Shown here: positions 1 to 64,000 of the stretch, in pieces
Layout of the letters: each line of letters opens with the position of its first letter
Position numbering within the stretch: position 1 is the stretch's first letter
NCBI GenBank assembly: GCA_002256485.1
Contig: NNSG01000002.1
Location: 124,001-188,000 of the forward strand
Length of the DNA stretch: 64,000 bases
Source: Fidelibacterota bacterium 408169
GTDB taxonomy: Bacteria > Fidelibacterota > Marinisomatia > Marinisomatales > TCS55
Direction of reading: 5' to 3'
Program-made: the position numbers and the translations under genes
The notes under the pieces: model-generated
The model's input: only the letters and a program-made list of their open reading frames with translations
What the model was told of the DNA's origin: nothing
Databases searched by the model: none

Positions 1-1
1 A

Positions 2-427
2 AAACCTAAACTGGGATCTGATACTGAAATTGGTTCTGTCCTTCATGAAATGGCTGAACGAATTAAGAAACGTGGTTTAATCATTCTAATTTCTGATTTA
101 ATGGACAATCAGGAATCAGTATTAAGCGGATTGAAACATTTTAGGCATAATAAACAGGAAGTTATTCTTTTTCATATTTTAGATCGGAAGGAATTGGAAT
201 TTGATTTCAATGCTCGTACGCGGTTCAAAGATATGGAAAATGCTTCATTATTAACCACAGAACCTTGGCAAATTAAAAGTGGTTATAAAAAAAGAATTCA
301 GTTGTTACAAAACGAATATAAAAAACAATGTCGTAAGCAGTTGATCGATTATGTTCCTCTCTTTACAGATCAAAGTCTGGATATTGCTCTAAACAGCTAT
401 CTAAATAAACGTCAAAAATTGGGATAA
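2..427 (+). CDS. DUF58 family protein, C-terminal part (5' end outside window)
   Basis: The reading frame is open from the left edge, so this is the last ~141 codons of a longer gene. The segment 'RGLIILISDLMD' followed by 'VILFHILDRKELEF' is the typical C-terminal half of DUF58, a von Willebrand factor A-like domain usually encoded beside MoxR ATPases and membrane VWA proteins. DUF58 proteins are thought to work in envelope or complex-assembly functions, but no precise role is established. An internal ATG at 50 is not the true start, because the frame and the domain both continue upstream. A hairpin follows the stop codon immediately. Confidence 0.75.
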   Translation, partial: KPKLGSDTEIGSVLHEMAERIKKRGLIILISDLMDNQESVLSGLKHFRHNKQEVILFHILDRKELEFDFNARTRFKDMENASLLTTEPWQIKSGYKKRIQLLQNEYKKQCRKQLIDYVPLFTDQSLDIALNSYLNKRQKLG

Positions 428-429
428 AT

Positions 430-455
430 AAATCCCCCGTACTCACGAGGGATTT
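430..455. terminator. Bidirectional hairpin terminator between convergent genes
   Basis: AAATCCC and GGGATTT pair, with an inner CGT/ACG extension after a C-A mismatch, and a short ACTC loop. TTTT follows on the plus strand and a weaker T-rich tract on the minus strand. It sits between the DUF58 gene (plus) and the TPR gene (minus), where a shared terminator is expected. Confidence 0.6.
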
Positions 456-479
456 TTATAAAGCTGGTAAGAATAATTC

Positions 480-1556
480 TTATTCAAATCTTTTGGATTT
501 TTCAAAATATCGTTGAGCTTGATCTTGTTTCCCCTGCTGCAAAAGGACCCTGGCAATTCCACGGTAATGGGAAGCATTTTCAGGTTCTAGAAAAATAAGT
601 TCTTTATAAAACTTTTCTGCTTTTCGCCATTTTTCATTACTCTCAAATGTCTGGGCCATCCCAATAATAGCTTCTACATCTTCAGGGTTTAGATCGAGGG
701 CTAAAAGAAAATGATCCTCTGCTTGAACAAAATCTTCGACCTGATTATATAATACACCCAAATTGAAATGTAAATCAGCTTTTGCTTTCGAATCTAAAGT
801 AGTTTTAATTGCTTTTTCGTAAGTTGCGATGGATTCATCTGTATTGCCAAGATCATAATACGTTTGCGCCAAGTTACGAATTGCCGAACTGTTACTGGGA
901 TCTAACTCCACAGCTTTCTTAAGATATGATAACGCATTTTCTGGTTGGTCATTCCGTGCAAAAATTTGCCCTGCAGCCATATTTGAATTGAAGTCTTCCG
1001 GAGCTAATTCAACTGCTTTTGCGATAAATTCAGTTGATTTTTCTCCCTCACCCAAATCAAAGTGACATGTTGCCAGCATCGTGTAATTTAAACTTTCATC
1101 TGACTTGATGATTAATGCTGTTTGAAATTCATCAACAGCATCAAGAATAATCGCTTTTCGATCTCGATCATCCAGACCTTTTGATGAGTTAAATACTTTT
1201 ACACCTTTATTGTAGACATCACTCCAATATCCATACCTAGACATATCCACCATTTCCTGGACAGTAATTCCTTCAAGTATTTTGCGATTTGGATCAATTT
1301 CCAGTGCTTTGTTATACACGTCATTCATTTCAGTCCAGCGACCATCTTTTCCATAAATATGGTGCCCAAGCTGAAATGGTATTTCCGGATTATCTACTTC
1401 AATTGCCATAGCTTTGACAAGAAATTCTTCAGCTTTTTCTAAATCGTTTTGTTGTAAATATAACTTTGCTGATGTGTATTCTTCGCTAGGACACCCCCAA
1501 AAGATGAAGGTGCACAGCATTACCAAAAGTGTTTTATTTTGTTTGTGGTGAAACAT
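480..1556 (-). CDS. TPR-repeat lipoprotein
   Basis: The 358-residue product starts with a basic stretch, a hydrophobic segment and a lipobox-like 'FWGC' with Cys22, so it is predicted to be a lipoprotein. The rest is a run of tetratricopeptide repeats; copies are visible around residues 190-225 ('ALSYLKKAVELDPSNSSAIR'), 226-260 and 263-300. TPR lipoproteins act as protein-protein scaffolds in the envelope; the partner cannot be read from the sequence. The gene stands alone, convergent with the DUF58 gene and separated by 86 bp from the kinase gene upstream on the same strand. Confidence 0.8.
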   Translation of the reverse strand: MFHHKQNKTLLVMLCTFIFWGCPSEEYTSAKLYLQQNDLEKAEEFLVKAMAIEVDNPEIPFQLGHHIYGKDGRWTEMNDVYNKALEIDPNRKILEGITVQEMVDMSRYGYWSDVYNKGVKVFNSSKGLDDRDRKAIILDAVDEFQTALIIKSDESLNYTMLATCHFDLGEGEKSTEFIAKAVELAPEDFNSNMAAGQIFARNDQPENALSYLKKAVELDPSNSSAIRNLAQTYYDLGNTDESIATYEKAIKTTLDSKAKADLHFNLGVLYNQVEDFVQAEDHFLLALDLNPEDVEAIIGMAQTFESNEKWRKAEKFYKELIFLEPENASHYRGIARVLLQQGKQDQAQRYFEKSKRFE

Positions 1557-1642
1557 ACGTCCTCTCTTATAATTTTATAATATTTTTGGGCTTAGAAAAT
1601 AGTGAGTAACCAGCGCTTTTCAAAGGTCTAGAGTCGAGACCA

Positions 1643-2650
1643 TTAAAGAACCTCTTTTGGCCAAGGGATTTTTGTATTTAACTGTTTTATGACAGATATT
1701 TCAAATTGTGCTCCAGTAATCTGGATAATTTCTTCTGCTAAATAACTACCAATTTCCCCCGCTATTTTTGCACTGTACCCTTTACATAAAGCAGATAAAA
1801 AACCAGCTGCAAATATATCACCAGCCCCAGTTGAATCTCTCGCTATGATTGGTCGTGGAGAAATTTTGGATAAATTTTCATTTTCAACCACATAACATCC
1901 ATCCTTCCCTAATTTAACAGCAGATATATGTGTCATTTCCCCCAATGACAGTGTTGCTTCTTCAATGTTTTCTATATCAAATAATATTTCTAGCTCATCC
2001 TTATTAGAAAAAACAATATCCGCCTCATCTTTGATCAATGTTAAAAATGAATCTTTAAATCTCTGGACAGCGAAAGGGTCGGCGACATCAAAAACTCTTT
2101 TTATTTTATTTTCTTTAGCAATTGATAGAGCATGTTTGATAGCAGATTTTTGTGAATCAGTATCCCACATGTACCCCGTAAAATATAAAAATTTTGATTT
2201 TGACAATAATGTTTCATCAATATCTGACATAGAAAATTCCTGACACATTCCCAAATGTGTATTCATGGTTCTTTCTCCATCGGGTGTTACAAGTATTATA
2301 CTAGACCCTGTGGGTCCATCACCTGTTACTAGTCGAGAGATAATTCCATATTTATTTATTTGAGATCTATAAATATTCCCAAACTCATCTTCTCCCACTT
2401 TACCTGATATTACTCCCGGAATACCTAAACCAGTACATGTTATGAGTGTATTTGGGGCAGAACCACCCGGATGGTAAATGGGTGATTTATTTTTGAAATA
2501 ATTGAGAATTTCTTTTTGACGACCTTCATCAACAAGATGCATGATTCCTTTTTCCACACCCAGGTTAATTAAATCACTGTCCTCAATTCTAAACACAACA
2601 TCTATTAATGGGTTTCCTATTCCATAGATGGCTATATCATCAATTTTCAT
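1643..2650 (-). CDS. PfkB-family sugar/nucleoside kinase
   Basis: The 335-residue protein carries both PfkB signatures: an N-terminal Gly-rich region 'GGSAPNTLITCTGLG' (about residues 62-76) and the C-terminal anion-hole/catalytic motif 'DSTGAGDIFAAGFL' (about 272-285) with the catalytic Asp. These ribokinase-fold enzymes phosphorylate sugars or nucleosides with ATP. The start ('YGIGNPLIDVV') resembles adenosine kinase-type members, but the substrate cannot be assigned. It is divergent from the phosphoesterase gene. Adenosine kinase, ribokinase or another sugar kinase are all possible. Confidence 0.85.
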   Translation of the reverse strand: MKIDDIAIYGIGNPLIDVVFRIEDSDLINLGVEKGIMHLVDEGRQKEILNYFKNKSPIYHPGGSAPNTLITCTGLGIPGVISGKVGEDEFGNIYRSQINKYGIISRLVTGDGPTGSSIILVTPDGERTMNTHLGMCQEFSMSDIDETLLSKSKFLYFTGYMWDTDSQKSAIKHALSIAKENKIKRVFDVADPFAVQRFKDSFLTLIKDEADIVFSNKDELEILFDIENIEEATLSLGEMTHISAVKLGKDGCYVVENENLSKISPRPIIARDSTGAGDIFAAGFLSALCKGYSAKIAGEIGSYLAEEIIQITGAQFEISVIKQLNTKIPWPKEVL

Positions 2651-2758
2651 TTGGTTTATTTCTGTTCTTTTTAAGATTTAATAATAAATTGAAAATGAAA
2701 AACTGTTCTCTTTCCAAAACCTATTTTCCTACACCATTAGTTTACACGACTTGATGAA

Positions 2759-2787
2759 TTGACAACAAGCATATCCTGCATTACTTG
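2759..2787 (+). promoter_or_regulatory. Putative sigma-70-like promoter of the phosphoesterase gene
   Basis: A perfect TTGACA at 2759-2764 is followed after 17 bp by TACTTG, a poor -10 match. It lies 40 bp before the ATG at 2827, in the divergent gap with the PfkB gene. The -10 element is weak, so this is tentative. Confidence 0.3.
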
Positions 2788-2826
2788 GCTTGTATCCATT
2801 GGTACAATACGGTAAATTGTTTACTT

Positions 2827-3603
2827 ATGGCGGCTAAAACTTTTGCGATCATTACCGATATTCATTCAAATGTAGCCTCTTTGGAGACTGCATTGGGTAT
2901 TATTGATGAGCGTAAAAATATCGATCAAAAAATTTGTTTGGGCGATTGTTTTGCCCTTGGACCCTCCCCGAAAGAAACGCTAGATATTCTCTTATCTATT
3001 GATAATTGTATGTTTATACGCGGCAATCATGATCGCTATCTCATTGAACGACTATGGGAACAAGAAAGGCCATCATTAGAGGGTATGAATCCCGATGATC
3101 CCATTTGCCAGGCGATAGTAGCCAATGAAGAATGGACAGCTAATGAAGTCGGTGATGAAGGTGTTGAGTTTGCTAAATCCATGCACATAGCCTACCGGGA
3201 AGTTGTAGATAATGTTCTCGTGGAATTGACTCATGCCTGGTATCAGCGCGATGATATACCGCCGACCTTAGAGGAAGCATTGATTTGGCGCAATCATGTG
3301 CAAAACGCCCATCAAGATGTTTCTCGCTTTGTTTTTGTCCATGGACACGTCCACACACCCCGCAATGAAACAGGAGAGAATTTGACTATTCTATGCCAAG
3401 GTGCCACCGGATTACCGTTTGATGAAGATCCCCGAGGATCTGTAGCATTTTTGACTGTTGAAGGTGATGCATTTGAATGGGATTTGGTACGCTATGATTA
3501 TGATCAAAATATCACCATTAATCTATTAGAAGAACGGCAACCGCCCTTCTATCAAAATCTCCAGAATACTGTCAAATACGCTGCTATACGTAACGACGTG
3601 TAA
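2827..3603 (+). CDS. Calcineurin-like metallophosphoesterase
   Basis: The metal-binding motifs of the family are present in order: 'DIHSN' near the N-terminus, 'GDCFALGP', 'GNHDR', and 'HGHVHTP' near the C-terminus. These bind a two-metal centre that hydrolyses phosphate esters. The closest resemblance is to YfcE/ApaH-like predicted phosphodiesterases; the substrate is unknown. The frame is open to a TTG at 2785, but homology begins a few residues after the ATG at 2827 and the best promoter lies between, so 2827 is chosen. It is followed 44 bp later by the cysteine desulfurase gene. Confidence 0.8.
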   Translation: MAAKTFAIITDIHSNVASLETALGIIDERKNIDQKICLGDCFALGPSPKETLDILLSIDNCMFIRGNHDRYLIERLWEQERPSLEGMNPDDPICQAIVANEEWTANEVGDEGVEFAKSMHIAYREVVDNVLVELTHAWYQRDDIPPTLEEALIWRNHVQNAHQDVSRFVFVHGHVHTPRNETGENLTILCQGATGLPFDEDPRGSVAFLTVEGDAFEWDLVRYDYDQNITINLLEERQPPFYQNLQNTVKYAAIRNDV

Positions 3604-3647
3604 GTAGTCTCTTTTTCGTAATTTCTACAGATAAATTCCTATAAATA

Positions 3648-4778
3648 ATGTACTATTTTGATCATAGCGCCACCACACCCCTGCACCCAAAAGTAAAAGA
3701 ACTCATGAGCGAAGTAGGCGAACTCCATTTCGGAAATCCGTCCAGTGTTCATGCATCCGGGCAAAAAGCCAAAACGCTCATAGAAACCGCCCGGGGGCAA
3801 ATGGCTAAAGCAATTGGATGCAATTCCAATGAAGTCGTTTTCACCGGAGGAGGAACAGAAGCAAATAACCTGGTTCTATGGAATTTGATACACCAAATGA
3901 AAAAACACGTTATTACATCTGTTATTGAACATCCTGCGGTGCTAAATGTTTTAGATAATCTAGGAGAATTTGGCGTAACATATACTGCTGTAGGAGTGGA
4001 TGAAACCGGAATGGTAAATCCGAATGACGTTCAAAATGCAATTACAGAAAAAACAGGCCTTATAACCATCATGCTGGCGAATAATGAAATGGGTACCATC
4101 CAACCGATTGCAGATATAGTAGCCATTGCCAAAAAACAGAGCATTATCTTGCATACTGACGCAGTGCAGTCAATTGGTAAAATACCGGTTAATGCGAAAG
4201 AACTTGGAGTGGATTGCATGAGTTTTTCTGCACATAAGTTTTACGGTCCTAAAGGTGTGGGTGCTCTGTTTGTAAGCAAAGGCTTAAAACTAAAACCGCT
4301 GATCATTGGCGGAAACCAGGAACGAAGAATGCGAGCCGGTACAGAGAATACATCCGGAATTGCTGGTTTAGGTTTAGCTGCAGAATTGGCTGCAAACAAT
4401 ATACACAAAACACAAACTCATTTGAATGAACTAGCCGATGCATTTAAATCACAGATTACTTACATATGTCCGAATGCAATCTTTAATGGCCATCCGGAAA
4501 AGCAGCTCCCGGGACTTATTAACGTTTCCTTTCCGGGTTTCAGAAATGATTTGCTCATGATTCATTTAGATCGTCATGGAATTGCAGTCTCCAGCGGATC
4601 AGCTTGTTCATCCGGCGATATTAAACCTTCACGAATTTTGTCTGAAATGGGGATAAAAGATGATATAAATAATTCAACCTTGAGAATCAGTTTTGGATAC
4701 GGTAATACACTTAAAGATGTAGAATATTTAACCAGATGTATAAAATCTACCTTGGAACGAATTCGTTCCGCCGCCTAA
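3648..4778 (+). CDS. Cysteine desulfurase (NifS/IscS family)
   Basis: This PLP enzyme turns L-cysteine into alanine and an enzyme persulfide. The N-terminal 'DHSATTPLHP', the PLP lysine in 'SAHKFYGPKG' (Lys197) and the sulfur-carrying Cys320 in 'SSGSACSSG' are all visible, and the 376-residue length is normal. The short active-site loop fits the class I NifS/IscS group. The mnmA gene starts one base after the stop codon, so this copy very probably supplies persulfide for tRNA 2-thiolation rather than, or as well as, Fe-S cluster assembly. No iscU or other Fe-S genes are nearby. Confidence 0.92.
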   Translation: MYYFDHSATTPLHPKVKELMSEVGELHFGNPSSVHASGQKAKTLIETARGQMAKAIGCNSNEVVFTGGGTEANNLVLWNLIHQMKKHVITSVIEHPAVLNVLDNLGEFGVTYTAVGVDETGMVNPNDVQNAITEKTGLITIMLANNEMGTIQPIADIVAIAKKQSIILHTDAVQSIGKIPVNAKELGVDCMSFSAHKFYGPKGVGALFVSKGLKLKPLIIGGNQERRMRAGTENTSGIAGLGLAAELAANNIHKTQTHLNELADAFKSQITYICPNAIFNGHPEKQLPGLINVSFPGFRNDLLMIHLDRHGIAVSSGSACSSGDIKPSRILSEMGIKDDINNSTLRISFGYGNTLKDVEYLTRCIKSTLERIRSAA

Positions 4779-4779
4779 A

Positions 4780-5850
4780 ATGTCTGAACATATAATCGTG
4801 GGTATGAGCGGCGGCGTTGACAGCGCTGTTTCGGCTTTATTATTAAAAGAACAAGGCTTTGATGTGGAGTGTATTTTTATGAAAAACTGGGAGGAAGACA
4901 GTGAATACTGTACATCTGAACAGGATTATAAAGATGCGTTATTAGTCTGCGATGAATTGGGATTACCACTTAAAACCGTCAATTTTTGTAATGAATACAA
5001 AGAAAAGGTGTTTGATTATTTTTTAAAAGAATATGCTGCGGGTAGGACTCCCAATCCTGATACGCTTTGTAACAAAGAAATAAAATTCAAATCATTTCTG
5101 AACTATGCCCTTGAACTAGGGGCAAGCCGTATTGCAACAGGACACTACGCCCGCCTTGATCAGCAAAATAGTTCCGTTCTTCTACGTAAAGGAAATGATG
5201 GAAATAAAGATCAAAGTTATTTCTTATTTATGCTAAATCAGTACCAGCTGGAAAAAACAATTTTTCCCATTGGTGAAATGACCAAAAATGATGTGCGCAC
5301 CTTGGCAAAAGAAAAAGGATTACCAAATCACGATCGTAAAGATAGCACAGGTGTTTGTTTTATTGGAGAAAGAGATTTTACAGAATTTCTGCACCAGTAT
5401 TTTAAACCTAATCCCGGTGAAATGATAACAGTTGATGGGAAAATAGTTGGTCGGCATAATGGATTAATGTTTTATACGTTAGGTCAAAGACAAGGCTTAG
5501 GAATTGGTGGTGGTCATGGAAAAAAAGAAGCACCTTGGTTTGTAGCTGATAAAAATATAAAAGACAATATCTTGATCATCGCCCAAGGCCACGATCACCC
5601 AGATTTATTCCATTCTCAACTTAGTGTAGAAAACGTGCATTGGATTTCTGATGAATCACCCTCTACAAAAATATTAAATGCAAAAATCCGCTATCGGCAA
5701 AAAGATCAATCCTGTTCGATCGAAATTTCAAATGATGCATTAACTGTTGCCTTTAAAAATCCACAATTTGCTGTAACCCCCGGTCAAGCGGTCGTGTTTT
5801 ATGATGGTGATATTTGTTTGGGTGGCGGAACCATAGTAAACAGGAACTAA
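4780..5850 (+). CDS. mnmA: tRNA-specific 2-thiouridylase MnmA
   Basis: MnmA adenylates U34 of tRNA-Lys, -Glu and -Gln and replaces O2 with sulfur. The PP-loop 'SGGVDS' is at residues 10-15. The two catalytic cysteines are Cys97 in 'NPDTLCN' and Cys193 in 'GVCFIGE', and 'GHYAR' lies between them. The length of 356 residues is typical. It directly follows the cysteine desulfurase gene, its sulfur donor, with a one-base gap, so the pair should be co-translated. One substrate tRNA, tRNA-Lys(UUU), is encoded at 12.7 kb. Confidence 0.96.
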   Translation: MSEHIIVGMSGGVDSAVSALLLKEQGFDVECIFMKNWEEDSEYCTSEQDYKDALLVCDELGLPLKTVNFCNEYKEKVFDYFLKEYAAGRTPNPDTLCNKEIKFKSFLNYALELGASRIATGHYARLDQQNSSVLLRKGNDGNKDQSYFLFMLNQYQLEKTIFPIGEMTKNDVRTLAKEKGLPNHDRKDSTGVCFIGERDFTEFLHQYFKPNPGEMITVDGKIVGRHNGLMFYTLGQRQGLGIGGGHGKKEAPWFVADKNIKDNILIIAQGHDHPDLFHSQLSVENVHWISDESPSTKILNAKIRYRQKDQSCSIEISNDALTVAFKNPQFAVTPGQAVVFYDGDICLGGGTIVNRN

Positions 5851-5913
5851 TTATTTTACAATGCATTAATTGGGGGATTGCAAAAGATACTTGAATAAAG
5901 CGAAATTAGTACC

Positions 5914-6369
5914 GTGAAAAATAATAAAATATTTACACATATTATAGTCATCGTCAGTTTGTTGACTGTTGTCCTTCCAGCTTACGGTCAGTTTAGGACA
6001 GATGTCCCCCATCAAAATATAAGGGAATCCATAACAGGCCGTCCTGAGATCCCTTCGCTCCTTAATGCTCAAAACTTTCAAATCCACCATAGTTTTTCCA
6101 TGTCCATGATGAACTTGGGCGGTATGTCCGTAGGTGTAGGCGCATACACCAATTCTCTTTCTTTTGCTATTAATCCAAACTTGAGCATTAATACTCAAGT
6201 AAGTCTAGTCCAGCCAACCATGACCGAACTTCAAAATCAAGGCAATATTTATTATGGTGTAGGATTGAACTACAAAGCTTCCGAAAATAGTTTTTTAAGT
6301 TTTCAAATAAACAATTACCCCACATATTACCGAAGACCAAACCAACACTTTCAATTAAGAGGCTACTAG
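5914..6369 (+). CDS. Small exported protein of unknown function
   Basis: No family is recognised. The 151-residue product begins with Lys/Asn residues and a hydrophobic stretch ending 'LPAYGQ', a convincing Sec signal peptide. The mature part is rich in Ser, Asn, Gly and alternating hydrophobics ('GVGAYTNSLSFAINPNLSIN', 'IYYGVGLNYKASENSFLSFQ'), which looks like beta strands of a small outer-membrane or periplasmic beta protein. The start is GTG. It lies between mnmA and the LytR_C gene, with only 3 bp to the latter, so it appears to be in the operon. Confidence 0.6.
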   Translation: MKNNKIFTHIIVIVSLLTVVLPAYGQFRTDVPHQNIRESITGRPEIPSLLNAQNFQIHHSFSMSMMNLGGMSVGVGAYTNSLSFAINPNLSINTQVSLVQPTMTELQNQGNIYYGVGLNYKASENSFLSFQINNYPTYYRRPNQHFQLRGY

Positions 6370-6372
6370 CAC

Positions 6373-6942
6373 TTGGCCAGAATAAAACGTCGTAAAAAAA
6401 ACAAATTCCTATTCAGCTCTAGATCCTCCCGTCCGGCTAAACGCAGGGATATTAAAGGGACATTGGTAAATTCAGCAATTGTTATCCTTTCTTTGCTACT
6501 TGTTGCATTTATTTTTTCATTTTCTAATCGGCAAGTTCAAACAGGAATTCCAATCGAAATAACATTCCCGTCTCTTCCGGATACTCCCAAGCTTGCTGTG
6601 GAGATTTATGAGCAAAATCCAATTTTGGATATTGAAGTTGAGATTTTGAATGGGTGTGGTGTTCCTGGTTTAGCAGGAAAAGTATCTGATTATTTGCGAT
6701 CACAGCAAATGGACGTTGTGCGATCTGAAAATGCCGACCATTATAATTATGAACAAACAATGCTCATTTTAAGAAATGAAAATTATAAAGGGTTGAAAAA
6801 AGTCGCCCATTCTTTTGGGATTGATGAAGAAGACAATTTACGTGTTAAACACATTCCTGATAATAAGTTAAGTGTTGATATTACAGTTATAATTGGTAGT
6901 GATTTTGCCACGATTAAACCTCTGTTAAATTACTTAAAATAA
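6373..6942 (+). CDS. LytR_C-domain membrane-anchored protein
   Basis: The protein starts with a very basic stretch (Arg/Lys-rich, about residues 1-28), then one transmembrane helix (about 34-51, 'AIVILSLLLVAFIFSF'), then an extracytoplasmic part. That part contains 'VEILNGCGVPGLAGKVSDYL', the signature of the C-terminal LytR domain (LytR_cpsA_psr C-term). In larger proteins this domain accompanies wall-polymer ligases, but here the catalytic LCP domain is absent and the function is unknown. The start is TTG, 3 bp after the previous stop. rsfS begins 2 bp after its stop. Confidence 0.75.
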   Translation: MARIKRRKKNKFLFSSRSSRPAKRRDIKGTLVNSAIVILSLLLVAFIFSFSNRQVQTGIPIEITFPSLPDTPKLAVEIYEQNPILDIEVEILNGCGVPGLAGKVSDYLRSQQMDVVRSENADHYNYEQTMLILRNENYKGLKKVAHSFGIDEEDNLRVKHIPDNKLSVDITVIIGSDFATIKPLLNYLK

Positions 6943-6944
6943 CA

Positions 6945-7340
6945 TTGACACCCACCCCTTCTACGCCAAATGATGAGACTGGTGAACTGGTCTTGGACAT
7001 TGCCAATCTTGCTATTGAAAAACAAGCTGATGAAGTCATTTCACTCGATGTCCGTGGAATTACAAGTATGACGGATCATTTTGTTTTTTGTTCAGCGGAC
7101 ACTGATGTTCAGGTGAAAGCAATCGCCGATAACATTCGCGAAGGAACGGAACATAAACCATGGAGGACTGAAGGATTTGAACAACTCAATTGGGTTTTGC
7201 TTGATTATATAGATGTTGTTGTCCATATTTTTAAAACACGTGATAGAGAATATTATAATCTTGAAAGTCTTTGGTCGGATGCACCCTTAACAGAGTATAA
7301 AGATGAAACTGAAGGAAATTCTACAAAGACAGCTGACTGA
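6945..7340 (+). CDS. rsfS: Ribosomal silencing factor RsfS
   Basis: RsfS binds ribosomal protein uL14 and blocks joining of the 30S and 50S subunits when nutrients are scarce. The 131-residue protein matches the family along its length: 'DEVISLDVRGITSMTDHFVFCSA', 'W' before the Glu-Gly pair, 'WVLLDYIDVVVHIF' and 'REYYNLESLWSDAP'. The start is TTG. It overlaps the start of argS by 38 bp. LytR_C next to rsfS is an arrangement seen in other bacteria. Confidence 0.92.
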   Translation: MTPTPSTPNDETGELVLDIANLAIEKQADEVISLDVRGITSMTDHFVFCSADTDVQVKAIADNIREGTEHKPWRTEGFEQLNWVLLDYIDVVVHIFKTRDREYYNLESLWSDAPLTEYKDETEGNSTKTAD

Positions 7341-8931
7341 AGCTGCGGAGGAAGCTGGTTTTACTCCACACCTCGTTGTGATAACTTCATCAAAAGATGA
7401 GAAGCACGGCGATTTATCTTCTAGTCTGCCATTGTCGTTGGTTAAAGCAGCAAAAAAATCTCCCATGGAAATTGCAGAAACAATCATAGGCAAAATTCAG
7501 ATTGATGATCAAATAGTTGCTGATATTTTTCCGTCTTCTCCCGGATTTATTAATTTTAAAATTAAAGCTTCATATTACCAATCTCTGGTTCCTGAAATAA
7601 TAAAAGCAGGTAATACATATGGTCAATCCGACAAAGGAAAAGACAAAACTGCGAATGTGGAATTTGTTAGCGCAAACCCAACGGGTCCCCTGACGATTGG
7701 CCATGGCAGGAATGCTGTTATTGGTGATACAGTAGCCAATATCCTGGAAAACCATGGATATAACGTTATACGAGAATATTATTTTAATGATGCAGGCCGG
7801 CAGATGCGGATTTTGGGACAGTCGGTTGAAGCACGATATTTTGAACTTTTAGGCAAAGAAGGTGAATTTCCTGAAGATGGCTACGTAGGGAATTATATCA
7901 AAGAAATAGCTCAAACTATTTTGAATGAACATGGAAAAAATCTTCAAAAATCTGACTCACTATTTAAGGAAAAAGCAGAAAAAGCTATTTTTGCTGATAT
8001 AGAAAAAAGTCTCGTCAATTTAGGAATTCAATTTGATCAATTTACCAATGAAAAAACATTTTATGAAAATGGCGAAATCGATCGCTTTATGGAAGAGCTT
8101 AAAGCCAAGAATCTTATTTATGAAAAAGATGGGGCTACCTGGTTTCGCACCACCGATCTGGGCAAAGATCAGGACCGGGTTTATATCAAGAGCACTGGAG
8201 AACCAACCTATCGTGTCCCCGATACAGCCTACCACAGGAATAAAATCAACAGGGGATTTGATCTTATTATTGATATTTTCGGCGCTGATCACGCCGATAC
8301 ATACCCGGATGTTTTATTGGCGCTTGAAGCACTCGGACTAAATACGGATCATATTCGCGTTCTGCTTTATCAATTTGTGACGTTACTACGAAATGGTGAA
8401 AAAATAAAAATGTCCACTCGAAAAGCAAATTTTGTTACGTTGGATGAACTGGTGGGTGAAGTCAGCGCTGATGTGGTCCGTTATTTTTTTATAATGCGTG
8501 GAATGAATTCACATCTCAATTTTGATTTAGATCTTGCCACAGACCAATCAGAAAAAAATCCAGTCTTTTATTTGCAATATGCTCATGCACGAATTAGTAA
8601 TATAATTAAACATAGTGAAAGTCTCGGCGTAGATCCGCAAGCACATTATGATACGTCATTATTAACGAGTGACTCTGAATTAGCATTATTGAAAACAGCT
8701 GGCCAATTTCCAGAAATTATGGATACTGTCAATGAAACACTAGAACCTCAAGGTGTTGCAAATTATCTACAAGAATTGGCTGCGAAATTCCACAAATTTT
8801 ATTCTGAATGCAGAGTACTCACCGATGATAACACACTTACTTCAGCACGAATTGCTCTAATTAATTCAGTAAAAATTGTTTTAGCAAATGGGTTGAAGAT
8901 TCTCGGAATTTCTGCTCCGGAGCGGATGTAA
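7303..8931 (+). CDS. argS: Arginyl-tRNA synthetase
   Basis: This class I synthetase charges tRNA-Arg. The HIGH signature is 'IGHGRN' within 'NPTGPLTIGHGRNAVIGD', and the KMSKS equivalent is 'KMSTRKANF'. The N-terminal additional domain (residues 1-100) and the C-terminal anticodon-binding DALR domain with a tyrosine-rich end are present. The length of 542 residues is normal. Its ATG lies within the last 13 codons of rsfS, so translation is probably coupled. marC follows after a one-base gap. Confidence 0.96.
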   Translation: MKLKEILQRQLTEAAEEAGFTPHLVVITSSKDEKHGDLSSSLPLSLVKAAKKSPMEIAETIIGKIQIDDQIVADIFPSSPGFINFKIKASYYQSLVPEIIKAGNTYGQSDKGKDKTANVEFVSANPTGPLTIGHGRNAVIGDTVANILENHGYNVIREYYFNDAGRQMRILGQSVEARYFELLGKEGEFPEDGYVGNYIKEIAQTILNEHGKNLQKSDSLFKEKAEKAIFADIEKSLVNLGIQFDQFTNEKTFYENGEIDRFMEELKAKNLIYEKDGATWFRTTDLGKDQDRVYIKSTGEPTYRVPDTAYHRNKINRGFDLIIDIFGADHADTYPDVLLALEALGLNTDHIRVLLYQFVTLLRNGEKIKMSTRKANFVTLDELVGEVSADVVRYFFIMRGMNSHLNFDLDLATDQSEKNPVFYLQYAHARISNIIKHSESLGVDPQAHYDTSLLTSDSELALLKTAGQFPEIMDTVNETLEPQGVANYLQELAAKFHKFYSECRVLTDDNTLTSARIALINSVKIVLANGLKILGISAPERM

Positions 8932-8932
8932 T

Positions 8933-9583
8933 ATGCTTAATATATTTAACACCGAGATTGATTTTTTAATATTGTGTCTTTCGACACTTTTTACTCTTAT
9001 AAATCCATTAGGTATCACACCCATCTTTCTTGCCATGACGGAGGGTTACAGTAATCAAGATCGAGTTACCATTGCAAAAAAAGGTGTATTTACCGGAACA
9101 ATTATATTGATTGTATTTACTCTATTGGGATCACTTATTTTTTCATTTTTCGGGATTACGATAGAAGCATTTCAAATCATGGGAGGCATAATATTTTTCC
9201 GTAGCGGTATGCACATGGTAGATGCCAAAGTTGGGAGGACACGAACAACTGCCCAAGAACAAGAAGAATTTATTACAGCAAATGAGATTGCTTACACACC
9301 TATTGGTGTACCATTAATCACAGGTCCAGGTGCCATTACCGGAGTCATGTTATTATCTGCACAAACACAAACAATTATTAGTTTTGGTACATTAATATTT
9401 TCAATATTACTGGTATTGATTTCCGTTCTTTTTATCTTCATTGGTGGAGAAAAATTAAGTCGAAAAATTGGTGTTGCAGGTATGCGTATCATTCAAAGAA
9501 TCATGGGGCTAATCTTGATGGTAATTGCAGTACAGTTTGTGATTAATGGTGTGACGGTTGTTTTTAAAAATATTATGGGGTAA
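8933..9583 (+). CDS. MarC-family integral membrane protein
   Basis: The 216-residue protein has six predicted membrane helices and the MarC/UPF0056 features 'LINPLGITPIFLAMTEG' near the N-terminus and 'TPIGVPLITGPGAITGVMLL' in the middle. The family is widespread; its function is unsettled (it was once linked to multidrug resistance, and some members affect amino acid export). It is the last gene of the desulfurase-mnmA-rsfS-argS operon. Confidence 0.88.
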   Translation: MLNIFNTEIDFLILCLSTLFTLINPLGITPIFLAMTEGYSNQDRVTIAKKGVFTGTIILIVFTLLGSLIFSFFGITIEAFQIMGGIIFFRSGMHMVDAKVGRTRTTAQEQEEFITANEIAYTPIGVPLITGPGAITGVMLLSAQTQTIISFGTLIFSILLVLISVLFIFIGGEKLSRKIGVAGMRIIQRIMGLILMVIAVQFVINGVTVVFKNIMG

Positions 9584-9597
9584 AAAGGCAAAAAGTA

Positions 9598-9634
9598 AGT
9601 TTCTATTATAATTAACATTTCATTTATAGAAACT
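9598..9634. terminator. Possible bidirectional terminator hairpin
   Basis: AGTTTCTAT pairs with ATAGAAACT across a 19-nt AT-rich loop. It sits in the 70-bp gap between convergent marC and trhP. The stem is AT-rich and has no perfect T run, so confidence is limited. Confidence 0.35.
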
Positions 9635-9653
9635 CAAAATGAGGGTTTATTTT

Positions 9654-11033
9654 CTATTCAGATGGGTTTGTTGCATATATTACTTTTTCTTCCTCATATA
9701 GTGATCTACGAATAATCGCAAATTCCCCCGGATTATTTTCTAATGGGAAAGCTCCTCTACCGGCTCCACCATGTATCCATTCAACCTTTTTCTTTTTGTC
9801 ATTCCTTAATTCTGATACATGGACTGTTGCCTTTCCTTCAGGGGTAAACAGTTCTACTTTCGTTCCCACACTGAGCTTGTTTTTAATATCAAACCATAAA
9901 AGCCCGGTTGTTTTATCCCAATTGCAATTTATTCCTACAGCTTTATGTGATCGTTCTTGGGACATATTATCATGAAAATTTTCTCCGAATTCTCTAGGAT
10001 TACGAGTATAAAATCCTGTGCTATATCCACGATTAGATAGTGCTGTTAAATCTTTCAAATTAGCTGTATCAAATGGCTTCCCTTCAACTATATCATCGAT
10101 TGTTTTTCGATATGACCGAGTTACCATGGCAACATAATATTCAGATTTTGTTCTTCCTTCAATTTTGAAACTCATTACTCCAGCATTGCGAATATCATCC
10201 AAAAGCTCTACGGCACACAAATCTTTTGCATTAAACAAATACGTTCCATTTTCATCTTCTTCTATAGGATATTGTTCACTTGTTCGTTCTTTTTCCTCCA
10301 CATAAAATTTTTCTCCTGGACTTTTGTAATTGCGGTCAGACGATAACGATAATTGACTATTTTCTAATTCAACTAACGATTCAGTCTTTTGCTGCAGGTT
10401 ATATTCCCAACGGCAGGAGTTAGTACACGTTCCTTGATTTGCATCCCTGTGATTCATATAATTGCTGATTAGACACCGTCCTGAATAGGCAATACAAATA
10501 GCGCCATGGACAAAAGATTCCAGTTCAATATTTGGAACGCGTTTATTTATTTCTTGAATTTCTTTTAATTGGAGTTCTCGAGATAAAATGATTCGTTTTA
10601 CTCCTATATTTTTCCAAAATTCTACTGTTGTCCAATTTGTAGCATTTGCCTGTGTGGACAGATGAATTGGAATCTGGGGAACCCGTTTTATGGCTTGATG
10701 AATTAATCCCGGATCTGCCATAATTAATCCATCCGGTTCCCATTCTGCAACTTTTTCTAGTTCACGAATAAAACCTTCAACTTTTGTATTGTGTGCATAA
10801 ATATTTAGTGTAAGATAAACTTTCTTTCCAAAATTGTGAGCATAATGAATTCCATTGATAAGACTTTCTTCCCGAAAATCATTCTCCCGTGTTCGCAATG
10901 AAAATCGTGGTACACCGGCATATACTGCATCGGCGCCGTAGGCTAATGCATATTTCAGTTTTGACAGATTTCCGGCAGGGGAAAGTAATTCAGGAATAAT
11001 GCTCGTTTTCATGGATTGGAAATTATTATACAA
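9654..11033 (-). CDS. U32-family protein, probable tRNA hydroxylation protein TrhP (YegQ-like)
   Basis: The protein opens with 'ELLSPAGNLSKLKYALAYGADAVYAG' and carries the U32 signature 'ESFVHGAICIAYSGRCLIS' followed by the Cys-containing 'GTCTNSCRWEY'. The four Cys probably hold an iron-sulfur cluster, as shown for related U32 proteins. At 459 residues with the extra C-terminal barrel ('NKLSVGTKVELFTPEG'), it fits the YegQ/TrhP branch, which makes 5-hydroxyuridine at tRNA position 34 using prephenate. The alternative is another U32 branch (RlhA-like or UbiU/V-like). It is downstream of the tmRNA gene on the same strand. Confidence 0.75.
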   Translation of the reverse strand: MYNNFQSMKTSIIPELLSPAGNLSKLKYALAYGADAVYAGVPRFSLRTRENDFREESLINGIHYAHNFGKKVYLTLNIYAHNTKVEGFIRELEKVAEWEPDGLIMADPGLIHQAIKRVPQIPIHLSTQANATNWTTVEFWKNIGVKRIILSRELQLKEIQEINKRVPNIELESFVHGAICIAYSGRCLISNYMNHRDANQGTCTNSCRWEYNLQQKTESLVELENSQLSLSSDRNYKSPGEKFYVEEKERTSEQYPIEEDENGTYLFNAKDLCAVELLDDIRNAGVMSFKIEGRTKSEYYVAMVTRSYRKTIDDIVEGKPFDTANLKDLTALSNRGYSTGFYTRNPREFGENFHDNMSQERSHKAVGINCNWDKTTGLLWFDIKNKLSVGTKVELFTPEGKATVHVSELRNDKKKKVEWIHGGAGRGAFPLENNPGEFAIIRRSLYEEEKVIYATNPSE

Positions 11034-11125
11034 TCAGTTTAATTAAAGAACACCTTAAAAATATTTATTATGATTTTTATTATTTTACAAATGAGGTCAA
11101 CTTCGCTTTGTTGAGTAAAGTTGAG

Positions 11126-11473
11126 TGGAGGCGGGGAGATTCGAACTCCCGTCCGAAATAAATCCTTGAAAAACATCTACACGCTTAGTCTCCTGGCAGT
11201 ATCTTATTCCGCATATGGCCAGGGACAGACAGTCAGCGAAACCAGCCCAAAAGTTCTTATTCCTGTTTTATGGGCAAAAACAGAAACCAGTCTGTGTAGT
11301 CGACGCCCTTTTATCTAACCACAGACACATTGGATAAAGGACGAGCCACAGTCTTAAGCTGCAGCCATGTAGCCGTAATCGGCATGTATGAATATTCGGA
11401 TGTTTTAGGAGAATTCCGAGATCTCCGCATGCAGTTTAACAACGATCATATCCCGTCGAAACCGGTCGCCCCC
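11126..11473 (-). ncRNA. ssrA: Transfer-messenger RNA (tmRNA)
   Basis: On the minus strand the RNA begins GGGGGCGACCGGTTTCGACG, the classical tmRNA 5' end. It finishes with a perfect T arm (GGGAG, loop TTCGAAT, CTCCC) and CGCCTCC-A. The acceptor stem GGGGGCG/CGCCTCC pairs fully with one G-U; the discriminator is A and CCA is not encoded. The tag reading frame ends at TAA with codons GCC GAT TAC GGC TAC ATG GCT GCA GCT, giving ADYGYMAAA if GCC (about 11377-11375) is the resume codon. tmRNA rescues stalled ribosomes with SmpB, whose gene is not in the window. Confidence 0.95.
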
Positions 11474-11516
11474 ATTTTCAAATAACAGTCTGAATTTACA
11501 ACGAATATAAAAGACA

Positions 11517-11544
11517 ATGGCTCCGAACGCCAACCCGGAGCCAT
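11517..11544 (-). terminator. Intrinsic terminator-like hairpin upstream of tmRNA
   Basis: ATGGCTCCG pairs perfectly with CGGAGCCAT over a 10-nt loop. On the minus strand it is followed by TTGTCTTTTAT, a moderate U tract. It begins right after the stop codon of the small minus-strand ORF at 11546 and ends 43 bp before the tmRNA 5' end, so it would insulate tmRNA from upstream transcription. Confidence 0.55.
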
Positions 11545-11545
11545 A

Positions 11546-11668
11546 TCACTTTTCACTTGCCAACCTCTTTAAACGTGAATCCAAAATCATGAATTCACGG
11601 CTCAAAGGCAAACCAAAAATACATGTCTGAAAAATTCTGAGCAATAGAGAAAATGCTAAAAATTCAAT
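11546..11668 (-). CDS. Candidate small protein, 40 residues, ATT start
   Basis: Not a recognised family. A strong Shine-Dalgarno sequence AAAGGGAGG (complement of 11676-11684) lies 7 nt before an ATT codon that opens a 40-codon frame. The product would have a hydrophobic N-terminal half (about residues 3-22) and a charged C-terminal half ending SRLKRLASEK. The stop is directly followed by a GC-rich terminator hairpin, as for a real short gene. Against it: ATT is a rare start; a TTG in frame at 11698 would give 50 residues but lacks a ribosome site. The rest of the 334-bp gap between tmRNA and tRNA-Lys shows nothing else clear. Confidence 0.35.
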   Translation of the reverse strand: MEFLAFSLLLRIFQTCIFGLPLSREFMILDSRLKRLASEK

Positions 11669-11807
11669 TTTTATTCCTCCCTTTGTACTCTTTCTCAATT
11701 TCTAGTGTGTCGTTTCAATATTGTTGGACTTAGGTAAACTGATATTTAACTTTGCCCGCTCGTTTATTAGAACAATAAGTCATTGTTCGTTGATTGAAGA
11801 AACAAAC

Positions 11808-11880
11808 GGCCCCGTAGCTCAATTGGTAGAGCAGTGGCCTCTTAAGCCATTGGTTGAAGGTTCGAGTCCTTCCGGGGTCA
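11808..11880 (+). tRNA. tRNA-Lys (anticodon CUU)
   Basis: A 73-nt cloverleaf: acceptor GGCCCCG/CGGGGTC with one G-U, D arm GCTC...GAGC, anticodon stem GTGGC/GCCAT with loop CTCTTAA (anticodon CTT), T arm GAAGG-TTCGAGT-CCTTC, discriminator A. CCA is not encoded. queF begins 28 bp downstream. Confidence 0.96.
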
Positions 11881-11907
11881 CATAACTATAACTAAAGGGA
11901 AAATATC

Positions 11908-12297
11908 ATGGCAAAAGCAGAAGGGTTAATTCTTGATTTTGGCGGGGAAGAACTCATAAACCCGAATTACCTCGAAACGTTTGATTTTGACAGCCCTAAT
12001 CAATACATCATAACAGAAACAGATGAATTCAGCGCTGTGTGTCCATTCAGCGGTTTACCGGATATGGCCTATGTAAAATTGGAATATTATCCTGATGGAA
12101 GAAAATGTATCGAACTAAAATCATTAAAATATTATTTTATTAGTTTCCGTAATGTGGGGATTTATCAGGAAGGAGTTACGAAACGGATATTTAATGATTT
12201 GAAATCGAAACTTGAAACAGATCGTTTGAAAATTACGACTGTTTATAATACTCGGGGAGGATTCGATACAACCTGCCTCGAAGGATCGTTAGAGTAA
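11908..12297 (+). CDS. queF: NADPH-dependent preQ0 reductase QueF (short form)
   Basis: QueF reduces 7-cyano-7-deazaguanine (preQ0) to preQ1, the last step before insertion into tRNA for queuosine. The 129-residue protein is the unimodular (YkvM-like) type. Catalytic Cys45 is in '[12 protein letters not shown]', Asp52 is in place, and the NADPH/QueF motif 'ELKSLKYYF' (residues 69-77) is intact, followed by '[10 protein letters not shown]'. The ribosome site AAAGGGA precedes the ATG. It follows tRNA-Lys, which is not a queuosine substrate, so the link is positional only. No other queuosine genes are in the window. Confidence 0.94.
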
Positions 12298-12317
12298 TTT
12301 TCGGTTAAATCGTCGCT

Positions 12318-12530
12318 TCAGTTTTCTAATTGATGCTGCGATTTTTTCACTAACTCCTGAAGTTCTTCTTCCGTTACATCCATAATTTTGCTCATACCAT
12401 CAATACTGTCACGTTGAAGTTTAATTAATCCTGATTGTTTTTCTGCAATGATCCATTCTCTATTTTCAATAAATACGGATGTTCCTACTTCATGTTCAAG
12501 TGATTGGCCTGTTTTATGTTCAGACACCAT
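12318..12530 (-). CDS. Small conserved-looking protein of unknown function
   Basis: Not recognised. The 70-residue product has no signal peptide or membrane segment. Residues 16-42 ('GTSVFIENREWIIAEKQSGL') look like a small beta sheet and residues 50-70 like a charged helix ending in 'EEELQELVKKSQHQLEN'. It is convergent with queF, 20 bp away. A long inverted repeat lies just upstream of its start (12561-12619). Coding is plausible but unproven. Confidence 0.45.
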   Translation of the reverse strand: MVSEHKTGQSLEHEVGTSVFIENREWIIAEKQSGLIKLQRDSIDGMSKIMDVTEEELQELVKKSQHQLEN

Positions 12531-12560
12531 TTTTTGCTACACCTTTTACTTTTTTATTCT

Positions 12561-12619
12561 TTTACACTTAATAGAAGTAACATCTACTTAAATAATTTTG
12601 CAATATAATTAAGTGTAAA
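12561..12619. repeat. 12-bp perfect inverted repeat, 35-bp spacer
   Basis: TTTACACTTAAT at 12561-12572 is repeated inverted as ATTAAGTGTAAA at 12608-12619. It lies between the 70-residue ORF (minus) and tRNA-Lys(UUU) (plus). It could be an operator, an AT-rich cruciform or a degenerate transposon end. It contains the octamer ACACTTAA that is also tandemly repeated upstream of mtaB at 41337-41360. Confidence 0.6.
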
Positions 12620-12689
12620 GTTCCAAGTCTTTTTCTGTGCAAATAGAGATGATTTCTTGTAATTTTCCGCCCCAAATTTTTTATGATTT

Positions 12690-12762
12690 GATCCGGTAGC
12701 TCAGTTGGTAGAGCAGCGGCCTTTTAAGCCGTTGGCCGTGAGTTCGAGTCTCACCCGGATCA
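12690..12762 (+). tRNA. tRNA-Lys (anticodon UUU)
   Basis: A 73-nt cloverleaf: acceptor GATCCGG/CCGGATC, D arm GCTC...GAGC, anticodon stem GCGGC/GCCGT with loop CTTTTAA (anticodon TTT), T arm GTGAG-TTCGAGT-CTCAC, discriminator A, no encoded CCA. This is a substrate for MnmA, encoded at 4.8 kb. Confidence 0.96.
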
Positions 12763-12921
12763 CTTTTGAAATACCCATTGGTATTATCAACTTACTGAAA
12801 CAACGGTGTCACGAATATTTTTTCTTTTATTTTTAAAAATTGTATGTAATATAATAAGCTGTTTTAATTTCTTTTTCTTTATTGTTATCACCAAGTTGGT
12901 ATTCATAAACTTAATATTCTT

Positions 12922-14247
12922 ATGACACCTACTTCCCAAACACATAAACTGAATCGCGTCCTTTCTTTGCTTGATGCCACCATGATCAATGCCGGTGGTA
13001 TTATTGGCTCTGGAATTTTTATGGTTCCCGCAGCTGTAGCCTTATTAACAGGATCATCATCATTAATTTTCAGTGTATGGATATTGGGAGGGATTATCAG
13101 TCTATTTGGAGCATTATCTGTTGCAGAACTTGGTGCCGCGATGCCCCGGGCTGGAGGTCAATATGTTTACCTAAACGAAGCTTATGGACCAATATGGGGT
13201 TATCTCTATGGATGGTCTGCTATTGCAGTTATCAATACGGCATCCATTGCAGCAGTGGGAGTTGCATTTTCGGAATATCTGGGTTTTTTCTTTCCACTCT
13301 CTGCTTGGGGTATTAAAGGAATTGCTGTCTTTTCTATTATAGTGTTAACCATTCTAAATATCGTTGATGTAAAATCAGGAGCAAGAGCACAAAACATCTT
13401 CACTTTTCTCAAAATTGGCGCTATTCTGGGTATTATTGTTTTGGGGTTGTTTATGGAAGGGGGAACCGGTTCTAACCTGCGTCCATTATTTTCTTCCCAA
13501 TCCTTCACAAGTTTGGTTGGCCCGTTGGGATTAGCCATGGTGGCTGTGCTTTGGACTTTTGATGGATGGATATTTGTCACTTATGTAGCCGGCGAAGTAA
13601 AAAACCCCGGGCGTAATATTCCTCTCTCTCTAATCTTTTGTATGATAATAGTCACATCAGTGTATTTATTAATCAATTTTGTTTTTACCTATACCCTTGG
13701 TATTGAAGCTATGGGGGCATCATCATTAGTTGCTTCAGATTCCGCTGCGGTTTTCTTGGGAGAAAAGGGAACGGCTATAGTCACTATTATAATTCTTATT
13801 TCACTTATGGGAGCAAATAACAGTTTTGTGCTCACCAGCGCTAGAATCAATTTTGCTATGGCCAAAGATAAGCTCTTTTTCAATACTGCAGCAAAAGTGC
13901 ATCCAAAATTCAAATCGCCAGCCAATGCGTTAATCATTCAGTGCGTATGGGCATGCCTGCTTACATTTACAGGAACATTTAACCAGCTGATAACCTACAT
14001 CATTTTTGCTTCTTGGATTTTTTATGGAATGTCTGCAGGAGCTGTTATTATTTTACGGAAAAAAGAGCCAAAGTTGGAGCGACCTTACAAAACACCATTT
14101 TATCCGTGGATTCCCATTATTTTTATATTGTTTGCCATTTTTCTGACCATCAACACCATTATGGAAGCGCCGCGTGATGCCGCAATAGGAGCCGGGATTA
14201 TATTGTTGGGATTGCCCTTGTATTACTATTGGAATAAAAATGAATGA
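12922..14247 (+). CDS. APC-superfamily amino acid permease
   Basis: A 441-residue protein with about 12 membrane helices. The APC signature 'GGIIGSGIFMVP' in the first helix forms the substrate-binding unwound loop, and 'GALSVAELGAAMPRAGGQYVYL' follows in helix 2. It resembles LAT/YfnA-type amino acid or amine exchangers. It is the first gene of an eight-gene plus-strand operon (12922-23096) and overlaps the M20 gene by 8 bp, so it probably imports the compound broken down by the operon. A TATAAT at 12850-12855 may be its -10 element. Confidence 0.88.
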   Translation: MTPTSQTHKLNRVLSLLDATMINAGGIIGSGIFMVPAAVALLTGSSSLIFSVWILGGIISLFGALSVAELGAAMPRAGGQYVYLNEAYGPIWGYLYGWSAIAVINTASIAAVGVAFSEYLGFFFPLSAWGIKGIAVFSIIVLTILNIVDVKSGARAQNIFTFLKIGAILGIIVLGLFMEGGTGSNLRPLFSSQSFTSLVGPLGLAMVAVLWTFDGWIFVTYVAGEVKNPGRNIPLSLIFCMIIVTSVYLLINFVFTYTLGIEAMGASSLVASDSAAVFLGEKGTAIVTIIILISLMGANNSFVLTSARINFAMAKDKLFFNTAAKVHPKFKSPANALIIQCVWACLLTFTGTFNQLITYIIFASWIFYGMSAGAVIILRKKEPKLERPYKTPFYPWIPIIFILFAIFLTINTIMEAPRDAAIGAGIILLGLPLYYYWNKNE

Positions 14248-15511
14248 CCTGAAAACAAAAATCTCTAATGCTGTTGACGCTCAGAGTGATGAGATAATTG
14301 ATTTTATCCAATCTGCAATCCGTCTTCCCAGCCTGGCAAATGACGAAGGGCCTTTGCAGGATTTCATCGCCGAAAAACTGCAATCACTTGATTTGAAGGT
14401 GCAAAAAGTACCCGTAGTTTTTGACGAACTTAAAAACCATCCTGCTTTCAATGATGATGGGTACTCCCCTGATTCCCGGTATAATATTGTGGGTCATTGG
14501 ACAGGTAAGAACAGAGGAAAATCTCTGATACTCAACGGGCATGTAGATGTGGTCCCAACAGGGGCAGAAGAACTCTGGGATGACTCTCCCTGGTCCGGCA
14601 ATGTGAACAATGGTAGAATCTATGGCCGGGGGGCTTGTGATATGAAAGCAGGTTTGAGTGCCGGTATTTTCGCTGTTCAGATTCTCCGGTCTATTGGCTA
14701 TAAACCCCTTGGGAATGTCATGATTCAATCCGTGGTAGGTGAAGAATCTGGTGGCTGCGGTACGTTGGCTAATATTATAAAGGGCTATACCGCTGATGGT
14801 GCCATTATCCTGGAACCTACCTCCTTGAATTTATGTCCAATCCACTCTGGCGCTCTCAATTTCCGGTTAACCATTTCCGGTAAAGCCACCCACGGAGCCA
14901 TGCGATGGGAAGGGGTCAGTGCTATTGAAAAATATAATTTGATTCATCAATCAATTCTTACTTTTGAAGAAAAACGCAACGCTGCTTATCAGTACAAATA
15001 TTATAAAGAATACTCCCAGGCAGCACCCATTAATATTGGGACCATTCAGGGGGGAGACTGGCATTCCACCGTACCGGACAACGTTGTAGCCGAGGGACGT
15101 TTTGGAATTTTCCCCGGTGAAAGTAACCATGAAGCCAGACAGGCATTTGAAGAAAATATTCGTCAAACTGCTTTACAGGATGAATGGCTTAAAGAAAACC
15201 CACCCCTTGTGGAATGGGTTGAAGGTCAGTATGAATCGGGCTATACAGACCCTGCTCATCCTCTGGTTCAAACCCTTGTTGAATGCTATACCAATACCAC
15301 ACATAATGACCCAAAAATTGAAGGTGTTACCTATGCTGCGGACATGGCTCTTTTTACCAATTACTGTAATATGCCGGCTGTATTATTCGGCCCGGGAGAT
15401 GTGCAAAATGCCCACGCCATTAATGAATATGTAAACATTAAGGATGTACTCAAAACTGTAGAAGTACTAGCAAAATTCATTGTGAATTGGTGTGGAGGTG
15501 ATATTGAATAA
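14240..15511 (+). CDS. M20-family metallohydrolase (ArgE/DapE-like deacylase)
   Basis: Zn-dependent hydrolases of this family remove acyl groups from amino acids or split dipeptides. Metal ligands are visible in 'LNGHVDVVP' (His, Asp), 'GRGACDMKAGLSAG' (bridging Asp) and 'VVGEESGGCGT' (the Glu-Glu pair). The 423-residue length and the dimerisation domain near 'SGKATHGAMRWEGVSA' fit the ArgE/DapE group. Its substrate is probably an N-acyl or amide form of the compound imported by the permease gene it overlaps. The following hydrolase gene begins inside its 3' end. Confidence 0.88.
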   Translation: MNDLKTKISNAVDAQSDEIIDFIQSAIRLPSLANDEGPLQDFIAEKLQSLDLKVQKVPVVFDELKNHPAFNDDGYSPDSRYNIVGHWTGKNRGKSLILNGHVDVVPTGAEELWDDSPWSGNVNNGRIYGRGACDMKAGLSAGIFAVQILRSIGYKPLGNVMIQSVVGEESGGCGTLANIIKGYTADGAIILEPTSLNLCPIHSGALNFRLTISGKATHGAMRWEGVSAIEKYNLIHQSILTFEEKRNAAYQYKYYKEYSQAAPINIGTIQGGDWHSTVPDNVVAEGRFGIFPGESNHEARQAFEENIRQTALQDEWLKENPPLVEWVEGQYESGYTDPAHPLVQTLVECYTNTTHNDPKIEGVTYAADMALFTNYCNMPAVLFGPGDVQNAHAINEYVNIKDVLKTVEVLAKFIVNWCGGDIE

Positions 15512-16388
15512 TTTCGGATGTCAAAATATGGTGGATTCTATAAAAAGAATTCTCATAAAACGCCCTGTTGACGCATATATAAATCAAACCAAGATAAATG
15601 AAGAGTCTCCCAAGCTCAACTATATCAGTACCCCTGATTTTGAGAAGGCACAATCAGACTACAATTCTTTTCAACAACTCATAGAATCATTTGGCATAGA
15701 AATTCATACTCTCCCTGAAAACAAAACAACTTCACTTGATTCCATCTATACACATGACCCTAGTGTTGTTACCAACGGAGGTGTCATTCTTTGCAATATG
15801 GGTAAAAAGGAACGGCTTCCTGAATCTAAAGAAATGGAAACCTATTTTACTGAAATCGGCATCCCAATTTTAGGACAGATCGAAGCGCCCGGCACATTAG
15901 AAGGTGGCGATGTAGTTTGGGTTGATGAGCGAACTGTAGCCATTGGCGAAGGATATCGATCCAATGCAGAAGGAATTCGTCAGTTTCGTACACTATTAGG
16001 CGATTTAGCAGATGATGTTATTTCAGTTCCTCTACCCCATTGGAATGGTCCTGATGAATGCCTGCACCTAATGTCCATGGTAAGCCCAATTGACCATGAT
16101 TTATATTTGGTTTATTCAAAACTCCTACCCGTCCCCTTTCGACAATTTCTTTTGGAACAAAATATAAAATTGTTAGAAGTTCAGGACGCAGAAGATGAAT
16201 CAATGGGCTGTAATGTCCTTGCTGTTGCACCACGCAAATGCATTATGATTGACGGAAATATTGAAACACAAAACAGACTGGAAGCGAATGGTGTTGAAGT
16301 ACATACTTACGACGGAACAGAAATATCAATTAAAGGCGGCGGAGGCCCCACCTGCCTTACACGACCGTTTTTGAGAGTAGCCAAATGA
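15504..16388 (+). CDS. Dimethylarginine dimethylaminohydrolase-like amidinohydrolase
   Basis: This belongs to the guanidine-modifying superfamily (DDAH, arginine deiminase). Visible in order: 'YTHDPSVV', 'GTLEGGDVVWVD', the catalytic His in 'DECLHLMS' (12 residues after 'LPHWNG'), and the catalytic Cys in 'GGGGPTCLTRPFL' near the C-terminus. DDAH turns methylated arginine into citrulline plus methylamine or dimethylamine. The frame is open from GTG at 15492, and an ATG exists at 15528. The near-perfect ribosome site GGAGGTGAT at 15494-15502 points to the TTG at 15504, inside the previous gene's end. It overlaps the next gene by 4 bp. The exact guanidine substrate is uncertain. Confidence 0.8.
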   Translation: MNNFGCQNMVDSIKRILIKRPVDAYINQTKINEESPKLNYISTPDFEKAQSDYNSFQQLIESFGIEIHTLPENKTTSLDSIYTHDPSVVTNGGVILCNMGKKERLPESKEMETYFTEIGIPILGQIEAPGTLEGGDVVWVDERTVAIGEGYRSNAEGIRQFRTLLGDLADDVISVPLPHWNGPDECLHLMSMVSPIDHDLYLVYSKLLPVPFRQFLLEQNIKLLEVQDAEDESMGCNVLAVAPRKCIMIDGNIETQNRLEANGVEVHTYDGTEISIKGGGGPTCLTRPFLRVAK

Positions 16389-17614
16389 GTTCCTCCAAAC
16401 GCTTCGCCGCAGAAACACAGTTAAATTTATCTCCATTTTTTGAACGAACATCAAAGCTGAACGAATCCCAGGAATGGCGGCGTTGGTCAGGATATCTTTC
16501 TGCCACCAATTATGAACTCACCCACGAAAACGAATACTTCGCCATACGCACCAAGGCGGCTCTACTGGATATTACGCCACTGTATAAATACATTGTTGAA
16601 GGTCCTGATGCTCAAGCGTTTTTAGACCGTCTTGTTACAAGAAATATCAATATCTGCAAGGTGGGGCAAGTCATGTACACCCCATGGTGTGATGAGGACG
16701 GGAAACAAATAGATGATGGTACCGTCCAAAGATTAACACAAGACAGGTTTCGCATCACAAGCGCAGAACCCAATTTAGAATGGATTAACCACAATGCCGC
16801 AGGGATGGATGTTACGATTTCTGATGATTCAAAATCCACTGCCAGTCTTGCTCTACAAGGACCCACCTCAAGAGATATTTTGAATGCCTGCGCACAGGAT
16901 TCCCTTGATACGCTCAAATTTTTCTGGATGATGGATACACAGTTTAGTGATATTCCTGTTTCCATTTCCCGCACAGGCTACACAGGTGATTTGGGATATG
17001 AAATTTGGATGAAACCGGACGATGCTTTGGCAGTGTGGGATTTGCTTTTGGAAAAGGGAAAACCTTTTGGCATCACCCCTACAGGGCTTCACGCTCTGGA
17101 CATGGCTCGAATTGAAGCGGGGCTAATTTTACTTGATGTAGATTATATTTCGGCCAGACACGCTATAATTGAATCCCGCAAATCTTCTCCTTTTGAATTG
17201 GGATTGGGCTGGGCGGTCAAATTAAAGAAAAAAGATTTTATCGGTAAAAAAGCATTGGAAGCTGAAAAATCCCGCAAACCTGAATGGAAATTTGTAGGTC
17301 TCGAAATTGAGTGGGATCCTTTTGAAAAACTTCATCGAAAAGCAGGACTACCTCCAGGGCTTCCATGCACCGCATGGCGAACAAGTACACCCATATATAA
17401 TGGGAAAAAACAAGTGGGATATGCCACAAGCGGAACATGGTCACCCATTTTAAAACGGTATATTGCATTGGCTCATGTAAAATCTGAATATGCAAAAGAA
17501 AATACACAACTTCATTTTGAATTAAAGGTGGAACACTTTAGAAAACTTTCTCCGGCTCGGGTGGTGAAAACACCCTTTTTCGACCCTGAAAGGAAACGGT
17601 CATGCCCGGTATAA
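16385..17614 (+). CDS. GcvT-family aminomethyltransferase-like protein
   Basis: The GcvT fold binds tetrahydrofolate and accepts a one-carbon unit. Recognisable are 'RTKAALLDITPLYKYIVEGPDA' (start), 'SRTGYTGDLGYEIWM', 'GLHALDMARIEAGL' and a C-terminal barrel 'IYNGKKQVGYATSGTWSP'. At 409 residues it is longer than glycine-cleavage T protein (about 365), and it is far from gcvP at 32.9 kb. It is translationally coupled to two FAD oxidoreductases and upstream of a corrinoid methyltransferase. A folate-dependent demethylase role, as in dimethylglycine oxidase C-termini or DmdA, fits better than glycine cleavage. The substrate is unknown. Confidence 0.8.
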   Translation: MSSSKRFAAETQLNLSPFFERTSKLNESQEWRRWSGYLSATNYELTHENEYFAIRTKAALLDITPLYKYIVEGPDAQAFLDRLVTRNINICKVGQVMYTPWCDEDGKQIDDGTVQRLTQDRFRITSAEPNLEWINHNAAGMDVTISDDSKSTASLALQGPTSRDILNACAQDSLDTLKFFWMMDTQFSDIPVSISRTGYTGDLGYEIWMKPDDALAVWDLLLEKGKPFGITPTGLHALDMARIEAGLILLDVDYISARHAIIESRKSSPFELGLGWAVKLKKKDFIGKKALEAEKSRKPEWKFVGLEIEWDPFEKLHRKAGLPPGLPCTAWRTSTPIYNGKKQVGYATSGTWSPILKRYIALAHVKSEYAKENTQLHFELKVEHFRKLSPARVVKTPFFDPERKRSCPV

Positions 17615-19185
17615 AACAATATGATGCCATTATCATTGGCGGAGGACATAACGGCTTAACTGCCGCTGCTTATCTTGGACGAGCAGGAAAAAAGGTTTTG
17701 GTTTTGGAACGCCGTCATGTCCTTGGTGGAGCGGCTGTGACGGAAGAAATTTTTCCGGGATTCAAATTTACGGTTTGCTCTTATGTGGTCAGCTTAATGA
17801 AACCGAACGTGATGCGAGAACTCATGCTTCCACAATTTGGATTGGAACTCCTCCCCCTTGAAAGTACGCTGACGCCATTAGACGGAGATTATTTGATTCG
17901 CACCGCAGACAGCGATGAGACGTACAGAGAAATTGCCCGTCATTCACGGAAAGATGCAGAAGCCTATATGCGGTTTGGGCCAGCTATGGGGCAAATAGGT
18001 ATGTCAGTACGTCCTATTTTAGAAACAATCGCGCCTAATGCTATTCGCCCTAGTTTGTCAGATTTAAGCGCCTTGAAAAAATTGCTGAACCATTTTCAAT
18101 CCTTAAGCTCCGAACAATTTGAATATTTAACCAAACTAATGACCATGAGTTCGGCAGATTTTTTGGATGAATGGTTTGAGTTTGAGCCCCTGAAAGCCAC
18201 CATGTCTGCCAGTGGAATTATCGGCACATTCATGGGGCCAAAATCTCCCGGTTCAGCTTATGTTATGCTCCATCATTACATGGGCGACATTGACGGTGCT
18301 TTTCGGGCTTGGGGTTTTCAACGAGGCGGTACCGGAGCAGTCAGTATGGCTATTGCTCGTTCAGCAGAACATTTTGGCGCAGATATCATGACGGAAAAAG
18401 CCGTTTCGAATGTCATTGTGAAAAATGGTAGAGCCGTAGGTGTTGCCCTGGAAAACGGCGATGAATTTTCAGCTGACATTGTTATTTCCGGTCTGGACCC
18501 AAAACAAACATTTTTGAATATGGTGGATGAAAACGATTTACCAGCAGATTTTGTGGATGATATCAAAAACTTCCGCATTCGAGGCTCTTCAGGAAAAGTG
18601 AATTTAGCTTTAGATGGCCTTCCAAATTTTACCTGTCTTCCCGGTGAAGGGCATCATCTTCGAGGAGCAATCTCAATTAGTCCAAGTTATGACCATTTAG
18701 AACAAGCTTACGACGATGCCAAGTATGGTCATTTTTCTCAAAAGCCCTTTATGGATATTATTTTACCGTCTATTCTGGACCCGGAAATGGCACCGCCCGG
18801 GAAACACGTAATGTCCTGCTTCGTGCAATATGCTCCGTATGATATTAAAGGTGGCTGGGATGATACAAAACGGGAAGCATTTGGTGATGCAGTAGTCAAT
18901 ACTCTTGCCAGGTATGTTCCAAATATCAAAGATATCATTCTCCACAGACAAGTAGTAACCCCTGCGGATATGGAAACAACATTTGGACTTACCGAAGGAA
19001 ATATATTTCACGGAGAACTTTCTTTGCAGCAGTTATTTTCTTTTCGCCCTGCGGTTCGGTGGGCAGATTACACCACACCTATCAAGAATTATTTTCAATG
19101 CGGTTCCGGTACACACCCCGGTGGAGGCATTACCGGTTCTCCCGGTGAAATGGCTGCCAAAAAAATATTGGGAATATGGAAATGA
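17602..19185 (+). CDS. FAD-dependent oxidoreductase, phytoene-desaturase/PYROXD2-like (copy 1)
   Basis: The 527-residue protein begins with a Rossmann FAD motif 'AIIIGGGHNGLTAAAYLGRAG' and 'VLERRHVLGGAA', and ends with the second FAD motif 'GGGITGSPGEMAAKKIL'. The body matches the flavin amine-oxidase/phytoene-desaturase fold of the PYROXD2 group, whose chemistry is mostly unknown. It overlaps the GcvT-like gene by 13 bp and a second, similar oxidoreductase gene by 10 bp. Oxidation of an N-methyl group to an iminium, with the one-carbon unit handed to the GcvT-like protein, is an inference from this context. Confidence 0.82.
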   Translation: MPGIKQYDAIIIGGGHNGLTAAAYLGRAGKKVLVLERRHVLGGAAVTEEIFPGFKFTVCSYVVSLMKPNVMRELMLPQFGLELLPLESTLTPLDGDYLIRTADSDETYREIARHSRKDAEAYMRFGPAMGQIGMSVRPILETIAPNAIRPSLSDLSALKKLLNHFQSLSSEQFEYLTKLMTMSSADFLDEWFEFEPLKATMSASGIIGTFMGPKSPGSAYVMLHHYMGDIDGAFRAWGFQRGGTGAVSMAIARSAEHFGADIMTEKAVSNVIVKNGRAVGVALENGDEFSADIVISGLDPKQTFLNMVDENDLPADFVDDIKNFRIRGSSGKVNLALDGLPNFTCLPGEGHHLRGAISISPSYDHLEQAYDDAKYGHFSQKPFMDIILPSILDPEMAPPGKHVMSCFVQYAPYDIKGGWDDTKREAFGDAVVNTLARYVPNIKDIILHRQVVTPADMETTFGLTEGNIFHGELSLQQLFSFRPAVRWADYTTPIKNYFQCGSGTHPGGGITGSPGEMAAKKILGIWK

Positions 19186-20750
19186 GTCGTACAGATATTA
19201 TCGTTATCGGTGGCGGACTAAACAGTTTGGTTGCAGCAGCGTTATTGGGCCAATCCGGAAAAAAGGTAACACTACTTGAAGCGAGAGGACACATTGCCGG
19301 TTTATCTTCTACTGAAGAATTCGCACCGGGATTTACGTGCAATGTAATAAATGATGTGGTAAAGTGGATAGACCCCAGAGTTATTCAAAAACTGAATCTT
19401 GTTTCCCGGGGTTTGAAATTGGATTCCCCGGAAGCAGTAAAGATTGCCCTGGATATTGATGGAAAGCATATCACTTTTTACACAGATACAGAAAAGACAG
19501 CCCATTCCATTTCGACTCACAATGAAAATGATGGTAAAAAGTGGCATCGATTTTCAGAATATATCACAAAACAAACTCGTTTTTTAGAGAAGCTCTATGA
19601 TTTGACACCACCGAAAGTGCCAAATATCGGTTTTGGAGATGCATTGGATATGAGCGGACTCATCACACCACTTTGGAAATACGGCACTCGCGGTTTGACT
19701 GATTTGATGCGTACTGCCCCCATGATGATGCCGGAACTCATGGATGAGTGGTTTGAGTCCGAACTATTAAGAGCATCTATTTCTACTGCAGGAATACACC
19801 ATTTATCCTTTGGTCCTTTTGCCGCCGGCACTGGTTATAATCTGTTGCATCAACATGTCCACAGCAATGGAGTCATTCATAATACCGTGTATATAAAAGG
19901 TGGAACCGGTGAATTAGCAAAAGCGGTGAAATCAGCAGCAGAATCCTACCATGTTGATGTAAAAACTAACGCCAAAGTTTCATCCATTATAATTGAGGAT
20001 GGTGGGTGTACCGGAGTTCAATTGGAAAGCGGAGAAACAATAGCCGGAAACCGTATCGTATCCGGATTGGACCCCCATAACACTTTTATGAAACTGGTTG
20101 GGCCGACACACATAAATCCGAGATTTCTCACTCAACTAAAAAACATAAAATACAGGGGGAGTATTGCTCGAATCCATTTTGCTCTGAATGGCTTACCCAA
20201 TATAAAGGGAATTCAAAAAGACCAATTTGATTCAGTTTTTTCTATCGCCCCTTCTGTTGAATATTTAGAACGGGCATCTGATTCTGTGAAATATGGACGT
20301 CTTCCTGAAAATCCTTATGTGGAATTCACCATATCCTCTATTCTGAATCCGGAGTTTGCCCCGGAAGGAAAACACGTCTTATCTGCAACGGTACAATATG
20401 CGCCCTACAGCCTGCGAAATGGAAGTTGGAATGATGAATTAAAACACCAATTAAAAAATAATGTGGTGAAAGTTTTAGAAAGCTATATACCTGCATTTTC
20501 TTCATTAATTGAATCAGCATCCGTTTTAACGCCGGTGGATTTGGAAAATCAATTTGGGTTAACAGAAGGCAATTTGAATCATGGTGAAATGACTTTGGAC
20601 CAGTTTTTCTTTATGCGCCCAACCATAAGCACAGCACAATACAAAACACCCATCAAGGGGTTATTTCTTTGTGGGCCCGGAACCCATCCGGGAGGAGGGC
20701 TCCATGGAGCAAACGGATTTAATGCTGTAAGAGGAATATTGAAAAAATAA
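19176..20750 (+). CDS. FAD-dependent oxidoreductase, phytoene-desaturase/PYROXD2-like (copy 2)
   Basis: This is a divergent tandem paralogue of the preceding gene. It shares the FAD motif 'IIVIGGGLNSLVAAALLGQSG', 'MDEWFESELLRASISTAGI', 'ISPSVEYLERA'-type blocks and a C-terminal 'GPGTHPGGGLHGANGFNAVR'. In copy 1 the motif is 'GGGHNG'; here it is 'GGGLNS'. The two may form a heterodimer or act on successive substrates. It overlaps copy 1 and ends 3 bp before the MttB-family gene, so all are one transcription unit. Confidence 0.82.
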   Translation: MEMSRTDIIVIGGGLNSLVAAALLGQSGKKVTLLEARGHIAGLSSTEEFAPGFTCNVINDVVKWIDPRVIQKLNLVSRGLKLDSPEAVKIALDIDGKHITFYTDTEKTAHSISTHNENDGKKWHRFSEYITKQTRFLEKLYDLTPPKVPNIGFGDALDMSGLITPLWKYGTRGLTDLMRTAPMMMPELMDEWFESELLRASISTAGIHHLSFGPFAAGTGYNLLHQHVHSNGVIHNTVYIKGGTGELAKAVKSAAESYHVDVKTNAKVSSIIIEDGGCTGVQLESGETIAGNRIVSGLDPHNTFMKLVGPTHINPRFLTQLKNIKYRGSIARIHFALNGLPNIKGIQKDQFDSVFSIAPSVEYLERASDSVKYGRLPENPYVEFTISSILNPEFAPEGKHVLSATVQYAPYSLRNGSWNDELKHQLKNNVVKVLESYIPAFSSLIESASVLTPVDLENQFGLTEGNLNHGEMTLDQFFFMRPTISTAQYKTPIKGLFLCGPGTHPGGGLHGANGFNAVRGILKK

Positions 20751-20753
20751 ACG

Positions 20754-22202
20754 ATGCTTGAATTAAAAGTCATTGATGATAGTCTGGTAGAAAAAATTAT
20801 TGATGAAGCATTGCTCGTTCTTCATGAAACAGGGGTTGAAGTCCAATGTGATACTTTGATTAAACGAATGGAAAATGCCGGCCTCCTTGTTGATAAAAAT
20901 ACCAATCGGATTACGTTTCCGAAGGATATTGTAAATGCATGTATTAAATCTCTCCCTTCTTCTATTGATTTGTATGATAGAAATGGGAATCATTTTTCTA
21001 CCATCGGCGGAAACACTACCCGTTTTGTCCCCGGGTCATCAGCATTAAATATTTTAGATTGGCGAACAGGAAAACGGCGGAGGGCACAAACTCAAGACTT
21101 TGTTGAGTACATCAAAGTAGCCAATCAACTCACACATATTTCATACCCGTCATCTGCTTTTAGTACCGATGATGTTCCCCAGGATATTGCCGATGCATGG
21201 CGGCTCTACCTGATGTTGGCTCATTCCAGTAAACCGGTAGTAACCGGTGCATTTACTCATCACGGCGTACCACCCATGGCGGAAATGATGGCCTGTTTCC
21301 GGAAAGATAAAAATGAGTTAATCCAAAAACCCATGGCTGTATTTACCTGCTGCCCAAACAGTCCATTACGTTGGGGATTAGACTCATCGCAAAATCTCAT
21401 TGACTGTGTAGAAAATGGCATAATTGTCGAAGTGGTCCCTGTCCTGATGATTGGTTTGGCTGCCCCGGTTACGACTGTGGGAGCATTGGTTATGCAAACA
21501 GCAGAAGTATTAAGCGGAATTGTGTTTACTCAACTTATCAGAGAAGGTGCACCTGTGATTTTTGGAGGAGCGCCGGGAGCTTTTCACATGCAGTTCATGA
21601 GCGCACCCATGTCTGGAGTTGAAGCATTAAAACTTTATAGCGGCTATGCACAAATCGCCCGACACTTAGAAATTCCATCCCAAGGATATATGGGACTGGG
21701 TGACGGAAAATTTAATGACCCCCAAGCAGGTGCAGAAACTGCAAGTGGAGCTTATATTGCCGCTATGAGCAGAATGAACCAAGTGGCGGGCCCGGGAATG
21801 TTGGATTTTGTCAACTGCTTCAGTCTGGAAAAATTGGTATTCGACGATGAAATCTGTGGACATGTTCACCATTTCATGAGAGATATAAAAATCAAAGATG
21901 ATTTGCCTGTCAAACCGTTTATTGATGAAGTCCTGGAAGAACAGCAAATCTGTACTCTGGAACACACATTGGAACATTGGCCTGTGGAGTTGTATTTACC
22001 GGGACCCACTGTAGACCGAACCAGTTGGGACCAATGGGAACAGTTTGGGAGCAAAGATTGGCAGCAAAGGGCAAGGGAATCTATTCAAAATTGTTTAGAC
22101 GAATATTCTGAAAGTTCTCTGGAAGGGACTTTGGACCAAGAACTCCGTACAATAATGAGTCAGAATATTCAAGATTCAGGGCTATTACCTACCCTTCAAT
22201 AA
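20754..22202 (+). CDS. MttB-family corrinoid methyltransferase (non-pyrrolysine type)
   Basis: The 482-residue protein matches the trimethylamine methyltransferase (MttB) superfamily: 'VLHETGVEVQCDTLIKRMENAGL' at the start, 'RFVPGSSALNILDWRTGKRR', then the barrel with 'GAPGAFHMQFMSAPMSGVEAL'. The true trimethylamine enzyme reads an in-frame UAG as pyrrolysine. This gene has no internal UAG, so it belongs with the non-Pyl members such as glycine betaine (MtgB), proline betaine and carnitine methyltransferases. It would move a methyl group from a quaternary amine to the corrinoid protein encoded at 25.4 kb. The substrate is not readable. Confidence 0.88.
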   Translation: MLELKVIDDSLVEKIIDEALLVLHETGVEVQCDTLIKRMENAGLLVDKNTNRITFPKDIVNACIKSLPSSIDLYDRNGNHFSTIGGNTTRFVPGSSALNILDWRTGKRRRAQTQDFVEYIKVANQLTHISYPSSAFSTDDVPQDIADAWRLYLMLAHSSKPVVTGAFTHHGVPPMAEMMACFRKDKNELIQKPMAVFTCCPNSPLRWGLDSSQNLIDCVENGIIVEVVPVLMIGLAAPVTTVGALVMQTAEVLSGIVFTQLIREGAPVIFGGAPGAFHMQFMSAPMSGVEALKLYSGYAQIARHLEIPSQGYMGLGDGKFNDPQAGAETASGAYIAAMSRMNQVAGPGMLDFVNCFSLEKLVFDDEICGHVHHFMRDIKIKDDLPVKPFIDEVLEEQQICTLEHTLEHWPVELYLPGPTVDRTSWDQWEQFGSKDWQQRARESIQNCLDEYSESSLEGTLDQELRTIMSQNIQDSGLLPTLQ

Positions 22203-22214
22203 TATTTCTATTTT

Positions 22215-23096
22215 ATGTCTATTGAACCACTGGAAGAACGTCTGGCAAAGGGACCGGTTTTATTGGACGGCGCTATGGGTTCCCTCCTTATGGATATGGG
22301 ACTTCATTCAGGACAACCTCCGGAAGAGTGGTCCATAAAATATCCTGAACGTATTGGTAAAGTGCACCAATTATACCACGAAGCAGGCAGCGACATATTA
22401 CAGACCAATACTTTTGGGGCATCTTATTTCAGATTAAAAGAATGTGGAATTGCAGAATATCACGATTTAGTGAATCAACGTGCCGTGGAAATATGTCGTG
22501 AATATAGTGGAGGCTCATTGGTTTCCGGTGATATTGGACCTTCCGGATTATTGATTGAGCCTTTGGGACCGGCAAAAGCCACAGACCTAAAAGATGCATT
22601 CATTAGACAAGCTGATGTGTTAGAAAATAACAGCGTGGATCTTTTTAGCGTTGAAACAATGATTGATATCCAAGAAGCTGTTCTTGCAGTAGAAGCTATA
22701 CGAGAAGTAAGCAGTAAACCCATCATTGCAAACATGACTTATGCACAAACCGGAAACGGGTATTTTACTGTTATGGGAAATCCTCTTTCCGATTGTGTCC
22801 AAAAACTCACTGATGCCGGCGCAGATATTATGGGTACAAATTGTAATTTAGACAGTAATGAACTTATAGGATTAGCAGAAGAAATATTAACTCTAACCAA
22901 CTTCCCTGTGTCCATTAAGCCGAATGCAGGGCAGCCTATATTAGAAGGTGATACAGTTCATTATGAACAAACAGTCGAAGATTTTGTGGGGGGGATGGTT
23001 AAAATATATGAATTAGGCGTTAATGTTTTGGGGGGATGCTGTGGAACTACTCCTAATTATATTAAATCCTTATCTGAAGTTCTTCGGGTAAATTAA
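22215..23096 (+). CDS. Homocysteine S-methyltransferase domain protein
   Basis: This is a 293-residue stand-alone homocysteine-binding barrel like the N-terminus of MetH: 'LLDGAMGSLLMDMGL', 'ILQTNTFGAS', and the Zn ligands Cys210 in 'GTNC' and Cys275/Cys276 in 'GGCCGTTP'. No folate or cobalamin domain is attached. As the last gene of the operon carrying the MttB-family protein, it probably takes the methyl group from the separate corrinoid protein and makes methionine from homocysteine. Use of S-methylmethionine or betaine as methyl donor is the alternative. Confidence 0.85.
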   Translation: MSIEPLEERLAKGPVLLDGAMGSLLMDMGLHSGQPPEEWSIKYPERIGKVHQLYHEAGSDILQTNTFGASYFRLKECGIAEYHDLVNQRAVEICREYSGGSLVSGDIGPSGLLIEPLGPAKATDLKDAFIRQADVLENNSVDLFSVETMIDIQEAVLAVEAIREVSSKPIIANMTYAQTGNGYFTVMGNPLSDCVQKLTDAGADIMGTNCNLDSNELIGLAEEILTLTNFPVSIKPNAGQPILEGDTVHYEQTVEDFVGGMVKIYELGVNVLGGCCGTTPNYIKSLSEVLRVN

Positions 23097-23104
23097 AGCG
23101 TTTT

Positions 23105-24610
23105 TTATTTTTCCGGGAAATTCACCAATTCCGCAAACACATCTGTAAAATCAGGGTGCATGCTTAAATCAATATGAGTCATTTTTTGTCTCAAATTTTC
23201 AAATTGGTTTTCAGAATTAAATAATGCCATTTTAGCTCCCAGAAGAGCTGTATTGCCTGCTGTTGTTATTTTTTTCTGTGGAAAATTTAAAAGACCAATC
23301 CTTCTGGCACTTCGTTTACTGATATAATTTCCAAACGCTCCCGATAAAAAAACTTCTTCAACATCATTCTCTGTTGCATTGAATTCTTTTAACAGTAAAC
23401 GAATTCCAGTAGCAATGGCCCCTTTGGCTAATTGGAGTTCTCGAATATCTTTTTGGGTGATAACTACTGTGTCCTGCACCGTGATAGATTCTCCATTTGT
23501 AAAACGACCATCGGGTTTTATGAACCCATGATTTAAATACACAGATACGGCATCCACAAGACCGCTTCCACAAATTCCTTTGGCTTCATTCACCCCCAAT
23601 ACTTTTGGAATAATATCACCATCCCTTGTGATGACGCTGGAAATAGCACCTGTAACTGCACGCATTCCCATGGATATCCCTGCACCTTCAAAGGCGGGCC
23701 CGGCTGCAGTTGATGCAGTTAATATTTTATCTTTCCGGCCAACCATGATTTCCCCATTGGTCCCTAAATCTACCAATACCTTGAGCCCCCTGCTTTCCTC
23801 CATATTTTTTGCCCAAACTCCCATCAGAATATCACTCCCGATAAAACTTGCAACACCGGGAAGAAATTCTATGATAACATCTTCATGTAGAGGCCATCCT
23901 AATCCCGATGGTTTATAGACCTCAAGGTCATTGGAATTGGGTTCAAATGGATGAAATCCCATGGGTTCGACATCAATTCCACAAAAAATATTGTGCATCA
24001 CCGCATTTCCCACAATACTGATACGTTTTAATCTGGATAATTTTTTATTCGAACTCCGAAACAAGGCCATAATCATGTCAATGAGTTTTGAGTGAATAAT
24101 AGTCTGCATTTCATCCTGTTTATGTAAGCGGGATGCCGCATCAATCCGTGTCATAATATCTCCGCCATATTTTGCCTGTGGATTCAGTGCAGTCTCTACG
24201 GCGATAACTTCACCCGTCTCTCTATTAACCAATTGTGCGGCTAAAGTCGTGGTCCCCAAATCGATGGCAATACCATATCCTTTTTGGGAAGAAAAATTAA
24301 AATTTGAATCATCAGTTAGAATATCCGATTTCCATTGACCCAACTCAAGTGTAAGATTGTCCTTAACTACCCCTTGACAAGCGAGCCTCCAGCCCTCATC
24401 CAGTTCCTTATTATCCAGAATGTTTTTCTGGAGATTTGTAACAGGCAAACTGCCTTTCTTAATCTTGACCCGACATCCTCTACATCTGGCATGGCCTCCA
24501 CAGGGGAATTCTACTCCATAATTAAAAAGTATATCATGGAGGTGAGACCCTTTATTTACATCAATACTTTGTTGTAATGGTAAAAGGGTGATTCGTTTGG
24601 TTTTTGACAC
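23105..24610 (-). CDS. Corrinoid reactivation protein: 2Fe-2S ferredoxin plus ASKHA ATPase (RACo/RamA-like, DUF4445)
   Basis: When a corrinoid cofactor is accidentally oxidised to Co(II), such proteins reduce it back to Co(I) using ATP. The N-terminal ferredoxin domain has Cys37, Cys43, Cys46 ('CGGHARCRGC') and Cys78 ('RLACQG'). The second part has the ATPase motif 'GIAIDLGTTTLAAQLV' and 'VDLGTNGEIMVG', then 'GSGLVDAVSVYL'. At 501 residues it is shorter than RACo itself (about 630). It is the last gene of the minus-strand operon and converges with the homocysteine methyltransferase gene, leaving 8 bp between the operons. Confidence 0.9.
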   Translation of the reverse strand: MSKTKRITLLPLQQSIDVNKGSHLHDILFNYGVEFPCGGHARCRGCRVKIKKGSLPVTNLQKNILDNKELDEGWRLACQGVVKDNLTLELGQWKSDILTDDSNFNFSSQKGYGIAIDLGTTTLAAQLVNRETGEVIAVETALNPQAKYGGDIMTRIDAASRLHKQDEMQTIIHSKLIDMIMALFRSSNKKLSRLKRISIVGNAVMHNIFCGIDVEPMGFHPFEPNSNDLEVYKPSGLGWPLHEDVIIEFLPGVASFIGSDILMGVWAKNMEESRGLKVLVDLGTNGEIMVGRKDKILTASTAAGPAFEGAGISMGMRAVTGAISSVITRDGDIIPKVLGVNEAKGICGSGLVDAVSVYLNHGFIKPDGRFTNGESITVQDTVVITQKDIRELQLAKGAIATGIRLLLKEFNATENDVEEVFLSGAFGNYISKRSARRIGLLNFPQKKITTAGNTALLGAKMALFNSENQFENLRQKMTHIDLSMHPDFTDVFAELVNFPEK

Positions 24611-24616
24611 TGAATT

Positions 24617-25369
24617 TTACACGGGTGAAACAGTAGCTGTTGTATAAATTAAATCATTATCCATAGACTGGGTCACAGTTGTACCGGGATTGATAATAAG
24701 AAATTCTGAATCTGGCCAGTTTCCATTAACCAATTGCTGTAATAACTGTACATTCCCTTTTAAAACATCAAAATTCCAATTATTATTTTTTGCATTATCT
24801 TTTGCTTTTATTTGATAATGGGTATTGTTTACCGTTCCCGTATCAATAAAGGCCATCTTCGAGTAATGCTTTGTTTGGTTCATCGAATCATTCAAATAAT
24901 TAATATGTTTTTCTCCATATTTTTCTTTCAATTCCTCCTGAGAAACATCCATCCCATATAATTTTTGTATTGACCGTTTCTTTATGGATGGTTCATTTTC
25001 TGTATTTTTTAACCACCCAACTGATTGAAAATATGTTCCTGGGTTTTTGAAATAATAGTCCAGATATTTTTGTTTACTCCCCATCAAAATTCCAATACAA
25101 TCATGGCTTTTGGGGATAACAATTTTTGTCTGTTGAGCAGATAAGCCAAATACCCATGTATTACATAAACCATATCCTAGCAGTATAGCATCGAACCCCA
25201 ATCCTTCTGATTGGCGAATAGATTTTTCAATTCGATTTCGCATTTCAGCATTGCTTAAATCATGAATACCTTTAGCAATGAATTCAGCATCAATTATGTT
25301 TTCGGTGTTATCGATACAATGAAGCAGCTCATCCTTGAATACTTCGCAACTAATTAGTTTATAATGCAT
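24617..25369 (-). CDS. DUF1638-family protein
   Basis: The 250-residue protein matches DUF1638: 'KLISCEVFKDELLHCI', 'DAILLGYGLCNTWVFGLSAQ' and 'IVIPKSHDCIGILMGSKQKY'. The function is unknown, but genes of this family are often found beside methylamine-type corrinoid methyltransferases. Conserved Cys and His residues (Cys8, 'GLCN', 'HDC') suggest metal or corrinoid binding, as an inference. It sits with a zero-base gap between the corrinoid protein and the reactivase genes, which implies a role in handling the methyl-corrinoid cycle. Confidence 0.75.
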   Translation of the reverse strand: MHYKLISCEVFKDELLHCIDNTENIIDAEFIAKGIHDLSNAEMRNRIEKSIRQSEGLGFDAILLGYGLCNTWVFGLSAQQTKIVIPKSHDCIGILMGSKQKYLDYYFKNPGTYFQSVGWLKNTENEPSIKKRSIQKLYGMDVSQEELKEKYGEKHINYLNDSMNQTKHYSKMAFIDTGTVNNTHYQIKAKDNAKNNNWNFDVLKGNVQLLQQLVNGNWPDSEFLIINPGTTVTQSMDNDLIYTTATVSPV

Positions 25370-26014
25370 TTATTTTGTCAGGCCAAGTAACTCTTTTGCC
25401 AATACAACACCTGCACTTGCATTATCCTTATATCCATCAGCGCCAATATCTTTTGCGAATTGATTTGTAACTGGTGCGCCTCCAACTAACATGGTTACTT
25501 TATCCCTGATGCCTGCACCCTTAAATGCATCGATTGTTGTTTTCATTCCTGGCATAGTGGTGGTTAATAATGCAGACATACACACCAGTTTTGCTTTATG
25601 TGTTTCAACTGCTTCAATAAATTGTTCAGGGGAAACATTGGTGCCCAAGTCTACCACTCGAAACCCCCCGCCTTCTAATAGTGCACCCAATAAATTTTTT
25701 CCAATATCATGGACATCGCCTTTTACGGTTCCGGTTATGGCACATATAGAATTGTCTTCCTCACCTTCACTTATAAGAAGCGGTCTAATCAAAGCCATAG
25801 CGCCTTTCATGGCTTTGGCTGACATAAGTAGCTGTGGAATAAAATATTCAAACCGCTCGAACCGAGCCCCCACCTCATCCATGGCCCTAATCATATATTC
25901 GTTAATTAAAACATGGGGGTCAATTTTTTCTTCCAGGGCTTTTTCTGTAATTTCCACCGCTATGTCAGGATTGCCCTTCAATACAGCATCATGGAGTTTT
26001 TCAAGATAATCCAT
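25370..26014 (-). CDS. Cobalamin-binding corrinoid protein (MttC/MtbC-like)
   Basis: A 214-residue methyl carrier. The N-terminal helical cap ('MDEVGARFERFEYFIPQLLMSAKAMK') is followed by the B12-binding Rossmann domain with the cobalt-ligand motif 'GDVHDIGKNLLG' (His102) and 'GGAPVTNQFAKDIGADGY'. It would receive a methyl group from the MttB-family protein and give it to the homocysteine methyltransferase encoded 2.3 kb away on the other strand. It follows the aldehyde dehydrogenase gene by 36 bp. Confidence 0.93.
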   Translation of the reverse strand: MDYLEKLHDAVLKGNPDIAVEITEKALEEKIDPHVLINEYMIRAMDEVGARFERFEYFIPQLLMSAKAMKGAMALIRPLLISEGEEDNSICAITGTVKGDVHDIGKNLLGALLEGGGFRVVDLGTNVSPEQFIEAVETHKAKLVCMSALLTTTMPGMKTTIDAFKGAGIRDKVTMLVGGAPVTNQFAKDIGADGYKDNASAGVVLAKELLGLTK

Positions 26015-26050
26015 CGCTTCGCTATTTTCTCAAAATATTTTATAAAAGTT

Positions 26051-27415
26051 TTAGCGGATATAAACTGTTTTCATATTTGAAAACTCCCGAATCCCTGCTT
26101 CAGAAAGTTCCCGTCCATAACCAGACTCTTTTATTCCGCCAAAAGGTAATCGTGGATCCGAGCGTACAAAATCATTTACGAAACAACTTCCCGCTTTAAT
26201 GTCATTTGCAGCAATTCTTTCCCCCTTTTCTACATCCCTGGTGAAAACTGCCCCACCTAATCCAAAAGGAGTTTGGTTTGCCAAGCGAATAGCTTCAGCT
26301 TCATTTTTTACCGGAACAATGGAAGCCACAGGTCCAAATATTTCATCATCAAAAGCGGGCATTCCCGGCTTCACATTATCGAGTAATGTTGCGGGATAAT
26401 AGGCACCTTCCACGTTTGGTACTTTTCCACCCACCAATAATTTAGCCCCTTCTTCGATACTGGAAGTGACTTGTTCATGCACTTCATCTCGTGACCAAGT
26501 ATTTACCATAGGACCTATATTCACATCTTCATCAAATGGATCCCCCCATTTTTGGGTTTTCATGGCTTCCAATAATTTAGTTCTAAATTCACCTAAAATA
26601 GGTTCAACCACTATAAACCGTTTTGCAGCAATACAACTTTGCCCTGTATTTAAAAACCGTCCAATCATACAGGCTGTAACTGCTTTATCCAAATCGGCAT
26701 CTTCCAAAATGATGTAAGGATCACTGCCGCCCAATTCCAAAACAGTCTTTTTTAAAACCGCTCCGGCTTGGGACGCCACTGCTTTTCCAGCTGGCGTACT
26801 TCCTGTGAGAGTCACAGCTTTTATGTGGGGATTTTCAATCACTTCTTTCACCCTTTTTGATCCAATAATCAGCGTTCGAAAAACATTGTTTGGAAAGCCT
26901 GCATCTTGGAATACCTTTTCAATCTCCAATGCACACCCTTGTACATTGGATGCATGTTTCAAAATTCCCACATTTCCGGCCATGAGTGCAGGAGCCGCAA
27001 ACCGAAGCACTTGCCAAAATGGAAAATTCCATGGCATAACGGCAAATACGATCCCAATTGGGCGATATGTTATATAACTTTTTGATGCATCCGTTTCTAT
27101 AATCTGATCGCCTAAAATCCTTTCTGCATGATCAGCATAATATTCACAAACAGATGCGCACTTATTGGCTTCAGCTACTGCTTGTGAAAAGGGCTTCCCC
27201 ATTTCTATTGACATGAGTTTCCCCAGGTCTTCCTTTTTGGCTTGGAGGATTTGGGCAGCATTATTCATTAATTGTGCCCGATGAGAAAATGATGTTTGTC
27301 GCCATTCCCGATAGGCAGAATTAACATCCGAAATAATAACTTTCACTTCTCCTTTTGTCATTTCTTCGTAAGAAGCTATTAATTCACCATTTGATGGATT
27401 TATTGATTTAAGCAT
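26051..27415 (-). CDS. NAD(P)-dependent aldehyde dehydrogenase, succinate-semialdehyde dehydrogenase-like
   Basis: A 454-residue ALDH with the catalytic Glu in 'LELGGSDPYIIL', the catalytic Cys in 'NTGQSCIAAKR', and 'MPWNFPFWQVLRFAAPALMAGN'. The short length and 'PFGGIKESGYGRELSEAGIREFSN' fit the GabD/Sad-type succinate-semialdehyde dehydrogenases, which feed GABA carbon into the TCA cycle. It is the first gene of the minus operon with the corrinoid protein. A role in finishing the demethylated product, for example GABA from a butyrobetaine, is an inference. Other aldehydes remain possible. Confidence 0.78.
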   Translation of the reverse strand: MLKSINPSNGELIASYEEMTKGEVKVIISDVNSAYREWRQTSFSHRAQLMNNAAQILQAKKEDLGKLMSIEMGKPFSQAVAEANKCASVCEYYADHAERILGDQIIETDASKSYITYRPIGIVFAVMPWNFPFWQVLRFAAPALMAGNVGILKHASNVQGCALEIEKVFQDAGFPNNVFRTLIIGSKRVKEVIENPHIKAVTLTGSTPAGKAVASQAGAVLKKTVLELGGSDPYIILEDADLDKAVTACMIGRFLNTGQSCIAAKRFIVVEPILGEFRTKLLEAMKTQKWGDPFDEDVNIGPMVNTWSRDEVHEQVTSSIEEGAKLLVGGKVPNVEGAYYPATLLDNVKPGMPAFDDEIFGPVASIVPVKNEAEAIRLANQTPFGLGGAVFTRDVEKGERIAANDIKAGSCFVNDFVRSDPRLPFGGIKESGYGRELSEAGIREFSNMKTVYIR

Positions 27416-27588
27416 TAATTACAATTTTCCCTTTTGTTTAAACAGAATTCAGTTATGGAGCATAATACTTATAGATTTCTTTCAGCAAATATTCTGTTCT
27501 AAAATTAATAAGAATGTTTTCTTGTTCAAATCTCTGTATTTACCTTTGTTGTCAACATTATTCATTTATTAATACTTTTAAATAAAAA

Positions 27589-28344
27589 ATGATGACAAAA
27601 CCCATTATTGGAATTTCAACTTGTTTTGAAAAACATAGTTTATTTCATTATCACCAATCAGGTGAAAAATATATTTCTGCAGTTATAAATGCTATGGGTG
27701 GATTTCCAATCCTTATTCCGGATCTTGCTGATAAATTAGATTATGATAAATTATTTTCAACTGTAGATGGTATTCTTCTCACAGGAAGTTATTCTAACGT
27801 TGAACCTCATCATTATAATGGACATTCAAGTAAGTCAAGTACTAAACATGATCTGCAAAGAGACGCAACAATTCTACCGCTTATACCAAAAGCTGTTAAT
27901 GTTGGAATCCCATTGTTTGCAATTTGTAGGGGATTTCAGGAAATGAACGTTGCTTATCAAGGATCACTCCACCAGGAAGTTCACACTGTTGAAGGCAAGC
28001 AGGATCATCGTGAGGATTCAACTAAAGATATTGATGGGCAATATGATTTTGCACACAGCGTCACCCTTACAAAAAATGGAGTATTATCTCAACTTACCAA
28101 TGAAAATGAGTTAAGGGTAAATTCTGTTCATTGGCAAGGAGTCGATGAATTGGGTGAAGGCTTGCAAATTGAAGCTGTTGCACCCGATGGGTTAATCGAA
28201 GCTATTTCAATTAAAAATGCCAAAAATTTCGCTTTAGGTGTCCAATGGCACCCAGAATGGAAAGTGATGGAAATACCCTTCTATAAAGCCATATTTGATG
28301 CGTTTGGAAGAGCATGTACTTCACACGCTGATTTAAAAAAATAA
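27589..28344 (+). CDS. Class I glutamine amidotransferase-like gamma-glutamyl-GABA hydrolase family protein
   Basis: A 251-residue peptidase C26-type hydrolase (PuuD-like). The nucleophile is Cys113 in 'LFAICRGFQEMN' and the catalytic His/Glu pair is in 'GVQWHPEWK'. PuuD removes glutamate from gamma-glutamyl-GABA in putrescine use. The gene is divergent from the aldehyde dehydrogenase across a 173-bp gap, so both may belong to GABA-type metabolism. The ATG ATG start pair leaves a one-codon uncertainty. A strong terminator follows. Confidence 0.85.
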   Translation: MMTKPIIGISTCFEKHSLFHYHQSGEKYISAVINAMGGFPILIPDLADKLDYDKLFSTVDGILLTGSYSNVEPHHYNGHSSKSSTKHDLQRDATILPLIPKAVNVGIPLFAICRGFQEMNVAYQGSLHQEVHTVEGKQDHREDSTKDIDGQYDFAHSVTLTKNGVLSQLTNENELRVNSVHWQGVDELGEGLQIEAVAPDGLIEAISIKNAKNFALGVQWHPEWKVMEIPFYKAIFDAFGRACTSHADLKK

Positions 28345-28371
28345 GCAAGTATTCTATAATAGTGTAATAAA

Positions 28372-28398
28372 AAAAAGGGCTCCGATGGAGCCCTTTTT
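28372..28398. terminator. Strong bidirectional intrinsic terminator
   Basis: AAAAAGGGCTCC, loop GAT, GGAGCCCTTTTT: a 12-bp perfect stem with A/T tracts on both sides. It separates the C26 hydrolase gene (plus) from susD (minus) and serves both. Confidence 0.92.
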
Positions 28399-28426
28399 AT
28401 CAATTAAGAAATTGTCTTAATTCAGA

Positions 28427-29674
28427 TTATTCTGTCTCGGGAATGGGAAATGTTACAATTGCATCTCCATCGCGATCTAGAGGCAATTCAGCTGTTCTTC
28501 CATAATGACGCATATCTTGTAAACGCTGTCCTTCTAAAAACAAGGAATAACGCTTTTCGTACAGAACGCGATCTTCTGCATTTGATGCATCTGTTCCTGT
28601 GTAATCAGCTAAACCAGCTGCTGTACGAACTACATTCATGTTGACTTCTGCAGAGGAATAATCTCCAGTCCCAATAAATGCCTCAGCCTGAAGAAGAATT
28701 AATTCTTCATTACGCATCACAGGAATCGGATCATAGGAACTTCCCCACACTGTAGGAGCCAGAAAACTTTCCAGATCATCATATTTAATTGTGTCTTCCC
28801 GTGTAGCAACTTTACTGCTAAAACGAAGGTCTCCAGTTTCTGCATCTGATGCGAATGATGGATGAACAGTTAATTTAATTACAGCGGCATCTGATGCTTC
28901 AAACATTTCGTTATCCTGATCATTTGCCGATGAACTGAACACATGAAAAACACCATCATCCAGACTACCTGATGCATCAAGGAATGAATTTCCTAGAGCA
29001 GTCAAAGCAGTACTGTAATCACTTTGCTGAACCGCAACTCGAGCTCTTAACCCACGATTAAACTTAGCAAAAGTAGCAGGTGTATCAAAACCGTCAAAAC
29101 CGGTTGACAATGAAAATGTGAACGCATCTCCGGCAGAATTCAGATCACTATATCCGCCGTCAAGCAGACTTTCAATTTCGGCTAATACTGCTGACTTAGA
29201 TGCAACAGCAACCGTTTTATCACCGTCATAATTCAACCGTGCACCGTTTTCATCCGTTAGACTCAACACACGCATTAATGCATAGGCATGGAATGTTTTT
29301 CCAAGACCTGATGCACCGGCATCGCCTGATTCTGCTAAACTCAAACAATTCTGGATAATTTTGTAGTTCGCATTCCAGGGTCGGTTACCCAAAAAACCTC
29401 CGGGGTCTATGGGGCCGCGCATCAATTCACCTGTATAACGAGGGTCAGCAGGCTCAAGATAATAGGCTTCTCTCCCAACGACCAAAAGGTCTCTGAGATA
29501 TATGCCAATATCTATGCGTAAACCGGCTTCTGCACCTGTTACCAGAGATTGAACGGTAGCAGTTTCATCTGTAGGATTATTGGGATCCGGGAAATCCAAA
29601 TCCTCACATCCGACCCAAAATAATACTGTTATTAAGGGAAGGATCTTTATCATTTTATTTGGTTTTAATTTCAT
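28427..29674 (-). CDS. SusD/RagB-like nutrient-binding outer-membrane lipoprotein
   Basis: The 415-residue protein has a signal peptide and lipobox ending 'LFWVGC' (Cys23), then a typical SusD beginning 'EDLDFPDPNNPT' and a helical (TPR-like) body. The C-terminal 'NEELILLQAEAFIGTGDYSSAE' and 'ILYEKRYSLFLEGQRLQDMRHYGR'-type segment are hallmarks of the family. SusD lids the SusC porin and captures the ligand outside the cell. At 415 residues it is compact. A strong AAGGAGG ribosome site precedes the ATG. It is 18 bp downstream of susC. Confidence 0.88.
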   Translation of the reverse strand: MKLKPNKMIKILPLITVLFWVGCEDLDFPDPNNPTDETATVQSLVTGAEAGLRIDIGIYLRDLLVVGREAYYLEPADPRYTGELMRGPIDPGGFLGNRPWNANYKIIQNCLSLAESGDAGASGLGKTFHAYALMRVLSLTDENGARLNYDGDKTVAVASKSAVLAEIESLLDGGYSDLNSAGDAFTFSLSTGFDGFDTPATFAKFNRGLRARVAVQQSDYSTALTALGNSFLDASGSLDDGVFHVFSSSANDQDNEMFEASDAAVIKLTVHPSFASDAETGDLRFSSKVATREDTIKYDDLESFLAPTVWGSSYDPIPVMRNEELILLQAEAFIGTGDYSSAEVNMNVVRTAAGLADYTGTDASNAEDRVLYEKRYSLFLEGQRLQDMRHYGRTAELPLDRDGDAIVTFPIPETE

Positions 29675-29692
29675 TCTTTTATCCTCCTTGGA

Positions 29693-32599
29693 TTAAATAC
29701 CGACTGACAGGTTAAAATAGAAACTCTTCGACTGTGGGAATGGTGCTGTATCGACAGATCCTCCCACCGCTTCATTTCCGAACTGACTTACTTCAGGACT
29801 CAAACCTGTATAATCTGTGTCCATCCAAAGATTCCGACCGGAAATTCCTACTTGGAGATAAGAGACTCCGGCAGCGTCTGATAGACTTCTCGGAAGAGTG
29901 TAATTTAAATTTACTTCTCTCAACATGGTGTATGATGTCGATTCAACGTATGGCTGTGTCACTGAACCCAGACCGCCTAATCGATCTCCGCCATTTTCTT
30001 CATAATCTGCAGTTGTACCGCCCAGGTCGTAAATCAGGTTTGCCAGATTAATGGCTGCACCACCTTCTTTTTTATCGATGAGAAAAGAAAAATTAATGGA
30101 ACCAAGTTTAAAACTATTGAAAAAGGAAACCTGGTAATCCGGTGTTTCATTTCCAAGTTCAATATATTCTCCATCTGCATCCGTTTCACTTCCGACAATC
30201 GCCGTAGGCGACCAACCTTCCGCAATGTGATACGTTCCAAGGAATGTAGCAAAACCACCATAATTATAGGCATCTACATTCAGTTTTGTTACTTCCGAAC
30301 TAGTGGAATAATAATTGGTTCTGAACGTCCAGTCCACTCCGCCCAAACTCACTAGTTGAGTTGGATTTAAGGTAACAGATAGTTCTGTTCCTTTTGTAGT
30401 CATTGCACCACCGTTTTCCCAACTGGAACTAAATCCGGATGATGAGGGCATATCCACTTGTAAAATCAGGTCTGTAATATCCTGCTGATACATGGTTGCT
30501 TCCACAATGGCAAAACCGCCCATAAGTGAAAAGTCCACACCAAATTCAGTTTCAGCGGTTCGTTCTGGCTTAATTCCTGCATTTCCTTTAACAGAAGAAG
30601 TCAATAAACCATTTACACCGCCAATATTGGCAAGACCCATGGCAGAATATTTGGCACCCGGACTGGGCATATTTCCAGTTTCTCCTCTGGCAAAGCGAAC
30701 TTTCAAGTTGTCAAACAACCCTGCAAATTCACCAAACTGATATGAAGCTGCCATTTTAGGATACCATTCCATTGTTTCCGTATCGCCCAAGGTGCTGGAT
30801 TGATCACCGCGAGCTCCAAAGGCAACGTAAATATTGTCACCTACAGAAACTTCTTCCTGAATAAACAATCCTCTATCCTGTTGCTTCATTCTGTTGTGAT
30901 ACGCTGCTTGAGTGCTGGCTTGGTCCACATTTTGTTGTGTGGGGACCATTCCTGTTGCATGAACAAATACACTGTTCCAATCCCGAGTTTCATATTGCTG
31001 ACCGGCAGTAGTATTAAAAGACATACCGCTCATTTTCATTTTATGAACCAGGTTAAGAGATAAATTCGTATTCAAATTATCTGTCGTTGTCATAACAGAT
31101 TGACCAGCATCTGTTTTGCTTTCTTCGATTTGCAGGAATGGTGGTGAGAAAACAGTATTCTCCTGATTATAAAAATCCGCACCGGCTACAGCCATAAATT
31201 TTAGGCTTTGGGTAGATTGTTGAAAAATGCTGTAATCAAACTGCATGGAGCCTAAGGCTCTATGGGTCAATTCATTATTCACAAAATATTCAGCCGTTTC
31301 TAATGGATTCGAAGGATTCATAGGATGAGCTGGAAAGATACCATCACCATCTGTGTCTCGAATATCTATAAAGCTTGGTGTAAAACCAATGGAAAAACCA
31401 TAGGTCAAGTTAGTATTATCATTACCCGTTACACCGCGATCTGCGCTAGATCTGACAATGTTAGTTGCAACAGAAACCTTTGCCTTTTCGTTGAAACGGT
31501 GGTCCACATTTACACGACCGGAAATTTTCTGGTATCCTGTATTTTTTATGATACCGCCTTCATCCATGTATTGACCACCCAAATAAAACTGAGTTCTTTC
31601 ATTTCCACCGATAGCACTCAATGTATGTTCTGTGAGTTTTCCTGTTTCACCATATAGAATGCCTTCATAATCGAAATTATTATTTGCCCAGTTCCCATTG
31701 GCATCATTACCTAATGAAGCAACGCTAGCTCCATATTGATCTTCAGCTTCTTGGTAAGTTTCAAAAACACGATGTCCCATTTTATGCAATAGTTCAGATG
31801 TTCCATAACGTGCTGAATAATTGAATTTGGTTTTACCGCCTTTACCGCGTTTCGTATTAATGATAATTACACCATTGGATGCTTTTGCTCCATAAATGGC
31901 TGCAGCACTCGCACCTTTTAATACTTCAATGCTTTCAACATCATTGGGATTAATATCACCAATACGGTTGGTGGGCTGTCCTTGGGGACGTGAACTACCC
32001 GCACCTGTAGCAGCAGTTACAACATCAATACCAGATTGGTTGGCACTATTATTCACAATGACACCATCAATCACATATAAAGGCTGTGTTCCGCCGGTAA
32101 GGGTGGATGAACCACGAAGGTTTACATTAATTCCGCCACCGGGAGCACCTGTATTTCTGCGGATGTTGACACCAGCAAATTTTCCGCTCAATGCACCATC
32201 AAGTGTTTGTGTTGGGGCACTCACGAGTTCATCGCCGGTAACAACGGCAACAGCATTCGCTGCATTTCTACGTTTAACTGTCGTTGCCAGTCCCGTTACG
32301 ATAACTTCATCCTGCCTCAAAACGTCTGTTTCAAGAGAAACATCCAGTACATCACCACTCACAGTGATTTCTTGTGTTTTGTAACCAATATAAGCCACCA
32401 TCAGTACATCACCTGCAGTAGCGTCAATTGAAAAAGAACCTCTGTCATCTGTGGTCGTTCCCACAAATGTACCTTTCACAAATACAGATGTACCTACGAG
32501 AGGCTCACCTGTTTTTGCATCAGTTACTGTACCCGAAACAGCTGCAAACGCTGAAGCGATAAATAATGATGCTATTAGTATAGTTTTCAGGATACGCAT
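29693..32599 (-). CDS. SusC/RagA-type TonB-dependent outer-membrane transporter
   Basis: The mature protein begins with a carboxypeptidase-regulatory-like domain ('VSGTVTDAKTGEPLVGTSVFV'). A plug domain follows ('PLYVIDGVIVN', 'DVESIEVLKGASAAAIYGAKAS', 'GVIIINTKRGKGG'), then a 22-strand barrel ending 'FPQSKSFYFNLSVGI'. It imports a large ligand using TonB energy; the substrate is unknown. The frame is open to 32674, but the ATG at 32599 has an AAGGAG site 5 nt upstream and a normal signal peptide 'MRILKTILIASLFIASAFA', so this start is chosen. No hydrolases or ECF regulators flank the pair. Confidence 0.92.
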   Translation of the reverse strand: MRILKTILIASLFIASAFAAVSGTVTDAKTGEPLVGTSVFVKGTFVGTTTDDRGSFSIDATAGDVLMVAYIGYKTQEITVSGDVLDVSLETDVLRQDEVIVTGLATTVKRRNAANAVAVVTGDELVSAPTQTLDGALSGKFAGVNIRRNTGAPGGGINVNLRGSSTLTGGTQPLYVIDGVIVNNSANQSGIDVVTAATGAGSSRPQGQPTNRIGDINPNDVESIEVLKGASAAAIYGAKASNGVIIINTKRGKGGKTKFNYSARYGTSELLHKMGHRVFETYQEAEDQYGASVASLGNDANGNWANNNFDYEGILYGETGKLTEHTLSAIGGNERTQFYLGGQYMDEGGIIKNTGYQKISGRVNVDHRFNEKAKVSVATNIVRSSADRGVTGNDNTNLTYGFSIGFTPSFIDIRDTDGDGIFPAHPMNPSNPLETAEYFVNNELTHRALGSMQFDYSIFQQSTQSLKFMAVAGADFYNQENTVFSPPFLQIEESKTDAGQSVMTTTDNLNTNLSLNLVHKMKMSGMSFNTTAGQQYETRDWNSVFVHATGMVPTQQNVDQASTQAAYHNRMKQQDRGLFIQEEVSVGDNIYVAFGARGDQSSTLGDTETMEWYPKMAASYQFGEFAGLFDNLKVRFARGETGNMPSPGAKYSAMGLANIGGVNGLLTSSVKGNAGIKPERTAETEFGVDFSLMGGFAIVEATMYQQDITDLILQVDMPSSSGFSSSWENGGAMTTKGTELSVTLNPTQLVSLGGVDWTFRTNYYSTSSEVTKLNVDAYNYGGFATFLGTYHIAEGWSPTAIVGSETDADGEYIELGNETPDYQVSFFNSFKLGSINFSFLIDKKEGGAAINLANLIYDLGGTTADYEENGGDRLGGLGSVTQPYVESTSYTMLREVNLNYTLPRSLSDAAGVSYLQVGISGRNLWMDTDYTGLSPEVSQFGNEAVGGSVDTAPFPQSKSFYFNLSVGI

Positions 32600-32877
32600 A
32601 TAGTCTCCTTGGTTAGTTTGTGTTAAAAATCTATTATGTGAAGCTAAAGAAGAATACTGGATATACTTATCCAAATGGCACTATTCCTTACTTCACCTCC
32701 TTGATGAATTAAAAGGAACTTCACCCTTACATTTAAAAAATGCAAGATATATTTAAAAAATTATTTTATTGGGGTTTTCTGTGCAAAGTTCTCACAATTT
32801 TGAATATTATCTTTTCGATTGTTTAAAACAAAAAACACTAAATTGTATACTTGATTTTAAACCTTTAAAAACTATCT

Positions 32878-35706
32878 ATGTTTACAAATATCCCTCCCGC
32901 AGACATGTTCGTTAACCGTCACATCGGTTCAAACAACAAAGAAATAAACGAAATGTTAAACACCCTCGGGTTTAAATCACTCGAGGAGTTAGTACAAAAA
33001 ACAATCCCTGGGGAAATAATGGATGATGCACCCCTCTACATCAGCGAAGCAGTTGATGAATTGAACACCATTAAATCGCTGCGTACCATTGCTGGAAAAA
33101 ATACGGTAACTCGATCTTATATAGGTATGGGCTATACGGGCACAATTACGCCCCCAGTCATTTTACGAAATATCCTTGAAAATCCGGGTTGGTATACACA
33201 ATATACTCCATACCAAGCAGAAATTAGCCAAGGAAGATTGGAAGCACTTTTGAATTTCCAGACCATGGTATGTGATATGACCGGTATGGAGATTGCCAAT
33301 GCATCCCTTTTAGACGAAGCCACCGCTGCTGCTGAAGCCATGGCCATGATGGCTCGCTTGAGTCCAAAAAGAAACATTTTTTATGTGGTGCTGGATTGCC
33401 ATCCCCAAACCATCGATGTACTCAAAACTCGGGCTGAACCCATGGGGATTGAATTGGTCATTACTGATAGTAAAAATTTTGAGTTTAATGATGAAACATT
33501 GGGTGTTCTCATTCAATATCCTGCTACTGATGGCCGGATTAGTGATTATTCTGAATTGTGCTATCGCGCCCATGAAAATGGTTCGTTGGTTGCTGTTGCA
33601 GCAGATATTTTAAGTTTAGCATTATTGAAACCACCGGGTGAATGGGGCGCTGATTTTGTTGTGGGCAGTGCCCAGCGTTTTGGCGTACCCATGGGTTATG
33701 GCGGTCCCCACGCAGCATTTTTCGCCACTCATAAAAAATATGAACGCAAAATCCCCGGTAGAATTATTGGTGTCTCTCAAGATGCGCATGGCAATCCTGC
33801 TCTGCGTATGGCACTTCAAACACGAGAACAGCATATTCGTCGGGATAGGGCTACGTCTAATATATGTACTGCCCAAGTATTATTAGCTATTATGTCTGGA
33901 ATGTATGCTGTTTATCACGGACCCTACGGAATTCGCCGCATTGCAGAACGTGTTAATTATTTAACAGCTATGCTGGCCGGTTCATTGGAAAAAGCCGGTT
34001 TTGAATTCGTTCATGATCATTATTTTGATACTGTTCGATTTAAAGCTGATTCACATTTTGTTAGTAAAGCGATTGCAGTTGGTATGTTATTTGGGGATTA
34101 TGGCGATGGTACAATAGGAATTACCATTGATGAAACGTCAAGTATTGAAGATGTTAAAGATATACTAAACGTATTTGAGGCTGAAACACTCGAACCAAGT
34201 GGTCAAACAATACAAAAAGATATTATTCGGTCATCCTCATTTTTAGAACATCCTGTTTTCAATACACATCATTCTGAAACGGAAATGCTCCGTTATATAT
34301 ATAAACTCCAGCAAAAAGATCTTTCTTTAGCAACAAGTATGATTCCCTTGGGTTCATGCACAATGAAATTAAATGCCACCACAGAAATGCTCGGAATTAC
34401 CTGGCGGGAGTTTGCCAATCTCCACCCCTTCGCACCAGAAGAACATGCTCAAGGATATAAAAAAATAATTACAGAGCTAGGAGGGTGGCTATGTAATATG
34501 ACTGGTTTTACTGGCTATTCTTTCCAACCGAATTCCGGAGCCCAAGGAGAATATACCGGACTAAAGGTCATTTCGGCTTTCCATAAAGCCAATGGCAATA
34601 AACATCGCAATGTATGTCTTATTCCCGCATCTGCCCACGGTACTAACCCGGCCAGTGCAGTAATGAACGGCATGAAAGTGATCGTTGTAAAATATGATGA
34701 TAACGGTAATATTGATTTGGAAGACCTTACAACGAAAGCTGAAGCTCACAGTGCTAATCTGGCAGCGCTTATGGTAACTTATCCGTCCACCCACGGCGTT
34801 TTTGAAGCCCACATTATGGATGTGTGCAAGGTTATACATGATCACGGCGGTCAGGTCTATTTGGATGGTGCTAACTTAAATGCCATGGTCGGATTATGTA
34901 AACCGGCAGATTTTGGCGCCGATGTGTGTCATATAAATTTGCATAAAACGTTTTGCATACCTCACGGCGGTGGCGGTCCGGGCATGGGACCTATTTTTAC
35001 GCAAGATCATTTAACAAAATTTCTCCCAGGGCACCCTATTGTCAGAACGAGCGGCGATGAAGGAATCAACGCTGTTTCTGCGGCTCCTTTTGGAAGTGCC
35101 AGTATATTGCCCATTTCTTGGACTTATATAAAAATGCTGGGTGGCGATGGGTTGAAAAAAGCAACCCAGGTAGCTATTCTCAATGCCAATTATATGGCAA
35201 AAATATTGAGCGAACATTTTGATATTTTATATACCGGACAAAATGGAATGGTGGGGCATGAATTTATTGTGGATATGCGCCCTTTCAAGAAATCCAGCGG
35301 TATTACTGATGAAGATGTAGCTAAACGGTTGATGGATTATGGTTTCCATGCACCCACCATGTCATTCCCCGTTCCGGGTACGTTGATGATTGAGCCTACA
35401 GAAAGTGAGAATAAAGCTGAACTGGATCGCTTTTGTCGGGCATTAATCCAGATTAAAGATGAGATACTGGCTATCGAAAATGGTAAAACAGACAAGGATG
35501 ATAATGTATTAAAAAATGCACCTCATACAGCTCGGCACGTTTCTGCCGATGAATGGTCACATTCCTATTCAAGAGAACAAGCTGCATATCCTGCTCCATG
35601 TACAAAAGAAAATAAATTCTGGCCTGCAGTGGGACGAATAGATAATGCTTTTGGCGATCGAAACCTTGTGTGCTCGTGTCCCCCGATTGAGAATTACGGA
35701 AGTTAG
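32878..35706 (+). CDS. gcvP: Glycine dehydrogenase (decarboxylating), fused P-protein
   Basis: The P-protein of the glycine cleavage system decarboxylates glycine and passes the aminomethyl group to lipoylated H-protein. The 942-residue length is the fused homodimeric form. 'FVNRHIGSN' opens the protein and the PLP lysine is Lys690 in '[19 protein letters not shown]'. gcvH and a canonical gcvT are not nearby; the GcvT-like gene at 16.4 kb is a different branch. It is divergent from susC across about 280 bp. No glycine riboswitch is recognisable upstream. Confidence 0.95.
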
Positions 35707-35711
35707 TTAGA

Positions 35712-35813
35712 TTAATTTGACTGAAGAGATGTCTGCTCTTCTATCAATTTTAAATATTCAATTTCCATCGATTTAATTTTGCCCCTAATTACCTTTGCTT
35801 TTGCTAACTTAAA
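35712..35813 (-). pseudogene. Fossil 3' tail of an ABC-F ATPase gene
   Basis: An open stretch of 33 codons before a stop, without a start codon, reads 'KSMEIEYLKLIEEQTSLQSN' at its end. The C-terminal tail of the intact ABC-F protein at 38096-39976 reads 'NILELEYLELMEEQEILHSK' at the same place and orientation, and the DNA is also clearly similar ('ctgctctt.tatcaatt'). It is best explained as the remnant of a duplicated or displaced ABC-F gene whose upstream part has been replaced by the AAA ATPase gene. It starts 5 bp after the gcvP stop. Confidence 0.55.
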
Positions 35814-35823
35814 TTATTACATT

Positions 35824-35863
35824 TACTCAACGTATTGAGTATTTTTACTTAATGTATTGAGCA
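35824..35863 (+). promoter_or_regulatory. Tandem palindromic operator-like sites
   Basis: TACTCAACGTATTGAGTA (35824-35841) and TACTTAATGTATTGAGCA (35846-35863) are two related palindromes with a 22-bp period, two helical turns. The second reaches to 3 bp before the ATG of the AAA/DUF4143 gene. A dimeric repressor bound here would block transcription and initiation. No regulator gene is adjacent, so autoregulation by the ATPase product is possible but unproven. Confidence 0.5.
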
Positions 35864-35865
35864 AA

Positions 35866-37056
35866 ATGTATAAAAGATCCATTCATAAACAAATGCTTTC
35901 CCGACTAAAAGAGCCCCGGAAATTTATCCAGGTTCTGGCCGGTCCTCGTCAAACAGGAAAAACAACGCTGGCACATCAAGTGCTGGATGAGATGACAATT
36001 CCTGCACATTATGTTTCAGCTGATCAGCCATCTTTACAGGGGGATATTTGGATTGAACAACAATGGGAAATCGCACGATTGTTGATTAAAGAATCAAAAA
36101 AACGTACCGGTATTTTGGTCATGGATGAAATACAAAAATTGCCGAGTTGGTCAGAAACCATCAAAAAACTGTGGGACGAAGACAGCAAAAATAAAATTGG
36201 TTTAAAAGTTGTTTTGCTTGGGTCTGCACCTCTTCTCATTCAAAAGGGACTCACCGAAAGTCTGGCCGGTCGGTTTGAAATAATTTCAATCAACCATTGG
36301 TCATTTAAAGAAATGAAAGATGCATTTGGGTTTTCTTTGGATGAATATATCTTTTACGGAGGGTATCCCGGTGCGGCAGAGTTCATCCAAGACCATCAAA
36401 GGTGGAAAAGCTATATCAATGATGCATTGATTGAGACTACCATTTCCAGGGATATTTTGCTCATGAATCGAGTGGATAAACCCGCATTGCTGCGACGGCT
36501 ATTTTTTCTTGGATGTGAATATTCAGGACAAATATTGTCTTACAACAAAATGTTAGGACAACTCCAGGATGCGGGCAATACAACGACCTTGGCTCATTAT
36601 TTACATTTATTGTCCGGTGCCGGTATGGTAACGGAAATTAAAAAATATGCCGGTGAGCAAGTCCGTATACGGGGATCCAGTCCAAAATTGAATGTGATGA
36701 ATGCAGGATTAATGTCCGCCATCTCCAATTATGATATAAAATCAGCGAAAGAAGATTCTGAATATTGGGGTAGATTGGTAGAATCTGCCATTGGAGCACA
36801 TCTCATTAACAATTCAACACAATACAATATGGATATTTTTTATTGGCGACATATTAACCGAGAAGTGGATTTCATCATTAAACAAAACAAGTCCTTAATT
36901 GCTATAGAAGTAAAGAGCGGACAGCATAAAATGAGCCTGCCCGGAATCAAAACTTTTTCTGATCTTTTTAAACCAATGAAAGTTTTACTGATTGGAAACC
37001 AAGGAATCAAAATAGAAACATTTTTAGACAAACCGTTGGACTTTTGGATAAAATAG
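35866..37056 (+). CDS. AAA_14/DUF4143 ATPase with C-terminal nuclease-like fold
   Basis: The N-terminal ATPase has Walker A 'GPRQTGKTTL', Walker B 'GILVMDEIQKLP' and a sensor-like 'VVLLGSAPLL'. The C-terminal DUF4143 region ends with 'REVDFIIKQNKSLIAIEVKSG', a PD-(D/E)xK-like set of residues (about Asp335, Glu348, Lys350 from this start). The physiological role of this widespread family is unknown; it is patchily distributed and often looks laterally acquired. ATG at 35866 is preferred over the in-frame TTG at 35857. The gene is alone between a gene fossil and palindromic repeats. Confidence 0.88.
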   Translation: MYKRSIHKQMLSRLKEPRKFIQVLAGPRQTGKTTLAHQVLDEMTIPAHYVSADQPSLQGDIWIEQQWEIARLLIKESKKRTGILVMDEIQKLPSWSETIKKLWDEDSKNKIGLKVVLLGSAPLLIQKGLTESLAGRFEIISINHWSFKEMKDAFGFSLDEYIFYGGYPGAAEFIQDHQRWKSYINDALIETTISRDILLMNRVDKPALLRRLFFLGCEYSGQILSYNKMLGQLQDAGNTTTLAHYLHLLSGAGMVTEIKKYAGEQVRIRGSSPKLNVMNAGLMSAISNYDIKSAKEDSEYWGRLVESAIGAHLINNSTQYNMDIFYWRHINREVDFIIKQNKSLIAIEVKSGQHKMSLPGIKTFSDLFKPMKVLLIGNQGIKIETFLDKPLDFWIK

Positions 37057-37171
37057 TTAGTCTTTTAACAGAGAGGGTTATGAATATCAAAACTCCTGAC
37101 TTACCGTAGCTCAAGATGCTGCTATTTTGACATAAAACAATTCAATTCTAAATAAAGCACGATACAATATT

Positions 37172-37370
37172 CAACTCCTACGGAGTTGGTTCATTTTTGA
37201 CTTAAGTTCTATAGATATGAGACTCCCCCGACCTGTGGTACGGGACTGTAAGCTAACCAAGTCAAATAAATTATTTATCTAACCAATAGATTCTCGGAAG
37301 AATAATCCCATAGGGATTACATATTTATAGAAAAGAGAAACAAACAAAAACCGAACTCCCTTAGGGTTTC
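37172..37370. repeat. Cluster of three short palindromic (REP-like) elements
   Basis: Within the 377-bp gap after the ATPase gene are CAACTCC-TAC-GGAGTTG (37172-37188), TAATCCC-ATA-GGGATTA (37303-37319) and the imperfect GAACTCCC-TTA-GGGTTTC (37353-37370). All share a CCC/GGG or TCC/GGA core and a 3-nt loop, set in AT-rich DNA. They look like interspersed repetitive palindromes of the REP/RAYT kind. No transposase gene is present. No gene was found in this gap. Confidence 0.5.
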
Positions 37371-37433
37371 AATATTCAGTCTGCATGGATTTATACGCGA
37401 GGATAAGAATATTTTGAAAAAATGTTAATACAA

Positions 37434-38048
37434 TCAAATTTTGGTTTGCATTTCTTCTAAAATTCTGTCCAATTGTTCTTTGTCTTCAAAAATGTTAAAC
37501 CCATCTGTATCTACTACAAATACAGGAATATCTTCAATACTGCTAATCCATTTATTGTAGGCCACATTCAACGTATGTAAATATTCTGGATCGATTGATT
37601 TTTCATAATCCCGGGAACGGCTTTTAATGCGGGTGAGTAGAGTGTCTGTTGATGCTTTAAGATAAATAATCAAATCCGGTTTTTGCAAATAGGATGTCAT
37701 AATTCCAAATAAATCACGGTAGTTATTCCAATCTCTTGGATCCATAAATTTCATTTCCTGAAGGTTTCGGGCAAAGATTTCTACATCTTCATAAATTGTG
37801 CGATCCTGGATTACTCCACCATTAGACATGCTCATATCGTGATGGGATTTAAACCGTTTGTGCAAAAAGTAAACCTGCAGATTAAAACTCCAGCGGGACA
37901 TATCCCCATAAAAATCACCCAAATAGGGATTATCGTCCACTGATTCATAGTACGGAGTCCAGCCTAGTTTTTCTGCAACAATTTCTGTGAAAGTTGTTTT
38001 ACCAACACCAATATTTCCGGCTAATCCAACAAATGGTTGGTTTTTCAA
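37434..38048 (-). CDS. Deoxynucleoside kinase
   Basis: A 204-residue dNK-family kinase that phosphorylates deoxynucleosides for nucleotide salvage. The P-loop 'GNIGVGKTTF' is at residues 11-20, the substrate-binding 'YESVDDNPYLGDFY' follows, and 'QDRTIYEDVEIFA' carries the catalytic Asp-Arg pair. The lid 'LTRIKSRSRDYE' is present. Deoxyadenosine/deoxyguanosine kinases are the closest in form, but substrate choice cannot be told. It is 47 bp downstream of the ABC-F gene on the same strand. Confidence 0.9.
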   Translation of the reverse strand: MKNQPFVGLAGNIGVGKTTFTEIVAEKLGWTPYYESVDDNPYLGDFYGDMSRWSFNLQVYFLHKRFKSHHDMSMSNGGVIQDRTIYEDVEIFARNLQEMKFMDPRDWNNYRDLFGIMTSYLQKPDLIIYLKASTDTLLTRIKSRSRDYEKSIDPEYLHTLNVAYNKWISSIEDIPVFVVDTDGFNIFEDKEQLDRILEEMQTKI

Positions 38049-38095
38049 ATAATGATTCCTTTCATTTCAATAGGATTTTGATATATAATTTAAAG

Positions 38096-39976
38096 CTAAG
38101 TAAGCAGATGTTTAGAATGAAGAATCTCCTGCTCTTCCATCAATTCTAGATATTCAAGTTCCAGTATATTCATATTTTGCAAAGCTTGATTCAGTTTTTC
38201 ATAATCATCTGCATAGTCAGGATTTTTAGTGATAGCTCGTTCCGTTTTTATTTCTTTTTCAATTAACTTAAATCGTTTTTCAATCCATGTAAGTCTATTT
38301 TGAATTTTTTTCCGTTCTTTATAATTAGCTTTTACTTTAGACTCACTTTTTATTTTTTGCTTTGGAGATTCAGCAGATTTTTCTTCCTGTTTTTTCCACT
38401 CGTAGTATTCGTAATTCCCTTCAAACAATCGGATACCCCCATCACCAACTTCGCAGGTGAAATTAGTTACATTATTTAAAAAATGGCGGTCATGTGAGAT
38501 ACAGACTAGGGCTCCGGTGAATTGAGCCAATGCTCTTTCCACAACATTACGAGATACCATATCTAAGTGGTTTGTGGGTTCATCCAATAACAATAAATGG
38601 GCTGGTTTTACCAGCATCCTTGCCAAAGCCACGCGTGCTTTTTCACCCCCGGAAAGTACCTTTATATATTTTTCAATTTCATCTCCTGTAAATAAAAAAC
38701 TGCCAAGATAAGTTCTAATTTGGGTTTCACTCCATTCGGGACTTACACTTTGTACCGAATTAAACACTGTTTCATTTGGGTTAAGAATTTCCAGTTGGTG
38801 CTGGGCATAATAAGCACAACTCACACTATTTCCAATTCTGACTGCACCCGATGTAACTGGTTCTACACTGGCCAGTATTTTCAACAAGGTTGATTTACCC
38901 GCTCCATTATGTCCGACTAATCCAATTTTTTGTCCACGCTCCACAACCATATCCAAATTGTTAAATACTTCAATTTTCCCATAGTGTTTTGTCACATTTC
39001 TACAGGATGCCATATTTTGTGGTGGTCGACTTGGTTGGGGCAATCTAAAATTCATGGCATGATTTTGTTCCGTGGGTGCTTCAACTTTATCCATTTTATC
39101 CAGCATTTTCACCCGACTCTGAACCTGAGTCGCTTTTGTATTTTTTGAACGAAACCGTTCTATGAAGCGTTCTGTATCCTTGATCTGTTTTTGCTGATTT
39201 CGATAAGCATTTCTGTGCTGTTCCATACGCAACACTTTTTCTTCTGTGTATTTTGTATAATTCCCATGATATAACGTTACTTTTTTCAAATCTATTTCTA
39301 GAATGTTATTTATAGACCTATCTAAAAATGCTCTATCGTGACTAATCATAACTATCCCTCCTTTCCATTTGGATAAAAATGATTCAAGCCAAATAGTTGC
39401 TTCCAGATCTAAATGATTTGTGGGTTCATCCAGAAAAAGAATATCCGGTTCCTGTAAAAGAATAGAAGCCAATGCAACTCTCATACGCCACCCTCCAGAA
39501 AATACATCCATCGGTTCAGTGAATTTTTCATCGGAAAAGCCAAGGCCACTCAATATCTTTTTTGCCTTATCTTCAAGATTCCAACCGCCCAATGCTTCAA
39601 AACGGTGTTGTACATCGCCCAATTTGTTCACCAATTCCATATTATCATGGTCTTTCGAAATAGCTTCGGATAAGGCAAGAATTTGTCCTTCTAATTCACG
39701 GACTTCCGGATAGGCAACTAATACTTCTTCTAATATTGTCCGTCCCGTTCCAGCCACAATATCCTGCGCTAAATATCCGATGGTGGTCGATTTATCCACT
39801 TGTACATTCCCGGAATCAGGCGGTTCTTTTCTTAACATTATACGTAACAATGTAGTTTTTCCGGAACCGTTTGGACCCACAAGTCCGATACGCATTCCAC
39901 GTTTAATTGTTACATTTACATTATTAAATAAATCTCCATCCGGGAAGGATTTGGACAGGTTTTCAAGTCGTATCAT
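38096..39976 (-). CDS. ABC-F family ATPase
   Basis: A 626-residue soluble protein with two ABC domains and no membrane segments. Walker A sites are 'GPNGSGKTTL' and 'GHNGAGKSTL'; signature motifs are 'FSGGWRMRVAL' and 'LSGGEKARVAL'; both Walker B sites end 'LDEPTNHLD'. The linker between domains is charged and helical. The C-terminal ~90 residues form a Lys/Glu-rich coiled coil as in Uup/YheS-type proteins. ABC-F proteins act on the ribosome. A fossil of a similar C-terminal tail is found at 35.7 kb. Confidence 0.92.
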   Translation of the reverse strand: MIRLENLSKSFPDGDLFNNVNVTIKRGMRIGLVGPNGSGKTTLLRIMLRKEPPDSGNVQVDKSTTIGYLAQDIVAGTGRTILEEVLVAYPEVRELEGQILALSEAISKDHDNMELVNKLGDVQHRFEALGGWNLEDKAKKILSGLGFSDEKFTEPMDVFSGGWRMRVALASILLQEPDILFLDEPTNHLDLEATIWLESFLSKWKGGIVMISHDRAFLDRSINNILEIDLKKVTLYHGNYTKYTEEKVLRMEQHRNAYRNQQKQIKDTERFIERFRSKNTKATQVQSRVKMLDKMDKVEAPTEQNHAMNFRLPQPSRPPQNMASCRNVTKHYGKIEVFNNLDMVVERGQKIGLVGHNGAGKSTLLKILASVEPVTSGAVRIGNSVSCAYYAQHQLEILNPNETVFNSVQSVSPEWSETQIRTYLGSFLFTGDEIEKYIKVLSGGEKARVALARMLVKPAHLLLLDEPTNHLDMVSRNVVERALAQFTGALVCISHDRHFLNNVTNFTCEVGDGGIRLFEGNYEYYEWKKQEEKSAESPKQKIKSESKVKANYKERKKIQNRLTWIEKRFKLIEKEIKTERAITKNPDYADDYEKLNQALQNMNILELEYLELMEEQEILHSKHLLT

Positions 39977-40039
39977 TAGATAAGTAAAACGTAAATATTT
40001 AAAGTGTAATTAAAAACAAGCTCATATTGAATAACATAA

Positions 40040-41332
40040 TTACAGTCGGCCATCAATAAAATCGCCTTGATTTTTTATAAGTGATATTGGTTTAATAGTA
40101 TTTATTAGATTTGTATTCCCATCAATTTGTACTTGAATGTAATTATCCGTATGGCCAATTACCTTTCCATTTTTCATGTTTTCAAATAATACTGGACGGT
40201 TTGATCCTACAAATTGATCATGAAAAAATCGCCGTTTTTTATCTGAAAGTATATGGAGCATTTTACTTCGTTCAGCTCGTTTTTCTTTTGAAACTATTTC
40301 ACCCAATTCAATAGCTTCCGTATTGGGTCGCTCTGAATAGGTAAATACATGTAGATAGGAAATATCCAACTCATTCAGAAAATTATAGGTGTCGAGATAA
40401 TCATCATCGGTCTCGCCGGGGAATCCTACAATCACATCCACACCAATACACGCATCTGGAATAATTTGCTTTATTTGAACGACTCGATTTTTATACAAAT
40501 CTTGATTATATCTTCGGCGCATAGCACTCAAAATTTTGTCAGAACCGGACTGCAAAGGAATATGAAAATGGGGCATGAATTTGTTTGATTCAGCACAAAA
40601 TTCAATAATTTCATCAGTGAGTAAATTCGGCTCAATGGATGAAATACGAATTCGATCAATTCCGTTTAGTCTATCCAAATCTTGGATCAGATCAAAGAAT
40701 GTGTCTTTTGAACCTTTTCCATAATCACCAATATTTACACCGGTAATGACAATCTCATTAGCATCTGTTTCAGCAATTTCTTTTGCAACTTTCAGCGTAT
40801 TGGAAATGGTATCACTTCGGCTCTCGCCACGAGCCAGCGGAATGGTACAAAATGAACATGAGTAATCACAGCCATCCTGAATTTTTAAAAAGGACCGCGT
40901 TCTTTCCCCTGAAGAATAGGATGGAGTGAATTTATGAACGTGATCAATATCGGATTGAATCACTTTTGTTCCACCGTTTAAATCAATCGAATCTAAATGA
41001 TTCAATAAATTAAATTTTTCGTCAGTCCCTAAAACTAGATCCACGCCATCAATGGCGGCAATATCATTTGGCTTGAGCTGGGCATAACACCCAATCACCG
41101 CTACCGAAGAATCAGGATTACGACGCTTGGCTTGGCGAATCAACTTTCGTGCTTCTTTGTCGGCGTTATCCGTGACTGAACACGTGTTTAGGACGTAAAT
41201 ATCCGCTGTATCCCGGTAGTCAACTTTCTCAAATCCATGATGTAGAAAATCACGAGAAATAGTTGCTGTCTCGGAGAAGTTTAATTTACATCCCAATGTA
41301 TGGAATGCGATGCGTTTGGTTGGTGTACTCAT
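40040..41332 (-). CDS. mtaB: Threonylcarbamoyladenosine tRNA methylthiotransferase MtaB
   Basis: A radical-SAM methylthiotransferase that converts t6A37 to ms2t6A in tRNAs such as tRNA-Lys. The N-terminal UPF0004 cluster ligands are Cys15 ('HTLGCKLNFSE'), Cys51 ('LNTCSVT') and Cys82 ('IGCYAQ'). The radical-SAM cluster is in 'QDGCDYSCSFCTIP'. A TRAM-like domain forms the C-terminus. 'TLGCKLN' rather than 'TYGCQMN' favours MtaB over MiaB. Two tRNA-Lys genes at 11.8 and 12.7 kb encode likely substrates. An octamer tandem repeat abuts its start. Confidence 0.9.
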   Translation of the reverse strand: MSTPTKRIAFHTLGCKLNFSETATISRDFLHHGFEKVDYRDTADIYVLNTCSVTDNADKEARKLIRQAKRRNPDSSVAVIGCYAQLKPNDIAAIDGVDLVLGTDEKFNLLNHLDSIDLNGGTKVIQSDIDHVHKFTPSYSSGERTRSFLKIQDGCDYSCSFCTIPLARGESRSDTISNTLKVAKEIAETDANEIVITGVNIGDYGKGSKDTFFDLIQDLDRLNGIDRIRISSIEPNLLTDEIIEFCAESNKFMPHFHIPLQSGSDKILSAMRRRYNQDLYKNRVVQIKQIIPDACIGVDVIVGFPGETDDDYLDTYNFLNELDISYLHVFTYSERPNTEAIELGEIVSKEKRAERSKMLHILSDKKRRFFHDQFVGSNRPVLFENMKNGKVIGHTDNYIQVQIDGNTNLINTIKPISLIKNQGDFIDGRL

Positions 41333-41336
41333 TTTA

Positions 41337-41360
41337 TTAAGTGTTCAAGTGTTTAAGTGT
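41337..41360. repeat. Three tandem copies of an 8-bp unit
   Basis: TTAAGTGT-TCAAGTGT-TTAAGTGT, 4 bp before the mtaB start codon; seen from mtaB it reads ACACTTAA/ACACTTGA/ACACTTAA. The same octamer forms the core of the inverted repeat at 12561-12619. It could be a repeated protein-binding site or a slippage-prone tract in the 5' leader. Confidence 0.6.
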
Positions 41361-41364
41361 GGAT

Positions 41365-41393
41365 GTATTCATGTATCATGAGTACACGAATAC
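41365..41393. repeat. Inverted repeat upstream of mtaB
   Basis: GTATTCATGTA and TACACGAATAC pair at 10 of 11 positions with a 7-nt loop. It sits next to the octamer array in the 146-bp gap between mtaB and cimA, which are on the same strand. It could be a weak terminator for the upstream ilv-leu-cimA operon, although no T run follows, or a regulatory hairpin in the mtaB leader. Confidence 0.45.
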
Positions 41394-41478
41394 GTTTTCA
41401 CCTTAACACGTAAAATTTTTGGTGTGGAAATTAAGACTTATAAAAGAAAAATTTATTTATAGAAAAATGAAATTATAC

Positions 41479-43089
41479 TCAAACTTCATCCAAGATTGTT
41501 TCTTTATCTAAACTTTGTATTTTAAATAATCTATAATTAAAACTATCTCTTAAGGCTTCCCAGCTGGCTTCAATTATATTTTCTGATACGCCAATTGTTG
41601 ACCAACTGTCTTTTCCATCTGAACTTTCGATTAAAACACGAACCTTTGCACTGGTACCCTCCTGTTCATTCAACACGCGTACTTTATAATCTGTAAGTTT
41701 CACATCTTTCAGTGATGGAAAAAATCGGATCAACGCTTTCTTAATTGCATTATTCAACGCATTAACAGGGCCGTTTCCATCTGCAGCAGTATGTTCAATT
41801 TCACCATCCACTTTAACTTTCAGCATTGCATCTGCTTGACTATGACCTTTCTTATCATAGTTCACATTTACTCTTGAATCCAGTACTTCAAAAAATGGTG
41901 TAAAGTTTCCCTTCCGTTCTTGCAATATGAGTTCAAAAGATGCTTCGGCGCCTTCAAACTGATAACCTTCATGCTCCAAAGATTTAATCTGATTGACCAA
42001 ATCCTTGGTTAATTGTTTATCACCATTTAATTCAACATTGAGTTCATCTGCTTTAAATCGGATATTACTTTGTCCCGAGAGATCCGAAACAAGAACTCGT
42101 TGATGACTGCCCACCTTTTTAGGATCAATATGCTCATACATATTGCTATCTTTCATAACTGCGCTTACGTGAATTCCACCCTTATGAGCAAATGCGGATT
42201 TTCCCACATAAGGTGCCTGGTCATCAGGATGTAAATTCATGAGTTCATAAACAAAATGGGTTAATGGAGTTAATTTTTTTAAATCGATTTCAGAATGCGT
42301 TTTGAGATTCATTTTCAAAATTAAATTAGGAATTATCGTCCCTAGATTTGCATTCCCACATCGTTCACCTACACCATTAATTGTACCCTGAACATGGGTT
42401 GCCCCTGCCATGACTGCTTCCAATGTATTTGCTGTTGCAAGTCCACCATCATTATGGACGTGGACACCGATTCGTGTTTCAAAATTTTGTGAAACGATTT
42501 GAGTAACTTCTTGAACAAAACCAGGCAAAGAACCACCGTTTGTGTCACACAAGACTAATGTATCTGCACCACCATTTTGTGCTGCTTTTAGCATCTTCAA
42601 AGCAAAAGATGGAGATGCTTTATATCCATCAAAAAAATGTTCAGCATCAAAAATAACCCGTTTGCTTGCTTTCACCAAAAAGGCTACTGATTTTTCAATA
42701 AGTTTGGCATTCTCATCTTCTTCTAACCCAAGACCTTTTTCTGAATGCAGCTGCCACGTTTTACCAAAAATTGTGATGATAGGTGTATTTGCTTCTAGAA
42801 GGGCATTTAAATTTGAATCTGATCCAATTTTGTCTGGCCAACGGGCTGTGGACCCGAACGCACAGATTTGAGCCTGCTGTAGATTTAATTCTTCAGTACG
42901 CTTAAAAAATTCTTGATCTCGAGGGTTACTGCCGGGCCATCCGCCTTCTATAATATTGATTCCAAAATCATCTAATTTTTTTGCAATTCGTATTTTATCA
43001 TCTACAGATAAGTTAACGCCTTCACCTTGAGTACCATCCCGGAGAGTAGTATCAAATAGTTCGATCTTTTTTAATTTTTCATTTATCAT
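41479..43089 (-). CDS. cimA: (R)-citramalate synthase CimA
   Basis: CimA condenses pyruvate with acetyl-CoA to citramalate, opening the threonine-independent route to isoleucine. The protein has '[23 protein letters not shown]', '[15 protein letters not shown]' and '[16 protein letters not shown]', typical of the CimA branch, and a C-terminal regulatory LeuA dimer domain. The frame extends to 43104, but the ATG at 43089 makes an ATGA overlap with the leuD stop and starts at the conserved N-terminus. It is the last gene of the branched-chain operon, where LeuC/LeuD and LeuB can process citramalate. Confidence 0.9.
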
Positions 43090-43727
43090 GAAGTAAAAAG
43101 CCAAGGCTGCATTATTTGATGGTTTTTTTCAAATACTATTATTTCGTTTTCATGAGAAAGCGTCAAACCAATATCATCAAGTCCATTCAATAGCGCATTT
43201 TTTCTATATACTTCTAATTTAAACTCAAATACATTTCCTGAAGAATCTATTAGAATTTGATCTTCTAAATTCACAGTAAAAGTAAATCCAGTATTCTCTT
43301 CTGCTTTTTCAAAAAGAAACTGAATGATATCTTTACTAAAAGTGATTGGCAATATTCCATTCTTAAAGCAATTATTATAAAAAATGTCTGCAAAGCTTTC
43401 TGCAATTAATGTTTTAAATCCAAATTCTGCCAATGCCCACGGTGCATGTTCACGACTTGAACCGCATCCAAAATTTTCACGAGTTAATAATATTGATGCC
43501 TGTTGATAAGGATCCTTGTTTAATATAAAACCCTGATTTAATGGACGGTTGCTGCAATCTATTCCAGGCTCACCATGATCCAAATATCTCCATTCATCAA
43601 AAAGATTTGGTCCAAATCCAGACCGATGTATTGATTTTAAAAACTGCTTTGGAATAATTGCATCCGTATCAATGTTCGCTCGATCTAAGGGCGCAACAAT
43701 CCCGGTGAATGTGCAAAATTTTTCCAT
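43086..43727 (-). CDS. leuD: 3-isopropylmalate dehydratase small subunit
   Basis: LeuD closes over the LeuC active site to isomerise 2- to 3-isopropylmalate, and citramalate likewise. Conserved segments are '[16 protein letters not shown]' and '[13 protein letters not shown]'. The length of 213 residues is normal for the bacterial form. It lies between leuC (1-bp gap) and cimA (ATGA overlap). Confidence 0.95.
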
Positions 43728-43728
43728 T

Positions 43729-45123
43729 TTAATTTACCCATTCGTCATTGACGACATTTACAAAATATCCATTGATAGCGGCGGCGGCAGCCATTGGTGG
43801 GCTCACTAAATGAGTACGGCCACCCTGACCTTGACGACCTTCAAAATTACGATTCGATGTGGAAGCACATCGTTCACCCGGTTCTAATCTATCCGCATTC
43901 ATGGCCAAGCACATAGAACACCCCGGTTCACGCCATTCAAATCCTGCATCTATAAATATCTTATCCAACCCTTCCTGTTCAGCTTGTTCTTTTACAGGAC
44001 CAGATCCGGGAACAACCATAGCTAATTTGATTGAATTAGCTATTTTTTTTCCTTCAACCACTTTTGCCGCTTCCCTTAAATCTTCAATCCTGGAATTAGT
44101 ACAGGATCCAATAAACACCTTATCTAAAGCAATATCTTTTATTCGTGTACCTTTCTCTAAATCCATATAATTTAATGCAGGTTCATGGATTCCATTTTCA
44201 TTAAAAGGAATCATCCCATCTATATCTATCACCATTTCAGGTGATGTTCCCCATGTAACCATTGGATTGATGTCAATTGCATCCATTTCAACAATTTTAT
44301 CAAATTCAGCATCGGAATCACTTTGAAGTGTTTTCCAATATGTTACAGCTTTTTCCCATAATTCACCTTTGGGAGCAAACGGTTTTCCTTTTACATAATC
44401 AATCGTTGTTTGATCTACAGCAATTAATCCAGCTCTTGCGCCAGCTTCAATGGTCATATTGCAAACAGTCATTCGTCCTTCCATAGATAATGCTTTAATT
44501 GCATCACCACCAAATTCGATTGCATAGCCAGTCCCACCAGCCGTTCCAATTTTGCCAATGATAGCCAAGATCAAATCCTTTGCTGTAATACCTTTTTTTA
44601 ATTGACCATTTACCTTTATCAGCATATTTTTTGATTTTTGTTGGATTAAGCATTGGGTTGTCATTACATGCTCAACTTCTGATGTCCCTATTCCAAAAGC
44701 CAAAGCACCCAAGGCACCATGAGTAGATGTATGAGAATCTCCACACACAATAGTCATCCCTGGCAAGGTTAATCCCTGCTCTGGTCCAATTACATGAACG
44801 ATTCCTTGGTTGGGATCAGTCATTTTGAATTCTTTGATCTGAAATGAATCGCAATTTTCATCCAGAGTGTCTACTTGTAATTTGGATATGGGATCAGAGA
44901 TTCCTTTGTATCGGTCTTTGGTAGGTATATTGTGATCTGGAACAGCAACATTCGTTTCTGAGCGCCACAAAGAACGATTTGTAATACGCATTCCTTCAAA
45001 CGCTTGGGGAGATGTCACTTCGTGGATTAGCTGCCGATCAATATAAAGTAAGCTCGTTCCATCATCATTTTCGCGAACAAGATGTGATTCCCAAAGTTTA
45101 TCATATAATGTTTTTCCGCTCAT
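43729..45123 (-). CDS. leuC: 3-isopropylmalate dehydratase large subunit
   Basis: An aconitase-family enzyme with a [4Fe-4S] cluster. '[21 protein letters not shown]' and the cluster cysteines in '[12 protein letters not shown]' and '[11 protein letters not shown]' are visible. The 464-residue length matches the heterodimeric LeuC type. It is followed directly by leuD and preceded by leuA with a 3-bp gap. Confidence 0.96.
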
Positions 45124-45126
45124 CTA

Positions 45127-46704
45127 TTAAACAGTTTCCGTGATCTCATCAAATACATTTTCCATATTCTTCATGGATTCATAATGATTGAGTGCTTGTA
45201 AATATGCTTTTGCACTAGCACGTATGGTATCCGTCGAAACGCCTTTTCCTGTATAGGCGCTATCATCAATCTTTAATCGGACGGTTACCTCTCCTTGTGC
45301 ACCTTTTCCAGCTGTTACAGATCGAACTTGATAATGTTCTAATTTTGCTGTTTCTTTAAATCCAATGGCACGGTTGATGGCGCGGAAACACGCATCAACT
45401 GGACCATCTCCCGTTGCAGATTCTTCATACATTTTATCTTCCGTTTTGATTCGGACCGTAGCGGTTGCAATGGTGGTGGTTCCTAAGTTTACATGGAGAT
45501 AATCTAATGTATAAAACCCCACTTCACTTTCAGCTTCATCTCCCATTAAAACTCGCAGATCTTCATCAAATATTTCTTTTTTCTTATCGGCCAGAACTAC
45601 GAATCGTTCATAGATATTTCCCATCAATTCATCGCTGATTTCATACCCCAATGCTTTTAACCTTGATGATAATCCATGACGGCCAGAATGTCGCCCCAAA
45701 ACAATTTTATTGTTCACAATACCTACAGATTCAGGTGTCATAATTTCGTAGGTATCCCTATTTTTCAACATTCCGTCCTGATGAATCCCAGATTCATGGG
45801 CAAAAGCATTTTCACCAACCACTGCTTTATTTGCCTGAACCAGCATACCCGTAAATCCTGAAACCATTCGACTGGAATTGTAAATTTCTTCCGTACTAAT
45901 ATCTGTATGAAATTCCCAAAAATTGGATCTTACATTTAAAGCCATAACAAATTCTTCCATGCTGGCATTTCCTGCACGTTCGCCTATTCCATTGATGGTG
46001 CATTCTACCTGACGTGCGCCATTGGCCACAGCAAAAAGTGAATTTGCAACAGCGAGACCTAAATCATTATGACAATGAACGCTAATTACTGCTTGGTCAA
46101 TATTGCTCACTCGCAATTTTAATTCTGCAATCTTTGCTCCATATTCTGCCGGCATTGTATAACCTGTAGTATCAGGGATGTTAACTGTTGTGGCTCCGGC
46201 ATCAATTACAGCCTCTATTATTTCACATAAATACCCAATGTCAGTACGACCTGCATCTTCAGCTGAAAATTCCACATCATCTGTAAACGTCTTTGAATAT
46301 TTAACTGCGTCGCTTGCCATTTTTAAAATGTTAGCTTGTTTTTCCGAAAGAGTTTTACCGTAGCGATCTGCTGCAAATTTTCCGTTAATATGAATATCAG
46401 ACGTTCCGATAAATGTATGAATTCGAAATTGGTCTGCACCTTTTAGGGATTTATAACATACATCAATATCGCCATTTATAGTTCTAGCTAATCCTGCAAT
46501 AGTTGCATCCACTGAACCTGCAATTCGTTGCACTGCTTCAAATTGACCTTGAGATGAAACAGGGAAACCGGCTTCGATAACATCTACGTTCAATCTTTCA
46601 AGTTGTTTTGCAATTTCAACTTTTTCAAACACATTCAATGACGCTCCAGGTGCTTGTTCACCGTCACGCAATGTGGTATCAAAAATAATTATTTTTTCAC
46701 TCAT
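45127..46704 (-). CDS. leuA: 2-isopropylmalate synthase
   Basis: First committed enzyme of leucine synthesis: 2-ketoisovalerate plus acetyl-CoA. '[17 protein letters not shown]', the metal-binding 'VHCHNDLGLAVANS' and 'GIGERAGNASMEE' are all present. The C-terminal LeuA regulatory domain ('VRSVTAGKGAQGEVTVRL') for leucine feedback is complete at 525 residues. It overlaps leuB by 8 bp. It is a paralogue of cimA at the end of the same operon. Confidence 0.95.
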   Translation of the reverse strand: MSEKIIIFDTTLRDGEQAPGASLNVFEKVEIAKQLERLNVDVIEAGFPVSSQGQFEAVQRIAGSVDATIAGLARTINGDIDVCYKSLKGADQFRIHTFIGTSDIHINGKFAADRYGKTLSEKQANILKMASDAVKYSKTFTDDVEFSAEDAGRTDIGYLCEIIEAVIDAGATTVNIPDTTGYTMPAEYGAKIAELKLRVSNIDQAVISVHCHNDLGLAVANSLFAVANGARQVECTINGIGERAGNASMEEFVMALNVRSNFWEFHTDISTEEIYNSSRMVSGFTGMLVQANKAVVGENAFAHESGIHQDGMLKNRDTYEIMTPESVGIVNNKIVLGRHSGRHGLSSRLKALGYEISDELMGNIYERFVVLADKKKEIFDEDLRVLMGDEAESEVGFYTLDYLHVNLGTTTIATATVRIKTEDKMYEESATGDGPVDACFRAINRAIGFKETAKLEHYQVRSVTAGKGAQGEVTVRLKIDDSAYTGKGVSTDTIRASAKAYLQALNHYESMKNMENVFDEITETV

Positions 46705-47812
46705 TTTTTTCCTTTACAAGTTCACGAGAATTTGAAATAGATTGATCAGTTTGTTTAAATGCTTTAATAATTTCATCTTTCATTTCTTCTGTTGTAACAA
46801 TAATTGAATCCGATGATGCAATATCAATTGTCCTAATTCCATTGTCTAAAACTGATTCTATGGCATTATTTAAGCGATGCGCTGCTTCCGTTTGGTTTAA
46901 AGTGATTTCCAGCATCATTGCCACAGACCCAATCATCGCAATAGGGTTTGCTTTATTTTGTCCTGCAATTTCTGGAGCCGTTCCATGAACTGGTTCATAC
47001 ATGGCATGGTTTTCACCCAAACTAGCAGATGGCAACATGCCCATACTACCGGTGATCATGGCTGTAATATCACTTAAAATATCACCAAACATATTTTGGG
47101 TTACAATCACATTAAATTGCTTGGGATCACGAACTAATTGCATGGCGGCATTATCCACATACATGTTTGATAATGGAACATCCTGATAATCTTGATGAAC
47201 TTCATGAACCACATTTCTCCAGAATTGTGAACTATCCAATACATTTGCTTTATCCACTGATGTTACATGTCCATTCCGTTTTCGAGCTAATTCAAATGCA
47301 ACTTTAGCAATACGTTCAACTTCATATTTTTTATATCTTAATGTATTGAATCCTTCCTGTTCATTATGCCCACGTGGATTACCGAAATAAATTCCACCTG
47401 TCAATTCCCGAACAACCATTACATCCGATCCAACAATCACATCTTTTTTCAGAGATGATGCATCTGCAAGGGGTCCATAAATTTTTGCTGGTCGAAGATT
47501 TGAAAAGAGTCCCAGTACTTCACGGAGTTTCAATAACCCTTTTTCAGGTTTCTTCTCTTGGGGAAGATTGTCCCATTTCGAGCCACCTACAGCGCCTAAA
47601 AGAACTGCATCGGATTCTAAACAGGATTGCAGCACAGAATCTGTGATGGGTTCATTAAATTGATCTAGAGATGCTCCACCTGCTAATTCTGTTTTAATTT
47701 CGAAATTCAAACCATATTCATTGCCAACCAAATCCAATACTGCCAAGGCAGCATCCATGACTTCAGGTCCAATGCCATCTCCGGGAAGTGTTGTTATTTT
47801 GAATGATTTCAT
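46697..47812 (-). CDS. leuB: 3-isopropylmalate dehydrogenase
   Basis: NAD-dependent oxidative decarboxylase of the leucine pathway, which also acts on 3-methylmalate from the citramalate route. 'LPGDGIGPEVMDAAL' and 'VRELTGGIYFG' are typical, and the substrate loop 'NMYVDNAAMQLVRDP' and 'NMFGDILSDITAMITGSMGMLPS' carry the metal-binding aspartates. The length of 371 residues is slightly above average because of a short extra C-terminus. It overlaps leuA. Confidence 0.95.
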   Translation of the reverse strand: MKSFKITTLPGDGIGPEVMDAALAVLDLVGNEYGLNFEIKTELAGGASLDQFNEPITDSVLQSCLESDAVLLGAVGGSKWDNLPQEKKPEKGLLKLREVLGLFSNLRPAKIYGPLADASSLKKDVIVGSDVMVVRELTGGIYFGNPRGHNEQEGFNTLRYKKYEVERIAKVAFELARKRNGHVTSVDKANVLDSSQFWRNVVHEVHQDYQDVPLSNMYVDNAAMQLVRDPKQFNVIVTQNMFGDILSDITAMITGSMGMLPSASLGENHAMYEPVHGTAPEIAGQNKANPIAMIGSVAMMLEITLNQTEAAHRLNNAIESVLDNGIRTIDIASSDSIIVTTEEMKDEIIKAFKQTDQSISNSRELVKEKNE

Positions 47813-47830
47813 TTCAAGAATTCTAACATT

Positions 47831-48874
47831 CTATAGATTTTCAGGACGAAGTTGACGGAGCTGCTTCCCGGCAATCCACATTTCCTGGTTATTTACTTCT
47901 TTCAATTCTTTTTCTAGCTCAACACGATAATCAGATTTTGAATTGGATTCAATGGAGCGCCTTGCTTCTTCACCGCTTAACACTTTTTGATAACATTCTT
48001 CGATAACCGGTTTTAAGGTATCACGAAATTTTGGTGCCCAGTCCAAAGCACCCCGCTGTGCTGTTGTAGAACAATTAGCATACATCCAATCCATCCCATT
48101 TTCCGCAACAAGCGGATAAAGACTTTGCAATGCTTCTTCAATGGTTTCATTATAGGCTTCAGATGGGGAATGCCCATGCTCACGTAAAACTTCATATTGG
48201 GCTAAAAATGCGCCTTGGAGCAAACCCATCAAAACACATCGTTCTCCTGTTAAATCACTGTGGACTTCCTTGGCAAAGGTTGTTTCAAATAAATGTCCAG
48301 AACCAATGGCAAATGCGGTTGCAACACATCGTTCTTTTGCCCTTCCAGTAAAATCCTGGTGAATAGCAAATGAAGAGTTAATTCCACGTCCAGCATTAAA
48401 ATGTGTACGAACCGTAAGTCCACTTCCTTTTGGCGCAACAAGAATTACATCAACATTTTCTGGTGGAATTATTCCCGTATCTTCATGAAATACAATCCCG
48501 AAACCATGTGAAAAATAAAGTGCATCGCCTTCATTCAAGTTTTCTTTCACTGTAGGCCAAGCTTGGATTTGTCCAGCATCTGAAAGTAGAAATTGAATGA
48601 TAGTTCCCCTTCGAACAGCTTCAGCAATCTCGAAAAGATTTTCGCCTTCAACCCAACCATCATTCAATGCTTTTTCCCAACTGGGCCCACGACGCAATCC
48701 AAGAATTACATTGAAGCCTTTATCTCTCATGTTCATACCTTGACCGAAACCTTGGGGACCATAGCCCAATATTGCAGTCACTTCATTATCTAATATTGCT
48801 TTACATTTTTCTTGTGGATAATCTGACCGTTCAATTATCGTTTCAGTATATCCGTTAATATTTAATTCTTTCAT
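47831..48874 (-). CDS. ilvC: Ketol-acid reductoisomerase
   Basis: IlvC isomerises and reduces acetolactate or acetohydroxybutyrate using NADPH and Mg2+. The nucleotide motif 'AILGYGPQGFGQGMNMRDKG' and the phosphate loop 'LRRGPSWEKA', plus 'HGFGIVFHED' and 'EVHSDLTGERCVLMG' with the metal ligands, are visible. At 347 residues it is the short (class I) form. It is placed between ilvN and leuB. Confidence 0.94.
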   Translation of the reverse strand: MKELNINGYTETIIERSDYPQEKCKAILDNEVTAILGYGPQGFGQGMNMRDKGFNVILGLRRGPSWEKALNDGWVEGENLFEIAEAVRRGTIIQFLLSDAGQIQAWPTVKENLNEGDALYFSHGFGIVFHEDTGIIPPENVDVILVAPKGSGLTVRTHFNAGRGINSSFAIHQDFTGRAKERCVATAFAIGSGHLFETTFAKEVHSDLTGERCVLMGLLQGAFLAQYEVLREHGHSPSEAYNETIEEALQSLYPLVAENGMDWMYANCSTTAQRGALDWAPKFRDTLKPVIEECYQKVLSGEEARRSIESNSKSDYRVELEKELKEVNNQEMWIAGKQLRQLRPENL

Positions 48875-48898
48875 TTTTACTCCGTGAATTTCATTTTA

Positions 48899-49459
48899 TT
48901 ATGAGAGAGCATCACTCAATTGCTGTGTAGCCCAACCCTTTTTCTTATCTATTTCTTCTATTTCTATCCGATGTTCATCTTGATTAACTTTCACCATAGC
49001 CATATTTCCGGAACGCATAATTTCAAGGATCTTGAATTGCTTAAGTGCATTTATTAGTGATTCTATTTCTTCCATTTCACCTGTTGTTTCAATAATACTA
49101 ACTAACTTTCCACCATCAATTATTTTAGCATTACTTTTTTTTATTATTTTATTCAATTCTTTTGCCTCATCTTTCTGGATCTGGACTTTTATTAAAGCAT
49201 ATTCTCTAACAACACTCGGGACACGTGTTATATCCTGAACTTTCAAAACTGTATTCAATTCCTCAAGTTGAGATTTTATTAGAGACTGGTTATATTGATC
49301 TGAATGATTACAAACAATTGTAATTCTTGTTATGCCCATAGCTTCACTTCTTCCGGCAGTAATGCTATCAATATTATAGTTTAATCTATAAAAATGTCGG
49401 GAAATTCGGTTTAATACACCCGGCTCATTCTGTACTAATACTATAATTGTTTGTTTCAT
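48899..49459 (-). CDS. Acetolactate synthase regulatory small subunit, copy 2
   Basis: A 186-residue ACT-domain protein beginning 'MKQTIIVLVQNEPGVLNRIS', the valine-binding ACT fold of IlvN/IlvH, followed by the second half that contacts the large subunit. It is a tandem, diverged paralogue of the gene at 49486. The C-terminal tail ('EEIDKKKGWATQQLSDALS') differs entirely. The two may bind different effectors (valine, leucine or isoleucine). Confidence 0.88.
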   Translation of the reverse strand: MKQTIIVLVQNEPGVLNRISRHFYRLNYNIDSITAGRSEAMGITRITIVCNHSDQYNQSLIKSQLEELNTVLKVQDITRVPSVVREYALIKVQIQKDEAKELNKIIKKSNAKIIDGGKLVSIIETTGEMEEIESLINALKQFKILEIMRSGNMAMVKVNQDEHRIEIEEIDKKKGWATQQLSDALS

Positions 49460-49485
49460 TATTCTCTATCCTCTTTTATGACTCA

Positions 49486-50049
49486 TTAAATTTGATAAGC
49501 AGTTATATGATCCGGTGTCCATGATAAATCATCTGGTTTTGAGTTTATATTATTTGAAGAAACATTATGTGTCTTTCCTTTTCGCATGGCAATTTTTCCT
49601 GTACGAACAATCTCGGTGATTTCATATGGTTGTAAAACTGATATTAAATTGTTAATAACTGATTCTTCGTCTGTTGCTTCAACGATTAATGTTTCAGTTC
49701 CCATATCAACAATTCTTGCACCATATTGTTTTACAATATTATTTACTTCATTAAGTTTATCCGGGCTTATATTGATTTTAATTAATATAAATTCTCTAGA
49801 AATACACGGAAGTTTTGATACATCTTTTACAGCAATTACATTGACTAGTTTTAAGAGATTGAAATAAATATTCCCTCTCTTGCTTGCTTCAGGTTCGTTT
49901 GCAACAATTGTCATACGACTCACACCTGATGTTTCACTATGACCTACAACAAGACTTTCAATATTAAAGTTTCTCCGCCGAAATAAACTGGATATGCGAT
50001 TCAAGACTCCAGGTTTATCTTCCACAAGTGTAATAAGAGTTTGTTTCAT
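49486..50049 (-). CDS. Acetolactate synthase regulatory small subunit, copy 1
   Basis: A 187-residue IlvN/IlvH-type protein: 'MKQTLITLVEDKPGVLNRISSLFRR' (ACT domain) and 'VDMGTETLIVEATDEESVI' in the C-terminal half. It overlaps ilvB by 4 bp, so it is probably the principal partner of the catalytic subunit. The second copy follows 26 bp downstream. The C-terminal ~25 residues are Asn/Ser-rich and not conserved. Confidence 0.9.
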   Translation of the reverse strand: MKQTLITLVEDKPGVLNRISSLFRRRNFNIESLVVGHSETSGVSRMTIVANEPEASKRGNIYFNLLKLVNVIAVKDVSKLPCISREFILIKINISPDKLNEVNNIVKQYGARIVDMGTETLIVEATDEESVINNLISVLQPYEITEIVRTGKIAMRKGKTHNVSSNNINSKPDDLSWTPDHITAYQI

Positions 50050-51794
50050 TTAACTTTTTCCTTTTCTTGTATTTGACCATTATTATTAACCTCATTCCAT
50101 GGTCTTTGAATCATTTCATGAAGATCTGCTCCAGCGGGTACCATGGGATATACTATTTCATGTTCTTCTACTTTAAATTCTACAAGTGATGGTCCAGAAT
50201 TTTTCTGTACTTTTTCCATAGTTGGTAGGATATCTTCTATGGAATCAACACGATATCCATTCATTCCATACGCTTCAGCTAATTTTACAAAATCCGGACT
50301 GGAAATTGGCGTTTCAGCATATCGGGAATCATAAAACATTTGCTGCCATTGTCGAACCATACCGAGGTAACCATTATTAATAATTGCAATATTAATATTG
50401 GTATTTTCCTGCATAGCAGTTCCCAATTCCATCATGGTCATTTGGATACTTCCATCGCCAACAATCACCCAAATTTCCTTGTCTTTCTCGTGGAAACTTG
50501 CTCCAATAGCTGCCGGTAAACTAAATCCCATAGTCCCCAGACCACCGGAAGTGAGTAATGTTCGAGGCTCTTCATGTTTATAATACTGAGCTTCCAGCAT
50601 TTGATGCTGACCCACATCAGATATAATTAAGGCATTCCCCTTGGTTCCTTCCCAAATCTTGCGAATGACTTGGGCACCCAGTAATTTGTCAGACTTAATA
50701 TTTAAAATATCCCTTCGTTTTGAATCGTGATGCCAGCCAGAAATAATATCTAGCCACTTCTTCCTATTCAATTTTATTATTTGGGGATTTACATGCCTCA
50801 ACACAGTACCAAGATCAGCATGTATAGCTAAATCAACCTTAACATTTTTATTGATTTCAGAAGGGTCAATTTCAATATGAATTTTTTTAGAATTTGGGGA
50901 ATAGGTTTTCAAATTACCTGTAACACGATCGTCAAAACGCATTCCGCATGCAATCAAAAGATCCGCCTCTTGAATAGCATGATTTGCCCAGGATTCACCA
51001 TGCATACCCATCATTCCCAAAACAAGGGGGTGACTATCTGGAACACCTCCGATGCCTAGTAATGTTGTAGTTATGGGAATGGATGATTTTTCAGCAAGCT
51101 CCATTACTTCGCTGCATGCATTAGATAAAAGGACACCGTGCCCGGCCAAAATCACCGGTTTTTCTGCTTGGTTAACCATGGTTGAAAATTTGGTAATATA
51201 ATCTTCCGACACATCTTCCGGTGGGTGGTATCCGGGGAGGATTAATTCATCTTCAGGATAAATAAATTCTATTGAATCATTTTGAATATCTTTTGGTATA
51301 TCAATCAACACTGGACCTGGCCTTCCAGTATGTGCCACATAAAATGCTTCTCTTATTGTGGATGCTAATTCACCAATGTCCATGACTAAATAACTATGTT
51401 TTGTTACAGGTATAGCAGCACCTGTAATATCTATTTCTTGGAATGCATCACTGCCGATTACACTACTGGAAACCTGTCCGGTAATACATACAATTGGTGA
51501 AGAATCCATCATGGCAGTCGCCATGCCTGTTATCATATTAGTAGCACCTGGACCGGAAGTCCCCATAGCAACTCCCACTTTTCCGCTGACACGAGCATAT
51601 CCGTCAGCCATATGAGTAGCCCCTTGCTCATGGCGGGATAAAACATGGTGCACTTTATTTCTATATTTATTCAACGCATCATACGTGGGTAAAATCGTAC
51701 CGCCAGGATATCCAAAGACTACTTCCACACCTTCTCTGATAAGACACTCCCAAATGATTTCTGCGCCGGTAAATCGTTGTTTCTTATTACTCAT
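50046..51794 (-). CDS. ilvB: Acetolactate synthase catalytic subunit
   Basis: TPP- and FAD-dependent enzyme joining two pyruvates, or pyruvate and 2-ketobutyrate. 'GVEVVFGYPGGTILPTYDAL' with the catalytic Glu, 'TSGPGATNMITGMATAMMDSSP' and the TPP motif 'GDGSIQMTMMELGTAMQENTNINIAIINN' are present. The 582-residue length is normal. It follows ilvD by 13 bp. Confidence 0.95.
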   Translation of the reverse strand: MSNKKQRFTGAEIIWECLIREGVEVVFGYPGGTILPTYDALNKYRNKVHHVLSRHEQGATHMADGYARVSGKVGVAMGTSGPGATNMITGMATAMMDSSPIVCITGQVSSSVIGSDAFQEIDITGAAIPVTKHSYLVMDIGELASTIREAFYVAHTGRPGPVLIDIPKDIQNDSIEFIYPEDELILPGYHPPEDVSEDYITKFSTMVNQAEKPVILAGHGVLLSNACSEVMELAEKSSIPITTTLLGIGGVPDSHPLVLGMMGMHGESWANHAIQEADLLIACGMRFDDRVTGNLKTYSPNSKKIHIEIDPSEINKNVKVDLAIHADLGTVLRHVNPQIIKLNRKKWLDIISGWHHDSKRRDILNIKSDKLLGAQVIRKIWEGTKGNALIISDVGQHQMLEAQYYKHEEPRTLLTSGGLGTMGFSLPAAIGASFHEKDKEIWVIVGDGSIQMTMMELGTAMQENTNINIAIINNGYLGMVRQWQQMFYDSRYAETPISSPDFVKLAEAYGMNGYRVDSIEDILPTMEKVQKNSGPSLVEFKVEEHEIVYPMVPAGADLHEMIQRPWNEVNNNGQIQEKEKVK

Positions 51795-51807
51795 AATATT
51801 CTTCCTA

Positions 51808-53481
51808 TTAATATTTTAAAACAGCTCCTGTATTAGCTGATGTAACCATTTTTGCATATCTGCCTAAATATCCATGTTTAATTTTTAATTCAAATTTCGG
51901 GAGTTGTTTAATTCTCTTCTGAATTTCTTCTTCAGTTAATTCAACATTCAAACTTTTTTCAGGGATGTTTACATGAATAATATCTCCCTCCAGCAAAGCA
52001 GCAATTGGTCCTCGCACAGCTGCTTCCGGGGAAATGTGACCTATGCAAGCACCCCGTGTACCACCAGAAAATCTACCATCAGTGATCAGGGCTACTTTAT
52101 CGCCCAAGCCCATACCCATAATAGCGCTAGTGGGTGACAGCATTTCGGGCATACCGGGTCCGCCTTTGGGCCCTTCGTAGCGAATTACTACCACATCTCC
52201 GGATTGCACTTCATGGTTTAAAATTCCAGAGATAGCTTCTTCCTGGGATTCATAAATGCGTGCAGGACCAGAATGAACCAGCATTTTATCATCAACGGCA
52301 CCCGTTTTTACAATCGAACCTTTCGGTGCCAAATTTCCAAATAAAATTGATAACCCACCTTCTTGTGAATAAGGAGAATCAATCGTTTGAATAACAGACT
52401 CATCCTTGGAAAATGAATCCGAAATATTTTCGCCCAAACTTTGACCCGTAATCGTTGGGAGATCTAATTGCAATACATCTTCTTTTTTTGACAACTCATT
52501 TAAAATTGCAGAAATACCTCCGGCGCGATCTACATCTTCCATATGAACATTGGGTGTTGCGGGACTTACTTTGCAAATATAAGGTGTCTTTTTTGAAATT
52601 TCATTTAATTCTGTTAAATCAAAATCAATATCAGCTTCCTTGGCAATTGCTAATGTATGAAGCACAGTATTTGTACTCCCGCCCATAGCCATATCTAAAG
52701 CAAATGCGTTTCGAATAGATTCTTTGGTAATGATATCTCGTGGTTTTAAATCCTGTTGAATTAAGTCAACAATTCGATTGCCCGCTTTTTTGACTAATTC
52801 CAGACGTCCTTTATCCACCGCCAGAATAGAGCCATTCCCAGGCAAAGCAATGCCCAATGCTTCCATGAGGCAATTCATGGAATTTGCGGTAAACATACCG
52901 GAACAGGAGCCGCAGGTAGGACAGCCTTCTTTCTCCAGTTTGGTGAGATACTCTTCTGTTATGGTTCCTGATTTTACCTGGCCTACGCCTTCAAATACAG
53001 ATATCAAATCCACTTTTTGTCCATTTATCTGGCCCGCTTTCATGGGTCCGCCGGAAACAAAAACGGTTGGAATATTTATACGAACAGCTGCCATGAGCAT
53101 TCCTGGAACAATTTTATCACAATTGGTAATACACATGAGTCCATCCAGTCGATGTGCTTCAACCACCGTTTCCACACTATCAGCTATAAGTTCACGGCTG
53201 GCTAAAGAATAACGCATGCCGATATGTCCCATGGCAATGCCATCATCCACACCTATGGTATTGAATTCAAAAGGAATGCCCCCTGCTTCCCGGATGGCTT
53301 GTTTGGCAACCTTTCCGAATTCTTGCAAATGGACATGACCGGGTATCAAATCGATATATGAATTAGCTACCCCAATGAAAGGCCGTTCGAAATCGGACTC
53401 TTTCTGGATGACGCCCGTAGCCCGCAACAGACTGCGGTGCGGAGCGTGTTCAAATCCTTTTTTTATAGTATCTGATCGCAT
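51808..53481 (-). CDS. ilvD: Dihydroxy-acid dehydratase
   Basis: Fe-S enzyme forming the 2-keto acids of valine and isoleucine. Cluster cysteines are in '[14 protein letters not shown]' and '[18 protein letters not shown]'; 'GRFSGGTRG' and 'GHISPEA' are also typical. At 557 residues it is complete. It is the first structural gene of the ten-gene operon. Upstream is a leader ORF rich in Leu, Ile and Val codons (53621-53770), and its first codons can pair with the leader RNA (53525-53540). Confidence 0.96.
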
Positions 53482-53540
53482 TCATTTTCCATTTTTTTTA
53501 TTTCAATTGTACGCGCACATACAAGATCAGACTGGATACT
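53467..53540 (-). promoter_or_regulatory. Leader RNA pairing that could cover the ilvD start codon
   Basis: On the minus strand AGTAT and CTGATC (from 53540-53536 and 53530-53525) are complementary to GATCAG and ATACT in ilvD codons 2-5 (53477-53467): 11 base pairs with a 5-nt bulge on one side. The enclosed loop contains the ribosome-binding region and the ATG. Such a hairpin would repress ilvD translation unless disrupted, which fits a leader-peptide-controlled switch. No intrinsic terminator was found between the leader ORF and ilvD. Confidence 0.4.
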
Positions 53541-53620
53541 TAATTTAGAAAGGAATAAAGATATGAGGTGTGAGTGTGTCTCCGCCGTCTTTTTCGCCTT
53601 CCGTATTTTAATATATTCAG

Positions 53621-53770
53621 TCAGGCAACTAGGACGGCGAGTCCAATAATCACTAGAATAAGCAAATTAATTAATAAAGAATTAATTTGCAGAGAATCAA
53701 TATCAATACCGAAATCGAGCGCAAAATTGCGACTGCTGCTAATTTGTTTTACTGGTAATGTATTATCCAT
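53621..53770 (-). CDS. Candidate leader peptide of the ilv-leu operon
   Basis: A 49-codon ORF ends 139 bp before ilvD. Residues 32-49 read 'LLINLLILVIIGLAVLVA', 14 of 18 being Leu, Ile or Val, the three products of the operon it precedes. This is the composition of attenuator leader peptides such as that of E. coli ilvG. The final codons (CTC GCC GTC) can pair with GACGGC at 53587-53582 or GGCGA at 53594-53590, offering alternative structures. An in-frame ATG at 53776 is an alternative start. The competing view is a small single-helix membrane protein. No strong ribosome site is visible. Confidence 0.55.
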   Translation of the reverse strand: MDNTLPVKQISSSRNFALDFGIDIDSLQINSLLINLLILVIIGLAVLVA

Positions 53771-53802
53771 AATCATTCTAGTTATCTAAGTTCTCAATTG
53801 GT

Positions 53803-53823
53803 AAAAAACCTAAAGATAAGGTT
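53803..53823 (-). terminator. Weak intrinsic terminator after asnB
   Basis: On the minus strand AACCT-TATCTTT-AGGTT followed by TTTT: a short 5-bp stem with a good U run, 67 bp after the asnB stop. An AT-rich hairpin (about 53850-53875) also lies in this stretch. Together they would end asnB transcription before the ilv leader. Confidence 0.4.
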
Positions 53824-53889
53824 ACGTGATGATTTATACCTAATACAACACTTTTTTCTTGTTTAGAAAAAAAGTTTTTATGGTTTATT

Positions 53890-55479
53890 TTATTCCTGAT
53901 AATCTTCTAATTCCCGCGCAGATGGGTCTAAAACATCGGTCCATTTAGGCATCCAAAAATGTGGAATTAATTTTTCATTTTTACCGAAGTAAGACTCAAA
54001 CACTTTTCGATAATAATAACTCTCTTTTAAAACAGGAGTACAATGAGTGATCCTTACACTCTCCTGCTGGAATTCTTCATCACTTATCTTTTGGTCGACA
54101 AATGATTGAATAATGTGGTGCCACGATTTTTTTATTGAACTTACCCCATCTGAAAAAGCGCACTTCCTCCGCCACAATACATCCTCCGGTAAAAGTTTTT
54201 GATTTTCAAAAGCTTTTCTTAACAAATGTTTTTCCAAACGACGTGTACCATCTAATCTTTTCAATTCAGCCGGAATTGAAAGGTAATATTTTACAAAAAC
54301 CTTATCCAAAAAAGGTGTCCGTGCTTCCAACCCATTGGAACTGATGCTTCGATCAGAACGAAGGACGTCAAAATAATGAATTTCCTTAACCAGCCTTTCG
54401 CTCTCTTTTTGGAGTTCAACTGGAGTTGGGGCGTTTCGTAAATAAACATACCCACAGCACACTTCATCGGCGCCGTCTCCATTGAAAATCACTTTACAGT
54501 TTGAATTTTCAGTTATGAATTTGGAAACAAGGTAATTACCTACACTCGCCCTTACCGTTGTAGTATCATAGGATTCAATATTGTAAATCACTTTTTCAAT
54601 TGCAGATAAAAATTCCTGCTCTGAAACTTCAATCTGGTGATGATTTGTACCTAAATAATCGGCAACATGTTGAGCATAATCAAGATCCACACTGCCGGAG
54701 AGGCCTATTGAAAATGTGTTAAGTTTTGGACCATTATAATATTTTGCTACCAAGCTTGAGATTAAGCTGGAATCCAATCCCCCGGATAGCAAACAACCAA
54801 TTTCCCTTTCTGCCATGAGACGTTTTTTTACAGCTTCTATCAGTAAAATCCTAATTTGATTACATATTTTATTTTCCGTGTTTTCTTTGATATGTTCTCC
54901 ATTATAATGGAAATAAGGAATGAACCTATTTGGAGTATCTGAACACCACCACGTTCCCGGTGCGAATGGCTTTATTTCGCTACAATGGTTTATAAGAGGT
55001 TTAGCTTCTGAAGCAATCATAATTTCATTTTCATTCTCTCCGATAAATCCAGGACGGACACCCATGGGATCCCGCCCTGCAAACAGTTTACCTGTTTTAG
55101 AATCATGAATGACAAACATAAATACTCCATCTAATTCTTTAACTGTTTTTTCAATCCCGAATTCTTCAAACATGAATAAAATAATTTCACAATCCGATCC
55201 TGATTCTAAATGGAAATCGTATTTTTCAGCGAGCTTCTTGTAATTATAAATTTCACCATTGCAAATTAAAGTCAGGGAATTCTCTTTCGGGTGCTTCATG
55301 GGTTGGTCACCCAATTCCGTCGTACCCATAATCGCCAACCGGTGGAATGCAAATAAAACATTGTTTCCAATCATTTCGTGATGAGTGTTTTCAGGTCCGC
55401 GATAATTAATTAAATTTATATCCTTGGCCAATGATTCCCAACTATGTTTGCTGCCTTTATACAAAAATATTCCGCACAT
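53890..55479 (-). CDS. asnB: Asparagine synthetase (glutamine-hydrolysing)
   Basis: The N-terminal glutaminase domain starts with Cys2 ('MCGIFLYKG') and has 'NYRGPENTH' and 'LICNGEIYNYKKLAE'. The synthetase domain has the ATP-pyrophosphatase loop 'LLSGGLDSSLISSLV' and 'NGDGADEVCCGYVYL'. At 529 residues it is like E. coli AsnB. It makes asparagine from aspartate, glutamine and ATP. It is preceded by an Asn-codon leader ORF and an intrinsic terminator, so its expression very probably responds to charged tRNA-Asn. Confidence 0.92.
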   Translation of the reverse strand: MCGIFLYKGSKHSWESLAKDINLINYRGPENTHHEMIGNNVLFAFHRLAIMGTTELGDQPMKHPKENSLTLICNGEIYNYKKLAEKYDFHLESGSDCEIILFMFEEFGIEKTVKELDGVFMFVIHDSKTGKLFAGRDPMGVRPGFIGENENEIMIASEAKPLINHCSEIKPFAPGTWWCSDTPNRFIPYFHYNGEHIKENTENKICNQIRILLIEAVKKRLMAEREIGCLLSGGLDSSLISSLVAKYYNGPKLNTFSIGLSGSVDLDYAQHVADYLGTNHHQIEVSEQEFLSAIEKVIYNIESYDTTTVRASVGNYLVSKFITENSNCKVIFNGDGADEVCCGYVYLRNAPTPVELQKESERLVKEIHYFDVLRSDRSISSNGLEARTPFLDKVFVKYYLSIPAELKRLDGTRRLEKHLLRKAFENQKLLPEDVLWRRKCAFSDGVSSIKKSWHHIIQSFVDQKISDEEFQQESVRITHCTPVLKESYYYRKVFESYFGKNEKLIPHFWMPKWTDVLDPSARELEDYQE

Positions 55480-55505
55480 TTTTACTTTTTCCTTTCATTT
55501 TATTC

Positions 55506-55542
55506 AAAAAAAAACCCCCAAGAATAAATTTCTTGGGGGTTT
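55506..55542 (-). terminator. Attenuator terminator in front of asnB
   Basis: On the minus strand AAACCCCCAAGAA, loop ATTTA, TTCTTGGGGGTTT, then six more T. The stem is 13 bp and perfect. It ends 27 bp before the asnB start codon, on the same strand, so it must be read through to express the gene. Its 5' arm contains the CCCCC that can instead pair with GGGGG inside the leader ORF. Confidence 0.88.
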
Positions 55543-55549
55543 ATAATTA

Positions 55550-55584
55550 AAGCTTTACCAAGTGATTACAAAGCTTCGCCCCCA
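55550..55584 (-). promoter_or_regulatory. Antiterminator/pause structure of the asnB attenuator
   Basis: TGGGGG (55584-55579, within leader codons 30-32) can pair with CCCCCA in the terminator's 5' arm (55539-55534). Between them AAGCTTT (55576-55570) and AAAGCTT (55556-55550) form a 7-bp hairpin that would stack inside. A ribosome stalled early in the Asn run leaves these free, so the antiterminator forms. A ribosome reaching the stop codon covers the G run, so the terminator forms. Confidence 0.65.
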
Positions 55585-55673
55585 CTTAAATTATTATTGT
55601 TATTGTTATAACAAATGTTCAACTGAATCATCTTATAAAGAGGTTTCCACCAGAAAATGTTTTTTAAATCCAT
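55566..55673 (-). CDS. asnB leader peptide with six consecutive Asn codons
   Basis: A 35-codon ORF whose residues 23-28 are six Asn in a row (AAC AAT AAC AAT AAT AAT, 55607-55590), followed by 'LSGGEAL' and TAA. Asn also occurs at residues 5 and 19. An internal ATG (Met15, 55631) would give a 21-residue peptide closer to classical leader length. If transcription starts near 55672, that inner start is likelier. The ORF ends 24 bp before the terminator hairpin upstream of asparagine synthetase. Function as a regulatory, not structural, peptide is inferred from this layout. Confidence 0.8.
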   Translation of the reverse strand: MDLKNIFWWKPLYKMIQLNICYNNNNNNLSGGEAL

Positions 55674-55678
55674 GACTA

Positions 55679-55707
55679 ATGTTATGAATAAAAACAAATG
55701 AAATCAA
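55679..55707 (-). promoter_or_regulatory. Putative promoter of the asnB leader
   Basis: On the minus strand TTGATT (55707-55702), 17-bp spacer, TAACAT (55684-55679): four of six matches at each element with ideal spacing. It lies between the proC stop and the leader ORF, predicting a start near 55672. It would make asnB independent of proC, though read-through from proC is also possible. Confidence 0.4.
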
Positions 55708-55727
55708 ATCCCATTTATTTTTTGTTT

Positions 55728-56534
55728 TTAATTTCCTTTTATAATATCATTAATTTTATTCGCTGACCTGACAATAGCCCTGATCATGGCTGAACTAAAC
55801 CCTTGATGTTCCATTTCATTTAAACCGGATATCGTAATCCCTTTTGGTGTAGTGACTTTATCGATTTCCGATTCCGGGTGCAACTTCGATTCTATAGTCA
55901 GGGATGCTGCACCCCTAGCCGTTTGAGATGCCAGTAAAATAGCCTCTTCTGCATGAAAACCAATTTCGGTCCCTCCTTGAGAAGCAGCCCGAATAGCACG
56001 TAAAAAGAAAGCTAATCCTGAACCGCATAGAGCAGTAGCGGGTGCAATCAAACTTTCTTTTACAACCAATGTTTGCCCCAATTGGTCAAATATCTTTTTT
56101 ACAACATTCAATGAATCTGAATAATCATCATCGGCAGCAAGACAAGTCATAGATTCGCAAATAGCAACAGCTGTATTGGGCATGATCCTTATAATTGGAA
56201 TTTCATCTCCAACAATGTTTTCAACAAAATTAATGTTAATGCCTGTAATAGTTGATACTATTACATGTTTATTTGGATTCAAGGCACCCTTAATTGAATG
56301 AAAAAGTTTTTCTGCATCTTGGGGGCCAACCGATACAATAATCATATTTGCTTCTTCTATTGCTAAAGAATTATCAGTGGTAATTTTGTAACCGGAGTCT
56401 ACAAAATGTGATAATTCTTCAATATTTCGTTTAGTCAGTGAAATATCTGATGGGTTATATTGCCCTGATTTTGTCAGGCCTATAGCAAGAGCCTGCCCCA
56501 AATTTCCTGCGCCAATTATGGTAATTTTTTTCAT
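55728..56534 (-). CDS. proC: Pyrroline-5-carboxylate reductase
   Basis: Final step of proline synthesis, reducing P5C with NAD(P)H. The Rossmann motif 'IIGAGNLGQALAIGL' is at the N-terminus, 'IRIMPNTAVAICESM' is in the middle, and the C-terminal dimer domain carries 'LCGSGLAFFLRAIRAAS' and 'VTTPKGITISGLNEME'. The 268-residue length is typical. It is divergent from thrA across 322 bp. The asnB leader begins 55 bp after its stop. Confidence 0.93.
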   Translation of the reverse strand: MKKITIIGAGNLGQALAIGLTKSGQYNPSDISLTKRNIEELSHFVDSGYKITTDNSLAIEEANMIIVSVGPQDAEKLFHSIKGALNPNKHVIVSTITGININFVENIVGDEIPIIRIMPNTAVAICESMTCLAADDDYSDSLNVVKKIFDQLGQTLVVKESLIAPATALCGSGLAFFLRAIRAASQGGTEIGFHAEEAILLASQTARGAASLTIESKLHPESEIDKVTTPKGITISGLNEMEHQGFSSAMIRAIVRSANKINDIIKGN

Positions 56535-56856
56535 TTCTCTTTAATCCAATTTTTATTCATTCTTAGTATTTGGTGTTTATCTGATTTATTAAAAGTTAAG
56601 TTATAATTTAGTTAATCATGTTTAAAAAATATTTAAATATTAAAATTATATGTTGACTTGGCTTAAAATCACTGTGTAAGCTTTTTGATAGTTAACTATG
56701 CTATTGATAATTCAGCACAGGATAATTTCTATCAAACGAAATTAATGAAAAATATTTTTTTGAATATTTACAGTTCTTAAAATAAGATTCAAAGCATTTA
56801 AATTCTAGAGTAAGTGCCATAAGGTTAACAAAAATCTATCCTAAATAATAAGTTCA
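56535..56856. other. Divergent intergenic region between proC and thrA
   Basis: 322 bp of AT-rich DNA that must hold the promoters of proC and the thr operon. A TTGACT at 56653-56658 lacks a good -10 partner. A 15-codon ORF at 56698-56745 has five Ile codons but no Thr, and no intrinsic terminator follows it. No gene or firm regulatory site can be called. Confidence 0.5.
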
Positions 56857-59265
56857 ATGACGAAACAAAAAAAAATATTAAAATTTGGCGGTTCATCCAT
56901 TTCCGATCCTGCCCGTATAAAGCATGTAGTAAAAATCATTCAAAAAAGTTATGCCAATTATGATATATCTATTGTTGTTTCGGCATTTGGGGGTGTTACC
57001 GATCAATTAATTTCTATTGCAAAATCTGCTGCCAATGGTAATGAAATTGAAAGTCTTTTTCAGAGATTAGAACAGCACCATTTCAAAATTATTGATGAAC
57101 TTTTTCCGGAAAACAACAAAGACATTCAATTTAGAATTGAAAATATTTTTCAAAAATTAAAATCCGATTTAACTTCAAAAACTATCAAAAAAAACCTGAC
57201 AGCTAAAACCAAAGACAAAATACTCTCAAATGGCGAACTCATCTCCAGCGCAATTTTAGCACATTATTTGACCAATGAAGGTACCTCATCAGAATCATTA
57301 GATGCTCGGCAAGTTGTTTTAACTGATGAGCATTTTGGCAATGCATATGTCCATTATCAACAATCTTTTGACAGAATTCGATCTTACTATAAGAATAGAA
57401 ATAAACTTCAAATTATTACAGGTTTTTTGGGTGCAACAGAAAATGGCGAAACAACCACTTTGGGACGAAGTGGTTCTGATTACACGGCTTCTATCTTCGG
57501 GGCAGCCTTAAATGTGGATGAAATTGAGATTTGGACAGATGTGAATGGTATTTTATCTGCAGATCCATCTGTTGTACACAAAGCACATACTATATCGCAT
57601 ATTACTTACGAAGAAGCAATGGAATTAGCTCATGCAGGAGCAAAAGTAGTATTTCCACCAACGATGATACCTGCATTATATAAATCAATTCCCATTCGGA
57701 TTAAGAATACTTTCGAACCGGCAAATTCCGGTACGGTCATCACACAAAATCGGGAATTAGGCCACCATTTTGCTGTTGGAATATCATCATTATACAATGT
57801 GTCACTCATTCGATTCCAAGGTGCAGGTATGGTGGGTCGGTATGGTGTAATTGGTCGTGTATTTGAAGCATTAGCCCAAAAGAAAATTAATATTATTCTG
57901 GTTTCTCAAGTCTTTAGTGAACATTCTATATGTTTTGCTATTAAACCTGAAGAAGTAGAGCTAGCTAAAAAGCTTTTAAATGATGAGTTTTCTTTTGAAC
58001 TAAGAAAACGATTTATCGATGCTATAAAAATTGAAGATAATTTATCTCTCATAGCGGTAGTGGGTGAAGGTATGCGCCATACACCGGGAATTTCCGGAAA
58101 ACTTTTCAGTATTTTGGGTGAACAGAATGTCAATATAATTGCCATTGCTCAAGGATCGTCGGAAAGAAATATTTCATTTATTATTAAAAATGAAGAAGTG
58201 AAATCAGCTATTCGCTCTCTCCATGATTTCATATTCTCGGATAATGGGAAAACAAATGTTTTTATCGCTGGCGTTGGATTGGTCGGGTCTAGTTTAATTA
58301 GATTAATCCAAGATCAGTCATCCATTAATATTTGTGGAATCATGAACAGTCGCAAAATGATTATTAATCAAGATGGTATTGAAGCGGTCAATTATGAAGA
58401 AAAATTGGCGCAAGGAGAAGTAGCTGATATAGATACGTTTATTTCAAACGCCACCAAATCTCGAAACGCTATATTTGTGGATGTGACATCATCGTCGACT
58501 ATTGCTGAAAAAACAGCAGATATACTCCAAAAAGGTATTTCAGTCGTTTCCGCCAGTAAATTGGCCAATAGCATGAATCAAAAATTTTATGATTTCATCA
58601 GAAGTAATACAAAAAAGAGTGGAGCGCTTTTTAAATATGAAACAAATGTCGGGGCAGGTCTTCCCATCGTGGATACACTTCAATCATTATTGAACACAGG
58701 TGATGAAGTTGAAAAAATTGAAGGCATTATGTCAGGAACATTGAGCTATTTATTCAGCCAATTTGATGGTTCAATCCCATTTAGTGAATTAGTCAAAAAT
58801 GCTCGGAAAAGCGGATATACCGAACCAGACCCAAGAGATGATTTGAATGGATTAGATGTAGGAAGAAAAATTCTCATTTTAGCTAGAGAAACGGGAGCAC
58901 AATTGGAAATTGATAATGTCACCATTCAAAGTTTAATCCCAGAAAAGATGGACCCAGCATTATCTATTGATGAATTTTTAGATCAATTATCTCAATATGA
59001 TGACCAATTTCTCAATACATACACAAAAGCTAATAATGAAAATAAAGTACTACGTTATATTGCCACTTGGGATGGTCAAAATGCAAAGGTAGCCTTAAAA
59101 GCGGTTGAAAGTGAAAATCCATTCTATCAGCAAAATGGACGAGAAAATTTTATCGTATTTACAACCAAGAGATATAAAGATACACCCATGATAATTAAAG
59201 GGCATGGAGCTGGAGCGGAAGTCACAGCTTCCGGTGTATTAGGAGATATTTTAAAATGTCAGTAG
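56857..59265 (+). CDS. thrA: Bifunctional aspartokinase/homoserine dehydrogenase
   Basis: An 802-residue fusion: aspartokinase with 'KFGGSSISDPARI' at the start and 'TTLGRSGSDYTASIFGAAL', two ACT regulatory segments (about residues 310-460), then homoserine dehydrogenase with 'FIAGVGLVGSSLIRLI' and 'KYETNVGAGLPIVDTLQSLLNTGD'. It catalyses steps 1 and 3 from aspartate to threonine/methionine and is probably feedback-inhibited through the ACT domains. It overlaps asd by 10 bp and opens the operon. Confidence 0.95.
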   Translation: MTKQKKILKFGGSSISDPARIKHVVKIIQKSYANYDISIVVSAFGGVTDQLISIAKSAANGNEIESLFQRLEQHHFKIIDELFPENNKDIQFRIENIFQKLKSDLTSKTIKKNLTAKTKDKILSNGELISSAILAHYLTNEGTSSESLDARQVVLTDEHFGNAYVHYQQSFDRIRSYYKNRNKLQIITGFLGATENGETTTLGRSGSDYTASIFGAALNVDEIEIWTDVNGILSADPSVVHKAHTISHITYEEAMELAHAGAKVVFPPTMIPALYKSIPIRIKNTFEPANSGTVITQNRELGHHFAVGISSLYNVSLIRFQGAGMVGRYGVIGRVFEALAQKKINIILVSQVFSEHSICFAIKPEEVELAKKLLNDEFSFELRKRFIDAIKIEDNLSLIAVVGEGMRHTPGISGKLFSILGEQNVNIIAIAQGSSERNISFIIKNEEVKSAIRSLHDFIFSDNGKTNVFIAGVGLVGSSLIRLIQDQSSINICGIMNSRKMIINQDGIEAVNYEEKLAQGEVADIDTFISNATKSRNAIFVDVTSSSTIAEKTADILQKGISVVSASKLANSMNQKFYDFIRSNTKKSGALFKYETNVGAGLPIVDTLQSLLNTGDEVEKIEGIMSGTLSYLFSQFDGSIPFSELVKNARKSGYTEPDPRDDLNGLDVGRKILILARETGAQLEIDNVTIQSLIPEKMDPALSIDEFLDQLSQYDDQFLNTYTKANNENKVLRYIATWDGQNAKVALKAVESENPFYQQNGRENFIVFTTKRYKDTPMIIKGHGAGAEVTASGVLGDILKCQ

Positions 59266-60356
59266 AAAAAAACATTAAAGTAAGTGTTTTGGGGGCCACC
59301 GGAATGGTTGGTCAAAATTGTTTGAGAATACTCGAAAATCACCCTTGGTTCCAAGTGGTAGATGTAGCGGCATCCGAACGATCAGCTGGGAAAACATATG
59401 GGGAAGTCGTGGGTGAAAAATGGTATATGGAAACTCCAATCCCTACTTCAATTTCAGGTTTAATTGTTCGAGGTGTGCATGATTTTGATTCGATACCAGA
59501 AGATGTATCATGTGTATTTTCCGCGTTAGACTTGCAGAAAAAGCAAGATACTCGAGACTTTGAATTTGGTTATGCAAAAGCAGGATATGCTGTTATTTCA
59601 ACAAGTTCTGCAAATCGACAAACCAGTGATGTTCCCATGATTATTCCAGAAATAAATGCAAATCATGCCGATGTAATCCCAATTCAACAGAAAAAGCGCA
59701 ATTTACCCCGTACAGGGTTTGTAGCTGTAAAACCAAATTGTTCAATCCAATCTTATATTGTTGTTTTAGAAGCCTTAAAACAAGCTGGTTTTCCTGTGGA
59801 TCGAGCCCAAGTAACCACGTTACAAGCATTATCAGGTGCGGGCTATAAGGCAATGGCCAATCCTGACTTAAAACAAAATGTGGTCCCCTATATTGGCGGG
59901 GAAGAAGAAAAAACAGAAAAAGAACCTTTAAAAATATTTGGCCAAGTCACGGAAAAAGGTATTGAACAATCCACAGAATTAAATGTAAATGCAGTATGTA
60001 CACGCGTCTCGGTTATTGATGGACACACAGCAGTTGTTCATATTGGATTTTCTGATACAATCCCTACAATTGAAGAATTCAAATCCATTTTAGCTTCCTT
60101 TACAGCAGAACCCCAATTATTACAATTGCCATCAGCACCGGAAAATCCTATAATTGTATTGGATGAAATAGATCGTCCACAACCCAAATTAGATCGGGAT
60201 GCTGGTGGAGGTATGGCGGTGACGATCGGAAGGATCGAAGAAGATAAATTTTTTGATATTCGGTTTATTGGTTTGTCGCATAATACAGTTCGTGGTGCAT
60301 CCGGTGGTGCTGTTTTAGTCGCAGAATTATTGACAGAAAAAGGATTAATTTCATGA
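59256..60356 (+). CDS. asd: Aspartate-semialdehyde dehydrogenase
   Basis: Reduces aspartyl phosphate to the semialdehyde, step 2 between the two activities of ThrA. 'VSVLGATGMVGQN' is the NADP motif and the catalytic Cys is in 'VAVKPNCSIQSYI'. The 366-residue sequence with 'PNCS' and 'FIGLSHNTVRGASGGAVL' looks more like the archaeal/fungal-type branch than the E. coli type. It overlaps thrA and, by 4 bp, thrB. Confidence 0.92.
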   Translation: MSVEKNIKVSVLGATGMVGQNCLRILENHPWFQVVDVAASERSAGKTYGEVVGEKWYMETPIPTSISGLIVRGVHDFDSIPEDVSCVFSALDLQKKQDTRDFEFGYAKAGYAVISTSSANRQTSDVPMIIPEINANHADVIPIQQKKRNLPRTGFVAVKPNCSIQSYIVVLEALKQAGFPVDRAQVTTLQALSGAGYKAMANPDLKQNVVPYIGGEEEKTEKEPLKIFGQVTEKGIEQSTELNVNAVCTRVSVIDGHTAVVHIGFSDTIPTIEEFKSILASFTAEPQLLQLPSAPENPIIVLDEIDRPQPKLDRDAGGGMAVTIGRIEEDKFFDIRFIGLSHNTVRGASGGAVLVAELLTEKGLIS

Positions 60357-61285
60357 ACAAATCTATTCGAATCAAAGGCAATGCTTCTGTTGCAAATGTA
60401 TCTTGCGGCTTTGATTGCATTGGGTATGCTATTTCTGTACCAGGAGATTTAATTACATTAACCAAGAAAAATACGCCCGGAATAGATATAACTATGTCTG
60501 GATTTGGATCTGATTCCATTTCCTGCGATCCAAAAAATAACACTGGCGGGCAAGCTATTGTTTCTCTACTTGAAGCATTAACAAGCGATCAAGGGTTTCA
60601 CCTACATATTGAAAAAGGAATTCCACCAGGAAGTGGGGTGGGTTCCAGCGCAGCAAGTGCGGCGGCGGCAATTGTAGGTGTTAACGAATTATTAAATAAT
60701 CCTCTTACGCTAAATGAATTACTTGTTCACGGAATGGCGGGGGAATCAGCATCTGCTGGAGTCGAACATGCAGATAATGTAGCACCTGCGCTATTGGGTG
60801 GAATTATATTAATTCGGAGTTATAATCCATTGGATATTTTAGAATTACCTGTTCCAGATTCATTATTCAGTACAATAGTATTACCTGATCTTGTAGTAAA
60901 TACTCGAGATGCACGCAATATACTCCCAAAAAATGTTCCTCTTAAAACCGCAATAGCACAAGCAGGGAATCTTGCTGGATTTTCCTTGGCGCTACATAAT
61001 GAAGATTTTGATTTATTGGGTCGTTCAATGGTCGATCACTTTGCAGAACCTCATCGTGCAAAACTAATCCCAGGTTATAAAGCTGTGCGCAATGCTGCTT
61101 TGGATGCAGAAGCTATTGGTTGCGGGATTGCAGGTTCAGGTCCGGCTGTTTTTGCTTTATCCGATTCATTGGAAAAAGCAGAAAAAATTGGTTTAGCTAT
61201 GGTGAATACATTTAAGAATTCAGGATTAGCAAGCCAATCCTACTGTTCGCCGATCCATACTCAACCTCCTGAAATACTGGGTTAA
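60353..61285 (+). CDS. thrB: Homoserine kinase
   Basis: A GHMP-family kinase of 310 residues. 'GNASVANVSCGFDCIGYAI' is the N-terminal substrate region and the ATP loop is 'IPPGSGVGSSAASAAAAIVG'. 'GCGIAGSGPAVFAL' is the third GHMP motif. It phosphorylates homoserine for threonine synthase, encoded 3 bp downstream. Confidence 0.94.
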   Translation: MNKSIRIKGNASVANVSCGFDCIGYAISVPGDLITLTKKNTPGIDITMSGFGSDSISCDPKNNTGGQAIVSLLEALTSDQGFHLHIEKGIPPGSGVGSSAASAAAAIVGVNELLNNPLTLNELLVHGMAGESASAGVEHADNVAPALLGGIILIRSYNPLDILELPVPDSLFSTIVLPDLVVNTRDARNILPKNVPLKTAIAQAGNLAGFSLALHNEDFDLLGRSMVDHFAEPHRAKLIPGYKAVRNAALDAEAIGCGIAGSGPAVFALSDSLEKAEKIGLAMVNTFKNSGLASQSYCSPIHTQPPEILG

Positions 61286-61288
61286 CTT

Positions 61289-62581
61289 TTGCACTTTTAC
61301 AGTACAAAAGATCCATCCTCAACTGTTGGTTTCAAGGATGCTTTATTCCAAGGTTTAGCTCCAGATGGCGGTCTATATATGCCTGAATCCATTCCAGTTT
61401 TAAGCTCTGATTATTTTAATTCCAATCTTACATATCCAGAATTGGCTATCGGTATGATTCATCCATTTGTGGAAGATAATTTATCACATGCACAATTAAC
61501 TGACATTTGTGTATCTGCCTTTGATTTCCCAATACCTATTATAGATTTAAATGAAAGCGATTCTGTGCTGGAGTTATTTCACGGACCCACTTTAGCATTC
61601 AAAGATTTCGCAGCTCGTTTTATGGCTCGAACTATGTCACATTTTCTTGAAAATGAAAATCAAGAATTGACGATTCTTGTGGCAACTTCAGGTGATACAG
61701 GTAGTGCAGTAGCTAATGGTTTTTTTGGTATAGATGGAATCAATGTGAACATTCTTTACCCGTCAAAACGAGTGAGTCCTATCCAGGAAAAACAGCTTAC
61801 TACTTTAGGTGGCAACATAACTGCCTTGGAAATTGATGGTACATTTGATGATTGTCAGCGTATGGTTAAAGATGCGTTTAATGATATTGATTTACGTAAT
61901 CGTCGTCCCTTGAGTTCTGCCAACTCAATAAATGTTGCACGACTGCTGCCTCAATCGGTTTATTTCGCATGGGCCTGGAATCAATGTGGAAAGAATGAAG
62001 CAGTCGTTTTCAGCGTTCCCAGCGGGAATTTTGGCAATTTAACTGGCGGATTATTGGCCAATCGAATGGGTATTCCCGTAGAAAAATTTATTGCTTCAAC
62101 TAATGTTAATGATGTCTTTCCAAAATATTTAAATAGCGGTAATGTGAACAATCAAGAAGCAGTTCAAACATTATCAAATGCCATGGATGTGGGTGTCCCC
62201 AGTAATCTCGAGCGAATTCAAAACCTTTTTCACGATAACATAGATCAGATTAAAGTTGATATTTCCAGTTGGAGTTTTAACGATGAAGAAACTAAAATAG
62301 CTATAAGATATATAAATGATGAATACAATTATTTGGTTGATCCACATACCGCTGTAGGGATACTTGGATTAGAAAAATATCGATATAAAACTCATTCAAC
62401 AACAAAGGGAATTGTTCTTTCTACAGCTCATCCGGGGAAATTTCACGATGTACTTGAACCTCTTGTTGATGAAAAGATTACACTAACGGAACAATTGCAA
62501 TCCGCCATGATAAAGGAAAAAGTCTCACATTATATGTCTAATCGATATTCAGATTTGAAGGAATTTTTATTAACAACTTAA
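61289..62581 (+). CDS. thrC: Threonine synthase
   Basis: PLP enzyme turning O-phosphohomoserine into threonine. The PLP lysine is in 'PTLAFKDFAARF' and the phosphate loop is 'VATSGDTGSAVANGF'. 'FYSTKDPSSTVGFKDALFQGLAPDGGLYMPE' matches the family start, so the TTG at 61289 is used as the initiation codon. The 430-residue length fits the E. coli-type enzyme. Confidence 0.94.
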   Translation: MHFYSTKDPSSTVGFKDALFQGLAPDGGLYMPESIPVLSSDYFNSNLTYPELAIGMIHPFVEDNLSHAQLTDICVSAFDFPIPIIDLNESDSVLELFHGPTLAFKDFAARFMARTMSHFLENENQELTILVATSGDTGSAVANGFFGIDGINVNILYPSKRVSPIQEKQLTTLGGNITALEIDGTFDDCQRMVKDAFNDIDLRNRRPLSSANSINVARLLPQSVYFAWAWNQCGKNEAVVFSVPSGNFGNLTGGLLANRMGIPVEKFIASTNVNDVFPKYLNSGNVNNQEAVQTLSNAMDVGVPSNLERIQNLFHDNIDQIKVDISSWSFNDEETKIAIRYINDEYNYLVDPHTAVGILGLEKYRYKTHSTTKGIVLSTAHPGKFHDVLEPLVDEKITLTEQLQSAMIKEKVSHYMSNRYSDLKEFLLTT

Positions 62582-62606
62582 TTTTATAAGATTATAAGGA
62601 GTCACA

Positions 62607-63749
62607 ATGAAATTCGATACAAAAGTTGTTCAGGCAGCAATGACGCCCGATCCTACAACTGGTGCCATCATACCACCAATATACCAAACAGCCACTTATG
62701 TTTTAGAAGAAGTGGGCAAAGATAAGGGCTTTGATTATACACGTTCTGCAAATCCCACCCGCCAGGTAATGGAGAATCAACTGGCAGCCATAGACGGCGG
62801 AAAATATGGAGTTGCTTTCTCTAGTGGTATGGCATCAGTGGATAGCTGTCTTAAGCTGCTTAAAGCAGGTGATCATGTAGTTTGTTCTGATGATGTTTAT
62901 GGTGGCGTGTCCAGGCACTTTAACCAAATTTTGGTTAATTATGACCTGCATTTCACTTACGTGGATTCATCCGATACAGCCAATATTGAAAATGCAATTC
63001 AACCCAACACCAAACTTATATGGGTGGAAACACCCACAAATCCACTGCTAAAGATTACCGATCTTGAATCTGTAGACAAGATTGCCAAGAAACACGGTAT
63101 CCTGTTTGGAGTGGATTCAACATTTGCAACTCCTGTATTTTTACGTCCATTGGAATTTGGTGCTGATTTGGTCATGCACAGCACAACCAAGTATTTAAGC
63201 GGACATAATCAGCTCATAGGCGGCGTGGTTATAACAAATCGTGAAGATTTGTTTGACAAACTAAAATTTGTTCAAAAAACAATTGGTGCTGTCCCAAGTC
63301 CATTTGATTGTTGGCTTACAATCTTGGGAGTAAAAACTCTGGATTTACGCATGAAAAAACATGCGTCAAATGCTCAGGCCCTAGCTGAATATTTGGAAGA
63401 GCATCCAAAGGTTTCTACTGTTACATTCCCAGGCTTACCTTCCCATCCAATGCATTCAGTTGCGAAAAAACAAATGTCCGGTTTCAGCGGTATGATTTCG
63501 TTTGAATTAACCGGTGGAATCCCAGCGGGAAAAACGGTCATGAATTCTGTTCAATTAGCAAAACTGGCGGAAAGCCTTGGTTCGGTGGAAACCATGATTA
63601 CCCATCCAGCCACCATGACCCATGTTGATGTCCCCAAAGAAGAACGGGAAGCTCGTGGTCTGACAGATGGACTGGTCAGGATTTCAGTCGGTATAGAAAA
63701 TCCAAATGATATAATAGCTGATTTGGAACAGGCGTTAGATCAAGCATAA
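62607..63749 (+). CDS. Cystathionine gamma-synthase/lyase family enzyme (MetB-like)
   Basis: A Cys/Met-metabolism PLP enzyme of 380 residues. The PLP lysine is in 'MHSTTKYLSGHNQLIGG', and 'YTRSANPTRQVMENQLAAIDGG' and 'VETPTNPLLKITDL' are conserved. Its place right after thrABC favours cystathionine gamma-synthase, which uses activated homoserine. Cystathionine gamma-lyases are very similar, so the reaction is not certain. It has a good AAGGAGT ribosome site. Confidence 0.88.
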   Translation: MKFDTKVVQAAMTPDPTTGAIIPPIYQTATYVLEEVGKDKGFDYTRSANPTRQVMENQLAAIDGGKYGVAFSSGMASVDSCLKLLKAGDHVVCSDDVYGGVSRHFNQILVNYDLHFTYVDSSDTANIENAIQPNTKLIWVETPTNPLLKITDLESVDKIAKKHGILFGVDSTFATPVFLRPLEFGADLVMHSTTKYLSGHNQLIGGVVITNREDLFDKLKFVQKTIGAVPSPFDCWLTILGVKTLDLRMKKHASNAQALAEYLEEHPKVSTVTFPGLPSHPMHSVAKKQMSGFSGMISFELTGGIPAGKTVMNSVQLAKLAESLGSVETMITHPATMTHVDVPKEEREARGLTDGLVRISVGIENPNDIIADLEQALDQA

Positions 63750-63774
63750 ATAATTACTGGTTGTAAATTCCGTT

Positions 63775-64000
63775 ATGCATCCTAAAGAAAAAATAAAGAT
63801 GCTCCGTCAAAAAATTGATGATTACGATGATCAAATATTGGACCTACTGATCAAACGGTTTTCTGTATCAAAAGAAATTGGTGCAATTAAAACAGCTAAT
63901 GGACTTGAAATCGGCGACCCAAACAGGGAGCAGGAGATTCTCAATCGTCTTTCAAAAAATTTAAAAGGCAAACTAAATAAAGATGACATCACGGCTATAT
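63775..64000 (+). CDS. Chorismate mutase AroQ-type domain, truncated by the window
   Basis: Begins with ATG at 63775 and remains open to the right edge (75 codons). The helix pattern 'MLRQKIDDYDDQILDLLIKRF' and 'SKEIGAIK' followed by 'DPNREQEILNRL' is the AroQ chorismate mutase fold, with the catalytic Arg and Lys in place. The full gene may be mutase alone or fused to prephenate dehydratase (PheA) or DAHP synthase; the window ends too early to say. It lies 25 bp after the MetB-like gene, so it is probably in the operon. Confidence 0.88.
   Translation, partial: MHPKEKIKMLRQKIDDYDDQILDLLIKRFSVSKEIGAIKTANGLEIGDPNREQEILNRLSKNLKGKLNKDDITAI

Follow-up and report, generated by a model that had tools for sequence, protein, structure and literature searches.

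An asparagine-codon leader upstream of asnB in Candidatus Neomarinimicrobiota and its probable role as a ribosome-mediated attenuator

Amino-acid leader attenuators have been described for only a few amino acids, mostly in Proteobacteria and Actinobacteria. Elsewhere, Asn genes are controlled by T-boxes and by AsnC; the Asn T-box leaders of Firmicutes sense tRNA-Asn charging and thereby control read-through of Asn genes. In the Asn T-box the RNA binds the tRNA itself, whereas in the asnB leader described here a translating ribosome would be the sensor. In the model described for classic attenuation, the leader ORF carries codons for the pathway's product, the antiterminator and the terminator exclude each other, and a ribosome finishing at the stop codon blocks the antiterminator (PMC1183508). 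The asnB leader has the same build as the classic trp, his, leu, ilv, thr and phe leaders of Proteobacteria, and its stop codon is placed by the same logic. It differs from them in having Asn codons and asnB as the gene behind them, in coming from an unrelated phylum, in probably being leaderless, and in having an antiterminator with a separate hairpin inside it that contains the stop codon.

None of the Rfam amino-acid leader models scored over its gathering threshold (His_leader, 31.5 bits against 49; Phe_leader, 20.7 against 55). The best of these sub-threshold matches, His_leader (RF00514), arises from the general terminator layout; the asnB leader has Asn rather than His codons and stands before asnB rather than his genes. 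The initial annotation knew of no described Asn leader-peptide attenuator, and none was found in the published literature, as far as our incomplete coverage, with older surveys partly outside it, extends; nor was any attenuation literature found for Neomarinimicrobiota. The type of mechanism is well known, and its Asn specificity and the phylum appear to be new. We conclude, with a probability of about 0.9, that this leader is a ribosome-mediated transcription attenuator that senses charged tRNA-Asn, asnB being transcribed when the charged tRNA is scarce.

The leader, its RNA elements and the gene behind it

The leader ORF lies between proC and asnB on the minus strand of the window, the 64-kb stretch of DNA that was analysed, and all features below are on that strand. 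It spans 55566–55673, has 35 codons and encodes MDLKNIFWWKPLYKMIQLNICYNNNNNNLSGGEAL, ending at a TAA stop; homologous leaders were found in 21 further genomes. As first proposed, codons 23–28 are six Asn codons in a row (AAC AAT AAC AAT AAT AAT, 55590–55607), an assignment that rests on a pattern count and on the relatives. The pattern (AAY)6 has a single occurrence in the window and did not turn up in any of 100 shuffles, so the Asn run is not due to chance. In each of the 22 leaders, 6–12 of the final 22 codons specify Asn (mean 7.7). Within these last 22 codons AAT and AAC stand at 120:50, a mixture which argues that what is kept is the residue Asn and not a DNA repeat.

Inside the ORF, downstream of the Asn run, lies element A (UGGGGG, 55579–55584), the 5' arm of the antiterminator, whose spacing is kept in all 22 leaders. 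The proposal that a G run in the ORF can pair with the C run of the terminator was borne out: UGGGGG (55584–55579) is complementary to CCCCCA (55539–55534). Element C (AAACCCCCAAGAA, 55530–55542), assigned from sequence, terminator scan and spacing, can pair with A to make the antiterminator or with D (UUCUUGGGGGUUU, 55512–55524), the 3' arm of the terminator. Because C is common to both, A:C and C:D are mutually exclusive. The C:D terminator stem is a perfect 13-bp helix with a 5-nt loop (55542–55512), is followed by a T run in the DNA (U run of the intrinsic terminator, 55506–55514, from sequence and the terminator scan), and is 98% paired across the 22 sequences. A scan of 500 bases, in which 0.3 terminator-like sites would be expected, picked out this stem and U run, which the initial annotation had also described, and no other. 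From the end of the U run to the asnB ATG (55479) is 26 nt, and the gap of 27 bp first given is corrected accordingly.

A further hairpin, missed in the initial annotation, pairs 55577–55569 with 55557–55549. Its 5' arm, element B (GAAGCUUUG, 55569–55577), and its 3' arm, element B' (UAAAGCUUU, 55549–55557), were identified by an arm-permutation duplex test, and the UAA stop lies in the loop. All 22 leaders have the order Asn codons, A, B, stop, B', C, D, U run. In every one, the end of the G run is 8–10 nt from the stop codon, and the C run starts 28–33 nt past the start of the stop codon. Each leader has 4–10 Asn codons placed where a stalled ribosome would leave the G run free.

The product of asnB (53890–55479, 529 aa) is asparagine synthase B. 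It scores 506.7 bits against NF006949 (cut-off 499) and 367 bits against TIGR01536 (cut-off 267.1), both of them curated models of glutamine-hydrolysing asparagine synthase, and no second such match occurs in the genome. An asparaginyl-tRNA synthetase (AsnRS) is also encoded in the genome (510 bits, cut-off 342.6), so free Asn would charge tRNA-Asn directly. An indirect route to Asn-tRNA lacking AsnRS, which would have undermined the attenuator reading, was rejected because the AsnRS gene was found. The proposal that asnB is the target of an Asn attenuator is thus upheld as to the identity of the gene, by two curated models, and the presence of AsnRS; the response to charging is a prediction.

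Upstream of the ORF are a -35 element, TTGATT (55702–55707), and a -10 element, TAACAT (55679–55684), the latter 5 nt before the leader ATG. The arrangement TTG(A/G)NN (TTGATT/TTGGNA), 17 nt, TAANAT, 5 nt, ATG is shared by most leaders in the window's own clade, which has eight. The -35/-10 pair of the initial annotation therefore stands on the clade comparison; a single-sequence consensus scan did not list it. In another leader group TTTGAC...TAGGTTT is found at a similar distance from the leader ATG. Because these promoter-like elements stand just before the ATG, the transcript is predicted to begin at the leader ATG or within about 3 nt of it, and the leader ORF is probably leaderless. There is precedent for a leaderless leader peptide in Sinorhizobium meliloti trpL, whose transcript starts at the leader-peptide ATG (PMC7298713). 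There the start was mapped and the control is by Trp over trpE(G), whereas in the asnB leader the start is a prediction.

Conservation and compensatory change among relatives

In a scan of named genomes, the close relatives of AsnB were from Candidatus Neomarinimicrobiota (= Fidelibacterota), which are marine and uncultivated. A first covariance model, built from 11 relatives, gave 22 strong matches at E < 1e-8 in 130 genomes of the order, of which 11 were new to the model. Each of the 22 sits directly upstream of asnB and has an Asn-rich leader. A second covariance model, used on 245 genomes of the phylum, returned the same 22 and, with weak matches inspected, no further Asn leader. A comparison of relatives had been set beforehand as a refuting test for the initial annotation; the Asn run was found in 22 genomes and the stems show compensatory change. 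Seven other asnB genes in this subfamily (G012, G091, G116, G120, G121, G124, G125), all with an intact 5' flank, have no such leader. On the AsnB tree, the deep branches of which are poorly resolved, leader presence needs three changes and fits one gain plus two losses. No convincing Asn-rich short ORF was found within 600 nt upstream of 64 non-Neomarinimicrobial asnB loci (Bacteroidota, Clostridium, Bacteriovorax and others). At one leader-bearing locus (L004, genome G013, 1250–1495), about 160 nt with an inverted-repeat stretch lies between the attenuator and asnB. The flanks on its two sides match each other in inverted orientation (ACTCTTTGATAAACCTA / TAGGTTTATCAAAGAGT), and the stretch looks like a small inserted element.

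The stop-codon hairpin B:B' is the best-covarying part of the leader. It occurs as five unrelated sequence classes (AAGCUUU/AAAGCUU, CUGUGU/ACACAG, UCUC/GAGA, CCCGU/ACGGG and relatives, GUGUAA/UUACAC), and across leaders the stop codon is in the loop or at the loop edge. With arms paired to their own partners the duplex energy was -173.5 kcal/mol, against -94.8 +/- 11.7 kcal/mol when permuted, and the own-partner value was reached in 0 of 20000 permutations; the G and C runs were left out of the arms, and this test, like the other shuffle and permutation tests, ignores relatedness among leaders. When sets were drawn with one representative per B class, the true pairing ranked alone at the top of the 120 possible ones in 254 of the 324 sets. 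In the model alignment, both-side changes in stems were seen in 53 cells, versus 17.5 in shuffled alignments and 0–8 with the partner slid. Because this alignment had been built to fit the structure, the B:B' permutation test is cleaner than the covariation count.

Another helix, Z, adjoins the G run in 14 leaders, with an own-partner energy of -125.5 against -94.8 +/- 6.4 permuted (0 of 20000). It is missing from the window's own clade, and perhaps it has a role in pausing or stacking. On the plain alignment RNAalifold paired the G run with the terminal part of the ORF; that pairing was rejected, as per-sequence duplexes and covariation favour Z, B:B' and C:D. In sum, this leader has a cognate-codon ORF, an intrinsic terminator, a predicted antiterminator that excludes it, spacings suited to a ribosome, and compensatory change.

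Predicted switching and alternative explanations

In the proposed mechanism, RNA polymerase would make the leader and a ribosome would translate the leader ORF behind it. With ample Asn-tRNA, the ribosome would pass the Asn codons and reach the stop codon, where it would cover A and melt B:B'. C could then pair only with D, and transcription would terminate before asnB. With scarce Asn-tRNA, the ribosome would stall in the Asn run and leave A free; A:C, with B:B' stacked inside, would form before D is made, which would forestall the terminator and allow asnB to be transcribed.

Folding predictions for the 22 leaders are consistent with both outcomes. With the ribosome stalled at the first Asn codon and D still to be transcribed, the predicted probability of A:C had a mean of 0.95 and a lowest value of 0.60; with the ribosome at the stop codon, that of the terminator was 1.00. 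In the window leader, by spacing, stalls on the first four of the six Asn codons would leave A fully free, if the ribosome has the standard footprint and covers 13 nt starting at the A-site codon. The claim that codon positions fit both stalling and completion therefore extends to the family, as the geometry holds in 22 of 22 leaders. When the full transcript was folded at equilibrium with the ribosome stalled, the terminator probability was about 1.0 in 21 of 22 leaders and 0.80 in one. Equilibrium thus favours the terminator in all 22, and the choice to antiterminate must be kinetic, made during transcription.

Could the terminator act constitutively, for example by ending the proC transcript, with the short ORF a small protein gene or a chance occurrence and with no switching at all? 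The terminator is strong alone, and proC is upstream on the same strand. Under such a scheme, however, the G run in the ORF, the covarying stop-codon hairpin and the fixed spacings would be needless, and the Asn run would hardly be kept in 22 genomes and beside asnB only. Promoter-like elements are conserved just before the leader ATG. We regard constitutive termination as highly improbable. Quite improbable, too, is a translational attenuator or one of general starvation, in which any slowing of translation, and not a shortage of Asn specifically, frees A and opens the gene. Antibiotic-responsive leaders do respond to general translation stalls, and with the geometry found here a stall anywhere upstream of the G run would have this effect; but in the stall zone only one type of residue, Asn, is conserved, and it matches the gene's product, and in the parallel leaders of the phylum the residues are those of the respective pathways.

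That a T-box or an AsnC-type repressor controls asnB for Asn, with the leader ORF incidental, we consider the least probable of these alternatives. Both devices control Asn genes elsewhere, but Rfam gave no T-box at gathering score in the window and none among the sub-threshold matches in the leader, and attenuator parts fill most of the interval between the promoter-like element and asnB. A DNA-binding regulator of the asnB promoter is possible as an addition to the attenuator. On the Asn attenuator reading, the leader-bearing bacteria very likely make asparagine only when their ribosomes are short of Asn.

Other leaders in the phylum and outlook

The weak matches of the covariance model at other genes (E from 1e-5 to 0.1), read singly at fetched loci, were of two kinds. 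Some were rejected as chance terminators (L138, L139, L141–L144, L146, L174, L176–L180, L183, L184). Others resemble true leaders for other amino acids. Leaders before trpE (L133 in G015, L140 in G049, and L190–L194) are Trp/Tyr/Phe-rich ORFs, for example MNNMNTKIYYSWYWFFSREGVL, with GGGG-type terminators, and look like aromatic attenuators. Leaders before hisG have His runs HNHHHH (L145, G104), HHHHH (L185, G006) and HRHHH (L186, G020), with a terminator in two of three. At argG (L181, G091; L182, G062; L187, G011), Arg/Lys-rich short ORFs such as MKIITRNHAIERRRSIIFGGT are followed by terminators, making a possible and apparently undescribed Arg attenuator. A Lys/Arg leader plus terminator stands before LysW-carrier-like and LysX-ligase-like genes, judged so by eye, in L134, L135 and L136 (G061, G062, G033), and is clearest in L136 (MSKKNNRPLARNKNIARRAKMLSVGVTV). 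In L137 (G048) a leader MKNFNYYYFYFRCKGTIGA and a terminator precede a chorismate-mutase-like gene, a possible Phe/Tyr attenuator. In L170 (G198) a threonine-synthase-like gene is preceded by a short ORF rich in Met and Cys (MNIKKMAYNNQNNTRCVDMGIMMCLMCMYSSDTVGVEWLL) and by a strong terminator; these residues have no obvious match to the pathway.

The window itself has a second leader-like ORF, MIMDNTLPVKQISSSRNFALDFGIDIDSLQINSLLINLLILVIIGLAVLVA (53600–53785, minus strand), which is Ile/Leu/Val-rich, lies between asnB and ilvD, and ends about 140 nt from ilvD. Relatives retain the pairing GACUCGCCGUC...GACGGCGGAGAC at this leader, and L157 shows a compensating change in it (CGCUGUC/GACAGCG). 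The leader is followed by no U-run terminator; a C-rich unstructured tract is found instead. This leader is perhaps an ILV attenuator with termination of the Rho type. The hisG and argG models had no match in the organism's own 95%-complete genome and the trpE model matched only below its cut-off, which suggests that the pathways for making His, Arg and Trp may be absent.

The similar leaders at trpE, hisG, argG, lysW and ilvD support routine use of attenuators in this lineage. We give somewhat better than even odds to the wider proposal that in Neomarinimicrobiota a large part of amino-acid biosynthesis is controlled by ribosome-mediated attenuators transcribed as leaderless mini-mRNAs, including apparently undescribed ones for Asn (asnB) and Arg/Lys (argG, lysW), and with the ILV leader of ilvD maybe of Rho type. 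Being short and self-contained, the asnB leader could be moved into E. coli for testing. An Asn-specific leader would add an amino acid to the list of attenuators and, beside T-boxes and AsnC, a third way to couple asparagine synthesis to the charging of tRNA-Asn. It would also open nutrient sensing in a phylum of uncultivated ocean bacteria to direct testing.
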